A DNA stretch of 54,777 nucleotides, taken from NCBI RefSeq assembly GCF_944387245.1, contig NZ_CALXEE010000005.1, positions 1 through 54,777 on the forward strand, written 5' to 3'. The notes beneath the pieces were generated by a model, which did not search any database, had not been told where the DNA came from, and worked only from the letters and a program-made list of their open reading frames with translations. Each line of letters starts with the position of its first letter. Within the stretch, counting starts at the first letter, position 1. Of the stretch, positions 1 to 54,777 are shown piece after piece. The translations under genes were made by a program, and so were the position numbers. Origin of the DNA: an uncultured Intestinimonas sp. GTDB taxonomy: Bacteria > Bacillota > Clostridia > Oscillospirales > Oscillospiraceae.

Positions 1-33
1 GCCCTCAGCGGAGAGCACATTGACATCCTGTAA
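1..33 (+). CDS. C-terminal end of an unidentified gene (partial)
   Basis: Frame 1 from the window edge reads ALSGEHIDIL then TAA at 31-33, followed directly by a terminator hairpin. This looks like the 3' end of a plus-strand gene that starts outside the window. Ten residues are too few to identify it; the reading is supported only by the open frame and the terminator placement. Confidence 0.45.
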   Translation, partial: ALSGEHIDIL

Positions 34-44
34 GCCGGATATGC

Positions 45-82
45 AAAACGGCCGCGCCTTTGAAAAGGCGCGGCCGTTTTTT
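45..82. terminator. Bidirectional rho-independent terminator
   Basis: A 16-bp perfect stem (AAAACGGCCGCGCCTT, loop TGAA, complement) is flanked by A and T runs. It lies between convergent genes: the plus-strand tail ending at 33 and the minus-strand lipoprotein gene ending at 86. Confidence 0.85.
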
Positions 83-85
83 GTT

Positions 86-793
86 TCAGTAGGGCAGGAT
101 CAGGGCAGAGAGGTTGGAGAAGTCGTTATTGCCCATGGTGTAGAGCCCGTCGTCGTCGGGGGCCACCAGCACCAGAATGCTCTCCACATCGCCGTAGCCC
201 ACAAGGCCCAGCCGGCTCCGGCACAACTCCACAATGCCGTTGGCCCAAGCGTTTTCATACTCGGTCTGGAGGCTCGTCTGCTCCTCCGCCGACAGATCGT
301 CCAGGTCCACATCGGCGTACTGCTCGGTAAACTGGGTCTGGAAATCAGACAGGGCATCCTCCCGGACCTGGATGAAGAGGTCCATGGGCCGCACCGACAC
401 CTCCACGGCGTACCGGGTGTCGTCCAGGGCCACCGCCTGCCGGACGGTGTACTGGGCCTTGGCCGACACCTCGGCCAGCAGGTCCAGGGCCGACTGGCGG
501 GTCTCCTCGGTGAGGAGGCTGTCGTTGAGGTCGAACTGGTAGGCAAAACGCCGGTACTCCTCGTTCAGGGAGGCCTCATAGGCGTCCTGGGCCTCCCCGT
601 CGGTCAGGTCCACCAGCTCCAGAAAGGCGTTGTCCCAGGTGCCCTTGTAGGTCTCGTCCAGCACCCCCTGCACATAGGCGGTGGCGTCAAAGGCGGTCAT
701 GGTCTCCCCCTGGCAGGCGGTGAGGGACAGGCCCAGCACCAGGGCCGCCCCGGCGGCGCCCCAGCGGCGGATGGTACGCCCTCTCACCGGCAC
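86..793 (-). CDS. Predicted lipoprotein of unknown function
   Basis: 235 residues. After a basic N-terminus (PVRGRTIRRW) comes a hydrophobic stretch ending in lipobox-like LSLTAC, so the mature protein is probably lipid-anchored outside the membrane at the Cys. The rest is acidic, helical in character and rich in Asp, Glu and Gln, with no enzymatic motif that I recognise. The start is a GTG at 791-793. It overlaps the end of the dipeptidase gene by 10 bp and is the last gene of an operon regulator - dipeptidase - lipoprotein. A role linked to peptide scavenging is a guess from context only. Confidence 0.75.
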   Translation of the reverse strand: MPVRGRTIRRWGAAGAALVLGLSLTACQGETMTAFDATAYVQGVLDETYKGTWDNAFLELVDLTDGEAQDAYEASLNEEYRRFAYQFDLNDSLLTEETRQSALDLLAEVSAKAQYTVRQAVALDDTRYAVEVSVRPMDLFIQVREDALSDFQTQFTEQYADVDLDDLSAEEQTSLQTEYENAWANGIVELCRSRLGLVGYGDVESILVLVAPDDDGLYTMGNNDFSNLSALILPY

Positions 794-2196
794 AGCTCCG
801 CGATGGCCTGGGTGAAGATCTTGCAGGAGAGGAGGAGGTTTTTGATGCTGGCCTGCTCGTCGGCGGCGTGCATCTTGGGGTCGAAGCCGGGGAAGTCGCA
901 GCCAAAGGCCACGCCGCCGGGGATGTCGTGGACGTAGGTGCCGCCGCCGATGGCGATGGGCTTGGGGTCCTTCACCCCGGTATAGGTGGAGTAGCAGTTC
1001 AGCAGGGTCTGCACCAGGGGGGAGCCGGCCTCCACACAGTGGACGGTGGTCATATCAGGGGAGCCGGTGACGGCGATGCCGTGGGCGGCAAAGCTGGCCT
1101 CGCAGGCCTTCTTGCAGTTCTCCTCATTGGCGCACAGGGGGAAACGCACGTCGAACTTGGCGGTGAAGCCGGTCTCGGTGAGCTTCATGATGGCCAGGTT
1201 CAGGGTGAGGGGGCCGGACTCGGCGTCCTCCTGGGCGATGCCCAGGGCCTTGCCCCGGTTATCGCCGAAGGGGAAGAGTTCATGCATGGCCTTGACGGCC
1301 TTGGTGGAGCCGCAGTCGGCCAGCTCCAGACCGGAGAGGACCTCCAGCAGGGCGGCGATGGCGTTGATGCCGTCGTCGGGAGAGGCGGCGTGGGCGTTCT
1401 TGCCGGCGCAGTGGATATGGCAGCCGCTGGCGGAGCCATTGACGGTAAAGACGGCGCCGGTACGGGCGGACACGGCGTCGCAGAGGGTCTGGACGTCGGC
1501 GGGGAAGATCCTCAGCACCATGGCCTCGGCCTCCGGGGGCACCACGTTGGTGCGGAAACCGCCGGTCATGGCAGCCACCCGGGGCAGAGCGGCGCTCTGC
1601 TCCCACTGGGCGCCGAAGTCGGGGTGATAGTGGCCCTTCTCGATGTTGATGACAGGGAAGTCGGCGTCGGGGGTGAAGGCATAGGGGGCGTAGGGCTCCT
1701 TGCTGTAATAGTAGGCGATGTCCTCAGAGCCGCTCTCCTCGTCGGTACCCAGAATCATCCGCACGTTGGCGGTGAGGGGCAGGCCCAGGTCCCGGACGGC
1801 CTTCATGGCCAGCAGGGCGCACACCACGGGGCCCTTGTCGTCGCTGACGCCCCGGCCATAGAGCATGCCGTCCTTTTCCACACAGGTGTAGGGGTCGGTG
1901 GACCAGCCGGAGCCCTCCCCCACCACGTCCAGGTGGCCCAGGATGTGCAGTCGGGTCTCCTTGTCGTTGAGGTCGGCCAGGCCCACGTAGTGGTCGTAGT
2001 CGGTGGTGGTGAAGCCCAGCTCGGCGCAGAGCTTCAGGGCCTCGTCCAGGGCGGCGGCGGGGCCGGCGCCGAAGGGCTTGCCGGGCTCGGCCTCCCCCTT
2101 CACGCTCTTCACGGCCACCAGCCGGGAGATGGCGGCCACCAGCTCCCGCTCCCGGGCGGGGTCGCTCCAATAGGCTTCGATCTTTTCCTGATACAT
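784..2196 (-). CDS. M20 family dipeptidase (PepV/Sapep-like)
   Basis: About 470 residues, the usual length for PepV-type cytosolic metallo-dipeptidases, which release amino acids from dipeptides. Visible family motifs: HLDVVGEGSGW (first metal ligand region), GRGVSDDKGP (bridging Asp), GTDEESGSEDI (catalytic and metal Glu) and a C-terminal GGGTYVHDIPGGVAFG segment carrying the last His. A lid/dimerisation domain lies between. The ATG at 2194-2196 is preceded by GGAAGGA; an in-frame extension upstream is out-of-character sequence without an RBS and was dropped. It follows the PAS/HTH regulator gene by 47 bp and overlaps the lipoprotein gene downstream, so it is the central gene of a three-gene operon. 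Confidence 0.92.
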   Translation of the reverse strand: MYQEKIEAYWSDPARERELVAAISRLVAVKSVKGEAEPGKPFGAGPAAALDEALKLCAELGFTTTDYDHYVGLADLNDKETRLHILGHLDVVGEGSGWSTDPYTCVEKDGMLYGRGVSDDKGPVVCALLAMKAVRDLGLPLTANVRMILGTDEESGSEDIAYYYSKEPYAPYAFTPDADFPVINIEKGHYHPDFGAQWEQSAALPRVAAMTGGFRTNVVPPEAEAMVLRIFPADVQTLCDAVSARTGAVFTVNGSASGCHIHCAGKNAHAASPDDGINAIAALLEVLSGLELADCGSTKAVKAMHELFPFGDNRGKALGIAQEDAESGPLTLNLAIMKLTETGFTAKFDVRFPLCANEENCKKACEASFAAHGIAVTGSPDMTTVHCVEAGSPLVQTLLNCYSTYTGVKDPKPIAIGGGTYVHDIPGGVAFGCDFPGFDPKMHAADEQASIKNLLLSCKIFTQAIAELCR

Positions 2197-2243
2197 TGCT
2201 GATCCTTCCTTTCCAGCGGAGGGACTTCCCTCCGTCTGCTGTT

Positions 2244-2885
2244 TCATTGAGATGCTTCTCCGTCCTTCCTGGCCAGCTCGTCCAGGTACTTGTAGACCGT
2301 GTAGCGGCTCACCCCCAGGCGGCGGGAGACAAAGGGTACGCTCTTGCGGTAGGAGAAGGCGTTTTTCTGCTCCAGCATGGCCACCAGCTTGAGCCGGTCG
2401 GCCTTGCCCAGGGCGTCCACCGGCTTGCCCAGGGCGGCCAGGCACTCGTCAAAAAGGTCGCTGAGGGCGCTGTCGCCCCCCTGCCACAAGGCCGTCTTTA
2501 GGTCGGCCTCGGCGCTCATCAGATCCACCAGGATGCGGTTGGCGTACACCAGGGAGGTGTAGTCAAAGTTGATGCCCAGGGCCAGGTTGTAGTCCTCTCC
2601 GATGAGGTGAAAGGTGGAGGACTTGATCTGGGCCCCGGAAGGGGTGGTGGCGTACAGGTTGACCTGGTCGCTGGTCCGGGCCTCCGGCTCCAGCTCCCGG
2701 TCGGTGCCCAGAATGTCCAGAGTGGACCCCACAGTGCGGCCGGAGACGTGGCCGTTATAGATACTCAGGATGGGATGGCTGGGCACTCCCATATCGTGGA
2801 CCAGGGTCTCGCAGGAGGACCCGAACATCTCAGCGATGCCCCGGGCCGCCCGGTCCAAAAATTCAAAGGCTTCCTCGCGGGTCAT
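2244..2885 (-). CDS. YheO-like PAS/HTH transcriptional regulator
   Basis: 213 residues from the ATG at 2885. The N-terminal two thirds resembles the PAS-like domain of YheO regulators (LVHDMGVPSHPILSIYNGHV; STFHLIGEDYNLALGINFDYT). The C-terminus ends with a small helix-turn-helix (FVSRRLGVSRYTVYKYLDEL), as in the YheO/DauR family. These are DNA-binding proteins thought to sense small metabolites. It is first in an operon with an M20 dipeptidase and a lipoprotein, and its promoter contains a short palindrome, so autoregulation of the operon is plausible. An upstream in-frame ATG at 2936 is possible but a GGAGG lies between the two. Confidence 0.85.
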   Translation of the reverse strand: MTREEAFEFLDRAARGIAEMFGSSCETLVHDMGVPSHPILSIYNGHVSGRTVGSTLDILGTDRELEPEARTSDQVNLYATTPSGAQIKSSTFHLIGEDYNLALGINFDYTSLVYANRILVDLMSAEADLKTALWQGGDSALSDLFDECLAALGKPVDALGKADRLKLVAMLEQKNAFSYRKSVPFVSRRLGVSRYTVYKYLDELARKDGEASQ

Positions 2886-2954
2886 GGCGGACTGCCCGCC
2901 CTCCTTTCCGCCCCGGCATCGGGGCACGTTCTGCACCAGACATTGGCAGACATT

Positions 2955-2983
2955 ATTTTACCCACAGGCTGTGGAAAATGCAA
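2955..2983 (-). promoter_or_regulatory. Sigma-A-type promoter with internal palindrome
   Basis: On the minus strand TTGCAT (2978-2983), a 17-bp spacer and TAAAAT (2955-2960) precede the regulator operon. The spacer holds CCACAG-G-CTGTGG (2962-2974), a 6-bp-arm palindrome placed where a repressor would block polymerase. Confidence 0.6.
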
Positions 2984-2987
2984 GGCC

Positions 2988-3503
2988 TCATCCCAGGGCA
3001 AACTGGCAGAGCTTCTTTTCCTCCCCCGGACGAATCTTGATGGAGCGGATCTGGTTCCCCTCGGGAACACACAGCCGCAGCCCCGCCAGCTCCGGCGACT
3101 GCTCCAGATCCCCCACCACAAAGAGGAGGACCTGCTTGCCCTGGAAGTGCAGGGAAGAGAGGTAGTTCTTCAGTGGCCGGCCCACCTCCCCCATATAGAC
3201 GCTGCCGCCGAAAACGAGCAGGTCATAGCTCTGGGGATCGTAGCTGAGTACCGGGGAGGGGTAGTTGAGGGTGACGGTGTGGCCCGCCTTGGCCAGGGCT
3301 CGGGCCAGGGCCCAGGCGATGGCGTGGTTTCTGCCCCGGTTGGAGGGCTGGTAGATGAGCAGAACCTTCCGGGCGCCGTAACCCACCTGCTTTTCCACCG
3401 GTCGCCGGACCAGATCCCGCCGTCGGGCGGTCCAGTAGAAGACGGCGGCCAGCACCAGTCCGCCGCCCAGCAGCGTTAGAAACACGATCAGCCATGGCGA
3501 CAT
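2988..3503 (-). CDS. Membrane-anchored flavodoxin-fold protein
   Basis: About 171 residues. One N-terminal membrane segment (PWLIVFLTLLGGGLVLAAVFYW) is followed by a basic stop-transfer and a cytoplasmic flavodoxin-like domain: KVLLIYQPSNRGRNHAIA matches a flavodoxin beta1/phosphate loop, and DLLVFGGSVYMGEVGRPLKNYL matches the second FMN-loop region of menaquinone-dependent protoporphyrinogen oxidase (HemG)-type flavodoxins. An FMN electron carrier at the membrane is likely; the partner is unknown. The start is the ATG seven bases after GGAGG; an overlapping GTG two codons earlier is less well placed. It is apparently monocistronic, between the PAS/HTH operon and the glycosyltransferase gene. 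Confidence 0.75.
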   Translation of the reverse strand: MSPWLIVFLTLLGGGLVLAAVFYWTARRRDLVRRPVEKQVGYGARKVLLIYQPSNRGRNHAIAWALARALAKAGHTVTLNYPSPVLSYDPQSYDLLVFGGSVYMGEVGRPLKNYLSSLHFQGKQVLLFVVGDLEQSPELAGLRLCVPEGNQIRSIKIRPGEEKKLCQFALG

Positions 3504-3534
3504 ACCCACTCCTCCTTTCCCACATTTTCTTTGA

Positions 3535-3566
3535 AAGAGCGCGGCCCGTGACTGGGCCGCGCTCTC
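3535..3566 (-). terminator. Terminator after GT2 gene
   Basis: Perfect stem AGAGCGCGGCC(C) / (G)GGCCGCGCTCT with a six-base loop. On the minus strand it is followed by only a short T run (CTTTC), so it is a modest intrinsic terminator downstream of the glycosyltransferase gene. Confidence 0.65.
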
Positions 3567-3575
3567 TGCCTTACG

Positions 3576-4598
3576 TCAGTTGAACTTGTAAATCCGCCGG
3601 GCCAGACGGTACAGGCTCACGGAGAGCTTGCGCCCCTGATAGCCCGGGAAATTGCTCACGGCGGAAATGGCCCGGTATTTCATCTTGTGATAAATACCCG
3701 GGTCCACCGTGCGCATGTATTCCCACAGCTCGGTCTTCTTCCCCAGGGCGGCGGGTGAGCCGTCGATGAGAAGGAAGATGGAGGAGATGGTCATCATCAT
3801 GGCCAGATAGTTGAACATATACCGGCTCAGACGGCGGTGCTGGGCCGCCACCTTCCGGAGGTCGTGGGCCTCGATCATCAGCTTGGTCACCCGGACCTGC
3901 TGGTCCACCCGCTTGACCATCACCTGCTCGTTGACGCTCTGGTCGGCCCGGCCGATGAAGTAGCGGTAGAAGTCCAGGTCCATGTAGTAGAGGGTCTCCA
4001 CGAAGGGAAGGGGCTGATAGACGAAGATGTTGTCCACATAGAAGGTGTGCTTGGGCAGCTCCAGGCCGCAGTCCCGCAGCAGCTGGGTGCGGTAGAACAC
4101 CGAGTGCATCAACAGGTACTGGGAGGGCCGGAACCGGCCGATCTCCTCCCAGGTAAAGACCTTCTCCCGGGGGAATACATTGGCGTAGCGCATGACCTTC
4201 TGGGTGTTGTCCTCCACGTGCTCATAGACGTAGTTGCACACCAGCAGGTCCACGGGCTTCTCCATCTGGGAGAACTCCCGCAGCTTTTCAACGACCTTTT
4301 TCAGGGCGTCCACGTCGGCCCAGTCGTCGGAGTCCACCACCTTGTAGTAGAGGCCGGTGGCCCGGCGCAGGCCCTGGTTGACACCCTCGCCGTGGCCGCC
4401 GTTCTCCTGGTGGACCGCCTTGACGATGGTGGGGTACTCCGCCGCGTAACGGTCGGCGATGGCGCCTGTGTTGTCCTTGGAGCCGTCGTCGATGAGGATG
4501 ATCTCCACATCCTCCCCGCCCTCCAGCAGGGTCTGGATGCAGTGTTCCATATAGGCCTCGGAATTATAGCAGGGCACCGCGAATGTCAGTAATTTCAC
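3576..4598 (-). CDS. GT2 family glycosyltransferase
   Basis: About 340 residues. The N-terminal GT-A domain has the family 2 signature: LLTFAVPCYNSEAYMEHCI, then IILIDDGSKDNTG and the metal/nucleotide-sugar motif KVVDSDDW. The remainder lacks long membrane segments except a hydrophobic patch near the C-terminus. It should transfer a sugar to an envelope polysaccharide on the cytoplasmic side. The GTG start at 4596-4598 lies 8 bases after AGGAG. It begins 14 bp after the stop of the UDP-galactopyranose mutase gene and is surely co-transcribed, so UDP-galactofuranose is the likeliest donor; that is inference from context. Confidence 0.88.
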   Translation of the reverse strand: MKLLTFAVPCYNSEAYMEHCIQTLLEGGEDVEIILIDDGSKDNTGAIADRYAAEYPTIVKAVHQENGGHGEGVNQGLRRATGLYYKVVDSDDWADVDALKKVVEKLREFSQMEKPVDLLVCNYVYEHVEDNTQKVMRYANVFPREKVFTWEEIGRFRPSQYLLMHSVFYRTQLLRDCGLELPKHTFYVDNIFVYQPLPFVETLYYMDLDFYRYFIGRADQSVNEQVMVKRVDQQVRVTKLMIEAHDLRKVAAQHRRLSRYMFNYLAMMMTISSIFLLIDGSPAALGKKTELWEYMRTVDPGIYHKMKYRAISAVSNFPGYQGRKLSVSLYRLARRIYKFN

Positions 4599-4612
4599 AA
4601 AATCCGCTCCTG

Positions 4613-5773
4613 TCACTTCTGTAAAAGCCCGTCGCACAGCTCCAGAGCACGGAGGGCGATGGCGTCCATGTTGTAGTATTTATACTCGGCCAGCCGCCCC
4701 AGCAGGTGGAGGTCACCGCAGCCCTCGGCCAGGGCCCGGTACTGCTCATAGAGGGCGTTGTTCTCCGGGTTGATGATGGCGTAGTAGGGGGTCTCGCCCG
4801 CCGCGCCGGTATAGGCCCGGGAGTACTCCTTCATGATGGTGGTCACCCCGGGCAGCTCCTGGCCGGTGAGCTGCTTGTACTCGGTGATGCGGGTGTAGTC
4901 CTCGCTCACCGTATAGTTCACCGTGGCCGCCGGCTGGAACCGGTCCATGGCCAGGGTCTCAAAGCCGAAGTCCAGGGTACGGTAGGGCAGACGGCCGTAC
5001 CGGAAGCCGAAGAGCTCGTCCACCTGACCGGTGTAGATCACCGTCCCTGTGAAGGGCTCGCCGTCCAGCTTGATGCCGCCCTCGGTGAGCGCCAGCCGGT
5101 CCCGGGCGTCCACCCCCAGCTCCACGGTGATGTTCGGGTGGTCCAGGATCTTTTGGAACATGGGGGTGTAGCCCTCCAAAGGCATGCCCTGGTAGGGGTC
5201 CTGGAAATACCGGTCGTCCCGGCTCAGCAGCACGGGCACCCGGGCGGTGGTGGCCGGGTCGATCTCCTCAGGCGTCTGTCCCCACTGCTTCATGGTGTAG
5301 TGGACAAAGACGTTTTCATACACGTAGTCGGCCACCGCCTGGATCTCCGGGTCGTCGTTCTCCCGCAGCTTCAGAATGGTGACCCGGGCGCCCTCCCCGT
5401 AGGCGGCGAGGAGCTTGTCCTCCAGCCGCTGGGCCTGCTCGGCCGGGAAGGCCATGTGGAGGGAGGTCAGGTTAAAGGGGACGGGCATGTACGTGCCGTG
5501 GACGTTGGCCAGCACCCGGTGCTGGTAGTCCCGCCACTGTGTGAACCGGCTGAGCCAGTCGTACACCCGCTTGCTGGCGGTGTGGAAGATATGGGGCCCG
5601 TACTGGTGAATGAGCACGCCGCTTTTGTCCAGGCAGTCATAGGCGTTGCCGCCCACATGGTCCCGGCGCTCCAGCACCAGCACCCGCTTTCCGCCCCGCT
5701 CGGCCAGCTCCCGGGCCGCCACGGCGCCCGCATAGCCCGCGCCGATCACCAGACAGTCAAAGGTCCGCTCCAT
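4613..5773 (-). CDS. glf: UDP-galactopyranose mutase
   Basis: 386 residues, standard length. This FAD enzyme interconverts UDP-galactopyranose and UDP-galactofuranose. The N-terminal dinucleotide-binding motif GAGYAG (residues 11-16) is followed by VLERRDHVGGNAYD and YGPHIFHTA, all hallmarks of Glf. The central MKQWG, RDDRYFQDPYQGMP and VIYTGQVDELFGFRYG blocks match the substrate and flavin sites, and the C-terminal GRLAEYKYYNMDAIA block is also typical. It is first of a two-gene unit with a GT2 enzyme, indicating galactofuranose-containing surface glycan. Confidence 0.96.
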   Translation of the reverse strand: MERTFDCLVIGAGYAGAVAARELAERGGKRVLVLERRDHVGGNAYDCLDKSGVLIHQYGPHIFHTASKRVYDWLSRFTQWRDYQHRVLANVHGTYMPVPFNLTSLHMAFPAEQAQRLEDKLLAAYGEGARVTILKLRENDDPEIQAVADYVYENVFVHYTMKQWGQTPEEIDPATTARVPVLLSRDDRYFQDPYQGMPLEGYTPMFQKILDHPNITVELGVDARDRLALTEGGIKLDGEPFTGTVIYTGQVDELFGFRYGRLPYRTLDFGFETLAMDRFQPAATVNYTVSEDYTRITEYKQLTGQELPGVTTIMKEYSRAYTGAAGETPYYAIINPENNALYEQYRALAEGCGDLHLLGRLAEYKYYNMDAIALRALELCDGLLQK

Positions 5774-5910
5774 CCGTTGTCCTCACTTTCTCCGCCTCCG
5801 CCCTTCGGCAAAAAGAGGCGTGTATTCCTGTCAATGGTCTATATTTTACCACAGGAAAGTATAAAAGGGAACGAAAAAAGTCTTAAGGTTTGATGAAAAT
5901 ACCGCCCCGC

Positions 5911-6483
5911 TCAGCGGTTGGAACTAGGCTTTCCGACGGAGTTTCGGGTCACGCCCAGGAAGCTTTCGCTGTAATGCTCCATGGCCCGCTGGATGACCTC
6001 CACGGCGGCCTTCCGGTCGCTGACGTCGCCGGCTACGGCCTCCTTCCCCTCCAGCGCCTTGTAGACCGAGAAGAAGTGGGCCATCTCGTCAAAGATGTGG
6101 GCGGGCAGCTCCCAGATGTCGTTGTAGTTGTTGTAGGTGGGGTCGGAGAAGGGGATGGCGATGATCTTCTCGTCGTTCTTCCCGCCGTCCAGCATGGAGA
6201 TGAAGCCGATGGGATAGACCCGCACCAGGGTCAGGGGGTCCATGGCCTCGGAGCAGAGGACCAGCACGTCCAGCGGGTCTCCGTCGTCGCCGTAGGTGCG
6301 GGGAATGAAGCCGTAGTTGGCGGGGTAGTGGGTAGAGGTGTGGAGGACCCGGTCCAGGATGATGAGGCCGGTCTCCTTGTCCAGCTCATACTTCTTCTTG
6401 CTGCCCTTGGGAATCTCAATGACGGCCACAAAGTCCTCGGGCTTGATGCGGTCAGGGCTGATATCGTGCCAGATGTTGGACAT
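5911..6483 (-). CDS. ppa: Inorganic pyrophosphatase (family I)
   Basis: About 190 residues, typical for bacterial soluble PPase, which hydrolyses PPi to drive biosynthesis. The family signature DGDPLDV is at residues 67-73, and flanking KKYELDKETGLIILDR and NYGFIPRTYGDD are conserved active-site segments. The ATG at 6481-6483 follows AAGGAG by about 12 bases; an in-frame extension upstream has no RBS and reads unlike protein. Apparently monocistronic. Confidence 0.95.
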   Translation of the reverse strand: MSNIWHDISPDRIKPEDFVAVIEIPKGSKKKYELDKETGLIILDRVLHTSTHYPANYGFIPRTYGDDGDPLDVLVLCSEAMDPLTLVRVYPIGFISMLDGGKNDEKIIAIPFSDPTYNNYNDIWELPAHIFDEMAHFFSVYKALEGKEAVAGDVSDRKAAVEVIQRAMEHYSESFLGVTRNSVGKPSSNR

Positions 6484-6604
6484 GAGGACACGCTCCTTTT
6501 CTTTCTGAATCTCTGCCGGGCCAGGCGGCCCGGAACAGTTGTCCAGTTTATTATACCTGCTTTTCACTGGAAATACAACCGCACCCCCCACCTGTGTGAG
6601 ACAG

Positions 6605-6652
6605 AAAAAGGTAGGCGGGCGGCGCAAAATGCGCCGCCCGCCTACCTTTGAT
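6605..6652 (-). terminator. Strong terminator after the tlpA-like gene
   Basis: A 17-bp perfect GC-rich stem (AGGTAGGCGGGCGGCGC and complement), loop AAAAT, followed on the minus strand by a run of T. It ends the ccdA-tlpA transcript. Confidence 0.9.
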
Positions 6653-6662
6653 TCTGATGGAT

Positions 6663-7268
6663 TTACTCCTGGAGATGGATCAGGTCCAGTCCCTTTTGCA
6701 GGGTGTCCCCATCAATGGCCCCCACCGCCCTGGCCACTACGTAGCCCTCGGCATCAATGAAATAGGTGGTGGGCAGGGAGTAGGCACCGTAGGCCATGGC
6801 CGCCTCCGACCCGGTGTCAAAAAAGACCGGGAAGGAGAAGCCCTGCCCCTCCACGTACTCCTTGGCGGTGTCCACCGTCTCCCGGGCGCCGTCGGTCATG
6901 TTGACCATGAGGAACTGGACCTCACCGTCCAGCTCCTCCCAGGCCTCATTGAACTCCGGCATCTCGCTCTTGCAGGGAGAGCACCAGCTGGCCCAGAAGT
7001 TGAGCACGATGGGCTTGCCCACATAGTCGGAGAGCCTGACCTCCTCCCCGTCGGCGTCCTCCACGGTGAAGTCGGGGGCCTCTACCTTGGGGGGTTCGCT
7101 CTCCTGGGCGGGCTGGCCGCTCTGGGCGGGCGGGGTGGTGGGATCGGCCTGCACCGACAGCTGCTCCGGCTTTGCGTCGGCGCTGAGGCGGCTATATAGT
7201 ACAGAGGCGCCGCCGATGAAGAGGACGAACACCAGTACCAGGATCCAGACGGAACTTTTTTTCTTCAT
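6663..7268 (-). CDS. Membrane-anchored TlpA/ResA-like thiol-disulfide oxidoreductase
   Basis: 201 residues. An N-terminal signal anchor (VWILVLVFVLFIGGASVLY) precedes a Pro/Gln/Thr-rich linker and a thioredoxin-fold domain from about residue 62. The redox motif is C96-S-P-C99 in FWASWCSPCKSEMPEF, with the cis-Pro at SLPTTYFID. Such proteins reduce or isomerise extracytoplasmic disulfides using electrons delivered by CcdA. The gene follows ccdA by 15 bp on the same transcript, which supports that pairing. The substrate is unknown; no cytochrome c maturation genes are nearby. Confidence 0.9.
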   Translation of the reverse strand: MKKKSSVWILVLVFVLFIGGASVLYSRLSADAKPEQLSVQADPTTPPAQSGQPAQESEPPKVEAPDFTVEDADGEEVRLSDYVGKPIVLNFWASWCSPCKSEMPEFNEAWEELDGEVQFLMVNMTDGARETVDTAKEYVEGQGFSFPVFFDTGSEAAMAYGAYSLPTTYFIDAEGYVVARAVGAIDGDTLQKGLDLIHLQE

Positions 7269-7283
7269 GATGACGCATCCTCC

Positions 7284-7946
7284 TCAGCTTAGCACTTCCA
7301 GCAGGCGGCCCAGGGTGCCGGTGGCCATGAGCACACCGATGAGCACCAGCAGGGCGCCGCTGACCAGGTTGATGACACGGTAGTTGCGCTTGATCCAGTC
7401 AAAGGTAGACTTGAGCCTGTCGATGAGCACGGCGCTGAGCAGGAAGGGGATACCCAGGCCCAGGGAGTAGACCAGCAGCATGGCCATGCCCTCCAGCACG
7501 TGCCCCTGCTGGGAGGCCAGCAGCAGCGCCGAGCCCAGGAAGGCCCCCACACACGGGGTCCAGCCCAGAGAGAAGATGACGCCGAAGACCACTGCGGAGA
7601 AGAAGTTCATGCTCCCCGCGGCCCTGCCGTGTCCGCCGCCCTGGAAGAAGGGGAGCTTCAGGACCCCCATGTAATTGAGGCCGAACAGAATGACCACCGC
7701 GCCGGAAATCACGTTCACCGCGGTCTGGTGGCCCTTGAGGAAGCCCCCCACCGTCCCGGCCAGGGCGCCCATGGCCACAAAGACCAGAGTAAAGCCCAGC
7801 ACGAAGCCGGCGGCACCGGCCAGGGTCCGGCGGGTGGTCCGCTCGCCGCCCCCGGCGAAGTAGGTGATGTAGATGGGCAGCATCGGCAGCAGGCAAGGGG
7901 AGATGAAGGTGATGATCCCTTCCAGGAAGGAGATCAGATACTGCAT
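7284..7946 (-). CDS. ccdA: CcdA-type thiol-disulfide electron transporter
   Basis: 220 residues with about six membrane helices. It carries electrons from cytoplasmic thioredoxin across the membrane. The two conserved Cys are in ISPCLLPMLPIY (C18) and GWTPCVGAFLGS, each next to a Pro, as in the CcdA/DsbD-beta family. The RBS is AGGAGCG before the ATG. It is the first gene of a two-gene operon with the TlpA-like thioredoxin and is transcribed divergently from a Crp/Fnr-type regulator. Confidence 0.93.
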   Translation of the reverse strand: MQYLISFLEGIITFISPCLLPMLPIYITYFAGGGERTTRRTLAGAAGFVLGFTLVFVAMGALAGTVGGFLKGHQTAVNVISGAVVILFGLNYMGVLKLPFFQGGGHGRAAGSMNFFSAVVFGVIFSLGWTPCVGAFLGSALLLASQQGHVLEGMAMLLVYSLGLGIPFLLSAVLIDRLKSTFDWIKRNYRVINLVSGALLVLIGVLMATGTLGRLLEVLS

Positions 7947-7989
7947 GTTGTCACGCTCCTTTTGTTGTCTCGCTCCCGCCCAGGCGGGA

Positions 7990-8018
7990 TGACAGCGGGA
8001 CCGGATCTGTGGTACAAT
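7990..8018 (+). promoter_or_regulatory. Possible promoter of the Crp/Fnr regulator gene
   Basis: TGACAG (7990-7995), 17-bp spacer, TACAAT (8013-8018) on the plus strand, about 110 bases before the ATG. The -10 is good and the -35 weak, as expected if an activator is used. Confidence 0.4.
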
Positions 8019-8045
8019 GGCTTCGTCCGGCGGCGCTGTTCCCCC

Positions 8046-8073
8046 ATTATACCGAAAGCGCTCTGCCTGTCAA
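8046..8073 (-). promoter_or_regulatory. Promoter of the ccdA operon
   Basis: Minus-strand TTGACA (8068-8073), 16-bp spacer, TATAAT (8046-8051): both hexamers are consensus. It sits inside the leader of the divergent regulator gene, so the two transcripts overlap. Confidence 0.8.
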
Positions 8074-8129
8074 GGGGCGGATTTCCCCCGTGCAGGGCCG
8101 GACGATCTCAACCGGGCGGAGGTATCGGC

Positions 8130-8786
8130 ATGGATCTTTCCAACGTCTTTCCCTTCTGGGAGAAGCTCACAGAGGAACAGCGGCAGCGGCTCACCGGCGG
8201 GGCCGTCCTGCGGACGGTGAAGGCCGGGGCCCTGCTCCACCAGGGCGGCGACTGCCAGGGCCTGCTGGCGGTACGCACCGGCCAGCTGCGGGCCTATATC
8301 CTCTCCGACCAGGGCCGGGAGATCACCCTCTACCGTCTCTTCGAACGGGACATCTGCCTGTTCTCCGCCTCCTGCCTCTTGCGGAACATCCAGTTCGACG
8401 TCACCATCGCCGCCGAGAAGGACACCCAGCTCTGGGTGATCCCCTCCGACATCTACCAGTCTCTCATGGAGGAGTCGGCCGCCGTGGCCAACTACACCAA
8501 CGACCTCATGGGCAGCCGTTTCTCCGAGGTCATGTGGCTCATGGAGCAGGTCATGTGGAAGAGCTTTGACGCCCGGCTGGCCGCCTTTCTGCTGGAGGAG
8601 AGCCTGCTGGAGGGTACGACCTCCCTCCACCTCACCCACGAGCGCATCGCCAACCACCTGGGCACCGCCCGGGAGGTGGTCACCCGGATGCTCCGCTATT
8701 TTCAGGGCGAGGGGATGGTCCGCCTCACCCGGGGCACCGTGGAGCTCACAGACCCGGAGCGCCTCCGCCGCCTGAGTCAGGCCTGA
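8130..8786 (+). CDS. Crp/Fnr family transcriptional regulator
   Basis: About 218 residues: a cyclic-nucleotide-binding-type beta roll (roughly 10-125), dimer helix, then a winged HTH (LTHERIANHLGTAREVVTRMLRYF) with the Crp-type recognition helix. It lacks the N-terminal Cys cluster of classical FNR but has two close Cys in RDICLFSASCLL plus one in GGDCQGLL, which could respond to redox or bind a metal; this is inference. The ATG at 8130 follows GGCGGAGG. It is divergent from ccdA-tlpA and convergent with the Fe-S membrane protein/ferredoxin pair, so it is the probable regulator of both. Confidence 0.88.
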   Translation: MDLSNVFPFWEKLTEEQRQRLTGGAVLRTVKAGALLHQGGDCQGLLAVRTGQLRAYILSDQGREITLYRLFERDICLFSASCLLRNIQFDVTIAAEKDTQLWVIPSDIYQSLMEESAAVANYTNDLMGSRFSEVMWLMEQVMWKSFDARLAAFLLEESLLEGTTSLHLTHERIANHLGTAREVVTRMLRYFQGEGMVRLTRGTVELTDPERLRRLSQA

Positions 8787-8790
8787 GCCG

Positions 8791-9372
8791 TCACACCTCC
8801 GTCTTCTCCCGGTTCCGCGCCTTGCAGATAAGCTGGGTCATGGTGCCCATGGGGCAGTAGACACACCAGGACCGGGGCTTGAAGAGGATCATGGTGAGAA
8901 AGCCCAGCACCGTGGAGGTGAGCATGACGCTGTAAAAGCCGAAGGCAAACTGGGCCACCCAGGGCGTCACACCGCCGGAATAGGCCCAGTGCCAGGGCAG
9001 CCGGAAGGTCCACAGCAGGGTGACCACCTGCCTGAGGTCCTGGGCGCCGCTGAACACCAGGAAAGTTGTCCACAGCATCTGGAAAAACATCGCGAAGAAA
9101 AAGATCAGAAAACCGTACCGGAAGGCCTTGCTTTTGAGCCACCGGGGCACGTCCTTCCGCCTGGAAAGGCCGAAGCGGCCGCCCACCAGAGCGAAGAGCT
9201 GGCCCCGGCCGCAATAGCGGTTACAGTAGCCCTTGTTCCCCCCGATGATGGCGATGAGGAGGGGGATAAAAAAGCACAGCAGTCCCAGCCATGCGAACAG
9301 GATGTTGAAAAATCCCAGAATGAGATACGTCAGGGACAGAACCCACAGATAGTCGTACCAGTGCTTTTTCAT
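8791..9372 (-). CDS. NapH/YccM-like 4Fe-4S membrane protein
   Basis: 193 residues with about four membrane helices. Cys pairs occur in GNKGYCNRYCGRGQLF (after helix 2) and WCVYCPMGTMTQ (near the C-terminus). This is the layout of the polyferredoxin-like membrane domain of NapH, CcoG and YccM proteins, which pass electrons between quinone or membrane carriers and soluble ferredoxins. It is shorter than NapH because it lacks the C-terminal double 4Fe-4S domain. That domain is encoded separately by the overlapping upstream gene (9369-9581), so the two probably form one complex. Confidence 0.82.
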   Translation of the reverse strand: MKKHWYDYLWVLSLTYLILGFFNILFAWLGLLCFFIPLLIAIIGGNKGYCNRYCGRGQLFALVGGRFGLSRRKDVPRWLKSKAFRYGFLIFFFAMFFQMLWTTFLVFSGAQDLRQVVTLLWTFRLPWHWAYSGGVTPWVAQFAFGFYSVMLTSTVLGFLTMILFKPRSWCVYCPMGTMTQLICKARNREKTEV

Positions 9373-9581
9373 GCCCCCACCTCCCGGATCTCAATGACGG
9401 TGGCGGGGCACTCCTTGGCGCACTTGCCGCAGCCCACGCAGCGCCCCTCGTCCACCCGGGCCGCGATGCCCTTCACCACGGCGATGGCCCCAAGGGGACA
9501 CACCTTGACGCAGCAGCCGCAGGCCACACAGTCCCCCGTGGACACAAAGGCCCTGCGGCGTCTTCTCTCCGTCTTTTCCAT
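9369..9581 (-). CDS. 2[4Fe-4S] ferredoxin
   Basis: 70 residues with two classic CxxCxxCxxxCP motifs: C18/C21/C24/C28 and C48/C51/C54/C58. The basic N-terminus (KTERRRRR) is unusual for a free ferredoxin and may contact membrane lipid or its partner. It overlaps the next gene by 4 bp, a sign of translational coupling. With the NapH-like protein it looks like a split version of a single membrane polyferredoxin. Confidence 0.92.
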   Translation of the reverse strand: MEKTERRRRRAFVSTGDCVACGCCVKVCPLGAIAVVKGIAARVDEGRCVGCGKCAKECPATVIEIREVGA

Positions 9582-9868
9582 CCATAACCGCCTTTCCGCC
9601 GCCGGGCTTCCCCCGGCGGCCTAAACTGGGAATGCGCTTCGTTCTGATTGTATAGCCTATCAGGTTTTTCAATGCCTTACCGTGACATTGTCACCATGGT
9701 ACAAAAGCGCGCCTCATTTTTCCGTCCAGCCGGGTGGCGGTCCCCTGCCCTATGGCGTTCTGCTGGCCGAGGATGTCGATCACAGAGGTTCTGTGCGCTC
9801 CCGCCTCTTGCCCCATAACAGGCAGTGACCTCCTTTACAAAATTTTATACATTTTTTCACAAAACCTA
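9582..9868. other. Intergenic region before the ferredoxin gene, with palindrome
   Basis: No gene seen. On the minus strand there is a -10-like TATACA/TACAAT (9647-9654) and, just upstream, GTGACA-T-TGTCAC (9682-9694), a perfect 6-bp-arm palindrome. A GC stem (GCCGCCGGG / CCCGGCGGC, about 9598-9622) lies in the ferredoxin mRNA leader. The palindrome is a candidate site for the nearby Crp/Fnr regulator, because its GTGA/TCAC half-sites are of Crp type, but the spacing is compressed. Confidence 0.4.
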
Positions 9869-9897
9869 TTGACATTTTATCGTCTGTATTGTACTAT
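9869..9897 (+). promoter_or_regulatory. Consensus promoter of the non-coding RNA unit
   Basis: TTGACA (9869-9874), exactly 17 bp, TACTAT (9892-9897). The surrounding 9840-9900 is AT-rich, unlike the neighbouring genes. The predicted start is near 9904. This is among the best promoter matches in the window, implying strong transcription. Confidence 0.85.
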
Positions 9898-9903
9898 ATA
9901 GCC

Positions 9904-10280
9904 AGAAAGGATGAGGTGAGTCCGATGTACTGATCGGTACCAGGCAAGGGTCCTTATCCCGGGTGTCAAACCTAGGTGGCGCCCACCGCGTTGAAGATTC
10001 CAGCAGAAAGAAAAAGTCCCCTACGCAGCAAGTTCCCCAACAAAGCTCACTGAAGTGAGAATGCACACGGCAAACCTCAAGCGAAATATCGCGGACGACG
10101 GAACCGAATGTGTCACAGCTTGTTCGAGTGGTAACTGCACAGCAAAGGTCTTTTTCCCGAGCGATGGATTTTGAGCGCGTTAAAAATCCGTAGAAAGTCA
10201 GAGGTACACAATTTGGTAGAAATTCAGAATCAGCTGTAGCCCCCCGGTCACGTTGGATGGCCGGGGGGTTGTGTTGTTTT
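9904..10280 (+). ncRNA. Candidate structured non-coding RNA, about 375 nt, class unknown
   Basis: A strong promoter and an intrinsic terminator bracket about 340 bases with no credible reading frame, lower GC and many small hairpins: CCGAT/ATCGG (9922-9937), GGTGG/CCACC (about 9975-9987), CTCAC-TGAA-GTGAG (10046-10059), GCGA-AATA-TCGC (10081-10092), GGATTTT/AAAATCC (about 10166-10189). Long-range pairs TGAGGT (9912-9917)/ACCTCA and GGTAC/GTACC are possible. A near-exact 13-base direct repeat GTAGAAA(G/T)TCAGA occurs at 10190 and 10216. A-rich single strands (AGCAGAAAGAAAAAG) join the helices, as in large folded RNAs. Hallmarks of RNase P RNA, tmRNA, SRP RNA and T-boxes are not visible. It may belong to a known Rfam family (raiA or another Firmicutes RNA) that I cannot identify by eye. 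Confidence 0.7.
10240..10280 (+). terminator. Terminator of the non-coding RNA
   Basis: CCCCCCGG (10240-10247), 13-base loop, CCGGGGGG (10261-10268), then TTGTGTTGTTTT. Orientation is plus only, which fixes the strand of the RNA. Confidence 0.85.
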
Positions 10281-10307
10281 CTGAGCCAACGTATCTCCCA
10301 CGATAGA

Positions 10308-10347
10308 CAAAAAGTGCCCGGACCGCTCAAATCGGTCCGGGCACTTT
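10308..10347 (-). terminator. Terminator after the HD-GYP/HPt operon
   Basis: AAAGTGCCCGGACC stem with nine-base loop and full complement; on the minus strand it runs into TTTTTG. It ends the minus-strand transcript that faces the ncRNA unit. Confidence 0.88.
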
Positions 10348-10367
10348 GCTTTTCCACAGTTTGGGCA

Positions 10368-11435
10368 TCACTGCCTCAAGGCCTCACGCAGCTGCTGCCG
10401 CTCCCCATTTAGAAGCTCATACATCTCTCCGGTGATGACGCTCCCCACTTCGCCCGCCATGGTGCGGATGCCTCGGTCCAGCGCATCCTCGTAGCCCTGG
10501 TAGTAGTGGAGATAGTGCTGGAGCCGCAGGGCGGTATGCACCAGCATGGCGCTCAGCGGCGCGTCGCCCTCCGTATCCTGAGGCCAGCCGGACCCATCGG
10601 CGTTCCTGTGGTGCCAGAGCGCGATCTCCGCCCCATATCGGAGCAGGGGCACGTCCTCCTCCGCCGTGAGGAGCTCATGGCCCAGGGCAGTGTGGCGGGG
10701 GTCCCCCTCCTCCTGAGGGCTCTCCGGATCGGGCAAGCCCAGCATGCCAATGTCGCAGAAGGGCGCCGCCATGCCGATGAGAGCGGCGTCAAAAGTGGTC
10801 AAGGGCCCCTCCGGGTGTGCCTCGGCATATGCCTTGGCCAGGCAGGCGGTGAGCGCCCCCAGCTGACGGCAGCGCGCCGGGTCCAGAACGGGGCGGAATC
10901 GGCAGAACCGCTCCAGTTTCCCGAACCAACGCCGGGCCAACACCTCCGACTCCTCCAAGGTCAGGTCAGAGACCAGGAGGCCCCGTCCGGGTACCTCGGC
11001 CGGTCGTGAGTTCTCCTCCTCCTTGGGATGGTCCAGAATGGTGGACCTGGGCGGCCAGGATTTCCGCACCACATCGCATACTCGCTCCTGGACCGTGTGG
11101 GGGTCCACCGGCTTTACCAGAAAGTCCGCCGCCCCCCGCTCCACACTGGAACGCACATCCTTTTCATTGGCGTCAGTGGTGATGAGGATCACCGGCAATT
11201 CTGACGTGTCCCGGTCCAGCTGGAGCTGGTGGAGGACGGCGAAGCCGGCTCCCCGCCGGCCCAGGCAAATGTCCAGCAGCACGGCACAGATGCGGTCCCG
11301 GTCGTGTTTGAGGTATGTAAGCCCCCGGTGAGCATCCAGCACGCACTCCACCCGAAAGTGGTGCTTGAAGATCTCATTTAAAATGGCCAGATCCAGCTCA
11401 GAGTCATCGATCACCAGCAGTGTGTCCCGTATCAT
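10368..11435 (-). CDS. Response regulator with degenerate HD-GYP domain
   Basis: 355 residues. The N-terminal receiver (about 1-130) is intact: D10/D11 acidic pocket, phospho-acceptor D55 in AVLLDICLG, Thr in ILITT and Lys in FLVKPVD. The C-terminal half resembles an HD-GYP domain, the class that cleaves cyclic di-GMP, but key residues differ: FCDIGMLGLP replaces the usual LHDIGKIGIP, so the HD His is Cys and the Lys is Met, and HHRNADGSGWP replaces HHE.WDGSGYP. Cyclic di-GMP hydrolysis is therefore doubtful; it may act as a binding or signalling module. It overlaps the HPt gene upstream by 4 bp. Confidence 0.8.
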   Translation of the reverse strand: MIRDTLLVIDDSELDLAILNEIFKHHFRVECVLDAHRGLTYLKHDRDRICAVLLDICLGRRGAGFAVLHQLQLDRDTSELPVILITTDANEKDVRSSVERGAADFLVKPVDPHTVQERVCDVVRKSWPPRSTILDHPKEEENSRPAEVPGRGLLVSDLTLEESEVLARRWFGKLERFCRFRPVLDPARCRQLGALTACLAKAYAEAHPEGPLTTFDAALIGMAAPFCDIGMLGLPDPESPQEEGDPRHTALGHELLTAEEDVPLLRYGAEIALWHHRNADGSGWPQDTEGDAPLSAMLVHTALRLQHYLHYYQGYEDALDRGIRTMAGEVGSVITGEMYELLNGERQQLREALRQ

Positions 11436-11818
11436 GCCCGGGCCCCCTCTCCAAAATATCCTTCAATCAGCGCCGCGACGTGCTCGCTCTCCCGCTTGGC
11501 CTCCCAGGTGAGCGCGGTCAGCTTGTTCCTGTGCTGGAACCGGGACGCCCGGAACTCCACCAGGATGGCCTGGGCACAGTCGTGGATGGGCGTGAGGCCC
11601 AGGTTGCCCGTCAGGCCCTTCAGGTTGTGGACGCCGAGATAGAACGCCTCCTCGTCCTCCTCCCCAAGCGCCCGGAGGATGTCCTCAAAATGCAGCTGTC
11701 CCGGCAGCTTTGCCAGGAAGGAGAGGTACAGCTCCTCATTGCCCATGAAACGGTCCAGCGCCTGCCGGACCTGGATGCCGGATGCCTCCAGCAGCTCCAG
11801 AAATGTCTGTTTTTCCAT
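11432..11818 (-). CDS. Histidine phosphotransfer (HPt) domain protein
   Basis: 128 residues, a single HPt four-helix bundle. The phospho-His is H64 in VHNLKGLTGNLGL, the classic H-x-LKG-x-x-x-N-x-G pattern. It should relay phosphoryl groups between a hybrid histidine kinase and a response regulator. The overlapping downstream gene encodes a receiver protein, a likely partner; no kinase is encoded within this window, so the phosphodonor must be elsewhere. Confidence 0.88.
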   Translation of the reverse strand: MEKQTFLELLEASGIQVRQALDRFMGNEELYLSFLAKLPGQLHFEDILRALGEEDEEAFYLGVHNLKGLTGNLGLTPIHDCAQAILVEFRASRFQHRNKLTALTWEAKRESEHVAALIEGYFGEGARA

Positions 11819-11828
11819 CGTGGTCTCC

Positions 11829-12365
11829 TTATTTTTTCATGGCACAGCGGGACAGCGGTATGTAGCGCAGGCCGCCCTCGTCCTGCCGGGACTCCATCAG
11901 GAGCACTTCCTCTGCCCGCCAGACGTTTGTGGGGCAGGCGGCGGCCCAGGCCGTGAGATCGGCGCCGGGCAGCGGCCGCAGGTCACGCCCCAGGGTGAGA
12001 TGGGGCCGGAAGGACTTGGTGTCATCCAGCCACACCCCCTCCTCCCCCAGCGCCCGGACCAGCCGACGGCGGAGCGCCCGGAGGGGTGGACACTCCTCCA
12101 CCCCCATCCACCAGAGGTCTCCCTTTTTGCCGGAAAACCGGCCGGGACGGGTGATGCGGAGGGAAAACGGTGCGCCGGCAGCACGCTCCATGGCCCGCTC
12201 CGCTTTAGCACGGCGGTCGGTCTCCCCAAGAAAGGCCAGGGTGAGGTGGATGTTCTCCCAGGGAACCATCCTGCCCCTCTGACAGAGGGCACGCAACCCC
12301 CTCCCCTGCCGTTCCAGGTCCCGCCGGAGTTCCTCCGGCGGCACCAGCGCCACAAACAGACGCAC
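11829..12365 (-). CDS. thpR: RNA 2',3'-cyclic phosphodiesterase
   Basis: 178 residues, the normal size for ThpR/LigT 2H phosphoesterases. The two catalytic HxTx motifs are H40-L-T-L in ENIHLTLAFLG and H122-L-T-L in FRPHLTLGRD, and the family opening RLFVALVPPEELR is clear. The start is a GTG at 12363-12365 after GGAGGGAG. It opens RNA 2',3'-cyclic phosphates to 2'-phosphates in vitro. It lies between spoVT and the HPt gene on the same strand, with short gaps on both sides. Confidence 0.92.
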   Translation of the reverse strand: MRLFVALVPPEELRRDLERQGRGLRALCQRGRMVPWENIHLTLAFLGETDRRAKAERAMERAAGAPFSLRITRPGRFSGKKGDLWWMGVEECPPLRALRRRLVRALGEEGVWLDDTKSFRPHLTLGRDLRPLPGADLTAWAAACPTNVWRAEEVLLMESRQDEGGLRYIPLSRCAMKK

Positions 12366-12393
12366 GTTCTCTCCCTCCCACACGCTGCGGCGT

Positions 12394-12933
12394 TCAGCTC
12401 TCCATGTGCCGGCCCAGAAAAGCCGCCACCATCTGCACCAGCTTGTACTCCGCCTCTCCGGCTTCGCTCCCCTCCTGGGAGACAAAGAGCACGCTGCCCA
12501 GCACGTCCCCCTCGGACAGGATGGGTGCCGCGGCGTCCAGACGGTACTTGTCGTTCTCCTCGCAGACCGGCAGCGGGTTCTCTCCGTTCTGGTGCTGATA
12601 GATCTGGCGGCCTTCCATGATATTTTCCAGCTCGGCGGAGATCCGCTTGTCGGTGAGCTCCCGCCGGGCGGCTCCCGCCACGGCGATGCAGGTGTCCCGG
12701 TCCGTGATGACCGCCACCCGGCCCGTGGTCTTGTTCAGGCTCTCGCACAGCTGGAGCGCGAAATCACTCAGTCCCCCCATCAGGGAATACTTTTTGAAAA
12801 TGACGCCGCCGTCCTTGTCCGTGTAGATCTCCAGCGGGTCACCTTCCCGAATTCTCATTGTGCGGCGGATCTCTTTGGGAATGACGACCCGGCCAAGATC
12901 ATCGATGCGGCGTACAATGCCAGTTGCTTTCAT
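12394..12933 (-). CDS. spoVT: Stage V sporulation protein T
   Basis: 179 residues. The N-terminal AbrB-type swapped-hairpin DNA-binding domain (MKATGIVRRIDDLGRVVIPKE, about 1-50) is nearly invariant in SpoVT, and the C-terminus is a GAF-like sensor domain. SpoVT tunes forespore gene expression late in sporulation, so its presence marks a spore-former. A sigma-G-like promoter lies upstream. The gene is followed closely by thpR. Confidence 0.96.
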   Translation of the reverse strand: MKATGIVRRIDDLGRVVIPKEIRRTMRIREGDPLEIYTDKDGGVIFKKYSLMGGLSDFALQLCESLNKTTGRVAVITDRDTCIAVAGAARRELTDKRISAELENIMEGRQIYQHQNGENPLPVCEENDKYRLDAAAPILSEGDVLGSVLFVSQEGSEAGEAEYKLVQMVAAFLGRHMES

Positions 12934-12973
12934 CTATCTTTCTCCTCCCGCGGTGATATTTGGTCACGGACCT

Positions 12974-13002
12974 TAGTATCCGCAGGATTCTTTTGCCTAT
13001 AC
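12974..13002 (-). promoter_or_regulatory. Sigma-G-like promoter of spoVT
   Basis: Minus strand GTATA (12998-13002), 17-bp spacer, GATACTA (12974-12980). This fits the forespore sigma-G pattern (GHATA, 17-18, CATnCTA) with one -10 mismatch. In Bacillus subtilis spoVT is sigma-G dependent. Confidence 0.6.
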
Positions 13003-13033
13003 AGGGAGGAGGACTGGAATGACTTGGAATGGA

Positions 13034-13795
13034 TTATGCCAAGTCCGCCAGAGTGAGGCTCACCGGACAGTGGTCGCTGCCCATTATATCGCTGTGGATC
13101 TCTGCGGCTTCGATGCGCTCCCGCAGCCGGTCGGAGACCAGGAAGTAGTCGATGCGCCAGCCGGCGTTCTTCTCCCTGGCCTTGAAACGGTAGCTCCACC
13201 AGGAGTAGGCGCCGGTGAGATCGGGGTTGAGGTAGCGGAAGGTGTCGGTAAAACCGGCGGCGAGCAGCTCCGTCATCTTGGCGCGCTCCTCGTCGGAGAA
13301 GCCTGCGTTCCCCCGGTTGGTTTTTGGATTTTTCAGGTCGATCTCCTCATGGGCCACATTCAGGTCCCCACAGACCACCACCGGCTTTTTCCCGTCCAGA
13401 CCCTTCAGATAAGCCCGGAAGGCGTCCTCCCACTCCATGCGGTAAGGCAGCCGGGCCAGGCCGTCCTTGGAGTTAGGGGTGTACACCGTCACCAGGTAGA
13501 GTTCGGGGAACTCCAGGGTAATAGCCCGGCCCTCGCCCACGTGGGCGGGGTCGCCGATGTCGTAGGTCACCGCCAGAGGCTCCTTCCGGGTAAAGACGGC
13601 GGTACCGGAATAGCCCTTCTTCTCCGCCGAGTTCCAGAACTGGAGATAGCCCGGCGTCTCGATCTCTGCCTGACCGGGCTGCATCTTGGTCTCCTGAAGG
13701 CAGAAAACGTCGGCATCAGATGCCTGAAAATAGTCGTAAAATCCCTTCTGCACACAGGCCCGCAGGCCGTTGACGTTCCATGAGATGAATTTCAT
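13034..13795 (-). CDS. xth: Exodeoxyribonuclease III
   Basis: 253 residues, standard for ExoIII/ExoA AP endonucleases that incise abasic sites and trim 3' ends during base-excision repair. Conserved motifs in order: FISWNVNGLRA, FCLQETKM (metal Glu), GYSGTAVFTR, VTVYTPNS, CGDLNVAHEEIDL (catalytic Asp/Asn), TDTFRYL, YSWWSYR, WRIDYFLVS and SDHCPVSL (catalytic His). It starts a minus-strand run with spoVT 100 bp downstream; spoVT has its own promoter. Confidence 0.96.
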   Translation of the reverse strand: MKFISWNVNGLRACVQKGFYDYFQASDADVFCLQETKMQPGQAEIETPGYLQFWNSAEKKGYSGTAVFTRKEPLAVTYDIGDPAHVGEGRAITLEFPELYLVTVYTPNSKDGLARLPYRMEWEDAFRAYLKGLDGKKPVVVCGDLNVAHEEIDLKNPKTNRGNAGFSDEERAKMTELLAAGFTDTFRYLNPDLTGAYSWWSYRFKAREKNAGWRIDYFLVSDRLRERIEAAEIHSDIMGSDHCPVSLTLADLA

Positions 13796-13958
13796 GCTGT
13801 TGTTCCTCCTGTGATCCCGGCGCGTAAGCGCGCCGGACTACACCCACCATTGTACAGGATGTCCCTCCAGAATACCAGAGCCAGACCGCGATTTTACAAA
13901 TTCCCGGTGGCAGCCCCGCCCGGACATGGTACAATAGGGGGGCAAGGGAGGAATGGCA

Positions 13959-14486
13959 TTGCTGCGGTTATTTTTCACACAGGCTGTGGATGCCCAGGCT
14001 CTGCTCCGGCAGGCCGCCGGGCTGGTTTGGGCTATGAAGGAGCTGCCGGATCTGGACCGTGCCCCCGGCGGTAAGCCTTTTTTCCACAGTATACCCCAAT
14101 ACCGATTCAATCTGAGCCACAGCGGCCCCTACGCCCTGTGCGCCCTCAGCGACGGAGAGGTGGGCGCCGACATTGAGGTGGTCCGGCCCCGCCGCCCCTT
14201 TCTCCCCAAAAAGGTCCTATCCGAGCCGGAGTTTGCCTGGTTTCAGGACCGTGGAAACCGCTGGGAAGATTTCTACACCCTGTGGACATTAAAGGAGGCC
14301 CGGGTGAAGTACACCGGTACCGGCCTCACCCGTCCGCCCCGGGATATCGCCGTCCCCCTTCTGGACCCCGGACAGCACGCCCGGCTGGATGGCCTCACCT
14401 TCACCGCCTACGCCGGTGAGGGCTGGCGGGCCGCCCTCTGCGCCATGGAAACAGGCCCTCTTATAGAATGTATCGGTGATTCTTAA
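13959..14486 (+). CDS. 4'-phosphopantetheinyl transferase (Sfp type)
   Basis: About 175 residues. It transfers phosphopantetheine from CoA to carrier proteins. The Sfp-family signature is present: GADIEVVRPRRPF and, 50 residues on, WEDFYTLWTLKEARVKYTGTGL, which carry the Mg and CoA ligands; the FNLSHSGPYALCAL block is also typical. The length is short for Sfp (about 230), with a trimmed N-terminus. GGAGG is one base from an ATG (13953) but seven from TTG (13959), so I prefer the TTG start. No polyketide or peptide synthetase genes are near; the target could be acyl-carrier protein. Confidence 0.85.
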   Translation: MLRLFFTQAVDAQALLRQAAGLVWAMKELPDLDRAPGGKPFFHSIPQYRFNLSHSGPYALCALSDGEVGADIEVVRPRRPFLPKKVLSEPEFAWFQDRGNRWEDFYTLWTLKEARVKYTGTGLTRPPRDIAVPLLDPGQHARLDGLTFTAYAGEGWRAALCAMETGPLIECIGDS

Positions 14487-14501
14487 GCTAGTTTTAAGAA
14501 C
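14481..14501. repeat. Inverted repeat upstream of the GT28 gene
   Basis: TTCTTAA-GCTAGTT-TTAAGAA, a 7-bp-arm palindrome overlapping the stop of the transferase gene and about 65 bases before the next ATG. A -10-like TATACT is at 14532-14537. It could be an operator or a weak terminator; there is no T run. Confidence 0.4.
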
Positions 14502-14565
14502 TGGAACAGGTTTTTCTAAAAGTTCTCTCTGTATACTGTTCTCATCAAGAGAAGGAGGAACAGCC

Positions 14566-15666
14566 ATGAAGATCCTGATCCTTACCGGAAAATTCGGTAT
14601 GGGGCACTACTCCGCCTCCCAGTCGCTGCGCCTCCAGCTGCTGGGCGCCTTCCCCGGCTCCCAGGTGGAGGTGGTGGACCTGCCCGCCTACGCCATTCCC
14701 GACGCCTCTGAGGCCATCTACAAGGCCTTCTCCCTGCTGGTGACCAGAGGGAGCGGTCTCTACAATATTTACTACAAGGCCACGGAAAACGCCACCCTGA
14801 AGGCCCGGCCCCTGCTGGCCGACCTCTTCCAGGACAAGCTGGGTGAGCTGCTGTGGGAGGAGCGGCCCGACGCCGTCATCGCCACCCACCCCTTCTGCGC
14901 CCGGCTGGTGGCCGACTACAAGGAGGAGGTCGCCTCCGACCTCCCCCTGGTGACCTGCATCACCGACCTCTCCTCCCACTCCGAGTGGCTCAACGACGCC
15001 ACCGACTGCTACCTGGTGGGCTCCCGGGACATCCGGGACCGGCTGGTGGCCAAGGGGGTGGAGCCCGGGCGCATCCTGGTCACCGGCATCCCCGTGAAGC
15101 CGGAGTTCAAACGCCCCGCCCGGCGGGGGCACCGGGGTCTGGGGGAACGACACCTCCTCATCATGGGGGGTGGCCTGGGTCTGCTGCCCAAAAAGGACAA
15201 GTTCTACGAGGAATTGAACGCCATGCCCGGCGTGCGCACCACCATCATCACCGGCGGCAACCAGAAGCTCTACGATCGCCTCCACGGCCGCTACGAGAAT
15301 ATTGAAGTAGTGGGCTTCACCGACCGGGTGTACGACTACATGGCCCAGGCCGACCTGATGCTCTCCAAGCCCGGCGGTATTACCCTCTTCGAGACCATTT
15401 TCTCTGAGCTGCCCATTCTGGCCTGGGAGCCCTTCCTCCAGCAGGAGCGGGAGAACGCCCGGTTCCTTATCCGCCACCAGATCGGCCGCATCGCTCCCAA
15501 GGAGCCCGAGGCCTGCCTGGAGGCCATCGCCCGGCTGCTCACCGACGACATCGCCCTGGCCCGGATGGGGCAGAACATGCGCCGCCTGAAGGGCCAGCTG
15601 GAAGCCCAGAGCCTGGAGCGGCTGATGGCCGCCCTCACCGTGGGCGCCGGAAAGGAGGCCCTCTGA
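14566..15666 (+). CDS. GT28 glycosyltransferase, MGDG synthase/UgtP-like
   Basis: 366 residues. The N-terminal MGDG-synthase domain (KILILTGKFGMGHYSASQSL) and the C-terminal GT-B donor domain (MGGGLGLLPKKDKFY; LMLSKPGGITLFETIFSELPIL) match the family of processive diacylglycerol glucosyl- and galactosyltransferases. They build membrane glycolipids or lipoteichoic acid anchors on the inner leaflet. The RBS is GAAGGAGGA. The stop overlaps the start of the flippase-like gene (TGATG), so the two are translationally coupled. A close alternative in spore-formers is cortex- or coat-associated glycosyltransfer. Confidence 0.88.
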   Translation: MKILILTGKFGMGHYSASQSLRLQLLGAFPGSQVEVVDLPAYAIPDASEAIYKAFSLLVTRGSGLYNIYYKATENATLKARPLLADLFQDKLGELLWEERPDAVIATHPFCARLVADYKEEVASDLPLVTCITDLSSHSEWLNDATDCYLVGSRDIRDRLVAKGVEPGRILVTGIPVKPEFKRPARRGHRGLGERHLLIMGGGLGLLPKKDKFYEELNAMPGVRTTIITGGNQKLYDRLHGRYENIEVVGFTDRVYDYMAQADLMLSKPGGITLFETIFSELPILAWEPFLQQERENARFLIRHQIGRIAPKEPEACLEAIARLLTDDIALARMGQNMRRLKGQLEAQSLERLMAALTVGAGKEAL

Positions 15667-16760
15667 TGGACCGCAAGCGCATCCTCAGCTTCTCTCTCCT
15701 GGCCGCCCTCATCGGCGGCACCCTCTTCTTCCTGCTCAGGCAGCAGCCCCTCTCCACCCTGCTCCAGGTCCTCCGCTCGGTGAGGCCGGGATATGTGCTC
15801 CTGGGCCTGGGGCTCATGTTCTGCTTCGTGGGCTGTGAGGCCCTGTGCACCAAGCTCATCCTGGGCCGCCTGGGACACGCCATGCCCTACCGGAAATGCC
15901 TAGGCTACTCCTTCGCCGGCTTCTATGTGAGCTCTATCACCCCCTCCTCCACCGGCGGACAGCCCGCCCAGATTTTCTACATGTCCAAGGACGGCATCCC
16001 CGCCGCCCACGGCTCCCTCAACATGATGGTCATTGCCGTCTGCTACCAGACCGTCACCTTCCTCTACGCCGCCCTCTCCTTCTTCCTCCTGCCCCAGGTC
16101 CGCGCCGGACTGGGCGGCGGATTGGGGCTGCTGCTCCTCTACGGCGGCGTGGTGATGATCGTTCTCACCGCCGGCATGCTCTCCATGATGTTCCTCCCCA
16201 ACGCCGCCCGCCGTCTCACCGGCGGCCTGGTGACGCTGGGCGTCCGGGTGGGCCTGGTGAAGCATGAGGACAAGGTCCGCTCCGGTCTGGAACGCCAGAT
16301 GAAGGCCTACCGGGAAGGGGCCGACTGCCTCCGGGCCAACCTGAGCCTGGTGCCCGTCCTCCTGGGCCTCACCTTCCTCCAGCTCACCGCTCTCTACGCC
16401 GTGCCCTTTGCCGTGTACCTGGGCTTCGGCCTCAGCGGCGCCTCCCTCTTCCAGATGGTGGGGACCCAGGCCCTGGTCTCCCTGGCCGTGGGCTCCCTCC
16501 CCCTGCCCGGCGCCGTGGGCGCCGCTGAGGGGGTGGCCCTCCATGCCTTCACTCTCTTCTTCGGCGCCGGTCTGGTGGCCCCCGCCGTCATGGTGGCCCG
16601 GGGCATCAGCTTTTACAGCTTCCTCCTCATCAGCGGTCTCATCACCCTGTGCGTCCACCTGAGCGTCCGCCGCCGGGCCCTGGCCCGGGACCCTAAGACG
16701 CCCGCTGTCGTCCCGCCGGTCCGGATGGCTAAGGTGGGGCGAAAGACCGCGCTGGGCTAA
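15666..16760 (+). CDS. LPG-synthase-TM/flippase-like integral membrane protein
   Basis: 364 residues, roughly eight membrane helices. It contains the conserved motifs of the lysylphosphatidylglycerol-synthase transmembrane domain family (YbhN/AglD/MprF flippase half): YVSSITPSSTGGQPAQIFYM and SLPLPGAVGAAEG. It lacks the soluble lysyl-transferase domain of MprF, so lipid flipping rather than lysinylation is expected. The overlap with the GT28 gene suggests that it moves the glycolipid made by that enzyme; this is inference. Confidence 0.85.
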   Translation: MDRKRILSFSLLAALIGGTLFFLLRQQPLSTLLQVLRSVRPGYVLLGLGLMFCFVGCEALCTKLILGRLGHAMPYRKCLGYSFAGFYVSSITPSSTGGQPAQIFYMSKDGIPAAHGSLNMMVIAVCYQTVTFLYAALSFFLLPQVRAGLGGGLGLLLLYGGVVMIVLTAGMLSMMFLPNAARRLTGGLVTLGVRVGLVKHEDKVRSGLERQMKAYREGADCLRANLSLVPVLLGLTFLQLTALYAVPFAVYLGFGLSGASLFQMVGTQALVSLAVGSLPLPGAVGAAEGVALHAFTLFFGAGLVAPAVMVARGISFYSFLLISGLITLCVHLSVRRRALARDPKTPAVVPPVRMAKVGRKTALG

Positions 16761-16769
16761 GCAGAACGA

Positions 16770-16808
16770 AAAGATCCCGTTTTCCGGCTGGAAAACGGGA
16801 TCTTTTTC
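16770..16808. terminator. Bidirectional terminator between convergent genes
   Basis: AAAGATCCCGTTTTCC stem, loop GGCT, full complement then TTTTT. It separates the plus-strand glycolipid operon from the minus-strand operon ending at 16813. Confidence 0.9.
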
Positions 16809-16812
16809 ATTT

Positions 16813-17202
16813 TTAGTTTTTAGCGGCGGTGAGCTCCTCCACCAGCTCCACGGCGGTGAGGACCATGCGGTCGCAGTGGGCGCCGCGCTCCTCCCCCCGC
16901 TCCTTGGCGTTCTGGAGGAGCTGGGCGCAGTCCAGGGCGCCCGTCCGCTCCTTGAAGAGGCGCTGGAACTCGGCGGCGGTGTGGTTGTCCGCCCCCCGGA
17001 GCCCCAGGGCCATGAGGCCACCGGTCACCGCCCCACACACAGAGCCCCGACGCATCCCGCTGCCGAACTGGGCCGCCACCTGATACATGGTCTGGCGGTC
17101 CAGACCCAGCTCCTCGGCGAAGGGAATGAGGGTGGCCTGGGCACAGTTGTAATGGGGCTCCGGGGTGTGGTGGAGCTCCTCTGCCCGTTTCTTCAAATCC
17201 AT
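16813..17202 (-). CDS. C_GCAxxG_C_C family protein
   Basis: 129 residues. It shows the Cys pattern that names the family: HYNCAQATL, then GSVCGAVTGGLMALG, DCAQLL and HCDRMV, probably ligands for a metal or redox centre. Function is not established. The ATG at 17200-17202 follows GGAG by nine bases; upstream ATGs in frame are less well placed. It lies 25 bp after recG and ends the operon at a terminator. Confidence 0.85.
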   Translation of the reverse strand: MDLKKRAEELHHTPEPHYNCAQATLIPFAEELGLDRQTMYQVAAQFGSGMRRGSVCGAVTGGLMALGLRGADNHTAAEFQRLFKERTGALDCAQLLQNAKERGEERGAHCDRMVLTAVELVEELTAAKN

Positions 17203-17227
17203 TGTTGTTCTCTCCATTCTATCTCTG

Positions 17228-19291
17228 TTAATTGAACCGGTCCGGGTCCTCTTCAAAGAGCCGCCGCACCTTCTCCAGCAGGGGGCGGTGTTCCGGCCGG
17301 GTGAGGGCCGGGTCGGCTGCCAATACCTCGGCGGCGGCGTCCTGGGCCTCCTTGAGCACCCGGGTATCGGTCTCCAGGTCGGCCACCCGCAGGGCGGGCA
17401 GGCCGTGCTGCCGCTGTCCGAAGAAGTCGCCGGGCCCTCGGAGCTTCAGGTCCTCCTCGGCGATCTTGAAGCCGTCGTTGGTCTGGGTGAGGACCTTCAG
17501 CCGGGCCCGGGTGTCCGGGCTCCGGTTGTCGCTGACCAGGACGCACCAGGACTGGTGCTTCCCCCGGCCCACCCGGCCCCGGAGCTGGTGGAGCTGAGAA
17601 AGACCGTACCGGTCGGCGTTCTCGATGATGATGAGGCTGGCGTTGGGCACGTCCACCCCCACCTCGATGACGGTGGTGGACACCAGGATGTGGGTCTCCC
17701 CGGCTGTAAAGGCGGCCATGGCGGCCTCCTTCTCTTTTGCCTTCATGCGGCCGTGGACCAGGCCCACCCTCAAATCGGGAAAGACCTGCTCCCCCAGCAC
17801 ACGGGCGTACTCGGTCACCGCCTTCAGGTCCCAGGCCCCTTCCGGGTTCTCCTCCACGGCTGGGCAGACGATGTAGACCTGCCGCCCCTCCTTCACCTGG
17901 TCCCGGACAAAGCCGTACATCCGCTGCCGCTTGCTCTCCCCCACCAGCACCGTCTTCACCGGCACACGGCCCGGGGGCAGCTCGTCGATGACCGACACAT
18001 CCAGGTCCCCGTAGATGATGAGGGCCAGGGTCCGGGGGATGGGGGTGGCCGACATAACCAGCACGTTGGGGGAAAAGTCCTCCTCTCCCCCCGCCTTGGC
18101 CGCTAAAGCGGCCCGCTGTTCCACGCCGAAGCGGTGCTGCTCGTCGGTGATGACCAGCCCCAGGCGTCGGAAGGCCACCCCCTGGGAGAGGAGGGCGTGG
18201 GTGCCCACCACGAAGGGGAGGGCACCCGTCTCCAGGGCGGCCAGGACCTTTCGCTTCTCGGAGACCTTCATGGAGCCGGTGAGGAGCCCCACTTGGATAC
18301 CCGCGGGGGCGAGCATGGCGGAGAGGGTCTTGGCGTGCTGCTCGGCCAAAATCTCTGTGGGAGCCATCATGGCGCACTGCCAGCCGGAGCGGACGGCCAG
18401 CCAGGCGCAGCCGGCGGCCACCGCCGTCTTGCCCGAGCCCACGTCGCCCTGGACCAGCCGGTTCATGGGCCGGGTGAGGGCCAGGTCGGCGGCGGACTCC
18501 TCCAGGGCCCGTTTTTGCGCCCCCGTCAGGGTGAAGGGCAGCAGCTGATAAAAGCCCTCCAGATCCGTCTCCCCAAAGGCGGGGCCATGGCCCCGGCTCC
18601 GCCGCTCCCGCAGCAGGGCCAGTCCCAGGGAGAGGTAGAAGAGCTCCTCGAAGGCGAAGCGCCGCCGGGCGGCGTCCAGGGCGGCCTCGTCGGCGGGAAA
18701 GTGGATGCTCCGCCAGCAGTCCGCCGCCGGGGAGAGCCGGTGCCGCGCCAGCAGATCGTCGGGCAGAGTCTCCGCCGGGGGCGGCAACTCCTGGATGGCC
18801 CTCTCCACCAGCCCGGCCAGCAGGTGGTTGGTGATCCCCGCCGTCAGGGGGTAGACCGGCATGATGCGCCCGCAGGCCCAGGGCCGCTCCGCCCCCTCAA
18901 ACTGGGGGTTGGTCATCTGCCGGTGGCTGCCCATGAGCTCCACCCGACCGTAGAGGATGTACTCCTCCCCCCGGTGGAGGGCCTGCCGGACATAGCCCTG
19001 GTTGAAAAAGGTCACCAGCATGGCGGAGGCCCCGTCCACCACCTTGAGCCGGGTCACGTCCAGGCCCTTTCGGATGTGCATGCGCCGGGGCTCCTCCGCC
19101 GCCATGACCCGGACGCAGCACAGCTCCCCCACCGGGGCCTCGGCGATGGTATAGACCTGCCGCCGGTCCTCGTAGCTTCTGGGGAAGTAGCCCACCAGGT
19201 CTCCGGCCACCCGGAGGCCCAGCTTTTCCAGACCCTTGGCCCGGGCCTCCCCCACCCCGGGGAGCTCCCGCAGGGGGGTGTTCACATCCAT
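17228..19291 (-). CDS. recG: ATP-dependent DNA helicase RecG
   Basis: 687 residues, full length. Domains in order: wedge/OB domain (about 1-200, starting with the HhH-like LRELPGVGEARAKGLEKLG), helicase domain 1 with Walker A QGDVGSGKT and DEQH box ITDEQHRFG, helicase domain 2 with VLVSTTVIEVGVDVPNASLIII and QLRGRVGRG, and the C-terminal TRG-like region. It remodels stalled replication forks and branched DNA. It overlaps the rnmV-like gene by 10 bp. Confidence 0.97.
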   Translation of the reverse strand: MDVNTPLRELPGVGEARAKGLEKLGLRVAGDLVGYFPRSYEDRRQVYTIAEAPVGELCCVRVMAAEEPRRMHIRKGLDVTRLKVVDGASAMLVTFFNQGYVRQALHRGEEYILYGRVELMGSHRQMTNPQFEGAERPWACGRIMPVYPLTAGITNHLLAGLVERAIQELPPPAETLPDDLLARHRLSPAADCWRSIHFPADEAALDAARRRFAFEELFYLSLGLALLRERRSRGHGPAFGETDLEGFYQLLPFTLTGAQKRALEESAADLALTRPMNRLVQGDVGSGKTAVAAGCAWLAVRSGWQCAMMAPTEILAEQHAKTLSAMLAPAGIQVGLLTGSMKVSEKRKVLAALETGALPFVVGTHALLSQGVAFRRLGLVITDEQHRFGVEQRAALAAKAGGEEDFSPNVLVMSATPIPRTLALIIYGDLDVSVIDELPPGRVPVKTVLVGESKRQRMYGFVRDQVKEGRQVYIVCPAVEENPEGAWDLKAVTEYARVLGEQVFPDLRVGLVHGRMKAKEKEAAMAAFTAGETHILVSTTVIEVGVDVPNASLIIIENADRYGLSQLHQLRGRVGRGKHQSWCVLVSDNRSPDTRARLKVLTQTNDGFKIAEEDLKLRGPGDFFGQRQHGLPALRVADLETDTRVLKEAQDAAAEVLAADPALTRPEHRPLLEKVRRLFEEDPDRFN

Positions 19292-19878
19292 GACTCCGCC
19301 TCCTCCAGAAAGGCCTCCCGGTCATAGAGGGCATTGAGCACCGGCAGCAGGGCGTTGGTGCTCATGTGCTCCGGGAGGTCCAGATGCCGGAGCAGGGCGC
19401 CTCGCCGCCGGGCGGAGTCGGGGGTGCCGGTGAGGCCCAGCAGGTAGAGGTCGGCCTTGGTGATGGCCTCTTTGGGCGCACTTCCGTTGGCCGGCTCCTC
19501 CAGGAAGGTGGCCCCCGCCCGGCGGAGGACCTCCTCCAGCACCGCCGGTGACATGCCCTCCACCCCCAGCTTGCCCTCCTTGCCGGGGGCGCGCTTGCGC
19601 CGCTCCTTGCCGTAGACGTCGGGGATGTAGGCGTGCTTCACCTTGTCCTGGGGTAGAGCGCTTTTGAGACGGCTGCGGATGAGAAAGCCCGCCCCGTCGG
19701 AGTCGGTGAGCACGATGAGCCCCCGCTCCTCCGCCAGCCGCCGCAGCAGGGCCACCAGCTCCTGATTTTTGAACACTCCAAAGCCGGCGGTCTCCAGGAT
19801 CACCGTGTCCACCACCTGGGAGAGGGTGTTTTTGTCATAGCGGCCCTCCACCACGATGGCCTCTTGTATGTGCAGCAT
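19282..19878 (-). CDS. rnmV: TOPRIM protein, ribonuclease M5-like (DUF4093)
   Basis: 198 residues. The N-terminal TOPRIM domain has the catalytic Glu in EAIVVEGRYDKNTL and the DxD motif in LIVLTDSDGAGFLIR; the C-terminal DUF4093 region matches clostridial RNase M5. RNase M5 matures 5S rRNA. In many Firmicutes it sits next to ksgA; here it is between a hypothetical gene and recG, so the symbol is given with some reserve. The start ATG at 19878 follows AGGAGG. Confidence 0.82.
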   Translation of the reverse strand: MLHIQEAIVVEGRYDKNTLSQVVDTVILETAGFGVFKNQELVALLRRLAEERGLIVLTDSDGAGFLIRSRLKSALPQDKVKHAYIPDVYGKERRKRAPGKEGKLGVEGMSPAVLEEVLRRAGATFLEEPANGSAPKEAITKADLYLLGLTGTPDSARRRGALLRHLDLPEHMSTNALLPVLNALYDREAFLEEAESWM

Positions 19879-19891
19879 GGGCTTCCTCCTG

Positions 19892-20500
19892 TTACAGCAG
19901 TTTTTGGTTCTCCCCGTCCACCGCCTCCACCAGGGTGCCGCGGTCGAAAACCGCCAGCGTCCCCGGCGGGAAGGGCAGGAGCGAGAGCCCCTGAGGGCAG
20001 ATATCCAGGAGCTGATAGGTATAGATGCGGACATAGTCCTTGGGGTCGTCGCTGCGAGGCTCCCCCAGCGGAGCCAAATACCAGCCGGAGTCCGGCGGGT
20101 GGGAGGCGGTCAGTCGCTGGAGATAGAGCAGGGGGGATTGGAGTCCCTTCCACCGGACCACCATGGTGTCCTGAAAGGAGACGTCCACCACCGGCGGACG
20201 CCCCGCCCGGCGCAGGGCGGTCAGCTGGCCCTGAAACACTTCCAGGGCCAGGGTAAGATCCTCGGTGTTGTCGGTAAAGGGATTTTTCCGGTAGTCCGGA
20301 GCCAGAAGGGCCAGGCCGTCCTCCGCCTCCGCCAGCTGGAAGAAATTCCACCCCACCTGGATGCGCTTGCCCGGGGCCAGGATGGGACCCAGAGTGGACT
20401 GCTTCCGCAGGACCGCGGCCAGGAAGTTGGCCGTCTCGGCCTCCTCCTCCCCGCAGGTGAGGGCCAGCCGCACTCCGTCCACATTATAGATCCGCTTCAT
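19892..20500 (-). CDS. Conserved hypothetical protein in the holA-recG operon
   Basis: 202 residues, soluble, no signal peptide. I do not recognise the family. The start MKRIYNVDGVRLALTCGEEEAETANFLAAV resembles a short phage- or DUF-type beta/alpha domain, and the end LLPFPPGTLAVFDRGTLVEAVDGENQKLL could be a small beta barrel. It is tightly packed between holA (24 bp) and rnmV (13 bp), so it probably works in DNA or RNA housekeeping, but nothing in the sequence states a reaction. Confidence 0.75.
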   Translation of the reverse strand: MKRIYNVDGVRLALTCGEEEAETANFLAAVLRKQSTLGPILAPGKRIQVGWNFFQLAEAEDGLALLAPDYRKNPFTDNTEDLTLALEVFQGQLTALRRAGRPPVVDVSFQDTMVVRWKGLQSPLLYLQRLTASHPPDSGWYLAPLGEPRSDDPKDYVRIYTYQLLDICPQGLSLLPFPPGTLAVFDRGTLVEAVDGENQKLL

Positions 20501-20524
20501 CCCTGTTTCCCCTCTCTCCCCCGC

Positions 20525-21586
20525 TCATGCGATGCCCGTCTTGGGCGGGCGGTTGGCCAGCTTCAGAATGAGGTCGATGAGGAGCTCCTCCCCGTCGGCA
20601 CCCGCCTGGGACTTCATGGCCAGGTCGGTGCGGGCGGCCTCCAGCACGGCATACCGGCACCAGTTCCGGTCGAACCGCCGGGCGGCGTCCATGAGCTTCT
20701 GGGCCGGGTAGGCCGAGCGCATCCCCCACAGCTCCACCAGGTAGCCCGCCCCCTTCCGCTCCTCCATGGCCAGCCGGGCGGAGTAGAGCTGCCGCAGCTG
20801 CCGCCCCAGCACCGAGAGGAGTTTGATGGGCGGCTCCCCCATGTGGAGGAGGTCGGAGAGCACTGACGAGGCCTTGTCAAAGTCCCCGGCGGCGATGGCA
20901 TCGGTGAGCTGAAAGACCACCGCGTCCAGCTGGGGGATGGCCACGGCGTCGATGTCGGCACGGGTCACCGCCCGGTGCTGGGCATAGGCGCCGATCTTGC
21001 CGATCTCCGAGATGAGGCCAGTCATCAGATCCCCGCACAGGAAGATGAGATACCGGGCCAACTCGGAGTCGATGTCGTGGTCCAGAGCCTTGAACCGGCG
21101 ACGTATCCAGTCCACCAGATCCCCCTGCTCCTGCCGGGTGAACTTCACCGCCGCGCCGTGGGCCTTGATGGCGGCGGCCAGCTTGGTGCGGGCGTCGGGC
21201 TTATATTCGATGAGGTCGTAGACGAAAACCAGGCAGACATAGTCCGGCAGGTCGGCAAAGAGGGCGGTCATGGCCTCCCGCTGGTCGGCGGGGGCCTTGA
21301 AGAGGTCGTAGTCGTAGACCACCACCATGGTGCGCTCGCTCATCATGGGCAGGCAGTCGATGACCTGCCCCAGGGCCTTGGGGTCGCACTCCTTGGCCTG
21401 AAAGGTGTGGAGGTTGAAGGCCTCCATGCCGCCGGGGAGCAGCTTCTTCTTCATCTGCCCCAGGTAGAAGTCCCGGAGATAGGCCTCCTCCCCGTGGAAG
21501 ATGTAGAGCTGTCCCAGCGTCCCGGCGGACAGGTCGCTTTTGAGCTGTTTCACCGCCGCGGCGTCGGCGTTGTTGGTCTTGGCCAT
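20525..21586 (-). CDS. holA: DNA polymerase III subunit delta
   Basis: 353 residues, the expected length. HolA opens the sliding clamp within the clamp loader. Visible features: QLYIFHGEEAYLRDFYLGQMKKKL at the N-terminus (degenerate Walker region typical of delta), DLIEYKPDARTKLAAAI, LARYLIFLCGDLMTGLISEIGKIGAYA, and the C-terminal AAA lid/collar region. It is 11 bp from comEC, the classical Firmicutes arrangement comEC-holA. Confidence 0.94.
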   Translation of the reverse strand: MAKTNNADAAAVKQLKSDLSAGTLGQLYIFHGEEAYLRDFYLGQMKKKLLPGGMEAFNLHTFQAKECDPKALGQVIDCLPMMSERTMVVVYDYDLFKAPADQREAMTALFADLPDYVCLVFVYDLIEYKPDARTKLAAAIKAHGAAVKFTRQEQGDLVDWIRRRFKALDHDIDSELARYLIFLCGDLMTGLISEIGKIGAYAQHRAVTRADIDAVAIPQLDAVVFQLTDAIAAGDFDKASSVLSDLLHMGEPPIKLLSVLGRQLRQLYSARLAMEERKGAGYLVELWGMRSAYPAQKLMDAARRFDRNWCRYAVLEAARTDLAMKSQAGADGEELLIDLILKLANRPPKTGIA

Positions 21587-21597
21587 AGGGGACCTCC

Positions 21598-23850
21598 TTA
21601 TCTCACCGTGATGGTGACGTTTCCCTGTAAGTCGGTGCGGTAGATGTCACAGCCCGCCTCGCTCAGCCGGAGCAGGGTCTCCGGGGCGGGATGGCCGTAG
21701 GTATTATAGCCGCAGGAGACTACCGCCGTCTCCGGCGTCACCGTCTCCAGCAGCAGGTCGGAGGCGGCGTATTTGGAGCCGTGGTGGCCCACCAGCAGCA
21801 CGTCGATGTCGGGCAGGTTTCCGTACTTCACCATCCGTCCTTCGACGATCTGGTCCATATCCCCGGTGATGAGGGTGGAGAAGCGCTCCGTCTCACACAG
21901 CAGGCTCAGCCCCTCCTCGTTGGTGTCGCCGCTCCCCAGCGGGCCGTACAGGGTGAGCAGGGCGTCCCCGAACTCCAAAGTCACGTCGTCCCACACCATC
22001 AGGGTGGGGATACCTGCCTCCTCCGCCCGGGCCACGAGCTCGGTCTGGAGCTCCGGCGCCTCGATGACCTGGGGCAGGGCCAGGTTGGACACCTCCACCC
22101 GGTCCATGAGGGTGTCCACTCCATTGGCGTGGTCGTTGTGGCAGTGGGTGAGCACCAGCAGATCCACCCGCTCAATCCCCATGGTGCTCAGGTAGCCCGC
22201 CGCCAGATCACCGGCGTCCTCCCCGGTGCTGCCGCAGTCCACCACCGCCACCCGGTCCCCGCAGCGGAGCACCACACACTGGCCCTGGCCCACGTCCAGC
22301 ACCGTCATGGTAATGCTTCCCGCCCAATAGGCGGCGTGGTTGAGCACCAGGGCGGCGGCAAGCACGATGGCTGAGCAGCACAGGGGCACCAGGGGCCGGC
22401 GTGGGCCCTTCAATCCCAGGTAGCAGAGCCACAGCAGATAGACCGTAGCCAGGCCGCCTATCAGGTAAGGTCCCGCCATGGCCACCGAAGCAAATGGGGC
22501 GGCGGCCAGTCCCCGGACCAGCCACAGCACCAGCCGGGGCAGCAGCCCCACCACCTGACCCAGAGCAGACCCCAGGGCGGGGACTAGGAGCTGGACCAGG
22601 GCGGTGAGCAGCCCGCCCTGGAAGGTGAGCTGCAAAAGGGGCAGGCACAGCAGGTTGGACACCGGGGAGATCACCGAGAGACTGCCAAAGTACCACACCA
22701 GCAGGGGCACGGTGAAGGCCATAGCGCCCACGGTGACCCCCAGGGAGCCAGCCGCCCACCAGCCCAGCCGGCGGAGCGGGCCAGGCCTTTTGTTCTCTTT
22801 CTTTTCCGGCGCGGGAAAGAACCCGGTCACGTAGTTCCGCACCCGCCCGGAGAAGGCCAAAATCCCCGCCACCGAGGCAAAGGAGAGCTGAAGGCTCACG
22901 CTCAACGAGGCCCAGGGGTCCTGGAGCAGGAGCAGCAGCAGGGCCAGGGAGAGGCTGGTGGGGGAGTCGTTCTCCCGGCCCAGCAGAGGCCCCAACAGCA
23001 GCAGGCCGTTCATGACGGCGGCCCGGACCACCGAGGGGGTACACCCCACCGCCAGGGCGTAGCACACCATCAGCGGCAGCACCACCAGAGCCGTGCGGCG
23101 GCGGTAGCGGCTGCCGGTGAGGGCCACCGCCAGCTGGACCAGGAAGCTCATGTGGAGCCCCGACACCGCCACGGCGTGGGCCAGTCCCGCCCGTCGGAGG
23201 GCATTGTAGTCCCCCTGGTCCAGGCGGTCGGTATCTCCGGTGAGGAGGGCGGTGACCAGTCCGGCGCTCTCCGCCGGGAAAGCTGCGGCTACGGCCTCCT
23301 TGACGGCCTGGGACCAGTGGGCGGGCAGGGCCCACAGGGGAACCGTCTCCGGCCGCCGGACCTCCAGCGCCTTCACGCTCCCCGTCAGGTGGATACCCTG
23401 GGAAAGGCGGTAGGTCCAGCTCTCCGTGGCAGTCTGGGGAGGACCGGACCAGTCCGCCGTCACCGCGAGGGCGTCGCCGGGGCGCAGGTCCAGCAGGTCC
23501 TCCCCATCGCCGTAGAGGGTAGCCCGGAGGACCATGCCGTCCTCCAGCGTCACCTTCGCCTCCATCCCGGCCCCGTAGTTGGTCTCATAGGGCCAGTCGG
23601 CAACGGCGGCGGGGAGGGTACTCCGGACGCCGTCCAGCTCCCGGGCCCCGCCCAGAAAGTGGGCGTTGTAACCCGCCGTCCAGGCAAGCCCCGCCGCCAC
23701 GCCCAGGCACACCAGGGCGCAGCGGCACCACCGGTCCTCCCGTTTCAGGAGGGCCGGCAGAGGCAGGAGCAGGGCAAGCACCCATAGTCCCTGGCAGCTC
23801 AGAAAGACCGCCGCGGCAAAGCCGGCGGCCACCGCCGCCAGCTTACGCAC
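21598..23850 (-). CDS. comEC: ComEC/Rec2 DNA uptake channel protein
   Basis: About 750 residues. The N-terminal hydrophobic and DUF4131 region is followed by the Competence domain with many helices (signature HAVAVSGLHMSFLVQL) and a C-terminal metallo-beta-lactamase domain (LTHCHNDHANGVDTL; LLVGHHGSKYAASDLLLE). It imports single-stranded DNA and degrades the other strand during transformation. I chose the GTG at 23848-23850, overlapping the XRE gene by 8 bp; no strong Shine-Dalgarno precedes it, so translation may be coupled. Confidence 0.93.
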   Translation of the reverse strand: MRKLAAVAAGFAAAVFLSCQGLWVLALLLPLPALLKREDRWCRCALVCLGVAAGLAWTAGYNAHFLGGARELDGVRSTLPAAVADWPYETNYGAGMEAKVTLEDGMVLRATLYGDGEDLLDLRPGDALAVTADWSGPPQTATESWTYRLSQGIHLTGSVKALEVRRPETVPLWALPAHWSQAVKEAVAAAFPAESAGLVTALLTGDTDRLDQGDYNALRRAGLAHAVAVSGLHMSFLVQLAVALTGSRYRRRTALVVLPLMVCYALAVGCTPSVVRAAVMNGLLLLGPLLGRENDSPTSLSLALLLLLLQDPWASLSVSLQLSFASVAGILAFSGRVRNYVTGFFPAPEKKENKRPGPLRRLGWWAAGSLGVTVGAMAFTVPLLVWYFGSLSVISPVSNLLCLPLLQLTFQGGLLTALVQLLVPALGSALGQVVGLLPRLVLWLVRGLAAAPFASVAMAGPYLIGGLATVYLLWLCYLGLKGPRRPLVPLCCSAIVLAAALVLNHAAYWAGSITMTVLDVGQGQCVVLRCGDRVAVVDCGSTGEDAGDLAAGYLSTMGIERVDLLVLTHCHNDHANGVDTLMDRVEVSNLALPQVIEAPELQTELVARAEEAGIPTLMVWDDVTLEFGDALLTLYGPLGSGDTNEEGLSLLCETERFSTLITGDMDQIVEGRMVKYGNLPDIDVLLVGHHGSKYAASDLLLETVTPETAVVSCGYNTYGHPAPETLLRLSEAGCDIYRTDLQGNVTITVR

Positions 23851-24061
23851 GGGGCGCCGAGGGGTCGTCGGTGCGGCCCAGCAGGTAGTCGGTGGAGGTC
23901 TGGTAGTAGTCAGCCAGCTTGATGAGGGCCCAAACCGGAATCTCCCGCAGCCCCTTTTCATACCGGCGGTAGACCTCTAAATTCATATGAAGGTATTCGG
24001 CAATATCTCGTTGTGTCTTGTCCTTATCGTTTCTCAGGTCTCCCAATCTGCGAAAGTACAT
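23843..24061 (-). CDS. Small XRE-family HTH regulator
   Basis: 72 residues: one Cro/CI-type HTH (RRLGDLRNDKDKTQRDIAEYLHMNLEVYRRYEKGLREIPVWALIKLADYYQTSTDYLLGR). Preferred start: ATG 24061 after GGGTGATCGT, which matches the 3' part of an extended Shine-Dalgarno. It overlaps comEC by 8 bp and leads the operon, so it may set competence-gene expression or simply autoregulate. A promoter lies upstream at the edge of a large inverted repeat. Confidence 0.85.
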   Translation of the reverse strand: MYFRRLGDLRNDKDKTQRDIAEYLHMNLEVYRRYEKGLREIPVWALIKLADYYQTSTDYLLGRTDDPSAPRA

Positions 24062-24127
24062 ACGATCACCCGGTAAAATCCTACCATTCAGTAGCATTTA
24101 CCGTTCGAGATACTGCCATACGGCGTT

Positions 24128-24156
24128 ATTTTAGCAAATTTGTTGCCGCCCTACAA
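24128..24156 (-). promoter_or_regulatory. Promoter of the XRE-comEC operon
   Basis: Minus strand TTGTAG (24151-24156), 17-bp spacer, TAAAAT (24128-24133). The spacer contains GCAA-ATTTG-TTGC, a candidate operator. The -35 is only 12 bp from the left end of the 528-bp inverted repeat. Confidence 0.55.
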
Positions 24157-24167
24157 GCCTCAAGCGG

Positions 24168-24695
24168 TGGTCCCCCGGCCCCCATGCACCGGCGGCGTTA
24201 CGGAGTAAGCCGACGGTGCAAGCAGCGTAGCAATAGAAGACCTGGGGGGTACATCCAATAGGGGGGAGCCGCAGCTCCCCCCTGTGCTTGGTCGTTTTAA
24301 GGGGTGGATTGTCAAGGAGGGGGAAATCGAAATCCCCCTCCTTGACTGACTCTTTCGCCCCTTTCTGGTCATTCAGAAAGGGGCCCGCCGGAGGCCGTTC
24401 TCCATCGGAGATGGCAGCAGAACGATTTTCTTTTGAACAGAAGCGATTTCTATTTGAGGTGTTGTCCGCCCTGCCGGGGGCGTTCCTTTCTGCTTGTGCA
24501 GAAAGGAACCAAAGACACCCCAGAGAGGGGGGATTCCGATTTCCCCCCTCTCTGGACTCTCCCCCTAAAACGGCCAACACAGGGGGGCTGCGGCCCCCCT
24601 ATTGGATGTACCCCCCGGGGCTCTTCTATCGTTGCGTTATTCGCACCGTCGGCTTACTCCGTAACGCCGCCGGTGCCCGGGGGGCTGGGGGACCA
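24168..24695. repeat. 528-bp imperfect inverted repeat made of nested hairpins
   Basis: Both ends read TGGTCCCCC inward, followed by near-identical inverted stretches: CACCGGCGGCGTTACGGAGT then AAGCCGACGGTGC; ATAGAAGA; GGGGGGTACATCCAATAGGG; and further in diverged but parallel units. Each arm is about 230-290 bp and has three own hairpins: GGGGGG-agccgcagct-CCCCCC (or GGGGGGCTGCGGCCCCCC), an A/G-rich GGGGGAAATC / GATTTCCCCC stem, and a CTTTCTG / CAGAAAG stem. A unique AT-richer centre (about 24410-24470) separates them. No protein is encoded. It resembles a mobile palindromic repeat (MITE/REP-like) placed tail to tail. Confidence 0.85.
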
Positions 24696-24854
24696 TCGAC
24701 GGTCTGCCGCAGCGCCGCCGGTGCTCCATCCGATGGCGCGCCGGGGTCGTCGCGCCCCACAAAAAAGCGTGGTACTGTGGGTGCGTCTGGGAAGCCGCGC
24801 CCCACACAAATGAGGTCCCGTGTCGATATGCCCATAGGCAAAACCTGCTGCCAT
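24696..24854. other. Non-coding stretch between inverted repeat and HIT gene
   Basis: No gene seen. It includes a repeated GCGCCCCACA / GCGCCCCACACA unit (about 24755 and 24800) and short GC palindromes (CGCGCCGGGG). It could be a decayed copy of the neighbouring repeat. Confidence 0.4.
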
Positions 24855-24893
24855 GGAAAAACCATCCCCCGGCGGCTGTGCCGCCGGGGGATG
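24855..24893 (-). terminator. Terminator of the alaS-HIT transcript
   Basis: CATCCCCCGGCGGC stem with TGT loop and full complement; the minus strand continues GGTTTTTCC. Confidence 0.88.
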
Positions 24894-24910
24894 AGGATGG
24901 GCGTATGCGA

Positions 24911-25249
24911 TCAGCCGGGAGGCCAGGTCATGTCCCGTCCGCCCAGCACGTGGAAGTGCAGATGGTGGACACTTTGACCGGCCTGCTCGCCGATGTTGGA
25001 GACCACCCGGTAACTCTCCAGCCCCAGCTCCTTGGTCACCTTGGAGATGACGGCGAAGATGTGGGCCACCACAGTGGCGTTCTCCGGGGTTACATCGGCC
25101 ACGGAGCCGATGTGGGTCTTGGGGATCACCAGGAAGTGGGTGGGCGCCTGGGGGTCGATGTCGTAGAAGGCGTAGACCGTTTCGTCCTCGTAGACCTTAT
25201 TGGAGGGGATCTCCCCCGCCACGATCTTGCAGAACAGACAATCGCTCAT
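24911..25249 (-). CDS. HIT family nucleotide hydrolase/transferase
   Basis: 112 residues. The zinc/Hint-type opening CLFCKIVAGEIPS and the C-terminal histidine triad HHLHFHVLGG place it with Hint purine nucleoside phosphoramidases, which hydrolyse AMP-linked amines such as lysyl-AMP. It follows alaS and the DUF4250-like gene on the same strand, so it may be the last gene of the alaS transcript. Confidence 0.94.
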   Translation of the reverse strand: MSDCLFCKIVAGEIPSNKVYEDETVYAFYDIDPQAPTHFLVIPKTHIGSVADVTPENATVVAHIFAVISKVTKELGLESYRVVSNIGEQAGQSVHHLHFHVLGGRDMTWPPG

Positions 25250-25279
25250 GTGCAGAAACCTCCTTTCACACGTTGCTCA

Positions 25280-25453
25280 TTATCGAAACTGATTGAGCTC
25301 TGGATGGTAGGTGAAGCCGGCGGCGGCCAGGACGGCGCAGAGGGCCTCGGTTGTGGTGTCGTGGTCGTCGCAGAAGGACTCCAGGTCGGGATAGGTGTCC
25401 CGGAGCCGGGCGTTGACCACGCTATATAAGATCATGGGGTCCTGGGGCAGCAT
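25280..25453 (-). CDS. DUF4250-like small protein
   Basis: 57 residues: MLPQDPMILYSVVNARLRDT, then YPDLESFCDDHDTTTEAL, CAVLAAAGFTYHPELNQF, R. The pattern (LPxDPxxLxSxVNxxLRD..., CDD..., L...GF.Y....NQF) matches small DUF4250 proteins of Clostridia. Function unknown. It starts 2 bp after the alaS stop, with GGGGCTGTG upstream as a poor RBS, so coupling to alaS translation is likely. Confidence 0.82.
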   Translation of the reverse strand: MLPQDPMILYSVVNARLRDTYPDLESFCDDHDTTTEALCAVLAAAGFTYHPELNQFR

Positions 25454-25455
25454 AC

Positions 25456-28128
<2,673 letters not shown>

Positions 28129-28183
28129 GGGTATTACCTCCGTTTATCTGAATTTATTTTGCGACTCAGTGATCCTGGCGGCG

Positions 28184-28422
28184 GGAAAAGAAAAACCGCC
28201 CCCGGCTTCGGCCAGGGGCGGAAAAGCATTTCCACGGTACCACCCTGATTACGCTTCGTTGAAAAAGCGCATCTCATTCCATCCTGTAACGGGGATGATC
28301 CGTCCCGGTCCTCCCGGGCGGCTGGTGAAGTGGCGTACGGGTCCGTGTCGCGGAGGGCTCTCACCGTCCCCTCTCGCTCGTCGCGGCGTGGCCCGCTTGG
28401 CTTCGTCCTTGCCTTTTTAAGC
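28184..28422 (-). promoter_or_regulatory. Alanine T-box riboswitch leader of alaS
   Basis: The minus strand shows the T-box antiterminator sequence AGGGTGGTACCGTGGA (28231-28246), a Stem I with GACGAAG / CTTCACC base, distal GGTGAGAGCC, and a terminator CCGCCCC / GGGGCGG (28196-28221) followed by TTTTTC. The specifier codon appears to be GCC (28332-28334) just before A-CTTC, i.e. alanine. Uncharged tRNA-Ala would favour the antiterminator and alaS expression. Confidence 0.92.
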
Positions 28423-28428
28423 TGTTTT

Positions 28429-28456
28429 ATTTTATCACTTTTCAGGGCATTGTCAA
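28429..28456 (-). promoter_or_regulatory. Promoter of alaS
   Basis: TTGACA (28451-28456), 16-bp spacer, TAAAAT (28429-28434) on the minus strand. The -35 overlaps the stop codon region of the membrane-protein gene ending at 28453, so it lies within the 3' end of that gene. Confidence 0.8.
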
Positions 28457-28758
28457 CTGGTTTTTTCTTTTTTCCGTACCTGATGGAGCACCATGGCGGC
28501 CAGGTTCAACCCCAGCCCCAGGAATACGGCAGCCGTCAGCACCATTTCCATGCCCGGCAGCACGTCCATGAGGGCTGACCAGTCCTCTTTTTGTACCCAC
28601 CCCACCGCCAGCCGGTACTCCTCCAGCATGGCCAGCACGCCGCAGGCCAGGCTTCCGAAGAGGAGGGCGCGCTGTCCACTCCCCTTTCCCAGCAGGGCCA
28701 GGGCCAGATTCACCAGGGCCAGCAGGAAGGCCAGGGCTCCTAACAGCAGCCAGGTCAT
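28453..28758 (-). CDS. Small integral membrane protein
   Basis: 101 residues with about three membrane helices (WLLLGALAFLLALVNLALALL; ALLFGSLACGVLAML; MVLTAAVFLGLGLNLAAMVL) and a basic tail. No family recognised. The ATG at 28756-28758 overlaps the previous gene by 4 bp and follows GGGAGG, so it is translationally coupled to the 181-residue membrane protein. Confidence 0.8.
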   Translation of the reverse strand: MTWLLLGALAFLLALVNLALALLGKGSGQRALLFGSLACGVLAMLEEYRLAVGWVQKEDWSALMDVLPGMEMVLTAAVFLGLGLNLAAMVLHQVRKKEKTS

Positions 28759-29300
28759 GATGCCTCCCTCCCTTCGTCCAGTCCCGTCTGAGGCTGTTTT
28801 TGGGGTATTAACAGGGCTCCCGTGAAGAAGAGCACCGGGGGCAGCAGGGCGGCGGCGGCGATGGCGGGAAACCACAAAAGGGCCCAGCCGAGGCTGTTGA
28901 CCTCCAGCACCTGGATCAGAACCAGAAACATGAGGCAGAAGGAGGGGCTGGCCAGGATGGCCGTGGACATGAGGAGGCAGAAGCCCAGCAGGGCCGTGGG
29001 CTCCGCCATACACAGGGCAAAGCCGCCGAAGCCCCACAGGCAGGCGATGCCCCCCGTCAGGGCCACCGCCCGGAGCCACTCCCGGACCGTGGGCCGCTCC
29101 CACTCCATGAGCCGGGCAGTAAAGGCCCCAACGGGCACATAGAGGAGCATCAGCAGGGCGGCCAGAGCCACCATCAGCCCCACGCCGGCCTCCGCCGCCC
29201 CGAACATGGCAAAGGCGACTAATGCCCCCAGGGCGGAGAGCGTAAAATGTCCCCCCGCAAAACCGGCGAACCGGGCACGGAGGGAGGTATGCTTCGCCAT
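28755..29300 (-). CDS. Integral membrane protein of unknown function
   Basis: 181 residues, about five membrane helices, short polar C-terminus. I cannot name the family. Its start region is unusual: a hairpin-forming inverted repeat spans the -10, the Shine-Dalgarno and the ATG. The SD/start context GGGTGATCGTATG is shared with the XRE gene at 24061. It is coupled to the next small membrane protein; with the 196-residue gene upstream these form a three-protein membrane cluster, perhaps one complex. Confidence 0.8.
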   Translation of the reverse strand: MAKHTSLRARFAGFAGGHFTLSALGALVAFAMFGAAEAGVGLMVALAALLMLLYVPVGAFTARLMEWERPTVREWLRAVALTGGIACLWGFGGFALCMAEPTALLGFCLLMSTAILASPSFCLMFLVLIQVLEVNSLGWALLWFPAIAAAALLPPVLFFTGALLIPQKQPQTGLDEGREAS

Positions 29301-29350
29301 ACGATCACCCCTTTCAAGGGTATCGTATCACTGTCATTATTGAAAGTCAA
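29299..29350 (-). promoter_or_regulatory. Promoter with inverted repeat over -10, SD and start codon
   Basis: Minus strand TTGACT (29345-29350), 17-bp spacer, TACGAT (29322-29327). The repeat ATACGAT (29299-29305) ... ATCGTAT (29322-29328) also has an inner CCCTT/AAGGG pair. It could be an operator, or fold in mRNA to hide the Shine-Dalgarno. Confidence 0.55.
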
Positions 29351-29357
29351 TCTATTT

Positions 29358-29948
29358 TTATTGTTTTTCAATAAACTCCTCGTCGGCGTCCTCCTCCTGG
29401 TCCAGGGCGGCGATGGGGAGATAGCTGCCCATCAGGTAGAGCAGCGGAGGCAGGAGGCCGGTGACCAGACCACCTACATAGACCGTCCACAGGGAACCGC
29501 CGCTTCCCCAGCCCAGGAACTGGGCCAGCAGGCTGTAAAGGCCGTAGGCGGGACAGTTGAGGAGCATGGCGGCCACCAGCAGTCCGCTACCGTGAGGGAT
29601 GAGGTAGGCCAGGGCCAACAGCAGCCAGAAGGCGGCGGCGGGCACCAACAGCAAGAGGATGGCCTCCTCCGCATCGGGGCGGGGCAGGAAGTTCCGCTTA
29701 CGGGCGAAGCGGCCGGCCGGGAGATAGGCCAGTAGCCCCAGAACCAAGGGGATCAGGGCGGGCAGGGTACCGCTCAGCTCCGACGATACTCTCTGGAGCT
29801 GGAAGGGGAGGACACCCTTCACAGCGTTTCCCAGGCCCAACAGACCACTTGCCGTCAGAACGAGGACAGTAAGGAGGGCGACGAGGGCCGTCAGGATCAG
29901 GTGGCTCCGGCAGAATTCCAGCATAATGGGCCGCAGCAGCCGCTTCAT
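29358..29948 (-). CDS. Integral membrane protein of unknown function
   Basis: 196 residues with about four to five membrane helices (HLILTALVALLTVLVLTASGLLGLG; TLPALIPLVLGLLAYLPAGRF; AILLLLVPAAAFWLLLALAYLI; LVTGLLPPLLYLMGSYL) and an acidic C-terminal tail (DQEEDADEEFIEKQ). No motif identifies a function. It resembles in build the 181-residue protein downstream, so an old duplication is possible. It has its own promoter. Confidence 0.78.
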   Translation of the reverse strand: MKRLLRPIMLEFCRSHLILTALVALLTVLVLTASGLLGLGNAVKGVLPFQLQRVSSELSGTLPALIPLVLGLLAYLPAGRFARKRNFLPRPDAEEAILLLLVPAAAFWLLLALAYLIPHGSGLLVAAMLLNCPAYGLYSLLAQFLGWGSGGSLWTVYVGGLVTGLLPPLLYLMGSYLPIAALDQEEDADEEFIEKQ

Positions 29949-30016
29949 GGCAGGTCGTCCCCCCTTTCTTAGGCATGACCGGCCTCAATCACCGGCTGCC
30001 CGATTCAGCAGACAAT

Positions 30017-30045
30017 ATTATAGCACAAAACAATTGGATTTCCAG
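30017..30045 (-). promoter_or_regulatory. Promoter of the 196-residue membrane-protein gene
   Basis: Minus strand CTGGAA (30040-30045), 17-bp spacer, TATAAT (30017-30022); perfect -10, weak -35. Confidence 0.5.
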
Positions 30046-30064
30046 CCCTAGTTTTTGTGCAGAA

Positions 30065-31279
30065 CTATTGTGGGCTCAAATCCATCTGGCGGCGGAGGAT
30101 GGAGAGGGGCTTTACCTGACGGGGCAGGCGCATCTTGAAGCGCATCTCCGGCTTCTTGGGCTCCAGGAGGGGCAGGCCGTCCATGTCGGCCATCTCCGGC
30201 GCTTCAAAGGTCATGGGGTCCAGGCCGGGGGCCAGGAGCTCCACCCGGGTTCCGGCGGAAAACTTGTTCCGCAGGGAGAGGACGGCGGTGCCGTCGGGGG
30301 AGCAGGTCTCTACCACCGCGCAGACCTGGTAGTCCCGGATGTATCTGGCGTCGCCGGTATACTGTCCCGGCGGGCCGTAATAAAAGCCGGTGGAGTAGGG
30401 CCGGTGGGAGACCTTGTCCAGCTCGGCGCGCCACACCGGGTCCAGAGGCTCCCCTGCCAGGGCGGCATCGATCCCGTGGCGGTAGGCCCCGGTGACCACG
30501 GCGGCGTAGTAGGCCGACTTGGCCCGCCCCTCGATCTTCAGCGAGCTGAGGCCGGCCTCCACCAGGTCGGACAGGTGGTCGATCATGCACATGTCCCGGC
30601 TGTTCATGATGAAGGTCTCATTGTTCTCCTCATAGACGGGGAAATACTCTCCGGGCCGCTTTTCCTCCACCAGGGCGTACTTGTAGCGGCAGGGCTGGGC
30701 ACACATGCCCCGCTGGGCATCCCGGCCGGTCATGTAGTTGGAGAGCAGACACCGCCCCGAGTAGCTCACGCACATGGCCCCATGGACGAAGGCCTCGATC
30801 TCCAGGTCCTTGGGGGTCTTGGCCCGGATGGTGCGGATCTCCTCCAGGGAGAGCTCCCGGGCCAGGATGACCCGGCTGGCCCCCATATCGTACCAGGCCT
30901 GGGCCACGGCGTGGTTGGTGACGCCGGCCTGGGTGGAGATGTGGAGCTGAAGGTGGGGGGCGTACTTCTGGGCCATGCGGAACACCCCCAGGTCGGCGAT
31001 GATGGCGGCGTCCACCCCCACGCTGTCCAGATACTCCAGCCACTCCGGCAGCCGGTCCACCTCGTCGCACCGGGGCATGGTGTTGCAGGTCACATGGACC
31101 CGCACCCCCCGGCTGTGGCACAGCTCCACCGCCTCCCGGAGCCCTTTCTGGTCAAAGTTACCCGCAAAGGCCCGCATCCCGAAATCGCTGCCCGCCAGGT
31201 ACACCGCGTCGGCGCCGTAGGCCACGGCCATGCGCAGCCGCTCCATATCCCCCGCCGGGGCCAATAGCTCGATGCTCAT
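30065..31279 (-). CDS. U32 family protein (tRNA hydroxylation/protease-like)
   Basis: 404 residues. The U32 fold opens with IELLAPAGDMERLRMAVAYGADAVYLAG; the signature region EAFVHGAMCVSYSGRCLLSNYMTGRDAQRGMCAQPCRYKY carries four Cys that in related TrhP/UbiU/YhbU proteins bind an Fe-S cluster. Members of this family catalyse prephenate-dependent 5-hydroxyuridine formation in tRNA (TrhP) or related hydroxylations; earlier annotation as peptidase is probably misleading. It follows mltG by 53 bp. Confidence 0.88.
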   Translation of the reverse strand: MSIELLAPAGDMERLRMAVAYGADAVYLAGSDFGMRAFAGNFDQKGLREAVELCHSRGVRVHVTCNTMPRCDEVDRLPEWLEYLDSVGVDAAIIADLGVFRMAQKYAPHLQLHISTQAGVTNHAVAQAWYDMGASRVILARELSLEEIRTIRAKTPKDLEIEAFVHGAMCVSYSGRCLLSNYMTGRDAQRGMCAQPCRYKYALVEEKRPGEYFPVYEENNETFIMNSRDMCMIDHLSDLVEAGLSSLKIEGRAKSAYYAAVVTGAYRHGIDAALAGEPLDPVWRAELDKVSHRPYSTGFYYGPPGQYTGDARYIRDYQVCAVVETCSPDGTAVLSLRNKFSAGTRVELLAPGLDPMTFEAPEMADMDGLPLLEPKKPEMRFKMRLPRQVKPLSILRRQMDLSPQ

Positions 31280-31332
31280 CGCTTGTTCCTCCTGTCAAAA
31301 GGGCGGTCGCCCAAAGGCGGCCGCCCCAGTGT

Positions 31333-32523
31333 TTAGTTGCCCCGCTGCTGGGCGATGAAGTCCTGCTGCGCCTCAAGGCTCTTGAAGAAGGAGTGGGCGC
31401 CGTCGCTGCCCAGGGCGTAGTAGTAATAGTTGGTGCTCTCCGGCTCCATGGCGGCCTGGATGGAGGCCAGGCCGGGGTTGGAGATGGGTCCGGGGGGCAG
31501 CCCCTTATTGGTATAGGTGTTATAAGACGTGTCGGCAGTATAGTCCGCCGAGGTGATGGGGCGGCCCAAAGCGTAGACCAGGGTGGCGTCCACCTGCAGA
31601 TAGCCCTGTGTCCCGGCGTTGGGGTTGTTGAGACGGTTGTAGATGACAGAGGCGATGGTGGCCCGGTCGTTGCCGTCGGTCTCGCGCTCGATCATGGAGG
31701 CGATGATGACGATGTCACGGACGGTATACCCCTTCTCCTGGACCTCAGCCCGCATCTCGTCGGTGAAGCGGCGGTCGAAGTTCACCAGCATCTTATTGAT
31801 GACCGTCTTGGGGTCCTCGCCCATATAGAACTCATAGGTGTCGGGGAACAGGTAGCCCTCCAGCCGGTGGTAGTCCCCCAGGGGGATCTCCTGCAGGAAG
31901 GAGAAGGCATAGTCGTGGGTGGCCGCCATATCCTGGAGCTTCTCCACCGTGGAGACGCCGTTCTCCTCCAGGCGCTGGAAGATCTGGTCCACCGTATAGC
32001 CCTCGGGGATGGTGACGGTGACCATCTGACGGCTGGCCGAATTGGAGCCCAGGTTGGTGACGATGGCCCGGTAGTCCATGTCGGTGTCCAGCTGGTAGGT
32101 GCCGGGGGCCATCTTCTCATCGGCGTTGGAAAAGACGGAGAAGAGCCGGAAGACCAGCTTGAACTCGATGATGCCGTTCTCCTTGAGCTGGTCGGCCACG
32201 TAGTCCAGATCCACCACCTCAACGGTCTCGGTCTCGGTGCCCTCGTCGGTCTTTACCGTTACCTCTTTCTCGGTAAAGATGTCCTCGGGCAGAGTGATGA
32301 TGGCCGAGTGCTCGGCCTTGTTGAGGGCCAGCACGTCGTTGGCCGCCACCCAGCCCACCGCCGCCAGCAGGGTGGAGATTCCGATGACGAAAGCCACGTA
32401 CAGCAGGGTACCCAGCAGGCTGAACCCCTTTTTCTTCCGCCGTCTCCGGGTGGCGGGGCGCTCGCTCCGCTCCCGGGGCTGCTCTCGCCTTCCGCCGGAG
32501 CTTCTTCTTTCCTCTTGTGACAT
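31333..32523 (-). CDS. mltG: Endolytic transglycosylase MltG
   Basis: About 396 residues: a basic cytoplasmic tail (RRREQPRERSERPATRRRRKKK is at its core), one membrane helix (LLGTLLYVAFVIGISTLLAAVGWVA), a LysM-like region, and the YceG/MltG catalytic domain with the Glu in IIASMIERETDGNDRATIASVIYNRL. The PISNPGLASIQAAMEP block is also a family signature. It cuts nascent peptidoglycan strands and sets their length. The ATG at 32521-32523 follows AAGGAG. Confidence 0.93.
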   Translation of the reverse strand: MSQEERRSSGGRREQPRERSERPATRRRRKKKGFSLLGTLLYVAFVIGISTLLAAVGWVAANDVLALNKAEHSAIITLPEDIFTEKEVTVKTDEGTETETVEVVDLDYVADQLKENGIIEFKLVFRLFSVFSNADEKMAPGTYQLDTDMDYRAIVTNLGSNSASRQMVTVTIPEGYTVDQIFQRLEENGVSTVEKLQDMAATHDYAFSFLQEIPLGDYHRLEGYLFPDTYEFYMGEDPKTVINKMLVNFDRRFTDEMRAEVQEKGYTVRDIVIIASMIERETDGNDRATIASVIYNRLNNPNAGTQGYLQVDATLVYALGRPITSADYTADTSYNTYTNKGLPPGPISNPGLASIQAAMEPESTNYYYYALGSDGAHSFFKSLEAQQDFIAQQRGN

Positions 32524-32559
32524 AGGCAGTTTTTCTCCTTCCGGATCGCTCCATAGGGG

Positions 32560-32588
32560 AACCAATGGTGTTCCCGCTACATAGAATA
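32560..32588 (+). promoter_or_regulatory. Possible mother-cell sigma-K/E-like promoter
   Basis: CATAGAATA (32580-32588) fits the CATAnnnTA -10 of sigma-K, with AACC (32560-32563) 16 bp upstream as an AC-type -35. It precedes the Cys-rich peptide gene by about 75 bases. The -35 rule is very loose, so support is modest. Confidence 0.35.
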
Positions 32589-32662
32589 GGCCAGTTGGAG
32601 GGCAAAAGCCCCGGTCTCCCGCCGGCGGCGCCTCCAAACTCTAAAAACGAGGTGTGTCGTTC

Positions 32663-32836
32663 ATGTTCGGTAACAATGGTAGCTGCTGTTGGATTATCCT
32701 GATCCTCATCCTGGTGTGCTGCTGCTGCGGCGGCGGGAACAGCTGCGGCTGCGGCTGCAACAATAACAACAACGGCTGTGGCTGCGGCTGCGGCTGCGGC
32801 AACAACAACAGCTGCGGCTGCGATCCCTGCTGCTAA
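32663..32836 (+). CDS. Cys/Gly/Asn-rich small membrane or coat peptide
   Basis: 57 residues from the ATG after GAGG (a GTG three codons earlier touches the RBS). It has three parts: MFGNNGS, a hydrophobic core CCWIILILILVCCCC, and a tail of CG and N repeats (CGCGC, NNNNN, GCGCGCGCG, NNN, SCGC) ending in DPCC. 17 of 57 residues are Cys. This is unlike any common enzyme. It could be an inner-membrane or spore-coat cross-linking peptide; a sigma-K-like promoter supports the latter. It is divergent from mltG and ends with its own terminator. Confidence 0.7.
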   Translation: MFGNNGSCCWIILILILVCCCCGGGNSCGCGCNNNNNGCGCGCGCGNNNSCGCDPCC

Positions 32837-32887
32837 GCCCACCGCGCCGCCTCCCCGGCCTACTTAGAAACCTACAGTGTCCCTCCA

Positions 32888-32914
32888 GGGCGGAGCCTTT
32901 GGGCTCCGCCCTTT
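32888..32914 (+). terminator. Terminator of the Cys-rich peptide gene
   Basis: GGGCGGAGCC stem, loop TTTG, complement, then TTTAAAAA. A second hairpin ACTTTTCCG / CGGAAAAGT (32927-32956) follows; the rest up to 33059 is GC-rich with no gene seen. Confidence 0.75.
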
Positions 32915-33059
32915 AAAAATGCCGTTACTTTTCCGTCCCCTTCGGTCCGGAAAAGTCCTCGCCGTGCTCGCCGCCCTCCGGGCGGGGCATTCGATCCCAC
33001 GCGAGGCGGGCTGCCGCCCCCTCGCACTCCCCCGCCCCGGCAAGGGCTGTGGTCTTTCC

Positions 33060-33656
33060 TCAGCGTCTGTTCGTCAGAATATGGGACATGCCCTCCAGCC
33101 GGCGCTTCTCCGTCAACACCAGGTCCACAGCTCTGTCGTGGTTCTCTACGGGCAGCTTCTCTTGGAGCAGCCGCTCCCGGCACAGGCCCACCGTCCGGCC
33201 GCCATAATCGGCCAGGTAGCGGTCGTAGTATCCGCCCCCCTGTCCCAGCCGTTGGCAGGACAGGTCGTAGCAGAGGGCTGGGACCAGAATGAGGTCGATC
33301 TCCCCCTTGTCCACAACGGGACAGGCGTCTAAAGGCTCCGGGATGCCGAACACCCCGGGCCGCAGGTCGTCCCCGCTCCGGACCAGCCGGGCCTCCATGG
33401 CCCGGCCGGGCAGACACTTCGGCAAAAGCACCCGCTTTCCCAGCCGCCACAGCTCCACGAGCAGGTGGCCGGTGTCCGGCTCGATACCCACGCCGTAAAA
33501 GAGCAGCAGGGTATTGGCCTCCGCCGCCCAGGGCAGCTCCAGGAACCGCTGGAGCAGAATCACGTCGCTCCTCCGGCGCTCGGCGGGGCGTATGGCCGCC
33601 GCCTGAGCCCGGACGGCGCTCCGAAGGGCGGCCTTAGCTCCGGTACAGGATACCAT
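33060..33656 (-). CDS. 5-formyltetrahydrofolate cyclo-ligase
   Basis: 198 residues. It converts 5-formyl-THF with ATP to 5,10-methenyl-THF in one-carbon metabolism. Family markers: KAALRSAVRAQAAA opening, LLLFYGVGIEPDT, DLILVPALCYDLSCQRLGQGGGYYDRYLA (substrate and ATP site). It overlaps the DJ-1 gene by 23 bp and is the last gene of a four-gene run with DJ-1, tmk and the TagA-like enzyme. Confidence 0.93.
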   Translation of the reverse strand: MVSCTGAKAALRSAVRAQAAAIRPAERRRSDVILLQRFLELPWAAEANTLLLFYGVGIEPDTGHLLVELWRLGKRVLLPKCLPGRAMEARLVRSGDDLRPGVFGIPEPLDACPVVDKGEIDLILVPALCYDLSCQRLGQGGGYYDRYLADYGGRTVGLCRERLLQEKLPVENHDRAVDLVLTEKRRLEGMSHILTNRR

Positions 33657-34179
33657 TCTGGACCTTCTGCACCGCCTCGGCGCCCTTGAGCACCTCCACC
33701 AGCTTCAGTCCGAAGGGGAAGGCGGCGCCGGCGGCCTGGCCGGTGACGAACTTTCCGTCCACCACCACCTGGGCCTCATGGTCCACGGCGGCGGAGCCCA
33801 TCTCCTCCCACACGCAGGGGTGGCAGGTGACGGGACGGCGATCCAGCATGCCCATGTGGGCCAGGATGGAGGGGGCGGCGCAGATGGCCGCCAGCCAGCA
33901 GCCCAGGTCCCGGGCCTTCTGGATGAGGGCGGTGGCGAAGAGATCCATCTGGATGGAGGCCACGCCGCCCAGCCCGCCGGGCAGCACCAGCATCTCCATA
34001 TCCTCTGTCTTCACCTGTTCCAGAGTCATATCGGCGGTGACGGTGATGCCGTGGCTTCCCTTCACCGCGAGACCATCCAGGCCCACATAGGCCACATCCA
34101 CACCGGCCCGCCGCAGCAGGTCGCCGGGGACGATGGCCTCGGCCTCCTCAAAACCTTCTCCCAGCAGAATATATACCAT
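33634..34179 (-). CDS. DJ-1/PfpI family protein
   Basis: 181 residues. DJ-1/YajL-type fold: VYILLGEGFEEAEAIVPGDLLRRAGVDV carries the conserved Glu, and the nucleophilic elbow is AAICAAPSIL with the reactive Cys. The family includes glyoxalase III, protein deglycase candidates and redox chaperones; the exact activity cannot be told. The small size and the C-terminal AFPFGLKLVEVLKG fit the DJ-1 subgroup. Confidence 0.92.
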   Translation of the reverse strand: MVYILLGEGFEEAEAIVPGDLLRRAGVDVAYVGLDGLAVKGSHGITVTADMTLEQVKTEDMEMLVLPGGLGGVASIQMDLFATALIQKARDLGCWLAAICAAPSILAHMGMLDRRPVTCHPCVWEEMGSAAVDHEAQVVVDGKFVTGQAAGAAFPFGLKLVEVLKGAEAVQKVQNGILYRS

Positions 34180-34215
34180 GGATCATTCTCCTCCAAATAT
34201 ACTTGATGGTCCCTG

Positions 34216-34884
34216 TCACAGCAGGGCGCTGACCCGGCCCCAGATCTGTTGATGGATGACCTCCGGCGGGAGCACCGCCCCCGTCTCGTCCACACAGGAC
34301 ACCCGCTCCCAGCCGCACAGCCCGGCGGCGGCCAGGGCCGCCTTCCGGCAGCGGCGGAGGTATTCGGTATCCACCTCGTGGATGTCGCCGGTGGTGTGGG
34401 TCTCCCCCTCCCGGCGGCGGAGCATCTCCACCGCCCGGTCGGTGGGCATGTCCAGATAGAGGACCAGGTCCGGGGCGGGCAGCCCCAGCTTGTGGTATTC
34501 AAAATCAAAGAGCCAGCGCAGGAAGGGCTCCCACGCCTCCTCCGGCAGCTTACTGGTCTGATGGACGGCGTTGGAGGTGGTGTAGCGGTCGGCCAGGATG
34601 AGTCCGCCCCCCTCGTAGTCTTCCCCCCACACCTTCTTGTAAGATGCGTACCGGTCCACCGCGTAGAAGGTGGAGGCGGCGTAGGCGTTCACGTCGTCGG
34701 GGTGGGAGCCGAACTCGCCCCCCAGATACATCCGCACCAGGGCCGACGAGGGCTCCTGATACTGGGGAAAAACGATGCGGTGGAAGGGCTTGCCCGCCTC
34801 CTCCATCCGGCGGCACAGGAGGCCGAACTGGGTGGACTTGCCCGACCCGTCGGTGCCCTCCAGCACGATGAGTCTGCCCTTCAT
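34216..34884 (-). CDS. tmk: Thymidylate kinase-like protein
   Basis: 222 residues. The P-loop VLEGTDGSGKST, the DRY motif in ILADRYTTSNAVHQ and the lid-like REGETHTTGDIHEVDTEYLRR fit dTMP kinase. It phosphorylates dTMP to dTDP for DNA synthesis. Asp-Arg-Tyr spacing and a longer central region resemble the clostridial second-type Tmk, so a related deoxynucleoside kinase is an alternative. It overlaps the TagA-like gene by 4 bp. Confidence 0.85.
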   Translation of the reverse strand: MKGRLIVLEGTDGSGKSTQFGLLCRRMEEAGKPFHRIVFPQYQEPSSALVRMYLGGEFGSHPDDVNAYAASTFYAVDRYASYKKVWGEDYEGGGLILADRYTTSNAVHQTSKLPEEAWEPFLRWLFDFEYHKLGLPAPDLVLYLDMPTDRAVEMLRRREGETHTTGDIHEVDTEYLRRCRKAALAAAGLCGWERVSCVDETGAVLPPEVIHQQIWGRVSALL

Positions 34885-35612
34885 GCCCGCTTCCCCGCCT
34901 TTCCCCGCTCGCCCAGGGCGGCCACCAGGAAAAGGGGCAGCCGGGCCATGCGGCCGATGCGCTTGGGCTCCTTGGTCAGGCGGTAGAGCCACTCCAGGCC
35001 CAGCTTCTGCCAGGCCTCCGGCGCCCGCTCCACCACGCCGGCAAAGACGTCCAGGCTTCCGCCCAGACCAGCCATGAGCCTGGCGCCGGTGGCGGGGCCG
35101 TTTTTCACCATCCAGTACTCCTGCTTGGGGGCGCCCAGGCAGACAAAGACCACGTCGGCCTCGGCCGCCCGGATGGCCTCCACCACGGGGCCGTCCTCCT
35201 TGAAGTAGCCGTCGTGGGTGCCGCAGATGGTAAGGCCGGGGTATTTGGCCTCCAGCCGGGCGGCGGCGGCCTCGGCCACCCCGGGCTTGGCCCCCAGCAG
35301 GTAGAGCCGCAGGCCGGTTTTCGCCATGTGCTCCATGAGCTTCCCGGCAAAGTCGATGCCGGGGCAGCGGCCCTTCAGCGGCCGGCCCAGGAGCCTGGCG
35401 GCGTACACCACGCCGATACCGTCGGGGAGCACCAGGTCCGCCCCGTTGAGGGCCTGCCGGAAGGGCTCCTCCCGCCGTGCCCGGTCCACCAGCTCCGGGT
35501 TGGGGGTCACCACATAGTGGAATCCACCCGCTTCTATCATCCCGGCGGCCGCTTTGGCCGCCTCGTCCAGGGTCAGGTCATCAAAACTGACCCCCATGAT
35601 CTCTGTCCGCAA
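34881..35612 (-). CDS. WecG/TagA/CpsF glycosyltransferase (GT26)
   Basis: About 243 residues. The GT26 signature is clear: VTPNPELVDRARREEPFRQALNGADLVLPDGIGVVYAARLLG, and GAPKQEYWMVKN with GLGGSLDVFAG. TagA adds N-acetylmannosamine to lipid-linked GlcNAc in wall teichoic acid synthesis. I prefer a TTG start at 35612, eight bases after GGAGG; ATGs at 35627 and 35636 lie upstream of that RBS. It heads an operon with tmk, DJ-1 and the cyclo-ligase. Confidence 0.9.
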   Translation of the reverse strand: MRTEIMGVSFDDLTLDEAAKAAAGMIEAGGFHYVVTPNPELVDRARREEPFRQALNGADLVLPDGIGVVYAARLLGRPLKGRCPGIDFAGKLMEHMAKTGLRLYLLGAKPGVAEAAAARLEAKYPGLTICGTHDGYFKEDGPVVEAIRAAEADVVFVCLGAPKQEYWMVKNGPATGARLMAGLGGSLDVFAGVVERAPEAWQKLGLEWLYRLTKEPKRIGRMARLPLFLVAALGERGKAGKRA

Positions 35613-35718
35613 GGCGCATGCCTCCATTTTTATCATTCCAGGCCATCATACCACAGGAACACTCAAAAGTCCATCGGAACCTGCCCGCTCCCTCCGTATC
35701 TTCATGAAAAATTAAGCA

Positions 35719-35746
35719 TTGACATTTCGGGAAAAGGGATTATAAT
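35719..35746 (+). promoter_or_regulatory. Promoter of the TrpXYZ-like ABC operon
   Basis: TTGACA (35719-35724), 16-bp spacer, TATAAT (35741-35746); both consensus. The leader is only about 60 bases, with no T-box visible. Confidence 0.85.
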
Positions 35747-35814
35747 ACAGACAATACTTTAGCGCAAAAAAGCAATGAAGTGCTTTACTTGCACAAATCG
35801 GAAGGATGAGAAGC

Positions 35815-36834
35815 ATGAATATTTTGTCGAAAGTGACCGCACTGGCCGCCGCCAGCGCCATGGTCCTGTCTCTGGCCGCCTGCGGCGGCGGCACCAGCAC
35901 CACCACCCCCGCCCCTGAGTCCTCTGCCCCCGCGTCCTCCGCTTCCGCCGAGGGCACCGCCGCCTACACCGTGGGCATCTGCCAGCAGATGACCCACGAC
36001 GCGCTGGACGCCGCCACCCAGGGCTTCAAGGACGCCCTCAACGAGTTGCTGCCCGGCCAGGTGACCTTTGAGGAGCAGGACGCCGGCGGCGAGTACGCCA
36101 ACTGCGGCACCATTATGGACGGCTTCGTCTCCGAGGGTGTGGACCTCATTCTGGCCAACGCCACCTATCCCCTCCAGGCCGCAGCCTCCGCCACCGCCAA
36201 CATCCCCGTGCTGGGCACCTCGGTGACCGACTACGCCACCGCCCTGTCCATCGACGACTGGACCGGCACCGTGGGCGGCAACATCTCCGGTACCTCCGAC
36301 CTGGCCCCCCTGGACCAGCAGGCCGCCATGCTCAACGAGCTCTTCCCCGACGCCACCAACGTGGGTCTCCTCTACTGCTCCGGCGAGCCCAACTCCGTCT
36401 ATCAGGTGGAGACCATCCAGGGCTACCTGGAGGACATGGGCTACACCTGTGAGCAGTACGCCTTCACCGACGTGAACGACCTGTCCTCCGTGGCCCAGAC
36501 CGCCTGCGACAACTCCGACGTCATCTACATCCCCACCGACAACACCGCCGCCGCCAACACCGAGACCATCGCCAACGTGGTGATCCCCGCCGGCGTGCCC
36601 GTCATTGCCGGTGAGTCCGGCATCTGCTCCGGCTGCGGCGTGGCCACCCTCTCCATCAGCTACTACGACATCGGCTACAAGACCGGCGAGATGGCGGCCC
36701 AGATCCTCACCGGCGAGGCCGATATCTCCACCATGCCTGTGGAGTACGCTCCCAACGTCACCAAGATGTACAACGCCGCCAACTGCGAGGCCCTGGGTCT
36801 CACCATGCCCGAGGATTACGAGCCCATCGCCTGA
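35815..36834 (+). CDS. ABC transporter substrate-binding lipoprotein (TrpX-like)
   Basis: About 339 residues. Signal peptide with lipobox SLAAC-GGG, then a Ser/Thr/Pro/Ala-rich linker and the ABC substrate-binding (DUF534-like) fold: YTVGICQQMTHDALDAATQGFKDALNE, PVLGTSVTDYATALS, DVIYIPTDNTAAANTETIANV and GYKTGEMAAQILTG. Related TrpX proteins bind tryptophan or tyrosine; the ligand here is not proved. The ATG at 35815 follows GAAGGA; ATG 35806 overlaps that RBS. Unusually, the permease gene starts 382 bp downstream. Confidence 0.9.
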   Translation: MNILSKVTALAAASAMVLSLAACGGGTSTTTPAPESSAPASSASAEGTAAYTVGICQQMTHDALDAATQGFKDALNELLPGQVTFEEQDAGGEYANCGTIMDGFVSEGVDLILANATYPLQAAASATANIPVLGTSVTDYATALSIDDWTGTVGGNISGTSDLAPLDQQAAMLNELFPDATNVGLLYCSGEPNSVYQVETIQGYLEDMGYTCEQYAFTDVNDLSSVAQTACDNSDVIYIPTDNTAAANTETIANVVIPAGVPVIAGESGICSGCGVATLSISYYDIGYKTGEMAAQILTGEADISTMPVEYAPNVTKMYNAANCEALGLTMPEDYEPIA

Positions 36835-36862
36835 TCCTCTCTCCCCCTTCTAAAATCGTAAA

Positions 36863-36892
36863 AACAGCGGGGCGCTCTGCGCCTCCGCTGTT
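36863..36892. repeat. 30-bp hairpin repeat, copy 1
   Basis: Starts AACAGCGGGGCGCTCTGCGC and ends CTCCGCTGTT; it folds as AACAGCGG / CCGCTGTT with an inner GCGC/GCGC. The same 30 bases recur at 37136-37165. Copy 1 sits 28 bp after the binding-protein stop without a T run. Confidence 0.9.
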
Positions 36893-37135
36893 GAGGCTGC
36901 CGACTTTGTCGGCAGCCTCTCTCAAAAATGCAAGCATTTTTTCGAAGGGAGGCAGGCCGCCACGCGCATAATTTGGCCTAAGGCCAAATTCCACACTCGC
37001 GGCCTGAGCAGTGTTTTTTCCGAGGCACATGTCCCCGGAAAAAACAGACTTCATTTGATTCCGTCGTCTGCGGACGACAGAACTCTGCGAGGCTCTTGCA
37101 CGTCATTTGACCCATGCGCTTTTCTCTACACGCTG
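36893..37135. other. Hairpin cluster inside the ABC operon
   Basis: Four perfect hairpins lie between the two 30-bp copies: GAGGCTGCCGA / TCGGCAGCCTC (36893-36919), AATTTGGCCT-A-AGGCCAAATT (36970-36990), GTTTTTTCCG / CGGAAAAAAC (37013-37045) and GTCGTC / GACGAC (37063-37078). No reading frame is convincing. Confidence 0.8.
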
Positions 37136-37165
37136 AACAGCGGGGCGCTCTGCGCCTCCGCTGTT
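37136..37165 (+). repeat. 30-bp hairpin repeat, copy 2
   Basis: Identical to copy 1 at 36863-36892 and here followed by TTTTT, so it looks like an intrinsic terminator or attenuator 51 bp before the permease start. Confidence 0.88.
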
Positions 37166-37216
37166 TTTGCGCCTTTCCCGCCCGAGGCGGAATCCACCTT
37201 TTGGAGGTATCGAACT

Positions 37217-38164
37217 ATGGATTTCCTGCTCTCTTTCCTCAACTCCATGCCCGGCGCCTTCGGACAGGGCCTGGCCTGGGGCATCATGGCCATCGGGGTG
37301 TACATCACCTTCCGGATTCTGGACATCGCCGACCTGACCGTGGACGGCTCCCTGGCCACCGGCGGCGCGGTGGCCGCCCTGGGCATCACCATGGGCCTCA
37401 ATCCCTGGCTGGCCCTCCTGATGGCCGTCATCGCCGGCATGCTGGCCGGTCTGGTCACCGGACTGCTCCACACCGCCTGCGGCATCCCCGCCATCCTCTC
37501 CGGCATCCTGACCCAGCTGGCCCTCTACTCCATCAACCTGCGCATCATGGCCATCGGCAGCGGCGCCAGCACCAAGGCCACCCTGGCCCTCAGCGTGGAC
37601 AAGCAGCCCCTGCTGGTCTCCTCCCGCTACATCCGTGAGATGAGCCTGCGCAACCCCCTGCTGCTGCTGGCCGTCCTCACCGTGGTGGTCATCGCCGTAC
37701 TCTACTGGTTCTTCGGCACCGAGCTGGGCTGCTCCCTCCGGGCCACCGGCGCCAACCCCAACATGGCCCGGGCCCAGGGCATCAACACCAACACCGCCAA
37801 GGTGCTGGGTCTGGTGGTCTCCAACGGCCTGGTGGCCCTCTCCGGCGGCCTGCTGGCCCAGTACCAGGGCAGCTCCACCGTGGATATGGGCCGGGGCGCC
37901 ATCGTCATCGGCCTGGCCGCCGTCATCATCGGCGAGGTGCTCCTGGGCAAGGTCTTTGTCAACTTCGCCCTCAAACTGCTCTCCGCCGTCATCGGCTCCA
38001 TCATCTACTACATTGTGCTTCAGTTTGTGCTCCGGCTGGGCCTGGAGTCCACCGACCTGAAGCTGCTCTCCGCCGTGGTGGTGGCCCTCTTCCTCACCAT
38101 CCCCTACTGGAAGGGCAAGTACTTCACCAAAACGGCTCGAAAGGAGGCGGCGCGCAATGCTTGA
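37217..38164 (+). CDS. ABC transporter permease (TrpY-like)
   Basis: 315 residues, about eight or nine membrane helices. The branched-chain-type (BPD_transp_2) permease fold shows in FGQGLAWGIMAIGVYITFRILDIADLTVDGSLATGGAV and the coupling region RATGANPNMARAQGINTNTAKVLGLVVSNGLVALSGGLLAQYQG. ATG at 37217 follows TTGGAGG; an in-frame extension upstream runs through the hairpin cluster and was rejected. It overlaps the ATPase gene by 8 bp. Confidence 0.92.
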   Translation: MDFLLSFLNSMPGAFGQGLAWGIMAIGVYITFRILDIADLTVDGSLATGGAVAALGITMGLNPWLALLMAVIAGMLAGLVTGLLHTACGIPAILSGILTQLALYSINLRIMAIGSGASTKATLALSVDKQPLLVSSRYIREMSLRNPLLLLAVLTVVVIAVLYWFFGTELGCSLRATGANPNMARAQGINTNTAKVLGLVVSNGLVALSGGLLAQYQGSSTVDMGRGAIVIGLAAVIIGEVLLGKVFVNFALKLLSAVIGSIIYYIVLQFVLRLGLESTDLKLLSAVVVALFLTIPYWKGKYFTKTARKEAARNA

Positions 38165-38951
38165 GCTCAAAGAGATCTACAAGACCTTCAACGCCGGCAC
38201 CATCAATGAAAAGAGGGCCCTCAACGGGGTCTCCCTCACCCTGGCCGACGGGGACTTCGTCACCGTCATCGGCGGCAACGGCGCCGGCAAATCCACCCTG
38301 CTCAACGCTGTGGCGGGGGTGTGGCCGGTGGACTCCGGCACCATCTCCATCGACGGCATCGACGTCACCCGCCTGCCTGAGCACAAGCGGGCCCAGTACA
38401 TCGGCCGGGTCTTTCAGGACCCCATGATGGGCACCGCCGCTACCATGCAGATCGAGGAGAACCTGGCCCTTGCCGCCCGCCGGGGCAAGCCCCGGGGCCT
38501 GAAGGCGGGCATCACCGCCAGCGAGCGGAAGGAGTACCGGGAGCTCCTCAAGATCCTGGACCTGGGCCTGGAGGACCGGCTCACCGCCAAGGTGGGGCTT
38601 CTCTCCGGCGGACAACGCCAGGCCCTCACCCTCCTCATGGCCAGCCTGGTCAAACCCAAGCTCCTCCTCCTGGACGAGCACACCGCCGCCCTGGACCCCA
38701 AGACGGCGGCCAAGGTGCTGGACGCCACCGAGAAGATCGTCCAGCGGGACAGGCTCACCACCCTGATGATCACCCACAACATGCGTGACGCCATTGCCCA
38801 CGGAAACCGCCTCATCATGATGTATGAGGGACGGGTGGCGGTGGACGTCTCCGGCGAGGAGAAGAAGAACCTCACTGTGGAGCAGCTCCTCTCCCTCTTC
38901 AGCCAGGCCAGCGGATCGGACGAAGCCGACGACAAGCTCCTGCTGGGCTGA
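38157..38951 (+). CDS. ABC transporter ATP-binding protein (TrpZ-like)
   Basis: 264 residues. Walker A GGNGAGKST, Q-loop in GRVFQDP, signature LSGGQRQALTLL, Walker B LLLLDEHTAALDP and switch His in MITHNMRDA. It powers import by the preceding permease and binding protein. A terminator follows at 38974. Confidence 0.95.
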   Translation: MLELKEIYKTFNAGTINEKRALNGVSLTLADGDFVTVIGGNGAGKSTLLNAVAGVWPVDSGTISIDGIDVTRLPEHKRAQYIGRVFQDPMMGTAATMQIEENLALAARRGKPRGLKAGITASERKEYRELLKILDLGLEDRLTAKVGLLSGGQRQALTLLMASLVKPKLLLLDEHTAALDPKTAAKVLDATEKIVQRDRLTTLMITHNMRDAIAHGNRLIMMYEGRVAVDVSGEEKKNLTVEQLLSLFSQASGSDEADDKLLLG

Positions 38952-38973
38952 GCACGTATCCCCAGGCAGCACG

Positions 38974-39017
38974 ATGCCGCTGTCTTCCGCGTTTTCGCGG
39001 GAGGCAGCGGCATTTTT
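38974..39017 (+). terminator. Terminator of the ABC operon
   Basis: ATGCCGCTG ... CAGCGGCAT with an inner CCGCG/CGCGG stem, then TTTTTG on the plus strand. Confidence 0.85.
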
Positions 39018-39024
39018 GTTTCTT

Positions 39025-39966
39025 TTATAACTCTGCTCCGCTCTCACCTGCGGCACCTGGAGCCGCCGCTCCGACCCACGCCGCGGCCTCCGGCGCGCAG
39101 AAGCGGATGAAGGCCTCCATCTCCCTGGTGGCCCATTTCTCCCGATGGTAGAAGATCTGCTCGTACATCACCGCCTGGAGGTCGCTGACCTCCACCACCG
39201 TCAGCTTGCCCTGTTGTACCGGCTCCTCCACCAGAAAGCGTGGCAGGAAGGAAAGCCCCTCCGTCTCCTCCAGCACCCGGAGGAGGAAGGAGGCGTAGCT
39301 GCTCTCCAGCGCCGGTGTGATGGCCCGGTCCAGGGTGGCCAGCCGCCGGTCCAGCAGGCGGCGGTAGTTGGCGTCCCGCTCGGTGAGATAAAAGGGCCGG
39401 TCCAGCAGATCCACCAGATGGTGGGGGCCGGGTCCCAGCTCCCGTCCCAGCTCCGCCGAAGCCACCACCACCACCTCCTCCTGCCGCTCCAGCACCTTGC
39501 ACCAGCTGTTGTTGTAGAGGGGCTCCTCCAGGATGTAGATGATGTCCAGCTCTCCCCGCTCCATTTTGGCGATGAGCTCCTCCGGGATGCCTGTGGTGAT
39601 CTGGATGCTCACCTTGGGGTGCTGCACCCGGAACCGCCGCACGATCCCCGGCAGCCGGGCATAGCACAGGGACTCCAGCGTGCCGATGTGGAGCTGCCCG
39701 TTCAGCTCCCCCTCCACGGACAGGGAGAGGGCAGCATGGTTGACCTCCTGGATAATGTTGTAGGCGCTGTCCAGAAACTGTTTTCCCTGGGCAGTGAGCA
39801 CCACCCGCTTATACATGCGGTCAAACAGGCGCACGTGGAGCTCCTCCTCCAGCTGGCGGATCTGCACCGTCACCGCCGACTGGGAGTAGCCCAGACTGGC
39901 CGCTGCTTTGGAAAAGCTCTCAAACTGGGCCGCCCGGATAAACGTGGTGATCTGCCGAAGTTCCAT
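39025..39966 (-). CDS. LysR family regulator (probable serine regulator)
   Basis: 313 residues. The N-terminal winged HTH is standard LysR (MELRQITTFIRAAQFESFSKAAASLGYSQSAVTVQIRQLEEELHVRLFDR), and the C-terminal periplasmic-binding-like domain begins at about residue 90 (LNGQLHIGTLESLCYARLPGIVRRF). It is divergent from the symporter/serine dehydratase operon, the common layout for a LysR activator and its target, so serine is the presumed effector; this is inference. An extra Ala/Gly-rich tail follows the domain. Confidence 0.92.
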   Translation of the reverse strand: MELRQITTFIRAAQFESFSKAAASLGYSQSAVTVQIRQLEEELHVRLFDRMYKRVVLTAQGKQFLDSAYNIIQEVNHAALSLSVEGELNGQLHIGTLESLCYARLPGIVRRFRVQHPKVSIQITTGIPEELIAKMERGELDIIYILEEPLYNNSWCKVLERQEEVVVVASAELGRELGPGPHHLVDLLDRPFYLTERDANYRRLLDRRLATLDRAITPALESSYASFLLRVLEETEGLSFLPRFLVEEPVQQGKLTVVEVSDLQAVMYEQIFYHREKWATREMEAFIRFCAPEAAAWVGAAAPGAAGESGAEL

Positions 39967-40035
39967 GCCAACTCCTCCCTTCTGCCTTAAAAAGTGGTAT
40001 GAATTTTTTTAATTAAAATAATAAAAACGGTTTAT

Positions 40036-40064
40036 TTGATTAAACGTTATTGTCATGATAGACT
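40036..40064 (+). promoter_or_regulatory. Promoter of the serine catabolic operon
   Basis: TTGATT (40036-40041), 17-bp spacer, TAGACT (40059-40064). The 39990-40050 stretch is strikingly AT-rich with TTTTTTAATTAAAAT, typical of LysR-controlled divergent regions; no exact T-N11-A site was fixed. Confidence 0.5.
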
Positions 40065-40129
40065 AAAGCCACCACAAAGTCAACGGGGAAACTTAGCAAA
40101 AGAGCAAAATGTAAATAGGAGGAAACATT

Positions 40130-41350
40130 ATGGAAAAAAAGAAGTTCCGCATCGGGCTGATCCCGAAGCTCATCATCGCCATCATCCTGGGTATCCTCTT
40201 CGGCTCCTTTATGCCAGAGTGGTTTAACCGCGTGGTGGTCACCTTCTCTTCGATTTTCAGCACCTTCCTTTCCTTCGTGATCCCCCTGATGATCGTCGCC
40301 TACGTGACCATGGGCATCGCCAATCTGCGCAGCGGCGCGGGCAAGCTGTTGGTCATCACCGTGATCCTCTCCTACTTTTCCACCCTGGTGGCGGGCTCCG
40401 CCTCCTACCTGGTCTCCTCCAGACTGTTCCCCTCCTTTATGAGCGCGGGGGCTCTGGACCAGATCGCCGCCACCGCTGACGTTTCCCTGTCCGGCTACTT
40501 CTCTCTGTCCATCCCGCCCCTGCTGGACACCCTGTCCGCCGTCACCCTGGCCTTTGTGCTGGGCCTGTGCCTTTCCACCATGCGGGGCAAGGAGATCGGC
40601 GACAGCCTCTACCACGGTATGGAGGACTTCTCCGCCATCATTGACAAGGTACTCCACACCGTCATCATCCCCCTGCTGCCTCTCTACATCTGCGGCACCT
40701 TTACCAACATGACCTATTCCGGAAAGACCTTTGCCATCCTGGGCATCCTGTGGAAGGTGTTCCTGGTGGTCATCGCCATGCACCTCATCTATATCTGTAT
40801 CCAGTTCCTGGTGGCCGGCGTGATCTCCGGCAAGAACCCCATCACCCTCATCCGCAACCAGATCCCCGGCTATGCCACCGCCATCGGCACCCAGTCCTCC
40901 GCCGCTACCATCCCCGTCAACCTGGAGTGCGCCGCGAAGGACGGCATCCTGGAGGAGATCCGCAACTTCGTGGTACCCCTGTGCGCCAACATTCACATGG
41001 CCGGCTCCATGATCACCATCACCGCCTGCGCCACCGCCGTGTGCCTGATGTACCAGCTGCCCATCAGCCTGGGCACTGTGGTCCCCTTCATCATGACCCT
41101 GGGCATCGCCATGGTGGCCTCTCCCGGCGCACCCGGCGGCTCCATCATGACTGCCCTGCCCTTCCTCTACATGGTGTTCGGCACTGAGGCCGGTGACGTG
41201 AACGGCCCCATCTGCGCCATCATGGTGGCCCTCTATATCACCCAGGACTCCTTCGGCACCGCCTGCAACGTGTCCGGCGACAACGCCATCGGCACCATCG
41301 TGGACACCATTTACCGCAAATTCATCAACAAGACCCCTGTGAAGGAGTGA
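40130..41350 (+). CDS. DAACS-family dicarboxylate/amino acid symporter
   Basis: 406 residues, about eight membrane helices plus hairpins. It matches the glutamate/serine:cation symporter family (GltP/SstT type): PKLIIAIILGILFGSFMPEW, AIGTQSSAATIPVNLECAAKDGI with the serine-rich re-entrant motif, and MTLGIAMVASPGAPGGSIMTALPFL. The two dehydratase genes begin 4 bp later, so L-serine (or threonine) is the probable substrate. RBS AGGAGGA... is about 7 bases before the ATG. Confidence 0.9.
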   Translation: MEKKKFRIGLIPKLIIAIILGILFGSFMPEWFNRVVVTFSSIFSTFLSFVIPLMIVAYVTMGIANLRSGAGKLLVITVILSYFSTLVAGSASYLVSSRLFPSFMSAGALDQIAATADVSLSGYFSLSIPPLLDTLSAVTLAFVLGLCLSTMRGKEIGDSLYHGMEDFSAIIDKVLHTVIIPLLPLYICGTFTNMTYSGKTFAILGILWKVFLVVIAMHLIYICIQFLVAGVISGKNPITLIRNQIPGYATAIGTQSSAATIPVNLECAAKDGILEEIRNFVVPLCANIHMAGSMITITACATAVCLMYQLPISLGTVVPFIMTLGIAMVASPGAPGGSIMTALPFLYMVFGTEAGDVNGPICAIMVALYITQDSFGTACNVSGDNAIGTIVDTIYRKFINKTPVKE

Positions 41351-41354
41351 GCTT

Positions 41355-42023
41355 ATGTCCTTTATCAGCGTGTTCGACGTACTGGGCCCTAACATGGTCG
41401 GCCCCTCCAGCTCCCACACCGCCGGGGCCGTGGCCATTGCCAACGTGGCACACAAGCTGCTGGCGCCGCCGCTGAAGAAGGTGGACTTCACCCTCTACGG
41501 CTCCTTCGCCAAGACCTACCACGGCCACGGCACCGACCGGGCCCTGCTGGGCGGCATCATGGGTTTTTCCACCGACGATCTGTGCATCCGGGACTCCTTC
41601 CGCATCGCCAACGAGCGGGGGCTGGCCTTCTCCTTCACCCCCAATGAGACCGAGACCGACATCCACCCCAACACGGTGGACATCCGCATGGAGAACGCCG
41701 ACGGACAGGTCATGACCGTCCGGGGCGAGTCCCTGGGGGGCGGCAAGATGCACATCGTGCGCATCAACGGCGTCCACGTGGACTTCAGCGGCGAGTACGC
41801 CTCGGTGGTGGTGGTCCAGCAGGACAAGCCCGGCGTGGTGGCCCACATCACCAAGGTGCTCAGTGACCGCAATGTGAACATCGCCTTTATGCGTCTGTTC
41901 CGGGAGGGCAAGGGTGACACCGCTTACAGCATCATTGAGTCGGACGGCATCCTGCCCGACGGCATCCCGGAACAGCTCAAGACCAATCCACACATCCACG
42001 ACGTCATGATCGTCCAGCCGTAA
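41355..42023 (+). CDS. sdaAB: L-serine dehydratase, beta subunit
   Basis: 222 residues. The SDH_beta domain (FISVFDVLGPNMVGPSSSHTAGAVAIANVA) is followed by an ACT domain (SVVVVQQDKPGVVAHITKVLSDRNVNIAFMRLFR), which may bind serine as a regulator. With the alpha subunit it forms the iron-sulfur L-serine ammonia-lyase, making pyruvate and ammonia. Gap to the alpha gene is 12 bp. Confidence 0.96.
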   Translation: MSFISVFDVLGPNMVGPSSSHTAGAVAIANVAHKLLAPPLKKVDFTLYGSFAKTYHGHGTDRALLGGIMGFSTDDLCIRDSFRIANERGLAFSFTPNETETDIHPNTVDIRMENADGQVMTVRGESLGGGKMHIVRINGVHVDFSGEYASVVVVQQDKPGVVAHITKVLSDRNVNIAFMRLFREGKGDTAYSIIESDGILPDGIPEQLKTNPHIHDVMIVQP

Positions 42024-42035
42024 GGAGGGGACACA

Positions 42036-42905
42036 ATGGATTTCAAAAATGCCAACGAGCTGCTGGCCCTGTGCCGACAGGAGGGCTGTCCCATCTCCGA
42101 GATCATGCGCCGCCGGGAGTGCATCCTGGGGGAGACTACCCCCGACACCGTCAAACGCCGTATGGCCAAGGCCCTGTCCATCATGCGCTCTTCGGCCACC
42201 ATCCCCCTGGAGAACCCCGGCCGCTCCATGGGCGGTCTCATCGGCGGGGAGGCCAAGCATCTGGCCGCCCACGCCGGAAAGAAGAAGGACATCTGCGGCC
42301 CGGTGCTCCAAAAGGCCATTACCTATGCCATGGCAGTGCTGGAGGTCAACGCCTCCATGGGGCTCATCGTGGCCGCCCCCACCGCCGGCTCCTCCGGCGT
42401 GGTACCCGGACTGCTGCTGGCTCTCCAGGAGCACTACCACATCTCCGACGACCGGCTGCTGGACGGCCTCTTCAACGCCGGCGCCATAGGCTATCTGGCC
42501 ATGCGCAACGCCACCGTGGCCGGCGCCGTGGGCGGCTGTCAGGCCGAGGTGGGCGTCGCCGCCGCCATGGCCGCCTCCGCCGCCGTGGAGCTCATGGGCG
42601 GCACCCCCGAGGAGTGTCTGGGCGCCGCCTCCACCGTGCTCATGAATATGCTGGGCCTGGTGTGCGACCCGGTGGGCGGCCTGGTGGAGTACCCCTGCCA
42701 GAACCGCAACGCCGCCGGCGTGGCTAACGCCCTGGTGGCCGCCGAGATCGCCCTGAGCGGCATCCGTCAGCTCATCCCCTTTGATGAGATGCTGGCCGTC
42801 ATGTACCAGGTGGGCCGCCACATCCCCGCCGAGCTGCGTGAGACCGCCCTGGGCGGCTGCGCCGTCACCCCCAGCGCCTGCCAGCGTTGCGGCCACTGCG
42901 GCTGA
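42036..42905 (+). CDS. sdaAA: L-serine dehydratase, alpha subunit
   Basis: 289 residues. The SDH_alpha domain is complete: NPGRSMGGLIGGEAKHLAAH, ASMGLIVAAPTAGSSGVVPG, GGCQAEVGVAAAMAASAA and VCDPVGGLVEYPCQNRNAAGVANAL. The Cys in VCDPVGG and YPCQNRNA are conserved cluster ligands, and the C-terminus CQRCGHC adds further Cys. The oxygen-sensitive 4Fe-4S enzyme suits an anaerobe. Confidence 0.96.
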   Translation: MDFKNANELLALCRQEGCPISEIMRRRECILGETTPDTVKRRMAKALSIMRSSATIPLENPGRSMGGLIGGEAKHLAAHAGKKKDICGPVLQKAITYAMAVLEVNASMGLIVAAPTAGSSGVVPGLLLALQEHYHISDDRLLDGLFNAGAIGYLAMRNATVAGAVGGCQAEVGVAAAMAASAAVELMGGTPEECLGAASTVLMNMLGLVCDPVGGLVEYPCQNRNAAGVANALVAAEIALSGIRQLIPFDEMLAVMYQVGRHIPAELRETALGGCAVTPSACQRCGHCG

Positions 42906-42926
42906 GCCCCCGCCTACACCGCAAAA

Positions 42927-42969
42927 GAAAACTGCCCCGGACCGCCGTTGCGGTCCGGGGCAGTTTTTC
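42927..42969. terminator. Bidirectional terminator after the serine operon
   Basis: AAACTGCCCCGGACCGC stem with full complement and flanking A and T runs; shared by the plus-strand serine operon and the minus-strand gene ending at 42976. Confidence 0.9.
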
Positions 42970-42975
42970 TTCTGT

Positions 42976-43989
42976 TCAGCCCTGGGAGAGCTTCAGGCCG
43001 TGGAGGACGATGAGGTCGTCCAGAGCCATGAAGGTGACTCCATCTGCGGCTTCGGCAGAGGCTACCAGGCCCACGGTGACGTCGCCCTTGGCAGCCTGAT
43101 CTGCGCCGATGGCAAAGTGGTAGCGCTCCGCACCGTCTCTGGTGACGGAGACCTGGTTGGTGTAGGGCTCCCAGGCAACCTCACAGCCCAGGGCCTCGGC
43201 CACGGCCCGCACCGGTACCATCAGGCGGCCGTTCTCCACCTTGGCGGAGGAGGCGCCCTCCAGAGTCAGGGCCTCGCCGTTGATGGTGACCTCCAGGCCG
43301 TCAGCGGACACCCAGCCGGCGTAACCGGCGGGAAATACCATGACCTTGCTGGGAGATGCCTGGGCGGGCAGGCTCATGGTGGCTGCATTGTACCAGGAGA
43401 CGAGCCGGGTACCGGGTACGATGTCAGCGGCGCTCACAGTCGCCTTCTCCCAGCCGGGGGCGGCCAGATACCCGGTGTCGCCGGTGAGGTGGAGGACCAC
43501 ATCGTTGTTCATATAGACGTCCACACCGCTCTCGGTCGCGGTGACGGTCTCCACCTCCGCATAGGTGGGCACACCGAAACCGGCGGGGACGCCGCACAGA
43601 ATAACCCGGGCGGTGCTGATGGGGGGCAGGCTCTTGGTCATGTCCGGCCCCACCCAGGCATAGACGGTCTCCCCCGCCTTGATGTCGGCAAAGGTTTTTG
43701 TCTCACCGGTGACGGCATCCAGGATGACGGTATCCTCAGCCACATTGACCACGATTTTCTGATAGGGGTCGCTCTCATTGCTGTTTTCCAGGGTGAGGCT
43801 CATATCGCCCAGCTCCACAGCGCTGCCCCACACCCGGGCGGGAAAGTTCTCCCCCCGCTGGACCAGCTCATAGGCCGTCGTCTCAGCGGCTGCGTCAGTG
43901 CTGACAGGCTCCACCGCTAGGACGGGCACGCTCAGGGACAGCGTCAACATCGCCGCCAGAGCGGCGGTCAAGATCTTTTTCTGCTTCAT
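42976..43989 (-). CDS. Secreted stalk-domain (copper amine oxidase N-like) protein
   Basis: 337 residues. Signal peptide MKQKKILTAALAAMLTLSLS VPVLA, an unknown beta-rich middle, and a C-terminal copper-amine-oxidase N1/stalk-like domain (VTINGEALTLEGASSAKVENGRLMVPVRAVAEALGCEVAWEP). Such domains act as extracellular adhesion or scaffold modules in Clostridia. It lies upstream-adjacent to the S41/SLH protease on the same strand (90 bp gap), suggesting a shared cell-surface role. Confidence 0.85.
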   Translation of the reverse strand: MKQKKILTAALAAMLTLSLSVPVLAVEPVSTDAAAETTAYELVQRGENFPARVWGSAVELGDMSLTLENSNESDPYQKIVVNVAEDTVILDAVTGETKTFADIKAGETVYAWVGPDMTKSLPPISTARVILCGVPAGFGVPTYAEVETVTATESGVDVYMNNDVVLHLTGDTGYLAAPGWEKATVSAADIVPGTRLVSWYNAATMSLPAQASPSKVMVFPAGYAGWVSADGLEVTINGEALTLEGASSAKVENGRLMVPVRAVAEALGCEVAWEPYTNQVSVTRDGAERYHFAIGADQAAKGDVTVGLVASAEAADGVTFMALDDLIVLHGLKLSQG

Positions 43990-44078
43990 AGCGGAAGATC
44001 CTCCTTATTCAGTGGTTCTGCCTTCTTGGACGGCGAATGTGGAAAATGGTTCCCGCTCTTCCCGCCCGCCTCGGGCAT

Positions 44079-45968
44079 TTATTCCTCCGTCACCGGGGTG
44101 AGAATGCCGATGTACTCCAGCATCCTGTAGAGCATGGCGGCGGCCTCCTCGCGGGTGGTGGGGACGGTCGGGTCCAGCTTCTCCAGAGGCACCGCCAGGA
44201 AGCCCAGGTCCTCCGCTGTCACCACATAGGGCCGGGCCCAGGCGTCATAGGCCTGCACCGCCTCGGTCGCCAGATCTTCCCCGGTCACCTGCTCCAGCCG
44301 GCGTTCGACGGAGAGGTCAGCGCGCTCCCCCATCCGGGCCAGGATGGTCAAAAACTGCTGGTGGTCCACCGGGTCGTCGGCCCGGAACTCGCCGTTCTCG
44401 TCGCCCTGGATGAGGCCCAGGTTATAGGCGATATCCACAGAGGTGGCATACCAGTCCTCCCGGTCCACATCGGTGAAGGGGGCGCTGCCCTGGCTCTGCC
44501 AGCACCAGTAGCCCATGGCCTGGACCATCATGGACACCAGCTCGCCCCGGGTGAGCGGGGCCTGAGGGCCAAAGTCGCCGTTCTCGTTGCCCAGGAGAAC
44601 GCCCAGGGAGGCCAGGGTGTTGATCTCATCGCCGTAGGGAGAATCGGCCACATCGCCGAACCAGCGGGAGACGTAATCCACCCCCCAGGCTTCAGAGACC
44701 TCCGCCGGGGTTACCGCCTTGCCGTCCAGCGTCATGGGGGTGTTGGGGGCGATGGCGGCCAGGAGCTCTGCAAAGGCGGGGGCATAATCCTCACTCACCG
44801 CCTCCTCCCGGTGGATGTACCAGGTCTGGCCGGCCAGCTGGAGGACCAGCACATCCCCGGAGGCCTGCTCCTCGGCGGTGCCGCACAGGAGGCGGGCCAC
44901 CTCATCGGCCAGGTTGGCGTCCACCACCAGGTGGGGCAGCACGCCGGAGCGGTCGGGTGTCACATAGTTGGGAGAGTAGTACCGCTCTGTGGTGATCTTG
45001 AAGGCGGAGCCGTCGGCCTGCTCAAAGACGTTTTGGGCGACGCCCTTGCCGAAGGTCCGGGTACCGATGATAAGCCCGTAGCCGTAATCCCGCATGGCGG
45101 CGGTGAAGAGCTCGGCGGCGCTGGCGGAATTGGCGTCCACCAGGACCACCAGAGGCTCCTGGATGAGGCCGGATTCCCCCGCCAGCAGGGCGTTGGGGCG
45201 CCAGACAGACAGATTGCCCCGGCGGTCCAGCGCATAGCCCACCTCCCGGCTGCCCAGCACATAGCCCACCGCCTGGACCACCCCGTTGACCGCGCCGCCG
45301 GGGTTGCCCCGCAGGTCCACCACCCAGCGGTCGGCCTCCTCATCCTCCTCCAGGATGTAGCTCTGGAAGTGCTCCCCGGTGGTGCTGCCGAAGCTGCTGC
45401 AGGTCAGCCAGCCGATGTGGTCGTCCACCACCTCTCCGGTGACGTTGGGAAAGACCACCGCCGCCCGGGCCATGGTGAAGGTGAGCTCCTGCCCGTCCCG
45501 GACCACGGTGACGGTGACCTCCGTCCCCGCCTCGCCGGTCACCAGGGCGGTGAGGGCCTCGGGGGAGCCGGCGGCCTGGAGGGTGGTGCCGTCCACGGCC
45601 ACGATGCGGTCGCCGGGCAGGATGCCGGCCTTCTGGCTGGGGGAGTCGGGGGCCGTGCCGGTCACCAGCAGGCCGTCCTCCCGCGTCTGTACAGACACGC
45701 CGATGCCCACCACATTGGTGCCCTCCAAGCTGTTCTGGAAGGCGGTGTACTCCTCCGCTGTCATATAGTAGGTGTAGGGGTCCCCCAGGGCGGTGGTGAT
45801 CTCCTCGATGGTGGGCAGGGACAGGATCTCCTCGGGGATCTCATCGATGTAATTTCCCCGGAGCAGGTCCCGGGCTTCCTCCACGGTGATGGCGCCGGCC
45901 ATGGGGCTCAACACCAGGGTCAGCGTCAGCCCCAGGGCCGCCGCGCGTACAGGCAGTTTTGTTTTCAT
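44079..45968 (-). CDS. S41 C-terminal processing protease with SLH domains
   Basis: 629 residues. Signal peptide, PDZ domain (VVGIGVSVQTREDGLLVTGTAPDSPSQKAGILPGDRIVAVDG), S41 catalytic domain with Ser in DANSASAAELFTAAM and the general-base Lys in GTRTFGKGVAQ, then three SLH-type repeats (WFGDVADSPYGDEINTLASLGVL; FTDVDREDWYATSVDIAYNLGLI; a weaker third). SLH repeats anchor proteins to secondary wall polymers, so this protease is cell-wall bound outside the membrane. A role in cleaving surface proteins is likely. Confidence 0.92.
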   Translation of the reverse strand: MKTKLPVRAAALGLTLTLVLSPMAGAITVEEARDLLRGNYIDEIPEEILSLPTIEEITTALGDPYTYYMTAEEYTAFQNSLEGTNVVGIGVSVQTREDGLLVTGTAPDSPSQKAGILPGDRIVAVDGTTLQAAGSPEALTALVTGEAGTEVTVTVVRDGQELTFTMARAAVVFPNVTGEVVDDHIGWLTCSSFGSTTGEHFQSYILEEDEEADRWVVDLRGNPGGAVNGVVQAVGYVLGSREVGYALDRRGNLSVWRPNALLAGESGLIQEPLVVLVDANSASAAELFTAAMRDYGYGLIIGTRTFGKGVAQNVFEQADGSAFKITTERYYSPNYVTPDRSGVLPHLVVDANLADEVARLLCGTAEEQASGDVLVLQLAGQTWYIHREEAVSEDYAPAFAELLAAIAPNTPMTLDGKAVTPAEVSEAWGVDYVSRWFGDVADSPYGDEINTLASLGVLLGNENGDFGPQAPLTRGELVSMMVQAMGYWCWQSQGSAPFTDVDREDWYATSVDIAYNLGLIQGDENGEFRADDPVDHQQFLTILARMGERADLSVERRLEQVTGEDLATEAVQAYDAWARPYVVTAEDLGFLAVPLEKLDPTVPTTREEAAAMLYRMLEYIGILTPVTEE

Positions 45969-46135
45969 GGGTCAAGCTCTCCTTTGCCGAATCAGGTCAT
46001 TCCATTGCAACGCTTGCCAAACAAAGCCAAACGCCTTGAAAGCCAAGGCTTCGGGCTTTGTTCAGGCGCAAGGGTTTCGGGTAGACATTATTGTAGCACC
46101 CCGGCTTTGGGCTGTCCACCTCCTGTTGGTTACAA

Positions 46136-46172
46136 AACGGAGGCTGGACACCTCAGCTGTCCAGCCGCTCCT
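46136..46172 (-). terminator. Terminator overlapping the end of the PPK2 gene
   Basis: GGCTGGACA ... TGTCCAGCC, a perfect 9-bp stem spanning the stop codon at 46153; the minus strand continues CTCCGTTTTG. Confidence 0.7.
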
Positions 46173-47625
46173 CCAGGGCCTTTCGCACCGTCCGCAGCAC
46201 CTTGAGACGGGCGTATTTTTTGTCGTTGCCCTCCACGATGACCCAGGGGGCGTATTCGGTGGAGGTTTTTTGAAGCATCTCATCCACCGCCTTTTCATAG
46301 GCCGGCCACTTCTCCCGGTTGCGCCAGTCCTCATCGGTGATCTTGTAGCGCTTTTCCGGGGTGTTCTCCCGGTCATGGAAGCGGCGCAGCTGCTCGTCCG
46401 GGTCGATGTGGAGCCAGAACTTCAGCACCACCGCCCCCCAGCGGGTGAGGCTGCGCTCGAACTCGTTGATCTCGTCATAGGCCATCGACCAGCGCGCCTC
46501 CGGAGTGAGATTTTCCAGCCGCTCCACCATGACCCGGCCGTACCAGGTCCGGTCAAAGAGGACGATGTGGCCGTCCTTGGGCAGCTGCCGCCAGAACCGC
46601 CACAGGTAGTGCCGGTCCAGCTCGTCCTTTGTGGGGGCGGCGATGGGCACCACATCAAAGCCCCGGGGGTCCAGGGCCCAGGAGAGGCGGCGGATGGCGC
46701 CCCCCTTGCCGGCGGCGTCCCAGCCCTCGAAGCCGATGACCACCGGCACCTTCTCCCGGTAGAGCCGGCTGTGGAGCTTAGACAGGCGCTTTTTCTCCTT
46801 CTTGAGGGCGGCGTCGTAGTCGGCATCGGAGAGCCGGGGGCTCAGGTCCACCTGGCTGAGCCGCGGCATCTCCAGCAGGGGCCAGGGGGCCCGCTCCACC
46901 GGGGCCGGTTTGGGGACGCCGTGGTCCAGGGCGTCGTCCAGGGCCGCCTTCACCGTCCGCAGCACCTCCAGGGGACCGCTCCCCTTCTCCTCGTTCCACA
47001 CCACGTGCCAGGGAGCGTAGGGGGTGCTGGTGGCCTGGAGGAGGAGGTCCAGCTTCTCTTTACGGCGCACGTAGTCCCGGTTCTGCCGCCAGTCCCGGTC
47101 GGTGACCCGCCAGGCGGTGTCGTCATCCCCCGCCAGCTTCTCCAGCCGCCGGCGCTGCTCGGCCTGGCCGATGTGGAGGAAAAATTTCAGGATCAGATAG
47201 CCGTCGTCGCACAGCTGCCGCTCGAAGATGTTGATCTCCTCCACCAGCTGAGCCGTCTCCTTCGGCTCCTCCTCCATCCGCTCCAGCGCCCGGCCGAACC
47301 AGCTCCGCTCCAGCACCGCGATCTGTCCCTTGGCGGGCAGCCCCTTCCAGAAGGGCCACAGCAGGGGGCGGCGCTTCTCCTCGTCGGTGGCGGGACCAAA
47401 GGTGAGCACCTGGTAGTTCCGGGGGTCCAGCCGGGCAATGGTCCGGGCGATGACCGCCCCCTTCCCGGCGGCACTCCAGCCCTCAAAGACCAGCATCACC
47501 GGAATCCCCGCCTCCTTCAGCGGCTGCTGGAGAGCCTCCAGGGCCCGCTCCAGCTCCTTGCGCTCCGCCTTCCACGCCTTTTGCTCGGCCTTGGTATGTG
47601 TCCGGCGTTCCTCGTTTTCCAGCAT
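46153..47625 (-). CDS. Two-domain polyphosphate kinase 2 (polyphosphate:AMP phosphotransferase)
   Basis: 490 residues with a duplicated PPK2 module. Walker A GWSAAGKG (49-56) and GWDAAGKG (about 300), Walker B-like ERSWFGR and DRTWYGR. The two-domain form is class II Pap, which phosphorylates AMP to ADP with polyphosphate. The second domain keeps DRTWYGRV; the first has ERSWFGR, a Glu for Asp change that often marks the structural half. It is divergent from the YitT gene. Confidence 0.9.
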   Translation of the reverse strand: MLENEERRTHTKAEQKAWKAERKELERALEALQQPLKEAGIPVMLVFEGWSAAGKGAVIARTIARLDPRNYQVLTFGPATDEEKRRPLLWPFWKGLPAKGQIAVLERSWFGRALERMEEEPKETAQLVEEINIFERQLCDDGYLILKFFLHIGQAEQRRRLEKLAGDDDTAWRVTDRDWRQNRDYVRRKEKLDLLLQATSTPYAPWHVVWNEEKGSGPLEVLRTVKAALDDALDHGVPKPAPVERAPWPLLEMPRLSQVDLSPRLSDADYDAALKKEKKRLSKLHSRLYREKVPVVIGFEGWDAAGKGGAIRRLSWALDPRGFDVVPIAAPTKDELDRHYLWRFWRQLPKDGHIVLFDRTWYGRVMVERLENLTPEARWSMAYDEINEFERSLTRWGAVVLKFWLHIDPDEQLRRFHDRENTPEKRYKITDEDWRNREKWPAYEKAVDEMLQKTSTEYAPWVIVEGNDKKYARLKVLRTVRKALEERLDS

Positions 47626-47657
47626 GGCTCTCCCATCCTTTCGCCCATCCGGGCCCC

Positions 47658-47686
47658 TTGCCTGTACGGCACTTTTTTGATATAAT
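47658..47686 (+). promoter_or_regulatory. Promoter of the yitT gene
   Basis: TTGCCT (47658-47663), 17-bp spacer, TATAAT (47681-47686). A second TATAAT follows at 47691-47696 in the same phase of a short repeat. Confidence 0.65.
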
Positions 47687-47720
47687 CTTATATAATTTAT
47701 CTTAAGTTAGGAGTTTTATC

Positions 47721-48371
47721 ATGTCTTCCCCCAGGGAAAAAGCAAAGTCCCTCCTGTACACCTACGGCATCATCCTGCTGGGCTCCGCTATTTTGTCCTT
47801 CGGGCTCTACAACATCCACGAGCGGACCCAGGTCACCGAGGGCGGCGTGCTGGGCATGACCCTCTTCCTCCAGCACTGGCTGGGGCTCTCCCCCGCCATC
47901 ACCAGCCCCGTTATGGACATCGCCTGCTACCTGCTGGCCTGGCGCTTCCTGGGCAATTCCTTCGCCCGCTACGCCATCACCGCCAGTCTGGCCTTTGCCG
48001 TGTTCCACGGCCTTTGGGAGCAGTTCCCGCCCATTCTCCCCGATCTGAGCGCCTGGCCGGTGGCCGCCGCCATCCTGGGCGCGGCCTTTGTGGGCATCGG
48101 CGTGGGACTGGTGGTCCGCATCGGCGGCGCCTGCGGCGGCGACGACGCCCTGGCCCTCACCATCTCCCACCTCTCCAAGTGGCCCATTGCCCGGTGCTAT
48201 CTCATCACTGACCTCACCGTGCTGGCCCTCTCTTTGAGCTATATCCCCTTCACCCGCATCCTATACTCCCTCATCACTGTCACTATTTCCTCCTTCCTCA
48301 TCGGATGGGTGCAGAATTTCGGACGCCCGCCGGAGAAAGAGCAGGAGCCGGAGACCCAGGCGGCACAGTGA
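47721..48371 (+). CDS. Short YitT-family membrane protein
   Basis: 216 residues, about five or six membrane helices, with the DUF161-like features FGLYNIHERTQVTEGGVLGMTLFLQHW and GIGVGLVVRIGGACGGDDALALTIS. Typical YitT proteins are about 280 residues because they carry a cytoplasmic DUF2179 domain; that domain is absent here and the C-terminus is a short polar tail. RBS TTAGGAG precedes the ATG. Confidence 0.85.
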   Translation: MSSPREKAKSLLYTYGIILLGSAILSFGLYNIHERTQVTEGGVLGMTLFLQHWLGLSPAITSPVMDIACYLLAWRFLGNSFARYAITASLAFAVFHGLWEQFPPILPDLSAWPVAAAILGAAFVGIGVGLVVRIGGACGGDDALALTISHLSKWPIARCYLITDLTVLALSLSYIPFTRILYSLITVTISSFLIGWVQNFGRPPEKEQEPETQAAQ

Positions 48372-48390
48372 TTTGTATCCTTCTTACGCC

Positions 48391-48424
48391 AACGGGCGCA
48401 CCATACATGGTGCGCCCGTTTTCT
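48391..48424 (+). terminator. Terminator of the yitT-like gene
   Basis: AACGGGCGCACCA stem, loop TACA, full complement then TTTTCT. Confidence 0.85.
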
Positions 48425-48443
48425 ATCTCGGAGGGAGTTCGGC

Positions 48444-50030
48444 TCAGCGGTCCCACTTCTGGATGAGGGCCATGAGCTCCTTCTCAAACTGGGCCAGGTC
48501 CTTGTTGGTGCCGCCCTTGTTGTGGCGGATGGCCTCCATGAGGTCCTGACCGGCGGCCTCCAGCTTCCGGTAGGCGGGGGAGCCGGACGCCGACACCGGC
48601 TTGGGAGGCAGGGGCACACCGGCGGAGAGCATCCGGTCGGCAGCCAGATCGTAGACCTCCTCATACTCGGCGGCGTGGGCTGCCAGACCGGCGTCCCGCA
48701 GCTTCTGGGCAAAGATCTCGGTGACCGACGCCTCGCCGTGGACCACGAAGATGTGCCGGGGCTTGGGGGCGTAGTGCTTGGCCCAGGCCAAGAGATGGTC
48801 CCGGTCGGCGTGGGAGGAGAGACCCTTGAAGTTGACGATGCGGGCGTTGACGGCGATCTCCTCTCCGAAGAGCTTCACCGACTTGGCCCCCTCCAGGAGG
48901 GCCCGGCCCAGGCTGCCTTCGGCCTGGTAGCCCACAAAGACCACCACGCACTCCTTCCGCCACAGATTATGCTTGAGGTGGTGGCGGATGCGTCCGGCGT
49001 CACACATGCCGGAGGCCGAGATGATGACCTTGGAGCTGGTGTCCAGGTTGAGGGCCTTGGACTCCTCGCTGCTCTCGGTGAGGGTAAGGCCGGGGAACTG
49101 GAAGAGGGCGCCCCCCTTCAACGCCTCGATGGCGTCCTCGTCCAGGTAGCCGTGGAGGTTACCGGAGTAGATGCGGGTGGCCTCGTTGGCCAGGGGAGAG
49201 TCCACGCACACCCGGAAGTCGGGGTGAGACTTCACCATGCCCTCCTCCTTCATCTCCCGCATGAAGTACAAAAGCTCCTGGGTGCGGCCCACGGCGAAGG
49301 AGGGGATGATGACGTTGCCGCCCTTCTCAAAGGTCTCGTCGATGATCTGGGCCAGGGCCTCGGTATAGCTCTCCGGCGGCTCGTGGAGCCGGTCGCCGTA
49401 GGTGCTCTCCATGACCACATAGTCGGCCTCGTCGATGGGCTGTGGGTCCCGGATGATGGGCTGGTCCACGTTGCCCAGGTCGCCGGAGAAGACGATCTTC
49501 CGGGTGACCCCCTCCTCGGTGAGCCACAGCTCGGCACAGGCCGAGCCCAGCAGGTGGCCGGCGTCGGTGAACCGGAGCCGCACCCCCTCGCAGAGGTCCA
49601 CCATCTCGCCGTACTCATAGGTCTCCACCAATCCCATGGCGTTTTCCGCGTCGGCAATGGTATAGAGGGGCTCCACCGGCGCCCGGCCGGCCCGCCGGCC
49701 CTTCTGATTCTGCCACTGGGCATCCGACTCCTGGATGTGTGCCGAGTCCCGCAGCATGATGGACATGAGCTGTCCGGTGAGGCGGGTGGTGACGATCCTG
49801 CCGTGGAAGCCCTGCTTCACCAACAGCGGGATGCGGCCGGTGTGGTCGATGTGGGCGTGGGTGACGATGACACAGTCGATGTAGCCGGGGGCGAAGTCCA
49901 ACACCCGGTTGTCCCGCTCGTCCCGCCCCTGCTGGAGTCCGCAGTCGATGAGGATGCGTTTTCCGTTGACCTCCAGGCAGTGGCAGCTCCCGGTGACGGC
50001 CTTGGCCGCGCCGAAAAATGTGAGCTTCAT
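48444..50030 (-). CDS. Beta-CASP metallo-beta-lactamase hydrolase (RNA-processing type)
   Basis: 528 residues. The MBL motif VTHAHIDHTGRIPLL (HxHxDH), a central beta-CASP domain with the motif-A/B region VIISASGMCDAGRIRHHLKHNLW, and the C-terminal RMMBL segment VNFKGLSSHADRDHLLAWA. This matches the KH-less exo/endonuclease-like hydrolases of the Ysh1/CPSF family. RNA is the expected substrate. Monocistronic, with short gaps and no terminator run on its left side. Confidence 0.93.
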   Translation of the reverse strand: MKLTFFGAAKAVTGSCHCLEVNGKRILIDCGLQQGRDERDNRVLDFAPGYIDCVIVTHAHIDHTGRIPLLVKQGFHGRIVTTRLTGQLMSIMLRDSAHIQESDAQWQNQKGRRAGRAPVEPLYTIADAENAMGLVETYEYGEMVDLCEGVRLRFTDAGHLLGSACAELWLTEEGVTRKIVFSGDLGNVDQPIIRDPQPIDEADYVVMESTYGDRLHEPPESYTEALAQIIDETFEKGGNVIIPSFAVGRTQELLYFMREMKEEGMVKSHPDFRVCVDSPLANEATRIYSGNLHGYLDEDAIEALKGGALFQFPGLTLTESSEESKALNLDTSSKVIISASGMCDAGRIRHHLKHNLWRKECVVVFVGYQAEGSLGRALLEGAKSVKLFGEEIAVNARIVNFKGLSSHADRDHLLAWAKHYAPKPRHIFVVHGEASVTEIFAQKLRDAGLAAHAAEYEEVYDLAADRMLSAGVPLPPKPVSASGSPAYRKLEAAGQDLMEAIRHNKGGTNKDLAQFEKELMALIQKWDR

Positions 50031-50124
50031 GGGGCACCTCCTTTGTTTCTTTGGTCACCTTCATTCTACCCCCTGACTGCCCCCCTGTAAAGGCATCCCA
50101 GAAAGTTTACATTTTGGCCAGGAC

Positions 50125-50163
50125 GCACAAGGACCCGCCGACACAGTCGGCGGGTCCTTGTGC
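50125..50163 (-). repeat. Perfect 18-bp hairpin after the serine hydrolase gene
   Basis: GCACAAGGACCCGCCGAC, loop ACA, exact complement. It lies just after the hydrolase stop but has no T run on either side, so termination is uncertain; it may instead protect the mRNA 3' end. Confidence 0.75.
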
Positions 50164-50166
50164 CAT

Positions 50167-52239
50167 TTATTCAGACAGACCCAGGTAGAACCGGGCGCCG
50201 GGGTCACCGGCAAAGACCACCCAGCCGCCCTCCGGCAGCACGGCGGAGGTATCCCCAAAAGCCACGGAGCTGGCCGTCACGGCGCCGTTGGCGTCGTAGA
50301 CAGTAAAGCCGCCCGCCTTCGGCAGGGTCACAGCGAGGGTCCGCCCAGCCAGATCCCCCACATTGAACCACCGGGCGTAGCCATCGTTGAGGATGGTGCA
50401 GTAGGCCCCCGTGCCGGCATAGAGGTTTCCCAGGCCGGAGGCCGGAGCGCAGATGTAGTCCCCCGCCTTCAGGTAGGCCTTGCCGTCCACGGTGACGGCG
50501 GCATAATCGGCGCCGTTGCGGCTGCCGGTGCCGGGGAGCTGGACATACTGCCGGGCCAGGGTCTCGTCCACGATGCGCTGGAAGCCGGCCGCGTAGCCGG
50601 GAGTCTCCGGCATGGAGGCCACGGCGGCAAAAGGCCCCGACAGGTAGACCTGGGAGGTATACTTCTCATTGACGATGAGGTAGAGCTCCGAGCCCCGGGC
50701 GGCCCAGACGTCCAGGGCGGCCTGGTCGGCCTCGGTGTTGGGCTCCAGCTTCTCCAGGGCGTAATTGGCGGTACCGGAGACGGTGAGGCCGGGCACGGCG
50801 GCATAGCCCTCCTGGTAGAGGTAGGTCCGGCCGTTGTCCCCGGTGACGAACTTCACGATGAAGCTGTCCGTCTCGTCCAGGAAGGTTCCGTCGTCCCGGT
50901 AGGTGAAGGTCTGCACCGCCCCGCCCAAGGCGGCGGCGTTGGTCAGGGTCATGGTCTGGTCGTCGGGGAAGGCCACGGTGGCCACCATGCCCAGGGAGAC
51001 ATAGGTGCCGGCGTTGGCCTTCAGCTCCTGGGGGATGGCCGCGGGCTGGCCGTCGGGGAGGGCGGGCAGGCTCTCGTCCACCGTCACCCCCTCCTCAGCC
51101 AGGGCGTCCATGAGGATGCGCTCCCCCGCCAGCTGATTATAGGTACTCACACCGCCGGAGGAGAGGACGGCCACCGCCTTCTCCTCCCCCGGGAGGACGA
51201 CGAGGGAGGCGTGGTAGCGCAGGGTGTCGCCCCCCTTCACCAGGGCGGTGACGCCGCTCTGGTTGAAGGGGTACTGGTGGACGTTGTCCCAGCCCAGGCC
51301 GTAGGCCAGGGTGTCGTTCTCGCTGTTCTCCGGCCACAGGCCCTTCACCGCCCAGTCGGTGTTCATGAGGTCCAGCCACTCCTGGCTCAGCAGGTCGGTG
51401 CCGCACAGGAGGCCGCCGAAGGCGGCCAGATCGGCGGCCGTGGCGTAGAGGCCGCCGGTGCCCACGATACCGATGGTGTCCTGGGGCAGGTCCCGGGTGT
51501 CCTCGGCGGAGGCGTAGGTCTTGGCCAGACGGCCGGTGTCAAAGTCGTCCCCGGGGGCATAGGTGTCGGCGAGGCCCGCCGGGTCCAGGATGGCGGCGTG
51601 GAGGTAGCCCATATAGTCCATGCCGCTCACAGCCTCCACCACCAGCTGGGCCAGGGTGTAGCCGTCGTTGGAGTAAACGCAGTAGGCGCCGGGGTCGGCC
51701 TTGAGCCGCTGGGTGCACAGCCGCTCCAGCAGGTCATCGGCGGCGCGCTCGTCGGTGTCGCCGAAGAGGAATGCGTCCCGGGTGGTGTCCCCCATGAGGC
51801 CGGAGGAGTGGTCCAGCAGCATGCGGACGGTGATGTCCTTATACCGCTCGTCGGCCATGGTGAACCCGGGCAGATACTTGGTCACCGGGTCCTCCAGGGA
51901 CAGCTTGCCGTCCTGGGCCAGGGTGAGGACGGCGGCGGCGGTATAGGTCTTGGACACCGAACCCACGCCATAGAGGATGTCCTCGGTGAGGAGGCGGTTC
52001 TCCGTCTTGGAGTAGACCCCCCAGCCCCCCTGGGCGGTGATGGCGCCCTCCTCCCACAGGGCGTAGCGCACCGAGGTGGCCCCGCCGTACTGGCCTGCCA
52101 GCTCAATGGCGTGGAAGGCCTTCTCCTCAAAGGTCTCCCCCGCCATTCCGGTCTCCCGGGCGGCCAGGGCGGGCAGGGTCAGGGCGGGCACCAGGATGAG
52201 TCCCGCCAGGGTCCCGCTGAGCATCCGTTTCCATTCCAT
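50167..52239 (-). CDS. Secreted beta-lactamase-type serine hydrolase
   Basis: 690 residues. Signal peptide (LIL VPALTLPALAA), then a class C beta-lactamase/DD-peptidase-like domain with S94-V-S-K97 (SxxK) in GVGSVSKTYTAAA, the YxN motif Y-S-N in AYCVYSNDGY and a distal HASLVVLPG segment where KTG-like residues are usual. After about residue 400 comes a beta-rich C-terminal half of unknown role. It may act on peptidoglycan or D-amino-acid peptides rather than antibiotics. Confidence 0.88.
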   Translation of the reverse strand: MEWKRMLSGTLAGLILVPALTLPALAARETGMAGETFEEKAFHAIELAGQYGGATSVRYALWEEGAITAQGGWGVYSKTENRLLTEDILYGVGSVSKTYTAAAVLTLAQDGKLSLEDPVTKYLPGFTMADERYKDITVRMLLDHSSGLMGDTTRDAFLFGDTDERAADDLLERLCTQRLKADPGAYCVYSNDGYTLAQLVVEAVSGMDYMGYLHAAILDPAGLADTYAPGDDFDTGRLAKTYASAEDTRDLPQDTIGIVGTGGLYATAADLAAFGGLLCGTDLLSQEWLDLMNTDWAVKGLWPENSENDTLAYGLGWDNVHQYPFNQSGVTALVKGGDTLRYHASLVVLPGEEKAVAVLSSGGVSTYNQLAGERILMDALAEEGVTVDESLPALPDGQPAAIPQELKANAGTYVSLGMVATVAFPDDQTMTLTNAAALGGAVQTFTYRDDGTFLDETDSFIVKFVTGDNGRTYLYQEGYAAVPGLTVSGTANYALEKLEPNTEADQAALDVWAARGSELYLIVNEKYTSQVYLSGPFAAVASMPETPGYAAGFQRIVDETLARQYVQLPGTGSRNGADYAAVTVDGKAYLKAGDYICAPASGLGNLYAGTGAYCTILNDGYARWFNVGDLAGRTLAVTLPKAGGFTVYDANGAVTASSVAFGDTSAVLPEGGWVVFAGDPGARFYLGLSE

Positions 52240-52260
52240 GTTCCTTCCTCCTTTTTCCGT

Positions 52261-52587
52261 CTATGCCTCCGGCTTGGATGCGCCGTTGGCCAACTCCTCA
52301 TAATAGGCCCGGCACTCCGCCGCCGTCCGGGGCGGATGGGCGTTCATGGCGTCGGCCTGCTCCAGGAGCCAGGTCCGCATGGCGGCAATGCCCTCCTCAC
52401 TCACCGGGAAGGTGGCCTCCCCCTCCTGCCGGGCGTATTTCCGGCAAAAAGGTCCCTGCCAGATCACCACGCGCATGGCCCCTTCCTGGGGCTTTTCAAT
52501 CTCGTAGCACAGCAGGCCCCGGCTCCCCGACCAGCCGTTGTCGTTTTCATAGTGGGAGAGCACCGGGAGATAAAATTCCTGTTCCAT
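52261..52587 (-). CDS. Small hypothetical protein
   Basis: 108 residues, soluble: MEQEFYLPVLSHYENDNGWS, GSRGLLCYEIEKPQEGAMRV and VIWQGPFCRKYARQEGEATF. It is Trp/Tyr-rich at the start and helical at the end. No family recognised. ATG at 52587 follows AAGGAGG. It sits between the sulfatase gene and the serine hydrolase gene and is probably in the same transcript. Confidence 0.8.
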   Translation of the reverse strand: MEQEFYLPVLSHYENDNGWSGSRGLLCYEIEKPQEGAMRVVIWQGPFCRKYARQEGEATFPVSEEGIAAMRTWLLEQADAMNAHPPRTAAECRAYYEELANGASKPEA

Positions 52588-52597
52588 CTGATCCTCC

Positions 52598-54598
52598 TTA
52601 TTGATCGGGCAGGGTGAAGAAGTCGGGCAGCCGGTCCTCCTCACTGTCAAAAAGCAGGTTGTACTGGAGGGACTCGTACTGGAGGAGCCCCTCCTGGGCC
52701 GCCTCCGAGAGGTCCTCCCGGCTCTTCTGCCAGGTGCCGTCGGTATCCATGTAGCCCACGGAGTTGAGGGCGGGCACCGTCTCCCGGAGCCGGAGCAGGA
52801 ACTGCTGGTACTCCGTCATAGGCAGGCCGGCCGTCTCCATAAGCATGGCGGAGAGGTAGTTGAGGGAGGTGGTCACCCCGTCCGCCTCCGGGATGTCGTA
52901 GTTGGCCCACAGGAGGAAGGGCACCTCCTGGCGCTGCTGGGCGGCGGCGATGTCCACCTTCTCAAAGTCGCCCCCCAGCACCTCGGTGTAGAAGTTGGTG
53001 ACCACCTGGGGCTGGTGATCCCCGAACATGAGGATCATGGTGGGCTCCTCCACCTGGGAGAAGTAGTTGATCAGGTATTCCAGGGCACTGTCCGACTGCC
53101 GCAGCAGGGAGAGGTACTGGTCCACGGTGGAGTAGCGGCCCTCCATGTCCCCGGTGAGCCACACCGTCCTGTCCAAACCCGTCCAGGCCACGTTGTAGGC
53201 GCTGTGGTTCTGCATGGTGACGTTGAAGATAAAGAGGGGCTCGCCGTCCTCCTTCTCCTCGTAGCGCCGCACCAGATTCTCATAGTTGGCCTGGTCTGTG
53301 ATGTAATTGCGCATGTAGCTGACATCGGTAAAATCATTTTGGAAATAGATCTCGTCGAAGCCGAAGCTCTGGTATACCGCCCGGCGGTTCCAGCCAGAGG
53401 AAAGATAGGGGTGCATGAACACCGTCCGGTAGCCCAGGCTCCCCAGCTGGGCGCCCAGATTGGGCTCGTCGGCGCCCACATACATGTGGAAGGGCACCGT
53501 GCCCTCGGGAAGGAAGGCCATGGTGTTGCCCGTCAGGAACTCGTACTCCGAGTTGGCGGTGGTGCCGCCAAAGACGGAGGAATAGGCCGTGCCCCGGATG
53601 GTGTTCTCAGTGAGGCTGTGGAAGAAGGGCAGCGGGTCGGCGTTGGTCTCCAGGTCAAAGACCTCTGCCAGGTCGGAGAAGGACTCGTTCATGATGACGA
53701 TGAGGTTCACCGGCGTCTCCGCCCCGGCGGCGTCGGGGTCGGCCTGCCACTCCTCCTCCGTCTCCAGCCGGATGGAGGAGAGGGTCTCCTGGGAGTAGTC
53801 CTCCGGCTCCTCCACCGTGCTGTACCGCAGGCACACCGAGAAGTTGAGGACGAAGCCGTTGCCCCGGGTGGTCCACAGGGAGGGCTCGATCCCCAGCTGC
53901 CGGAGGAAGTCGGTCTGGAAAAAGACCGTCAGGTAGGCGGCGGAGAGGACGGCCACCGGGATGACCGCCCGCCAGTGGGGACGCTGCCGCCCCGGGCGTT
54001 TGGGTACCTTCCACAGCAGCAGCAGGAAGAGGGCCAGCACCAGCAGGCACCGGAGCTGGACCACATCGAGGGTATAATCGTAATTCCCCGCCACGTTGGC
54101 GGCGGTCTGGAGGGTGAGGAGGTCGCCGGGAAAGATGGTGCGGCCCCGGAAGTGGATGACGTACCGGTTGGCCAGGCCCACAAAGGTGAAGAGCCCTGTG
54201 GTGAGCCCCGCCGTCAGCCGCACCCGGCCGGTGACCAGGTAGAGCACTCCGGCGGCCATGTAGTACCACACCAGGTTCAGCGCAATCTGGAGGGCGGAGA
54301 GCTCCTCCCAGACCAGGTAGTTGTAGTTCATCTGCTCCACCAGCACGAAGGCGAGCAGCGGACCGATGACGAAGGCGGCCCAGCGGCACCGGGCGGCGGC
54401 CCCGTCCTCCAATGTCACGCCCAGCGGGAGGAGGCCGCCAAAGGCCAGGGCCCAGCAGGCGCACTGCCACAGGGGCAGTCCGTAGAGAGCCAGGCCGGCA
54501 AAAATCGCGGCGGCCAGGACTGCGGCGGGGAGAAGCCGGTCCCGGCGGTAAAAGACGGGGCGGCGGAGCTTGGCGGGGGATGGGGTCATGACGCTCAT
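52598..54598 (-). CDS. LTA synthase-like sulfatase family protein
   Basis: About 666 residues: six or seven N-terminal membrane helices, then an extracytoplasmic sulfatase-fold domain. VNLIVIMNESFSDLAE gives the first metal Glu, VFGGTTANSEYEFLTGN the nucleophile region (Thr), and MFGDHQPQVV the distal metal Asp/His. Enzymes of this family polymerise glycerol phosphate (LtaS) or add phosphoglycerol to glycans. The start M at 54598 follows AAAGGAAAG. Its neighbours earlier in the window (GT28/flippase, TagA) point to anionic wall polymers. Confidence 0.9.
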   Translation of the reverse strand: MSVMTPSPAKLRRPVFYRRDRLLPAAVLAAAIFAGLALYGLPLWQCACWALAFGGLLPLGVTLEDGAAARCRWAAFVIGPLLAFVLVEQMNYNYLVWEELSALQIALNLVWYYMAAGVLYLVTGRVRLTAGLTTGLFTFVGLANRYVIHFRGRTIFPGDLLTLQTAANVAGNYDYTLDVVQLRCLLVLALFLLLLWKVPKRPGRQRPHWRAVIPVAVLSAAYLTVFFQTDFLRQLGIEPSLWTTRGNGFVLNFSVCLRYSTVEEPEDYSQETLSSIRLETEEEWQADPDAAGAETPVNLIVIMNESFSDLAEVFDLETNADPLPFFHSLTENTIRGTAYSSVFGGTTANSEYEFLTGNTMAFLPEGTVPFHMYVGADEPNLGAQLGSLGYRTVFMHPYLSSGWNRRAVYQSFGFDEIYFQNDFTDVSYMRNYITDQANYENLVRRYEEKEDGEPLFIFNVTMQNHSAYNVAWTGLDRTVWLTGDMEGRYSTVDQYLSLLRQSDSALEYLINYFSQVEEPTMILMFGDHQPQVVTNFYTEVLGGDFEKVDIAAAQQRQEVPFLLWANYDIPEADGVTTSLNYLSAMLMETAGLPMTEYQQFLLRLRETVPALNSVGYMDTDGTWQKSREDLSEAAQEGLLQYESLQYNLLFDSEEDRLPDFFTLPDQ

Positions 54599-54707
54599 GG
54601 CAGTTTCTTTCCTTTTCGCGAGAGAGTTTGAAAACAAGCTCCATTTTACAACGGCCTCCCCCCAAAAGCAAGGCCGCGGGCATTACGCTTTTCTTACATA
54701 AGAAAGG

Positions 54708-54747
54708 GCCCGTCGCAGAATCGAAAGATTCTGCGGCGGGCTTTTTT
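54708..54747 (+). terminator. Plus-oriented terminator at the right edge
   Basis: GCCCGTCGCAGAATC, loop GAAA, GATTCTGCGGCGGGC, then TTTTTT. No plus-strand gene precedes it in the window; on the minus strand the tail is weak (CCCTTTCTT). Confidence 0.75.
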
Positions 54748-54777
54748 CTGCCCATGGAGATAATTATGAAGGAAATT

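Follow-up and report, generated by a model that had tools for sequence, protein, structure and literature searches.

SgrS/SgrT and RNAIII are dual-function small RNAs, and Bacillus has STAB-SD leaders, in which a ribosome at the initiation stage protects the RNA from exonuclease attack at its 5' end. For short coding units, phage lambda bar was taken here as the toxic type of minigene. The toxicity of minigenes, which proceeds via peptidyl-tRNA drop-off, was tied to a short length, a strong Shine-Dalgarno sequence and a UAA stop codon by earlier experiments cited in the excerpts of PMC8708949. The same excerpts describe the natural two-codon minigene of axe-txe as acting in cis, with protection of the mRNA as the proposed role and with no toxicity upon overproduction (PMC8708949). 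Among large RNAs, OLE RNA is described in the excerpts of PMC12054373 as carrying a mimic of the Shine-Dalgarno/anti-Shine-Dalgarno duplex which is bound by bS21. A search of open-licence papers, mostly judged from listings, returned no paper describing the RNA reported below.

The locus lies in a 54,777-nt stretch of DNA from an uncultured Intestinimonas sp., hereafter the window, in which a sequence-only reading had proposed a plus-strand RNA gene of its own, possibly of a new class. This proposal was borne out by the absence of a matching Rfam family, by the presence of homologues and by covarying helices. We are highly confident of the anatomy, which is a stand-alone RNA with two micro-ORFs (ORF1 and ORF2), its own promoter and its own terminator (Table 1). 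The predicted plus-strand RNA is about 370 nt long and lies between two minus-strand genes, one for a 4Fe-4S ferredoxin and one for a response regulator. The latter (10368-11818) encodes a receiver protein of 355 aa with no other Pfam domain and adjoins a gene for an Hpt-domain-like protein of 128 aa, just below the Pfam cut-off; the two proteins are likely a phosphorelay pair.

Table 1. Positions in the window of the RNA gene, its parts and the adjoining hairpin.
Feature	Position	Strand	Basis
A/T box TTTTTTCACAAAA, upstream of -35	9852..9864	+	by-eye reading of relatives' promoters
Promoter TTGACA-17-TACTAT	9869-9897	+	sequence; promoter-like-site scan
Predicted RNA 5' end AGAAAGGATGAGGTGAGTCC, extended Shine-Dalgarno of ORF1	9904..9923	+	comparison with relatives; duplex prediction
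ORF1, ATG TAC TGA (Met-Tyr-stop)	9925-9933	+	relatives; stop-spacing test
Variable middle, folded in the window	9934..10191	+	13 type-A elements
Closing helix	around 9987-10001/10166-10179	+	three pairs kept in 13-element consensus
Possible helix	10028-10036/10130-10138	+	appears only in 11-element comparison
Hairpin	10045-10059	+	middle fold
Helix	10063-10070/10104-10113	+	middle fold
Hairpin	10081-10092	+	middle fold
Shine-Dalgarno of ORF2, AGAAAGTCAGAGGT	10192..10205	+	alignments A1, A2
ORF2, TTG GTA GAA ATT CAG AAT CAG CTG TAG (8 sense codons)	10213-10239	+	relatives; frame tests
Terminal hairpin/terminator	10235-10273	+	terminator scan; alignment A1
Second terminator hairpin	10311-10347	called on minus; stem readable either way	terminator scan

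The promoter was present as the sequence-only reading had described it, as were the TGAGGT/ACCTCA pair and the near-repeat at 10190/10216. The site scan returned 2 promoter-like sites versus 0.5 in shuffles, and 3 terminator-like sites on both strands versus 0.8. Promoters of relatives, for which spacers of 16-18 were allowed, also mostly have a 17-nt spacer. A box similar to the A/T box of the window was seen in many type-A relatives (consensus atttt.ca.AAAA), and may be UP-element-like or the site of a factor. In many type-B elements (e.g. L108, L111, L161 and L213) a box like TTTCTGTGTTTTGCATAAA followed by TTTTGTACAAAAT was read by eye before the -35, with a weak computed consensus. This type-B box may be the site of a regulator, which would then tell when the RNA is made; by eye, it was not shared by 12 promoter-like sites before 16S genes. 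The first terminator hairpin was listed on the plus strand only, as had been claimed, and its U-tract in the window is weak. The second hairpin probably belongs to the opposite-strand response-regulator gene and is possibly shared with the RNA.

With the Rfam 15 covariance models, the window gave 0 matches at the gathering score. At E<=10, seven sub-threshold matches were obtained within 9700-10400, of which one (twister-P3) was inside the RNA, with 16.8 bits where the gathering score is 39.9 (E 2.3); 12 loci searched at E<=1 gave 9 matches, none within the element. The families raiA, 6S, OLE and ROOL, which the sequence-only reading had named for comparison, as well as tmRNA, SRP and RNase P, were rejected as identities, as none gave a covariance-model match. 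RNase P RNA had at first resembled the window RNA in its length and in scattered motifs. Kinship with it was dropped for two reasons: no model matched, and a normal RNase P is encoded elsewhere in the genome, an ordinary type-A RNA of 270.6 bits on another contig (G000:C14:21686-22044). The dense folding that had been read as the sign of a structured RNA was not exceptional in the single sequence (z -1.27), with 11 of 100 shuffles folding at least as well. An open frame of 163 aa antisense to the RNA (9866-10357, minus) was rejected as a gene: over the length of the RNA it was broken to 55-67 codons in 3 of the 13 type-A elements, the differences in 12 relatives produced 14 stops, and its substitution score (+0.15) showed no in-frame bias compared with the other two antisense frames (+0.27 and +0.23). 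This frame probably reflects the purine-rich sense strand.

The predicted 5' end of the RNA, at a start site placed from the promoter, is able to base-pair along the full 16 bases of the 16S tail GGAUCACCUCCUUUCU if two bulges are allowed in the RNA strand. Of 3000 windows drawn at random from the contig, 3 gave a duplex as strong as the predicted one (-20.5 kcal/mol). For 65 distinct 5' ends the median was -15.7, and 89% fell in the strongest 5% of random windows. The tail GGATCACCTCCTTTCT was taken from ten 16S genes of relatives, two further listed sites not being 16S; the mature 16S end was assigned at GGATCACCTCCTTTCT on the assumption that it corresponds to that of Bacillus subtilis.

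In the relatives, a start codon follows this 5' Shine-Dalgarno by a few bases and a stop codon comes almost at once. Among 100 distinct elements, 91 had the stop one or two codons past the ATG, which makes ORF1 two or three sense codons long; the other two frames showed this spacing in only 3 and 5 of the 100. The elements used were full-length and had been selected by promoter, Shine-Dalgarno and ATG, the stop playing no part; they include loci from a pattern scan for ORF2, and ORF1 lies outside that pattern. Promoter and ORF1 were found in 102 of 204 candidates, five of which were spurious and left out, and the ORF1 statistics therefore describe only the half with a recognised 5' end. A longer ORF1, of 7 to 29 codons beyond the ATG, was present in 9 of the 100 (L009, L010, L131, L133, L136, L171, L178, L220 and L256, the promoter of the last being perhaps misplaced). 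The second codon was TAC in 50 of the 100, GGC in 12, AAC in 9 and TTC in 8, with others in the remainder; as the codons are mixed (TAC, GGC, AAC and TTC, then AGG and AAG), no single tRNA would be trapped. Stop codons of the 93 short ORF1 among the 102 elements were TAA (69), TAG (15) and TGA (9). A two- or three-codon length and a strong Shine-Dalgarno, the marks of a minigene, were thus both found in ORF1. Since these, together with UAA as the commonest stop, are features linked to minigene toxicity, they support a minigene reading. The claim of the sequence-only reading that the RNA lacks a credible frame was therefore wrong at small scale, both micro-ORFs being conserved in relatives.

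The middle of the RNA is variable. A consensus of 13 type-A elements, the window's included, has 36 pairs over the whole RNA, of which 8 were changed on both sides; its covariation term was only -1.54. It comprises the terminator, a hairpin CTCAC/GTGAG, a helix GCACACGG/CCGAATGTGC around a GCGA/TCGC hairpin and, from a closing CGCG helix, three pairs. Promoter, ORF1 and ORF2 were all found in 140 of 215 distinct candidates, and in 10 of these 140 only 41-71 nt separate the start codon of ORF1 from that of ORF2; three of the ten are closely related. The middle is about 30 nt or less in L196 and in one copy of L123, and L267 lacks it, being made up of three Met-Phe-Arg minigenes with ORF2 and the terminator. 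The folded middle, which had been seen as the point of the molecule, is accordingly its variable part. Two or three ORF1 units were present in 10 of 217 elements by a strict pattern which recognised no unit in 70 of the 217. The AUG-AUG intervals of the repeated units were 43-48 nt in 10 of 12 cases, and 59 and 169 nt in the others.

The constant core of the elements is a promoter, an extended Shine-Dalgarno, a two- or three-codon ORF, a Shine-Dalgarno, a seven- to ten-codon ORF and a terminator. Reasoning from the observed features, frames, pairing, conservation and tandem units to transcription, translation, trans action and purpose, we infer a twin-minigene RNA, a self-contained micro-mRNA which loads ribosomes and acts in trans; this reading as a whole is tentative, and we place it a little short of an even chance. 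The strong promoter would yield an RNA whose first 20 bases zip onto the entire 3' tail of 16S rRNA. A ribosome would load at the extreme 5' end, read the two or three codons of ORF1, and either terminate or shed a very short peptidyl-tRNA. A second ribosome would load on ORF2, make a peptide of 7-10 residues and halt with its footprint reaching into the terminator stem. Between them, the middle would fold as a spacer, and may also hide or expose both ribosome sites. As no gene is consistently placed for service in cis, the RNA would most likely act in trans, occupying initiating ribosomes and yielding drop-off products, as a ribosome counterpart of 6S RNA in which repeated minigene units, mostly 43-48 nt apart, might serve like parking bays. 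That these elements form a new gene class of free-standing ribosome-trapping RNAs, with one to three minigenes and a 7-10-codon ORF, which damp or store initiating ribosomes in trans, is a more specific proposal and a doubtful one. Against the mechanism stand the patchy presence of the gene, the longer ORF1 of 9 in 100 elements, the mixed codons of ORF1 and the unexceptional ORF2 Shine-Dalgarno of the window. ORF2 moreover shows conservation at the peptide level, for which a simple ribosome sink would have no use, and the natural minigene described in the excerpts of PMC8708949 acted in cis and was harmless in excess.

The main rival to engagement of ribosomes in trans is protection of the RNA, with ORF2 yielding a functional peptide. 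On that view the ribosome site at the 5' end and ORF1 would only shield the RNA from 5' exonuclease, and the useful product would be the ORF2 peptide or, in the more elaborate members, the folded middle. The position of the extended Shine-Dalgarno at the predicted very 5' end, the conserved residues of ORF2 and some covarying pairs in the type-A middle are all consistent with this, and protection of mRNA by ribosomes on minigenes has been proposed (excerpts of PMC8708949). Protection, however, needs neither a fixed ORF length nor tandem units, and both were seen. Furthermore, the folded middle is missing or nearly so in the three compact elements described above, and in our judgement a 7-10-residue peptide that lacks an export signal would make a poor secreted signal. 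We consider this rival less likely than not, while giving it real weight.

In the window the peptide of ORF2 is TTG-VEIQNQL, and in relatives it is often MLDIKSEQK-like; in the literature search, MLDIK occurred solely in a mathematics paper. The near-repeat at 10190/10216 has two roles, its first copy being the ORF2 Shine-Dalgarno and its second forming ORF2 codons. The Shine-Dalgarno contains an invariant GAAAG in alignment A1 and an invariant AGAAAG in alignment A2, both of which were selected with filters on this motif, and that of the window was matched in strength by 493 of 3000 random windows. Among hits of R1, a covariance model of the 3' part, which were unselected by frame although some were the model's own training sequences, 47 of 51 carried, behind a Shine-Dalgarno, a frame made of a start codon, 7-10 further codons and a stop (shuffle mean 7.4, highest of 200 shuffles 14). 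The same arrangement was present in 18 of 18 class hits (shuffle mean 3.1, highest 8). Starts among the 47 were TTG (22), ATG (17) and GTG (8), and stops TAG (30), TAA (13) and TGA (4). The four misses were L083, with six codons, L087, with no standard start codon, and L088 and L092, in which the frame is visible by eye and the script did not recognise the Shine-Dalgarno. A one-base deletion in L111 gives an ORF2 of 11 codons.

Codon-type substitution was examined in the two alignments. A1 was chosen by motif with no frame criterion and holds 22 stretches (L034:1179-1265, which is spurious, and L035, a near copy of L033, were left out, and L027 and L028 were added); 21 of the 22 rows have a start and an in-frame stop at the aligned column, and the remaining row is shifted by one codon. 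A2 was chosen from frame-bearing elements (37 stretches, 33 used), and its start-plus-stop count of 32 of 33 is therefore circular. The BLOSUM excess of changed codons over chance in the ORF2 frame was +1.37 in A1 and +1.14 in A2, compared with +0.02, -0.10 and +0.01 (A1) and +0.29, -0.09 and -0.54 (A2) for frame 1, frame 2 and the reverse strand. Indels of three bases occur in both alignments. In the column-shuffle control, A2 passed (z 4.3) and A1 failed (z -0.9), and frame 1 of A2 also exceeded its shuffles (z 5.0); it is thus the contrast between frames, the shuffle aside, which carries the claim that ORF2 is coding. A conserved peptide, as expected of a dual-function RNA, is accordingly encoded by ORF2, present in 47 of 51 R1 hits with an in-frame substitution bias.

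These results bear on the possibility that the RNA is purely structural and non-coding, of a new class, with the frames as by-products of conserved sequence. The promoter, the terminator and the covarying helices would suit such an RNA, as would the failed column shuffle of A1 and the excess in frame 1 of A2. Against it stand the frame-specific spacing of the ORF1 stop, the three-base indels, and the occurrence of ORF2 far above shuffles with three kinds of start codon and three of stop codon. The sequence-only reading had itself named a conserved frame with codon-type substitution as what would refute a purely structural RNA, and this was found for ORF2, alongside the conserved length of ORF1 in 91 of 100 elements. 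We consider this explanation very improbable.

The ORF2 stop codon sits in the base of the terminator stem, and stop codon and opposite arm change together (TAA/TTA, TGA/TCA, TAG/CTA), the codon remaining a stop. In A2, which is type-B, the 15-pair stem was 96.2% paired, with changes on both sides in 12 of the 15 pairs, and its covariation score was reached by 0 of 500 shuffles; the structure was derived from the same alignment, in which 25 to 50% of cells paired when partners were slid by one to three columns. In the window the loop of this hairpin is CGTTGGA (10251-10257). A GGA was kept in the loop of 22 of 22 A1 rows (CGTTGGA, CGCTGGA, CATTCGGA), of which 20 were selected with this motif. 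The loop of a terminator needs no particular sequence, and the GGA loop may bind a protein.

A stop codon within the terminator stem would also fit the leader (attenuator) of a downstream gene, in which translation of ORF2 would melt the terminator and let transcription read through. For 137 elements, the next downstream ORF shared the strand of the element in 58 cases and was read from the opposite one in 71 (ORFs of 70 aa or more, called mechanically, in loci of 6 kb or more), and no consistently linked downstream gene was found among them. No gene is thus consistently placed to be served in cis, and a cis-regulated neighbour was rejected on this strand split. The window lacks a same-strand gene downstream that could be so regulated, its next gene being on the other strand and behind a second terminator. 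An attenuator is, on this evidence, highly unlikely.

Among elements preceded by 1.2 kb of sequence, 27 of 52 of type A and 0 of 131 of type B have a SpoVAC gene (PF03862) on their own strand within 2 kb upstream (1 type-A and 15 type-B elements were too short to judge); the window copy has none. Little SpoVAC was seen in the downstream survey because that survey used loci of 6 kb or more. The SpoVAC position marks an orthologous place in part of the family and says nothing of function. SpoIVA was present in 75 of 78 genomes compared, carriers and non-carriers alike, and being near-universal it allows no conclusion on a link to sporulation. The element lies near metA in several loci, including two in complete genomes, L326 (G168; 5561-10127) and L327 (G275; 5700-9101), where a 16S gene follows downstream on the same strand, behind metA, at 2.7 kb and 1.6 kb, respectively. 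A 16S gene was located 9.6 kb from the element in G372, and no 16S-tail match was found within 10 kb of it in G001, G087, G137, G296 or G358.

The blastn search for homologues that the sequence-only reading had suggested was productive: 10 of 11 genus genomes, counting that of the window, and 22 of 300 family genomes gave matches. R1 extended this. In the family it hit 172 of 400 genomes, spread over 57 of the 106 genera sampled, and in the order 61 of 394, where the hits ended in a weak tail. This tail holds false positives: among 20 hits that were read, L117 (E 0.0019) was unlike an element, and the order-level hits L106 and L112 had no recognisable ORF1. A second model, R2, matched 31 of 371 class genomes at E<=0.01, and 18 of the 371, all outside the order, at E<1e-9. 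The third model, R3, matched 2 of 363 phylum genomes at E<=0.001, one being the window itself and the other (L347) unconfirmed. No element with the ORF2 pattern was found at L347, at the R3 hit L345 or at the weak class hits L279, L280 and L282; L269 was missed by the element pattern, yet has ORF2. The class of elements is so far confined to Clostridia, apart from the one unconfirmed phylum hit. R3 was also applied to 38 near-complete genomes that R1 or R2 had scored negative, and 37 still lacked the gene; its presence is thus patchy, and it is no core part of translation. The ORF2 pattern scan gave at least 117 loci (L143-L259), whose ORF2 counts are biased and which were kept out of the ORF2 tests; carriers among the matches listed include Oscillibacter valericigenes, Candidatus Flavonifractor merdigallinarum and Candidatus Faecousia species. 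The element of O. valericigenes An907 is among those with a long ORF1.

Most of 15 genomes searched held one copy and G201 held seven, these numbers being lower bounds, as R2 was blank in 3 of the 15, all of them R1 carriers. In G201 (C56, C76; L123, L124), five of the seven copies lie on one contig within 3 kb, and in three of these five the two start codons of the copy are 41, 159 and 186 nt apart. Such multiple copies and the patchy presence could suggest a mobile or phage-derived element multiplying in the chromosome, an explanation we regard as scarcely tenable given the orthologous place behind the SpoVAC gene in 27 of 52 type-A elements, the absence of an exact ORF2-pattern match in viral contigs, and the absence of a blastn match to the window copy in phages and plasmids at E<=0.01.

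Genes of this kind are likely missed by gene finders and RNA finders alike, as the frames are too short for the former and the constant parts are coding, which defeats the latter. If trans action on ribosomes proves true, the RNA would represent a natural and widespread use of minigenes, those of the literature in the excerpts considered acting before another gene, and it would offer a simple handle on the tuning of translation in gut Clostridia. The weaker reading would still define a conserved family of peptides of 7-10 residues, with R1 matches in over half of the sampled genera of one family.

In comparison with known systems, an RNA gene with two micro-ORFs as its constant content was not found in the literature searched. 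The natural minigenes described in the excerpts of PMC8708949 act before another gene. RNase P RNA, alike at first in length and motifs, is represented in this genome by an ordinary type-A copy elsewhere. SgrS/SgrT and RNAIII are, like the present RNA, peptide-encoding RNAs; here, unlike in those, the peptide has 7-10 residues, a further ORF of just two or three codons is present, and it is the non-coding middle that varies. Lambda bar and the toxic minigenes share with ORF1 a length of two or three codons, a strong Shine-Dalgarno and UAA as the commonest stop (excerpts of PMC8708949). In contrast to bar, the present RNA is a gene of its own with promoter and terminator, has two ORFs and no consistent target in cis, and is conserved through Clostridia. 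The axe-txe, LEE and ycbK leader minigenes are likewise natural minigenes with ribosome sites, but these stand before another gene and act on that gene in cis, according to the excerpts of PMC8708949. The raiA/ModT, OLE and ROOL RNAs are also RNA genes of Firmicutes (excerpts of PMC11706538, PMC12286853 and PMC12054373), whereas the present RNA matches no covariance model and its constant core is coding. The Shine-Dalgarno-duplex mimic of OLE RNA, as described in the excerpts of PMC12054373, provides a parallel to the engagement of the ribosome proposed here.
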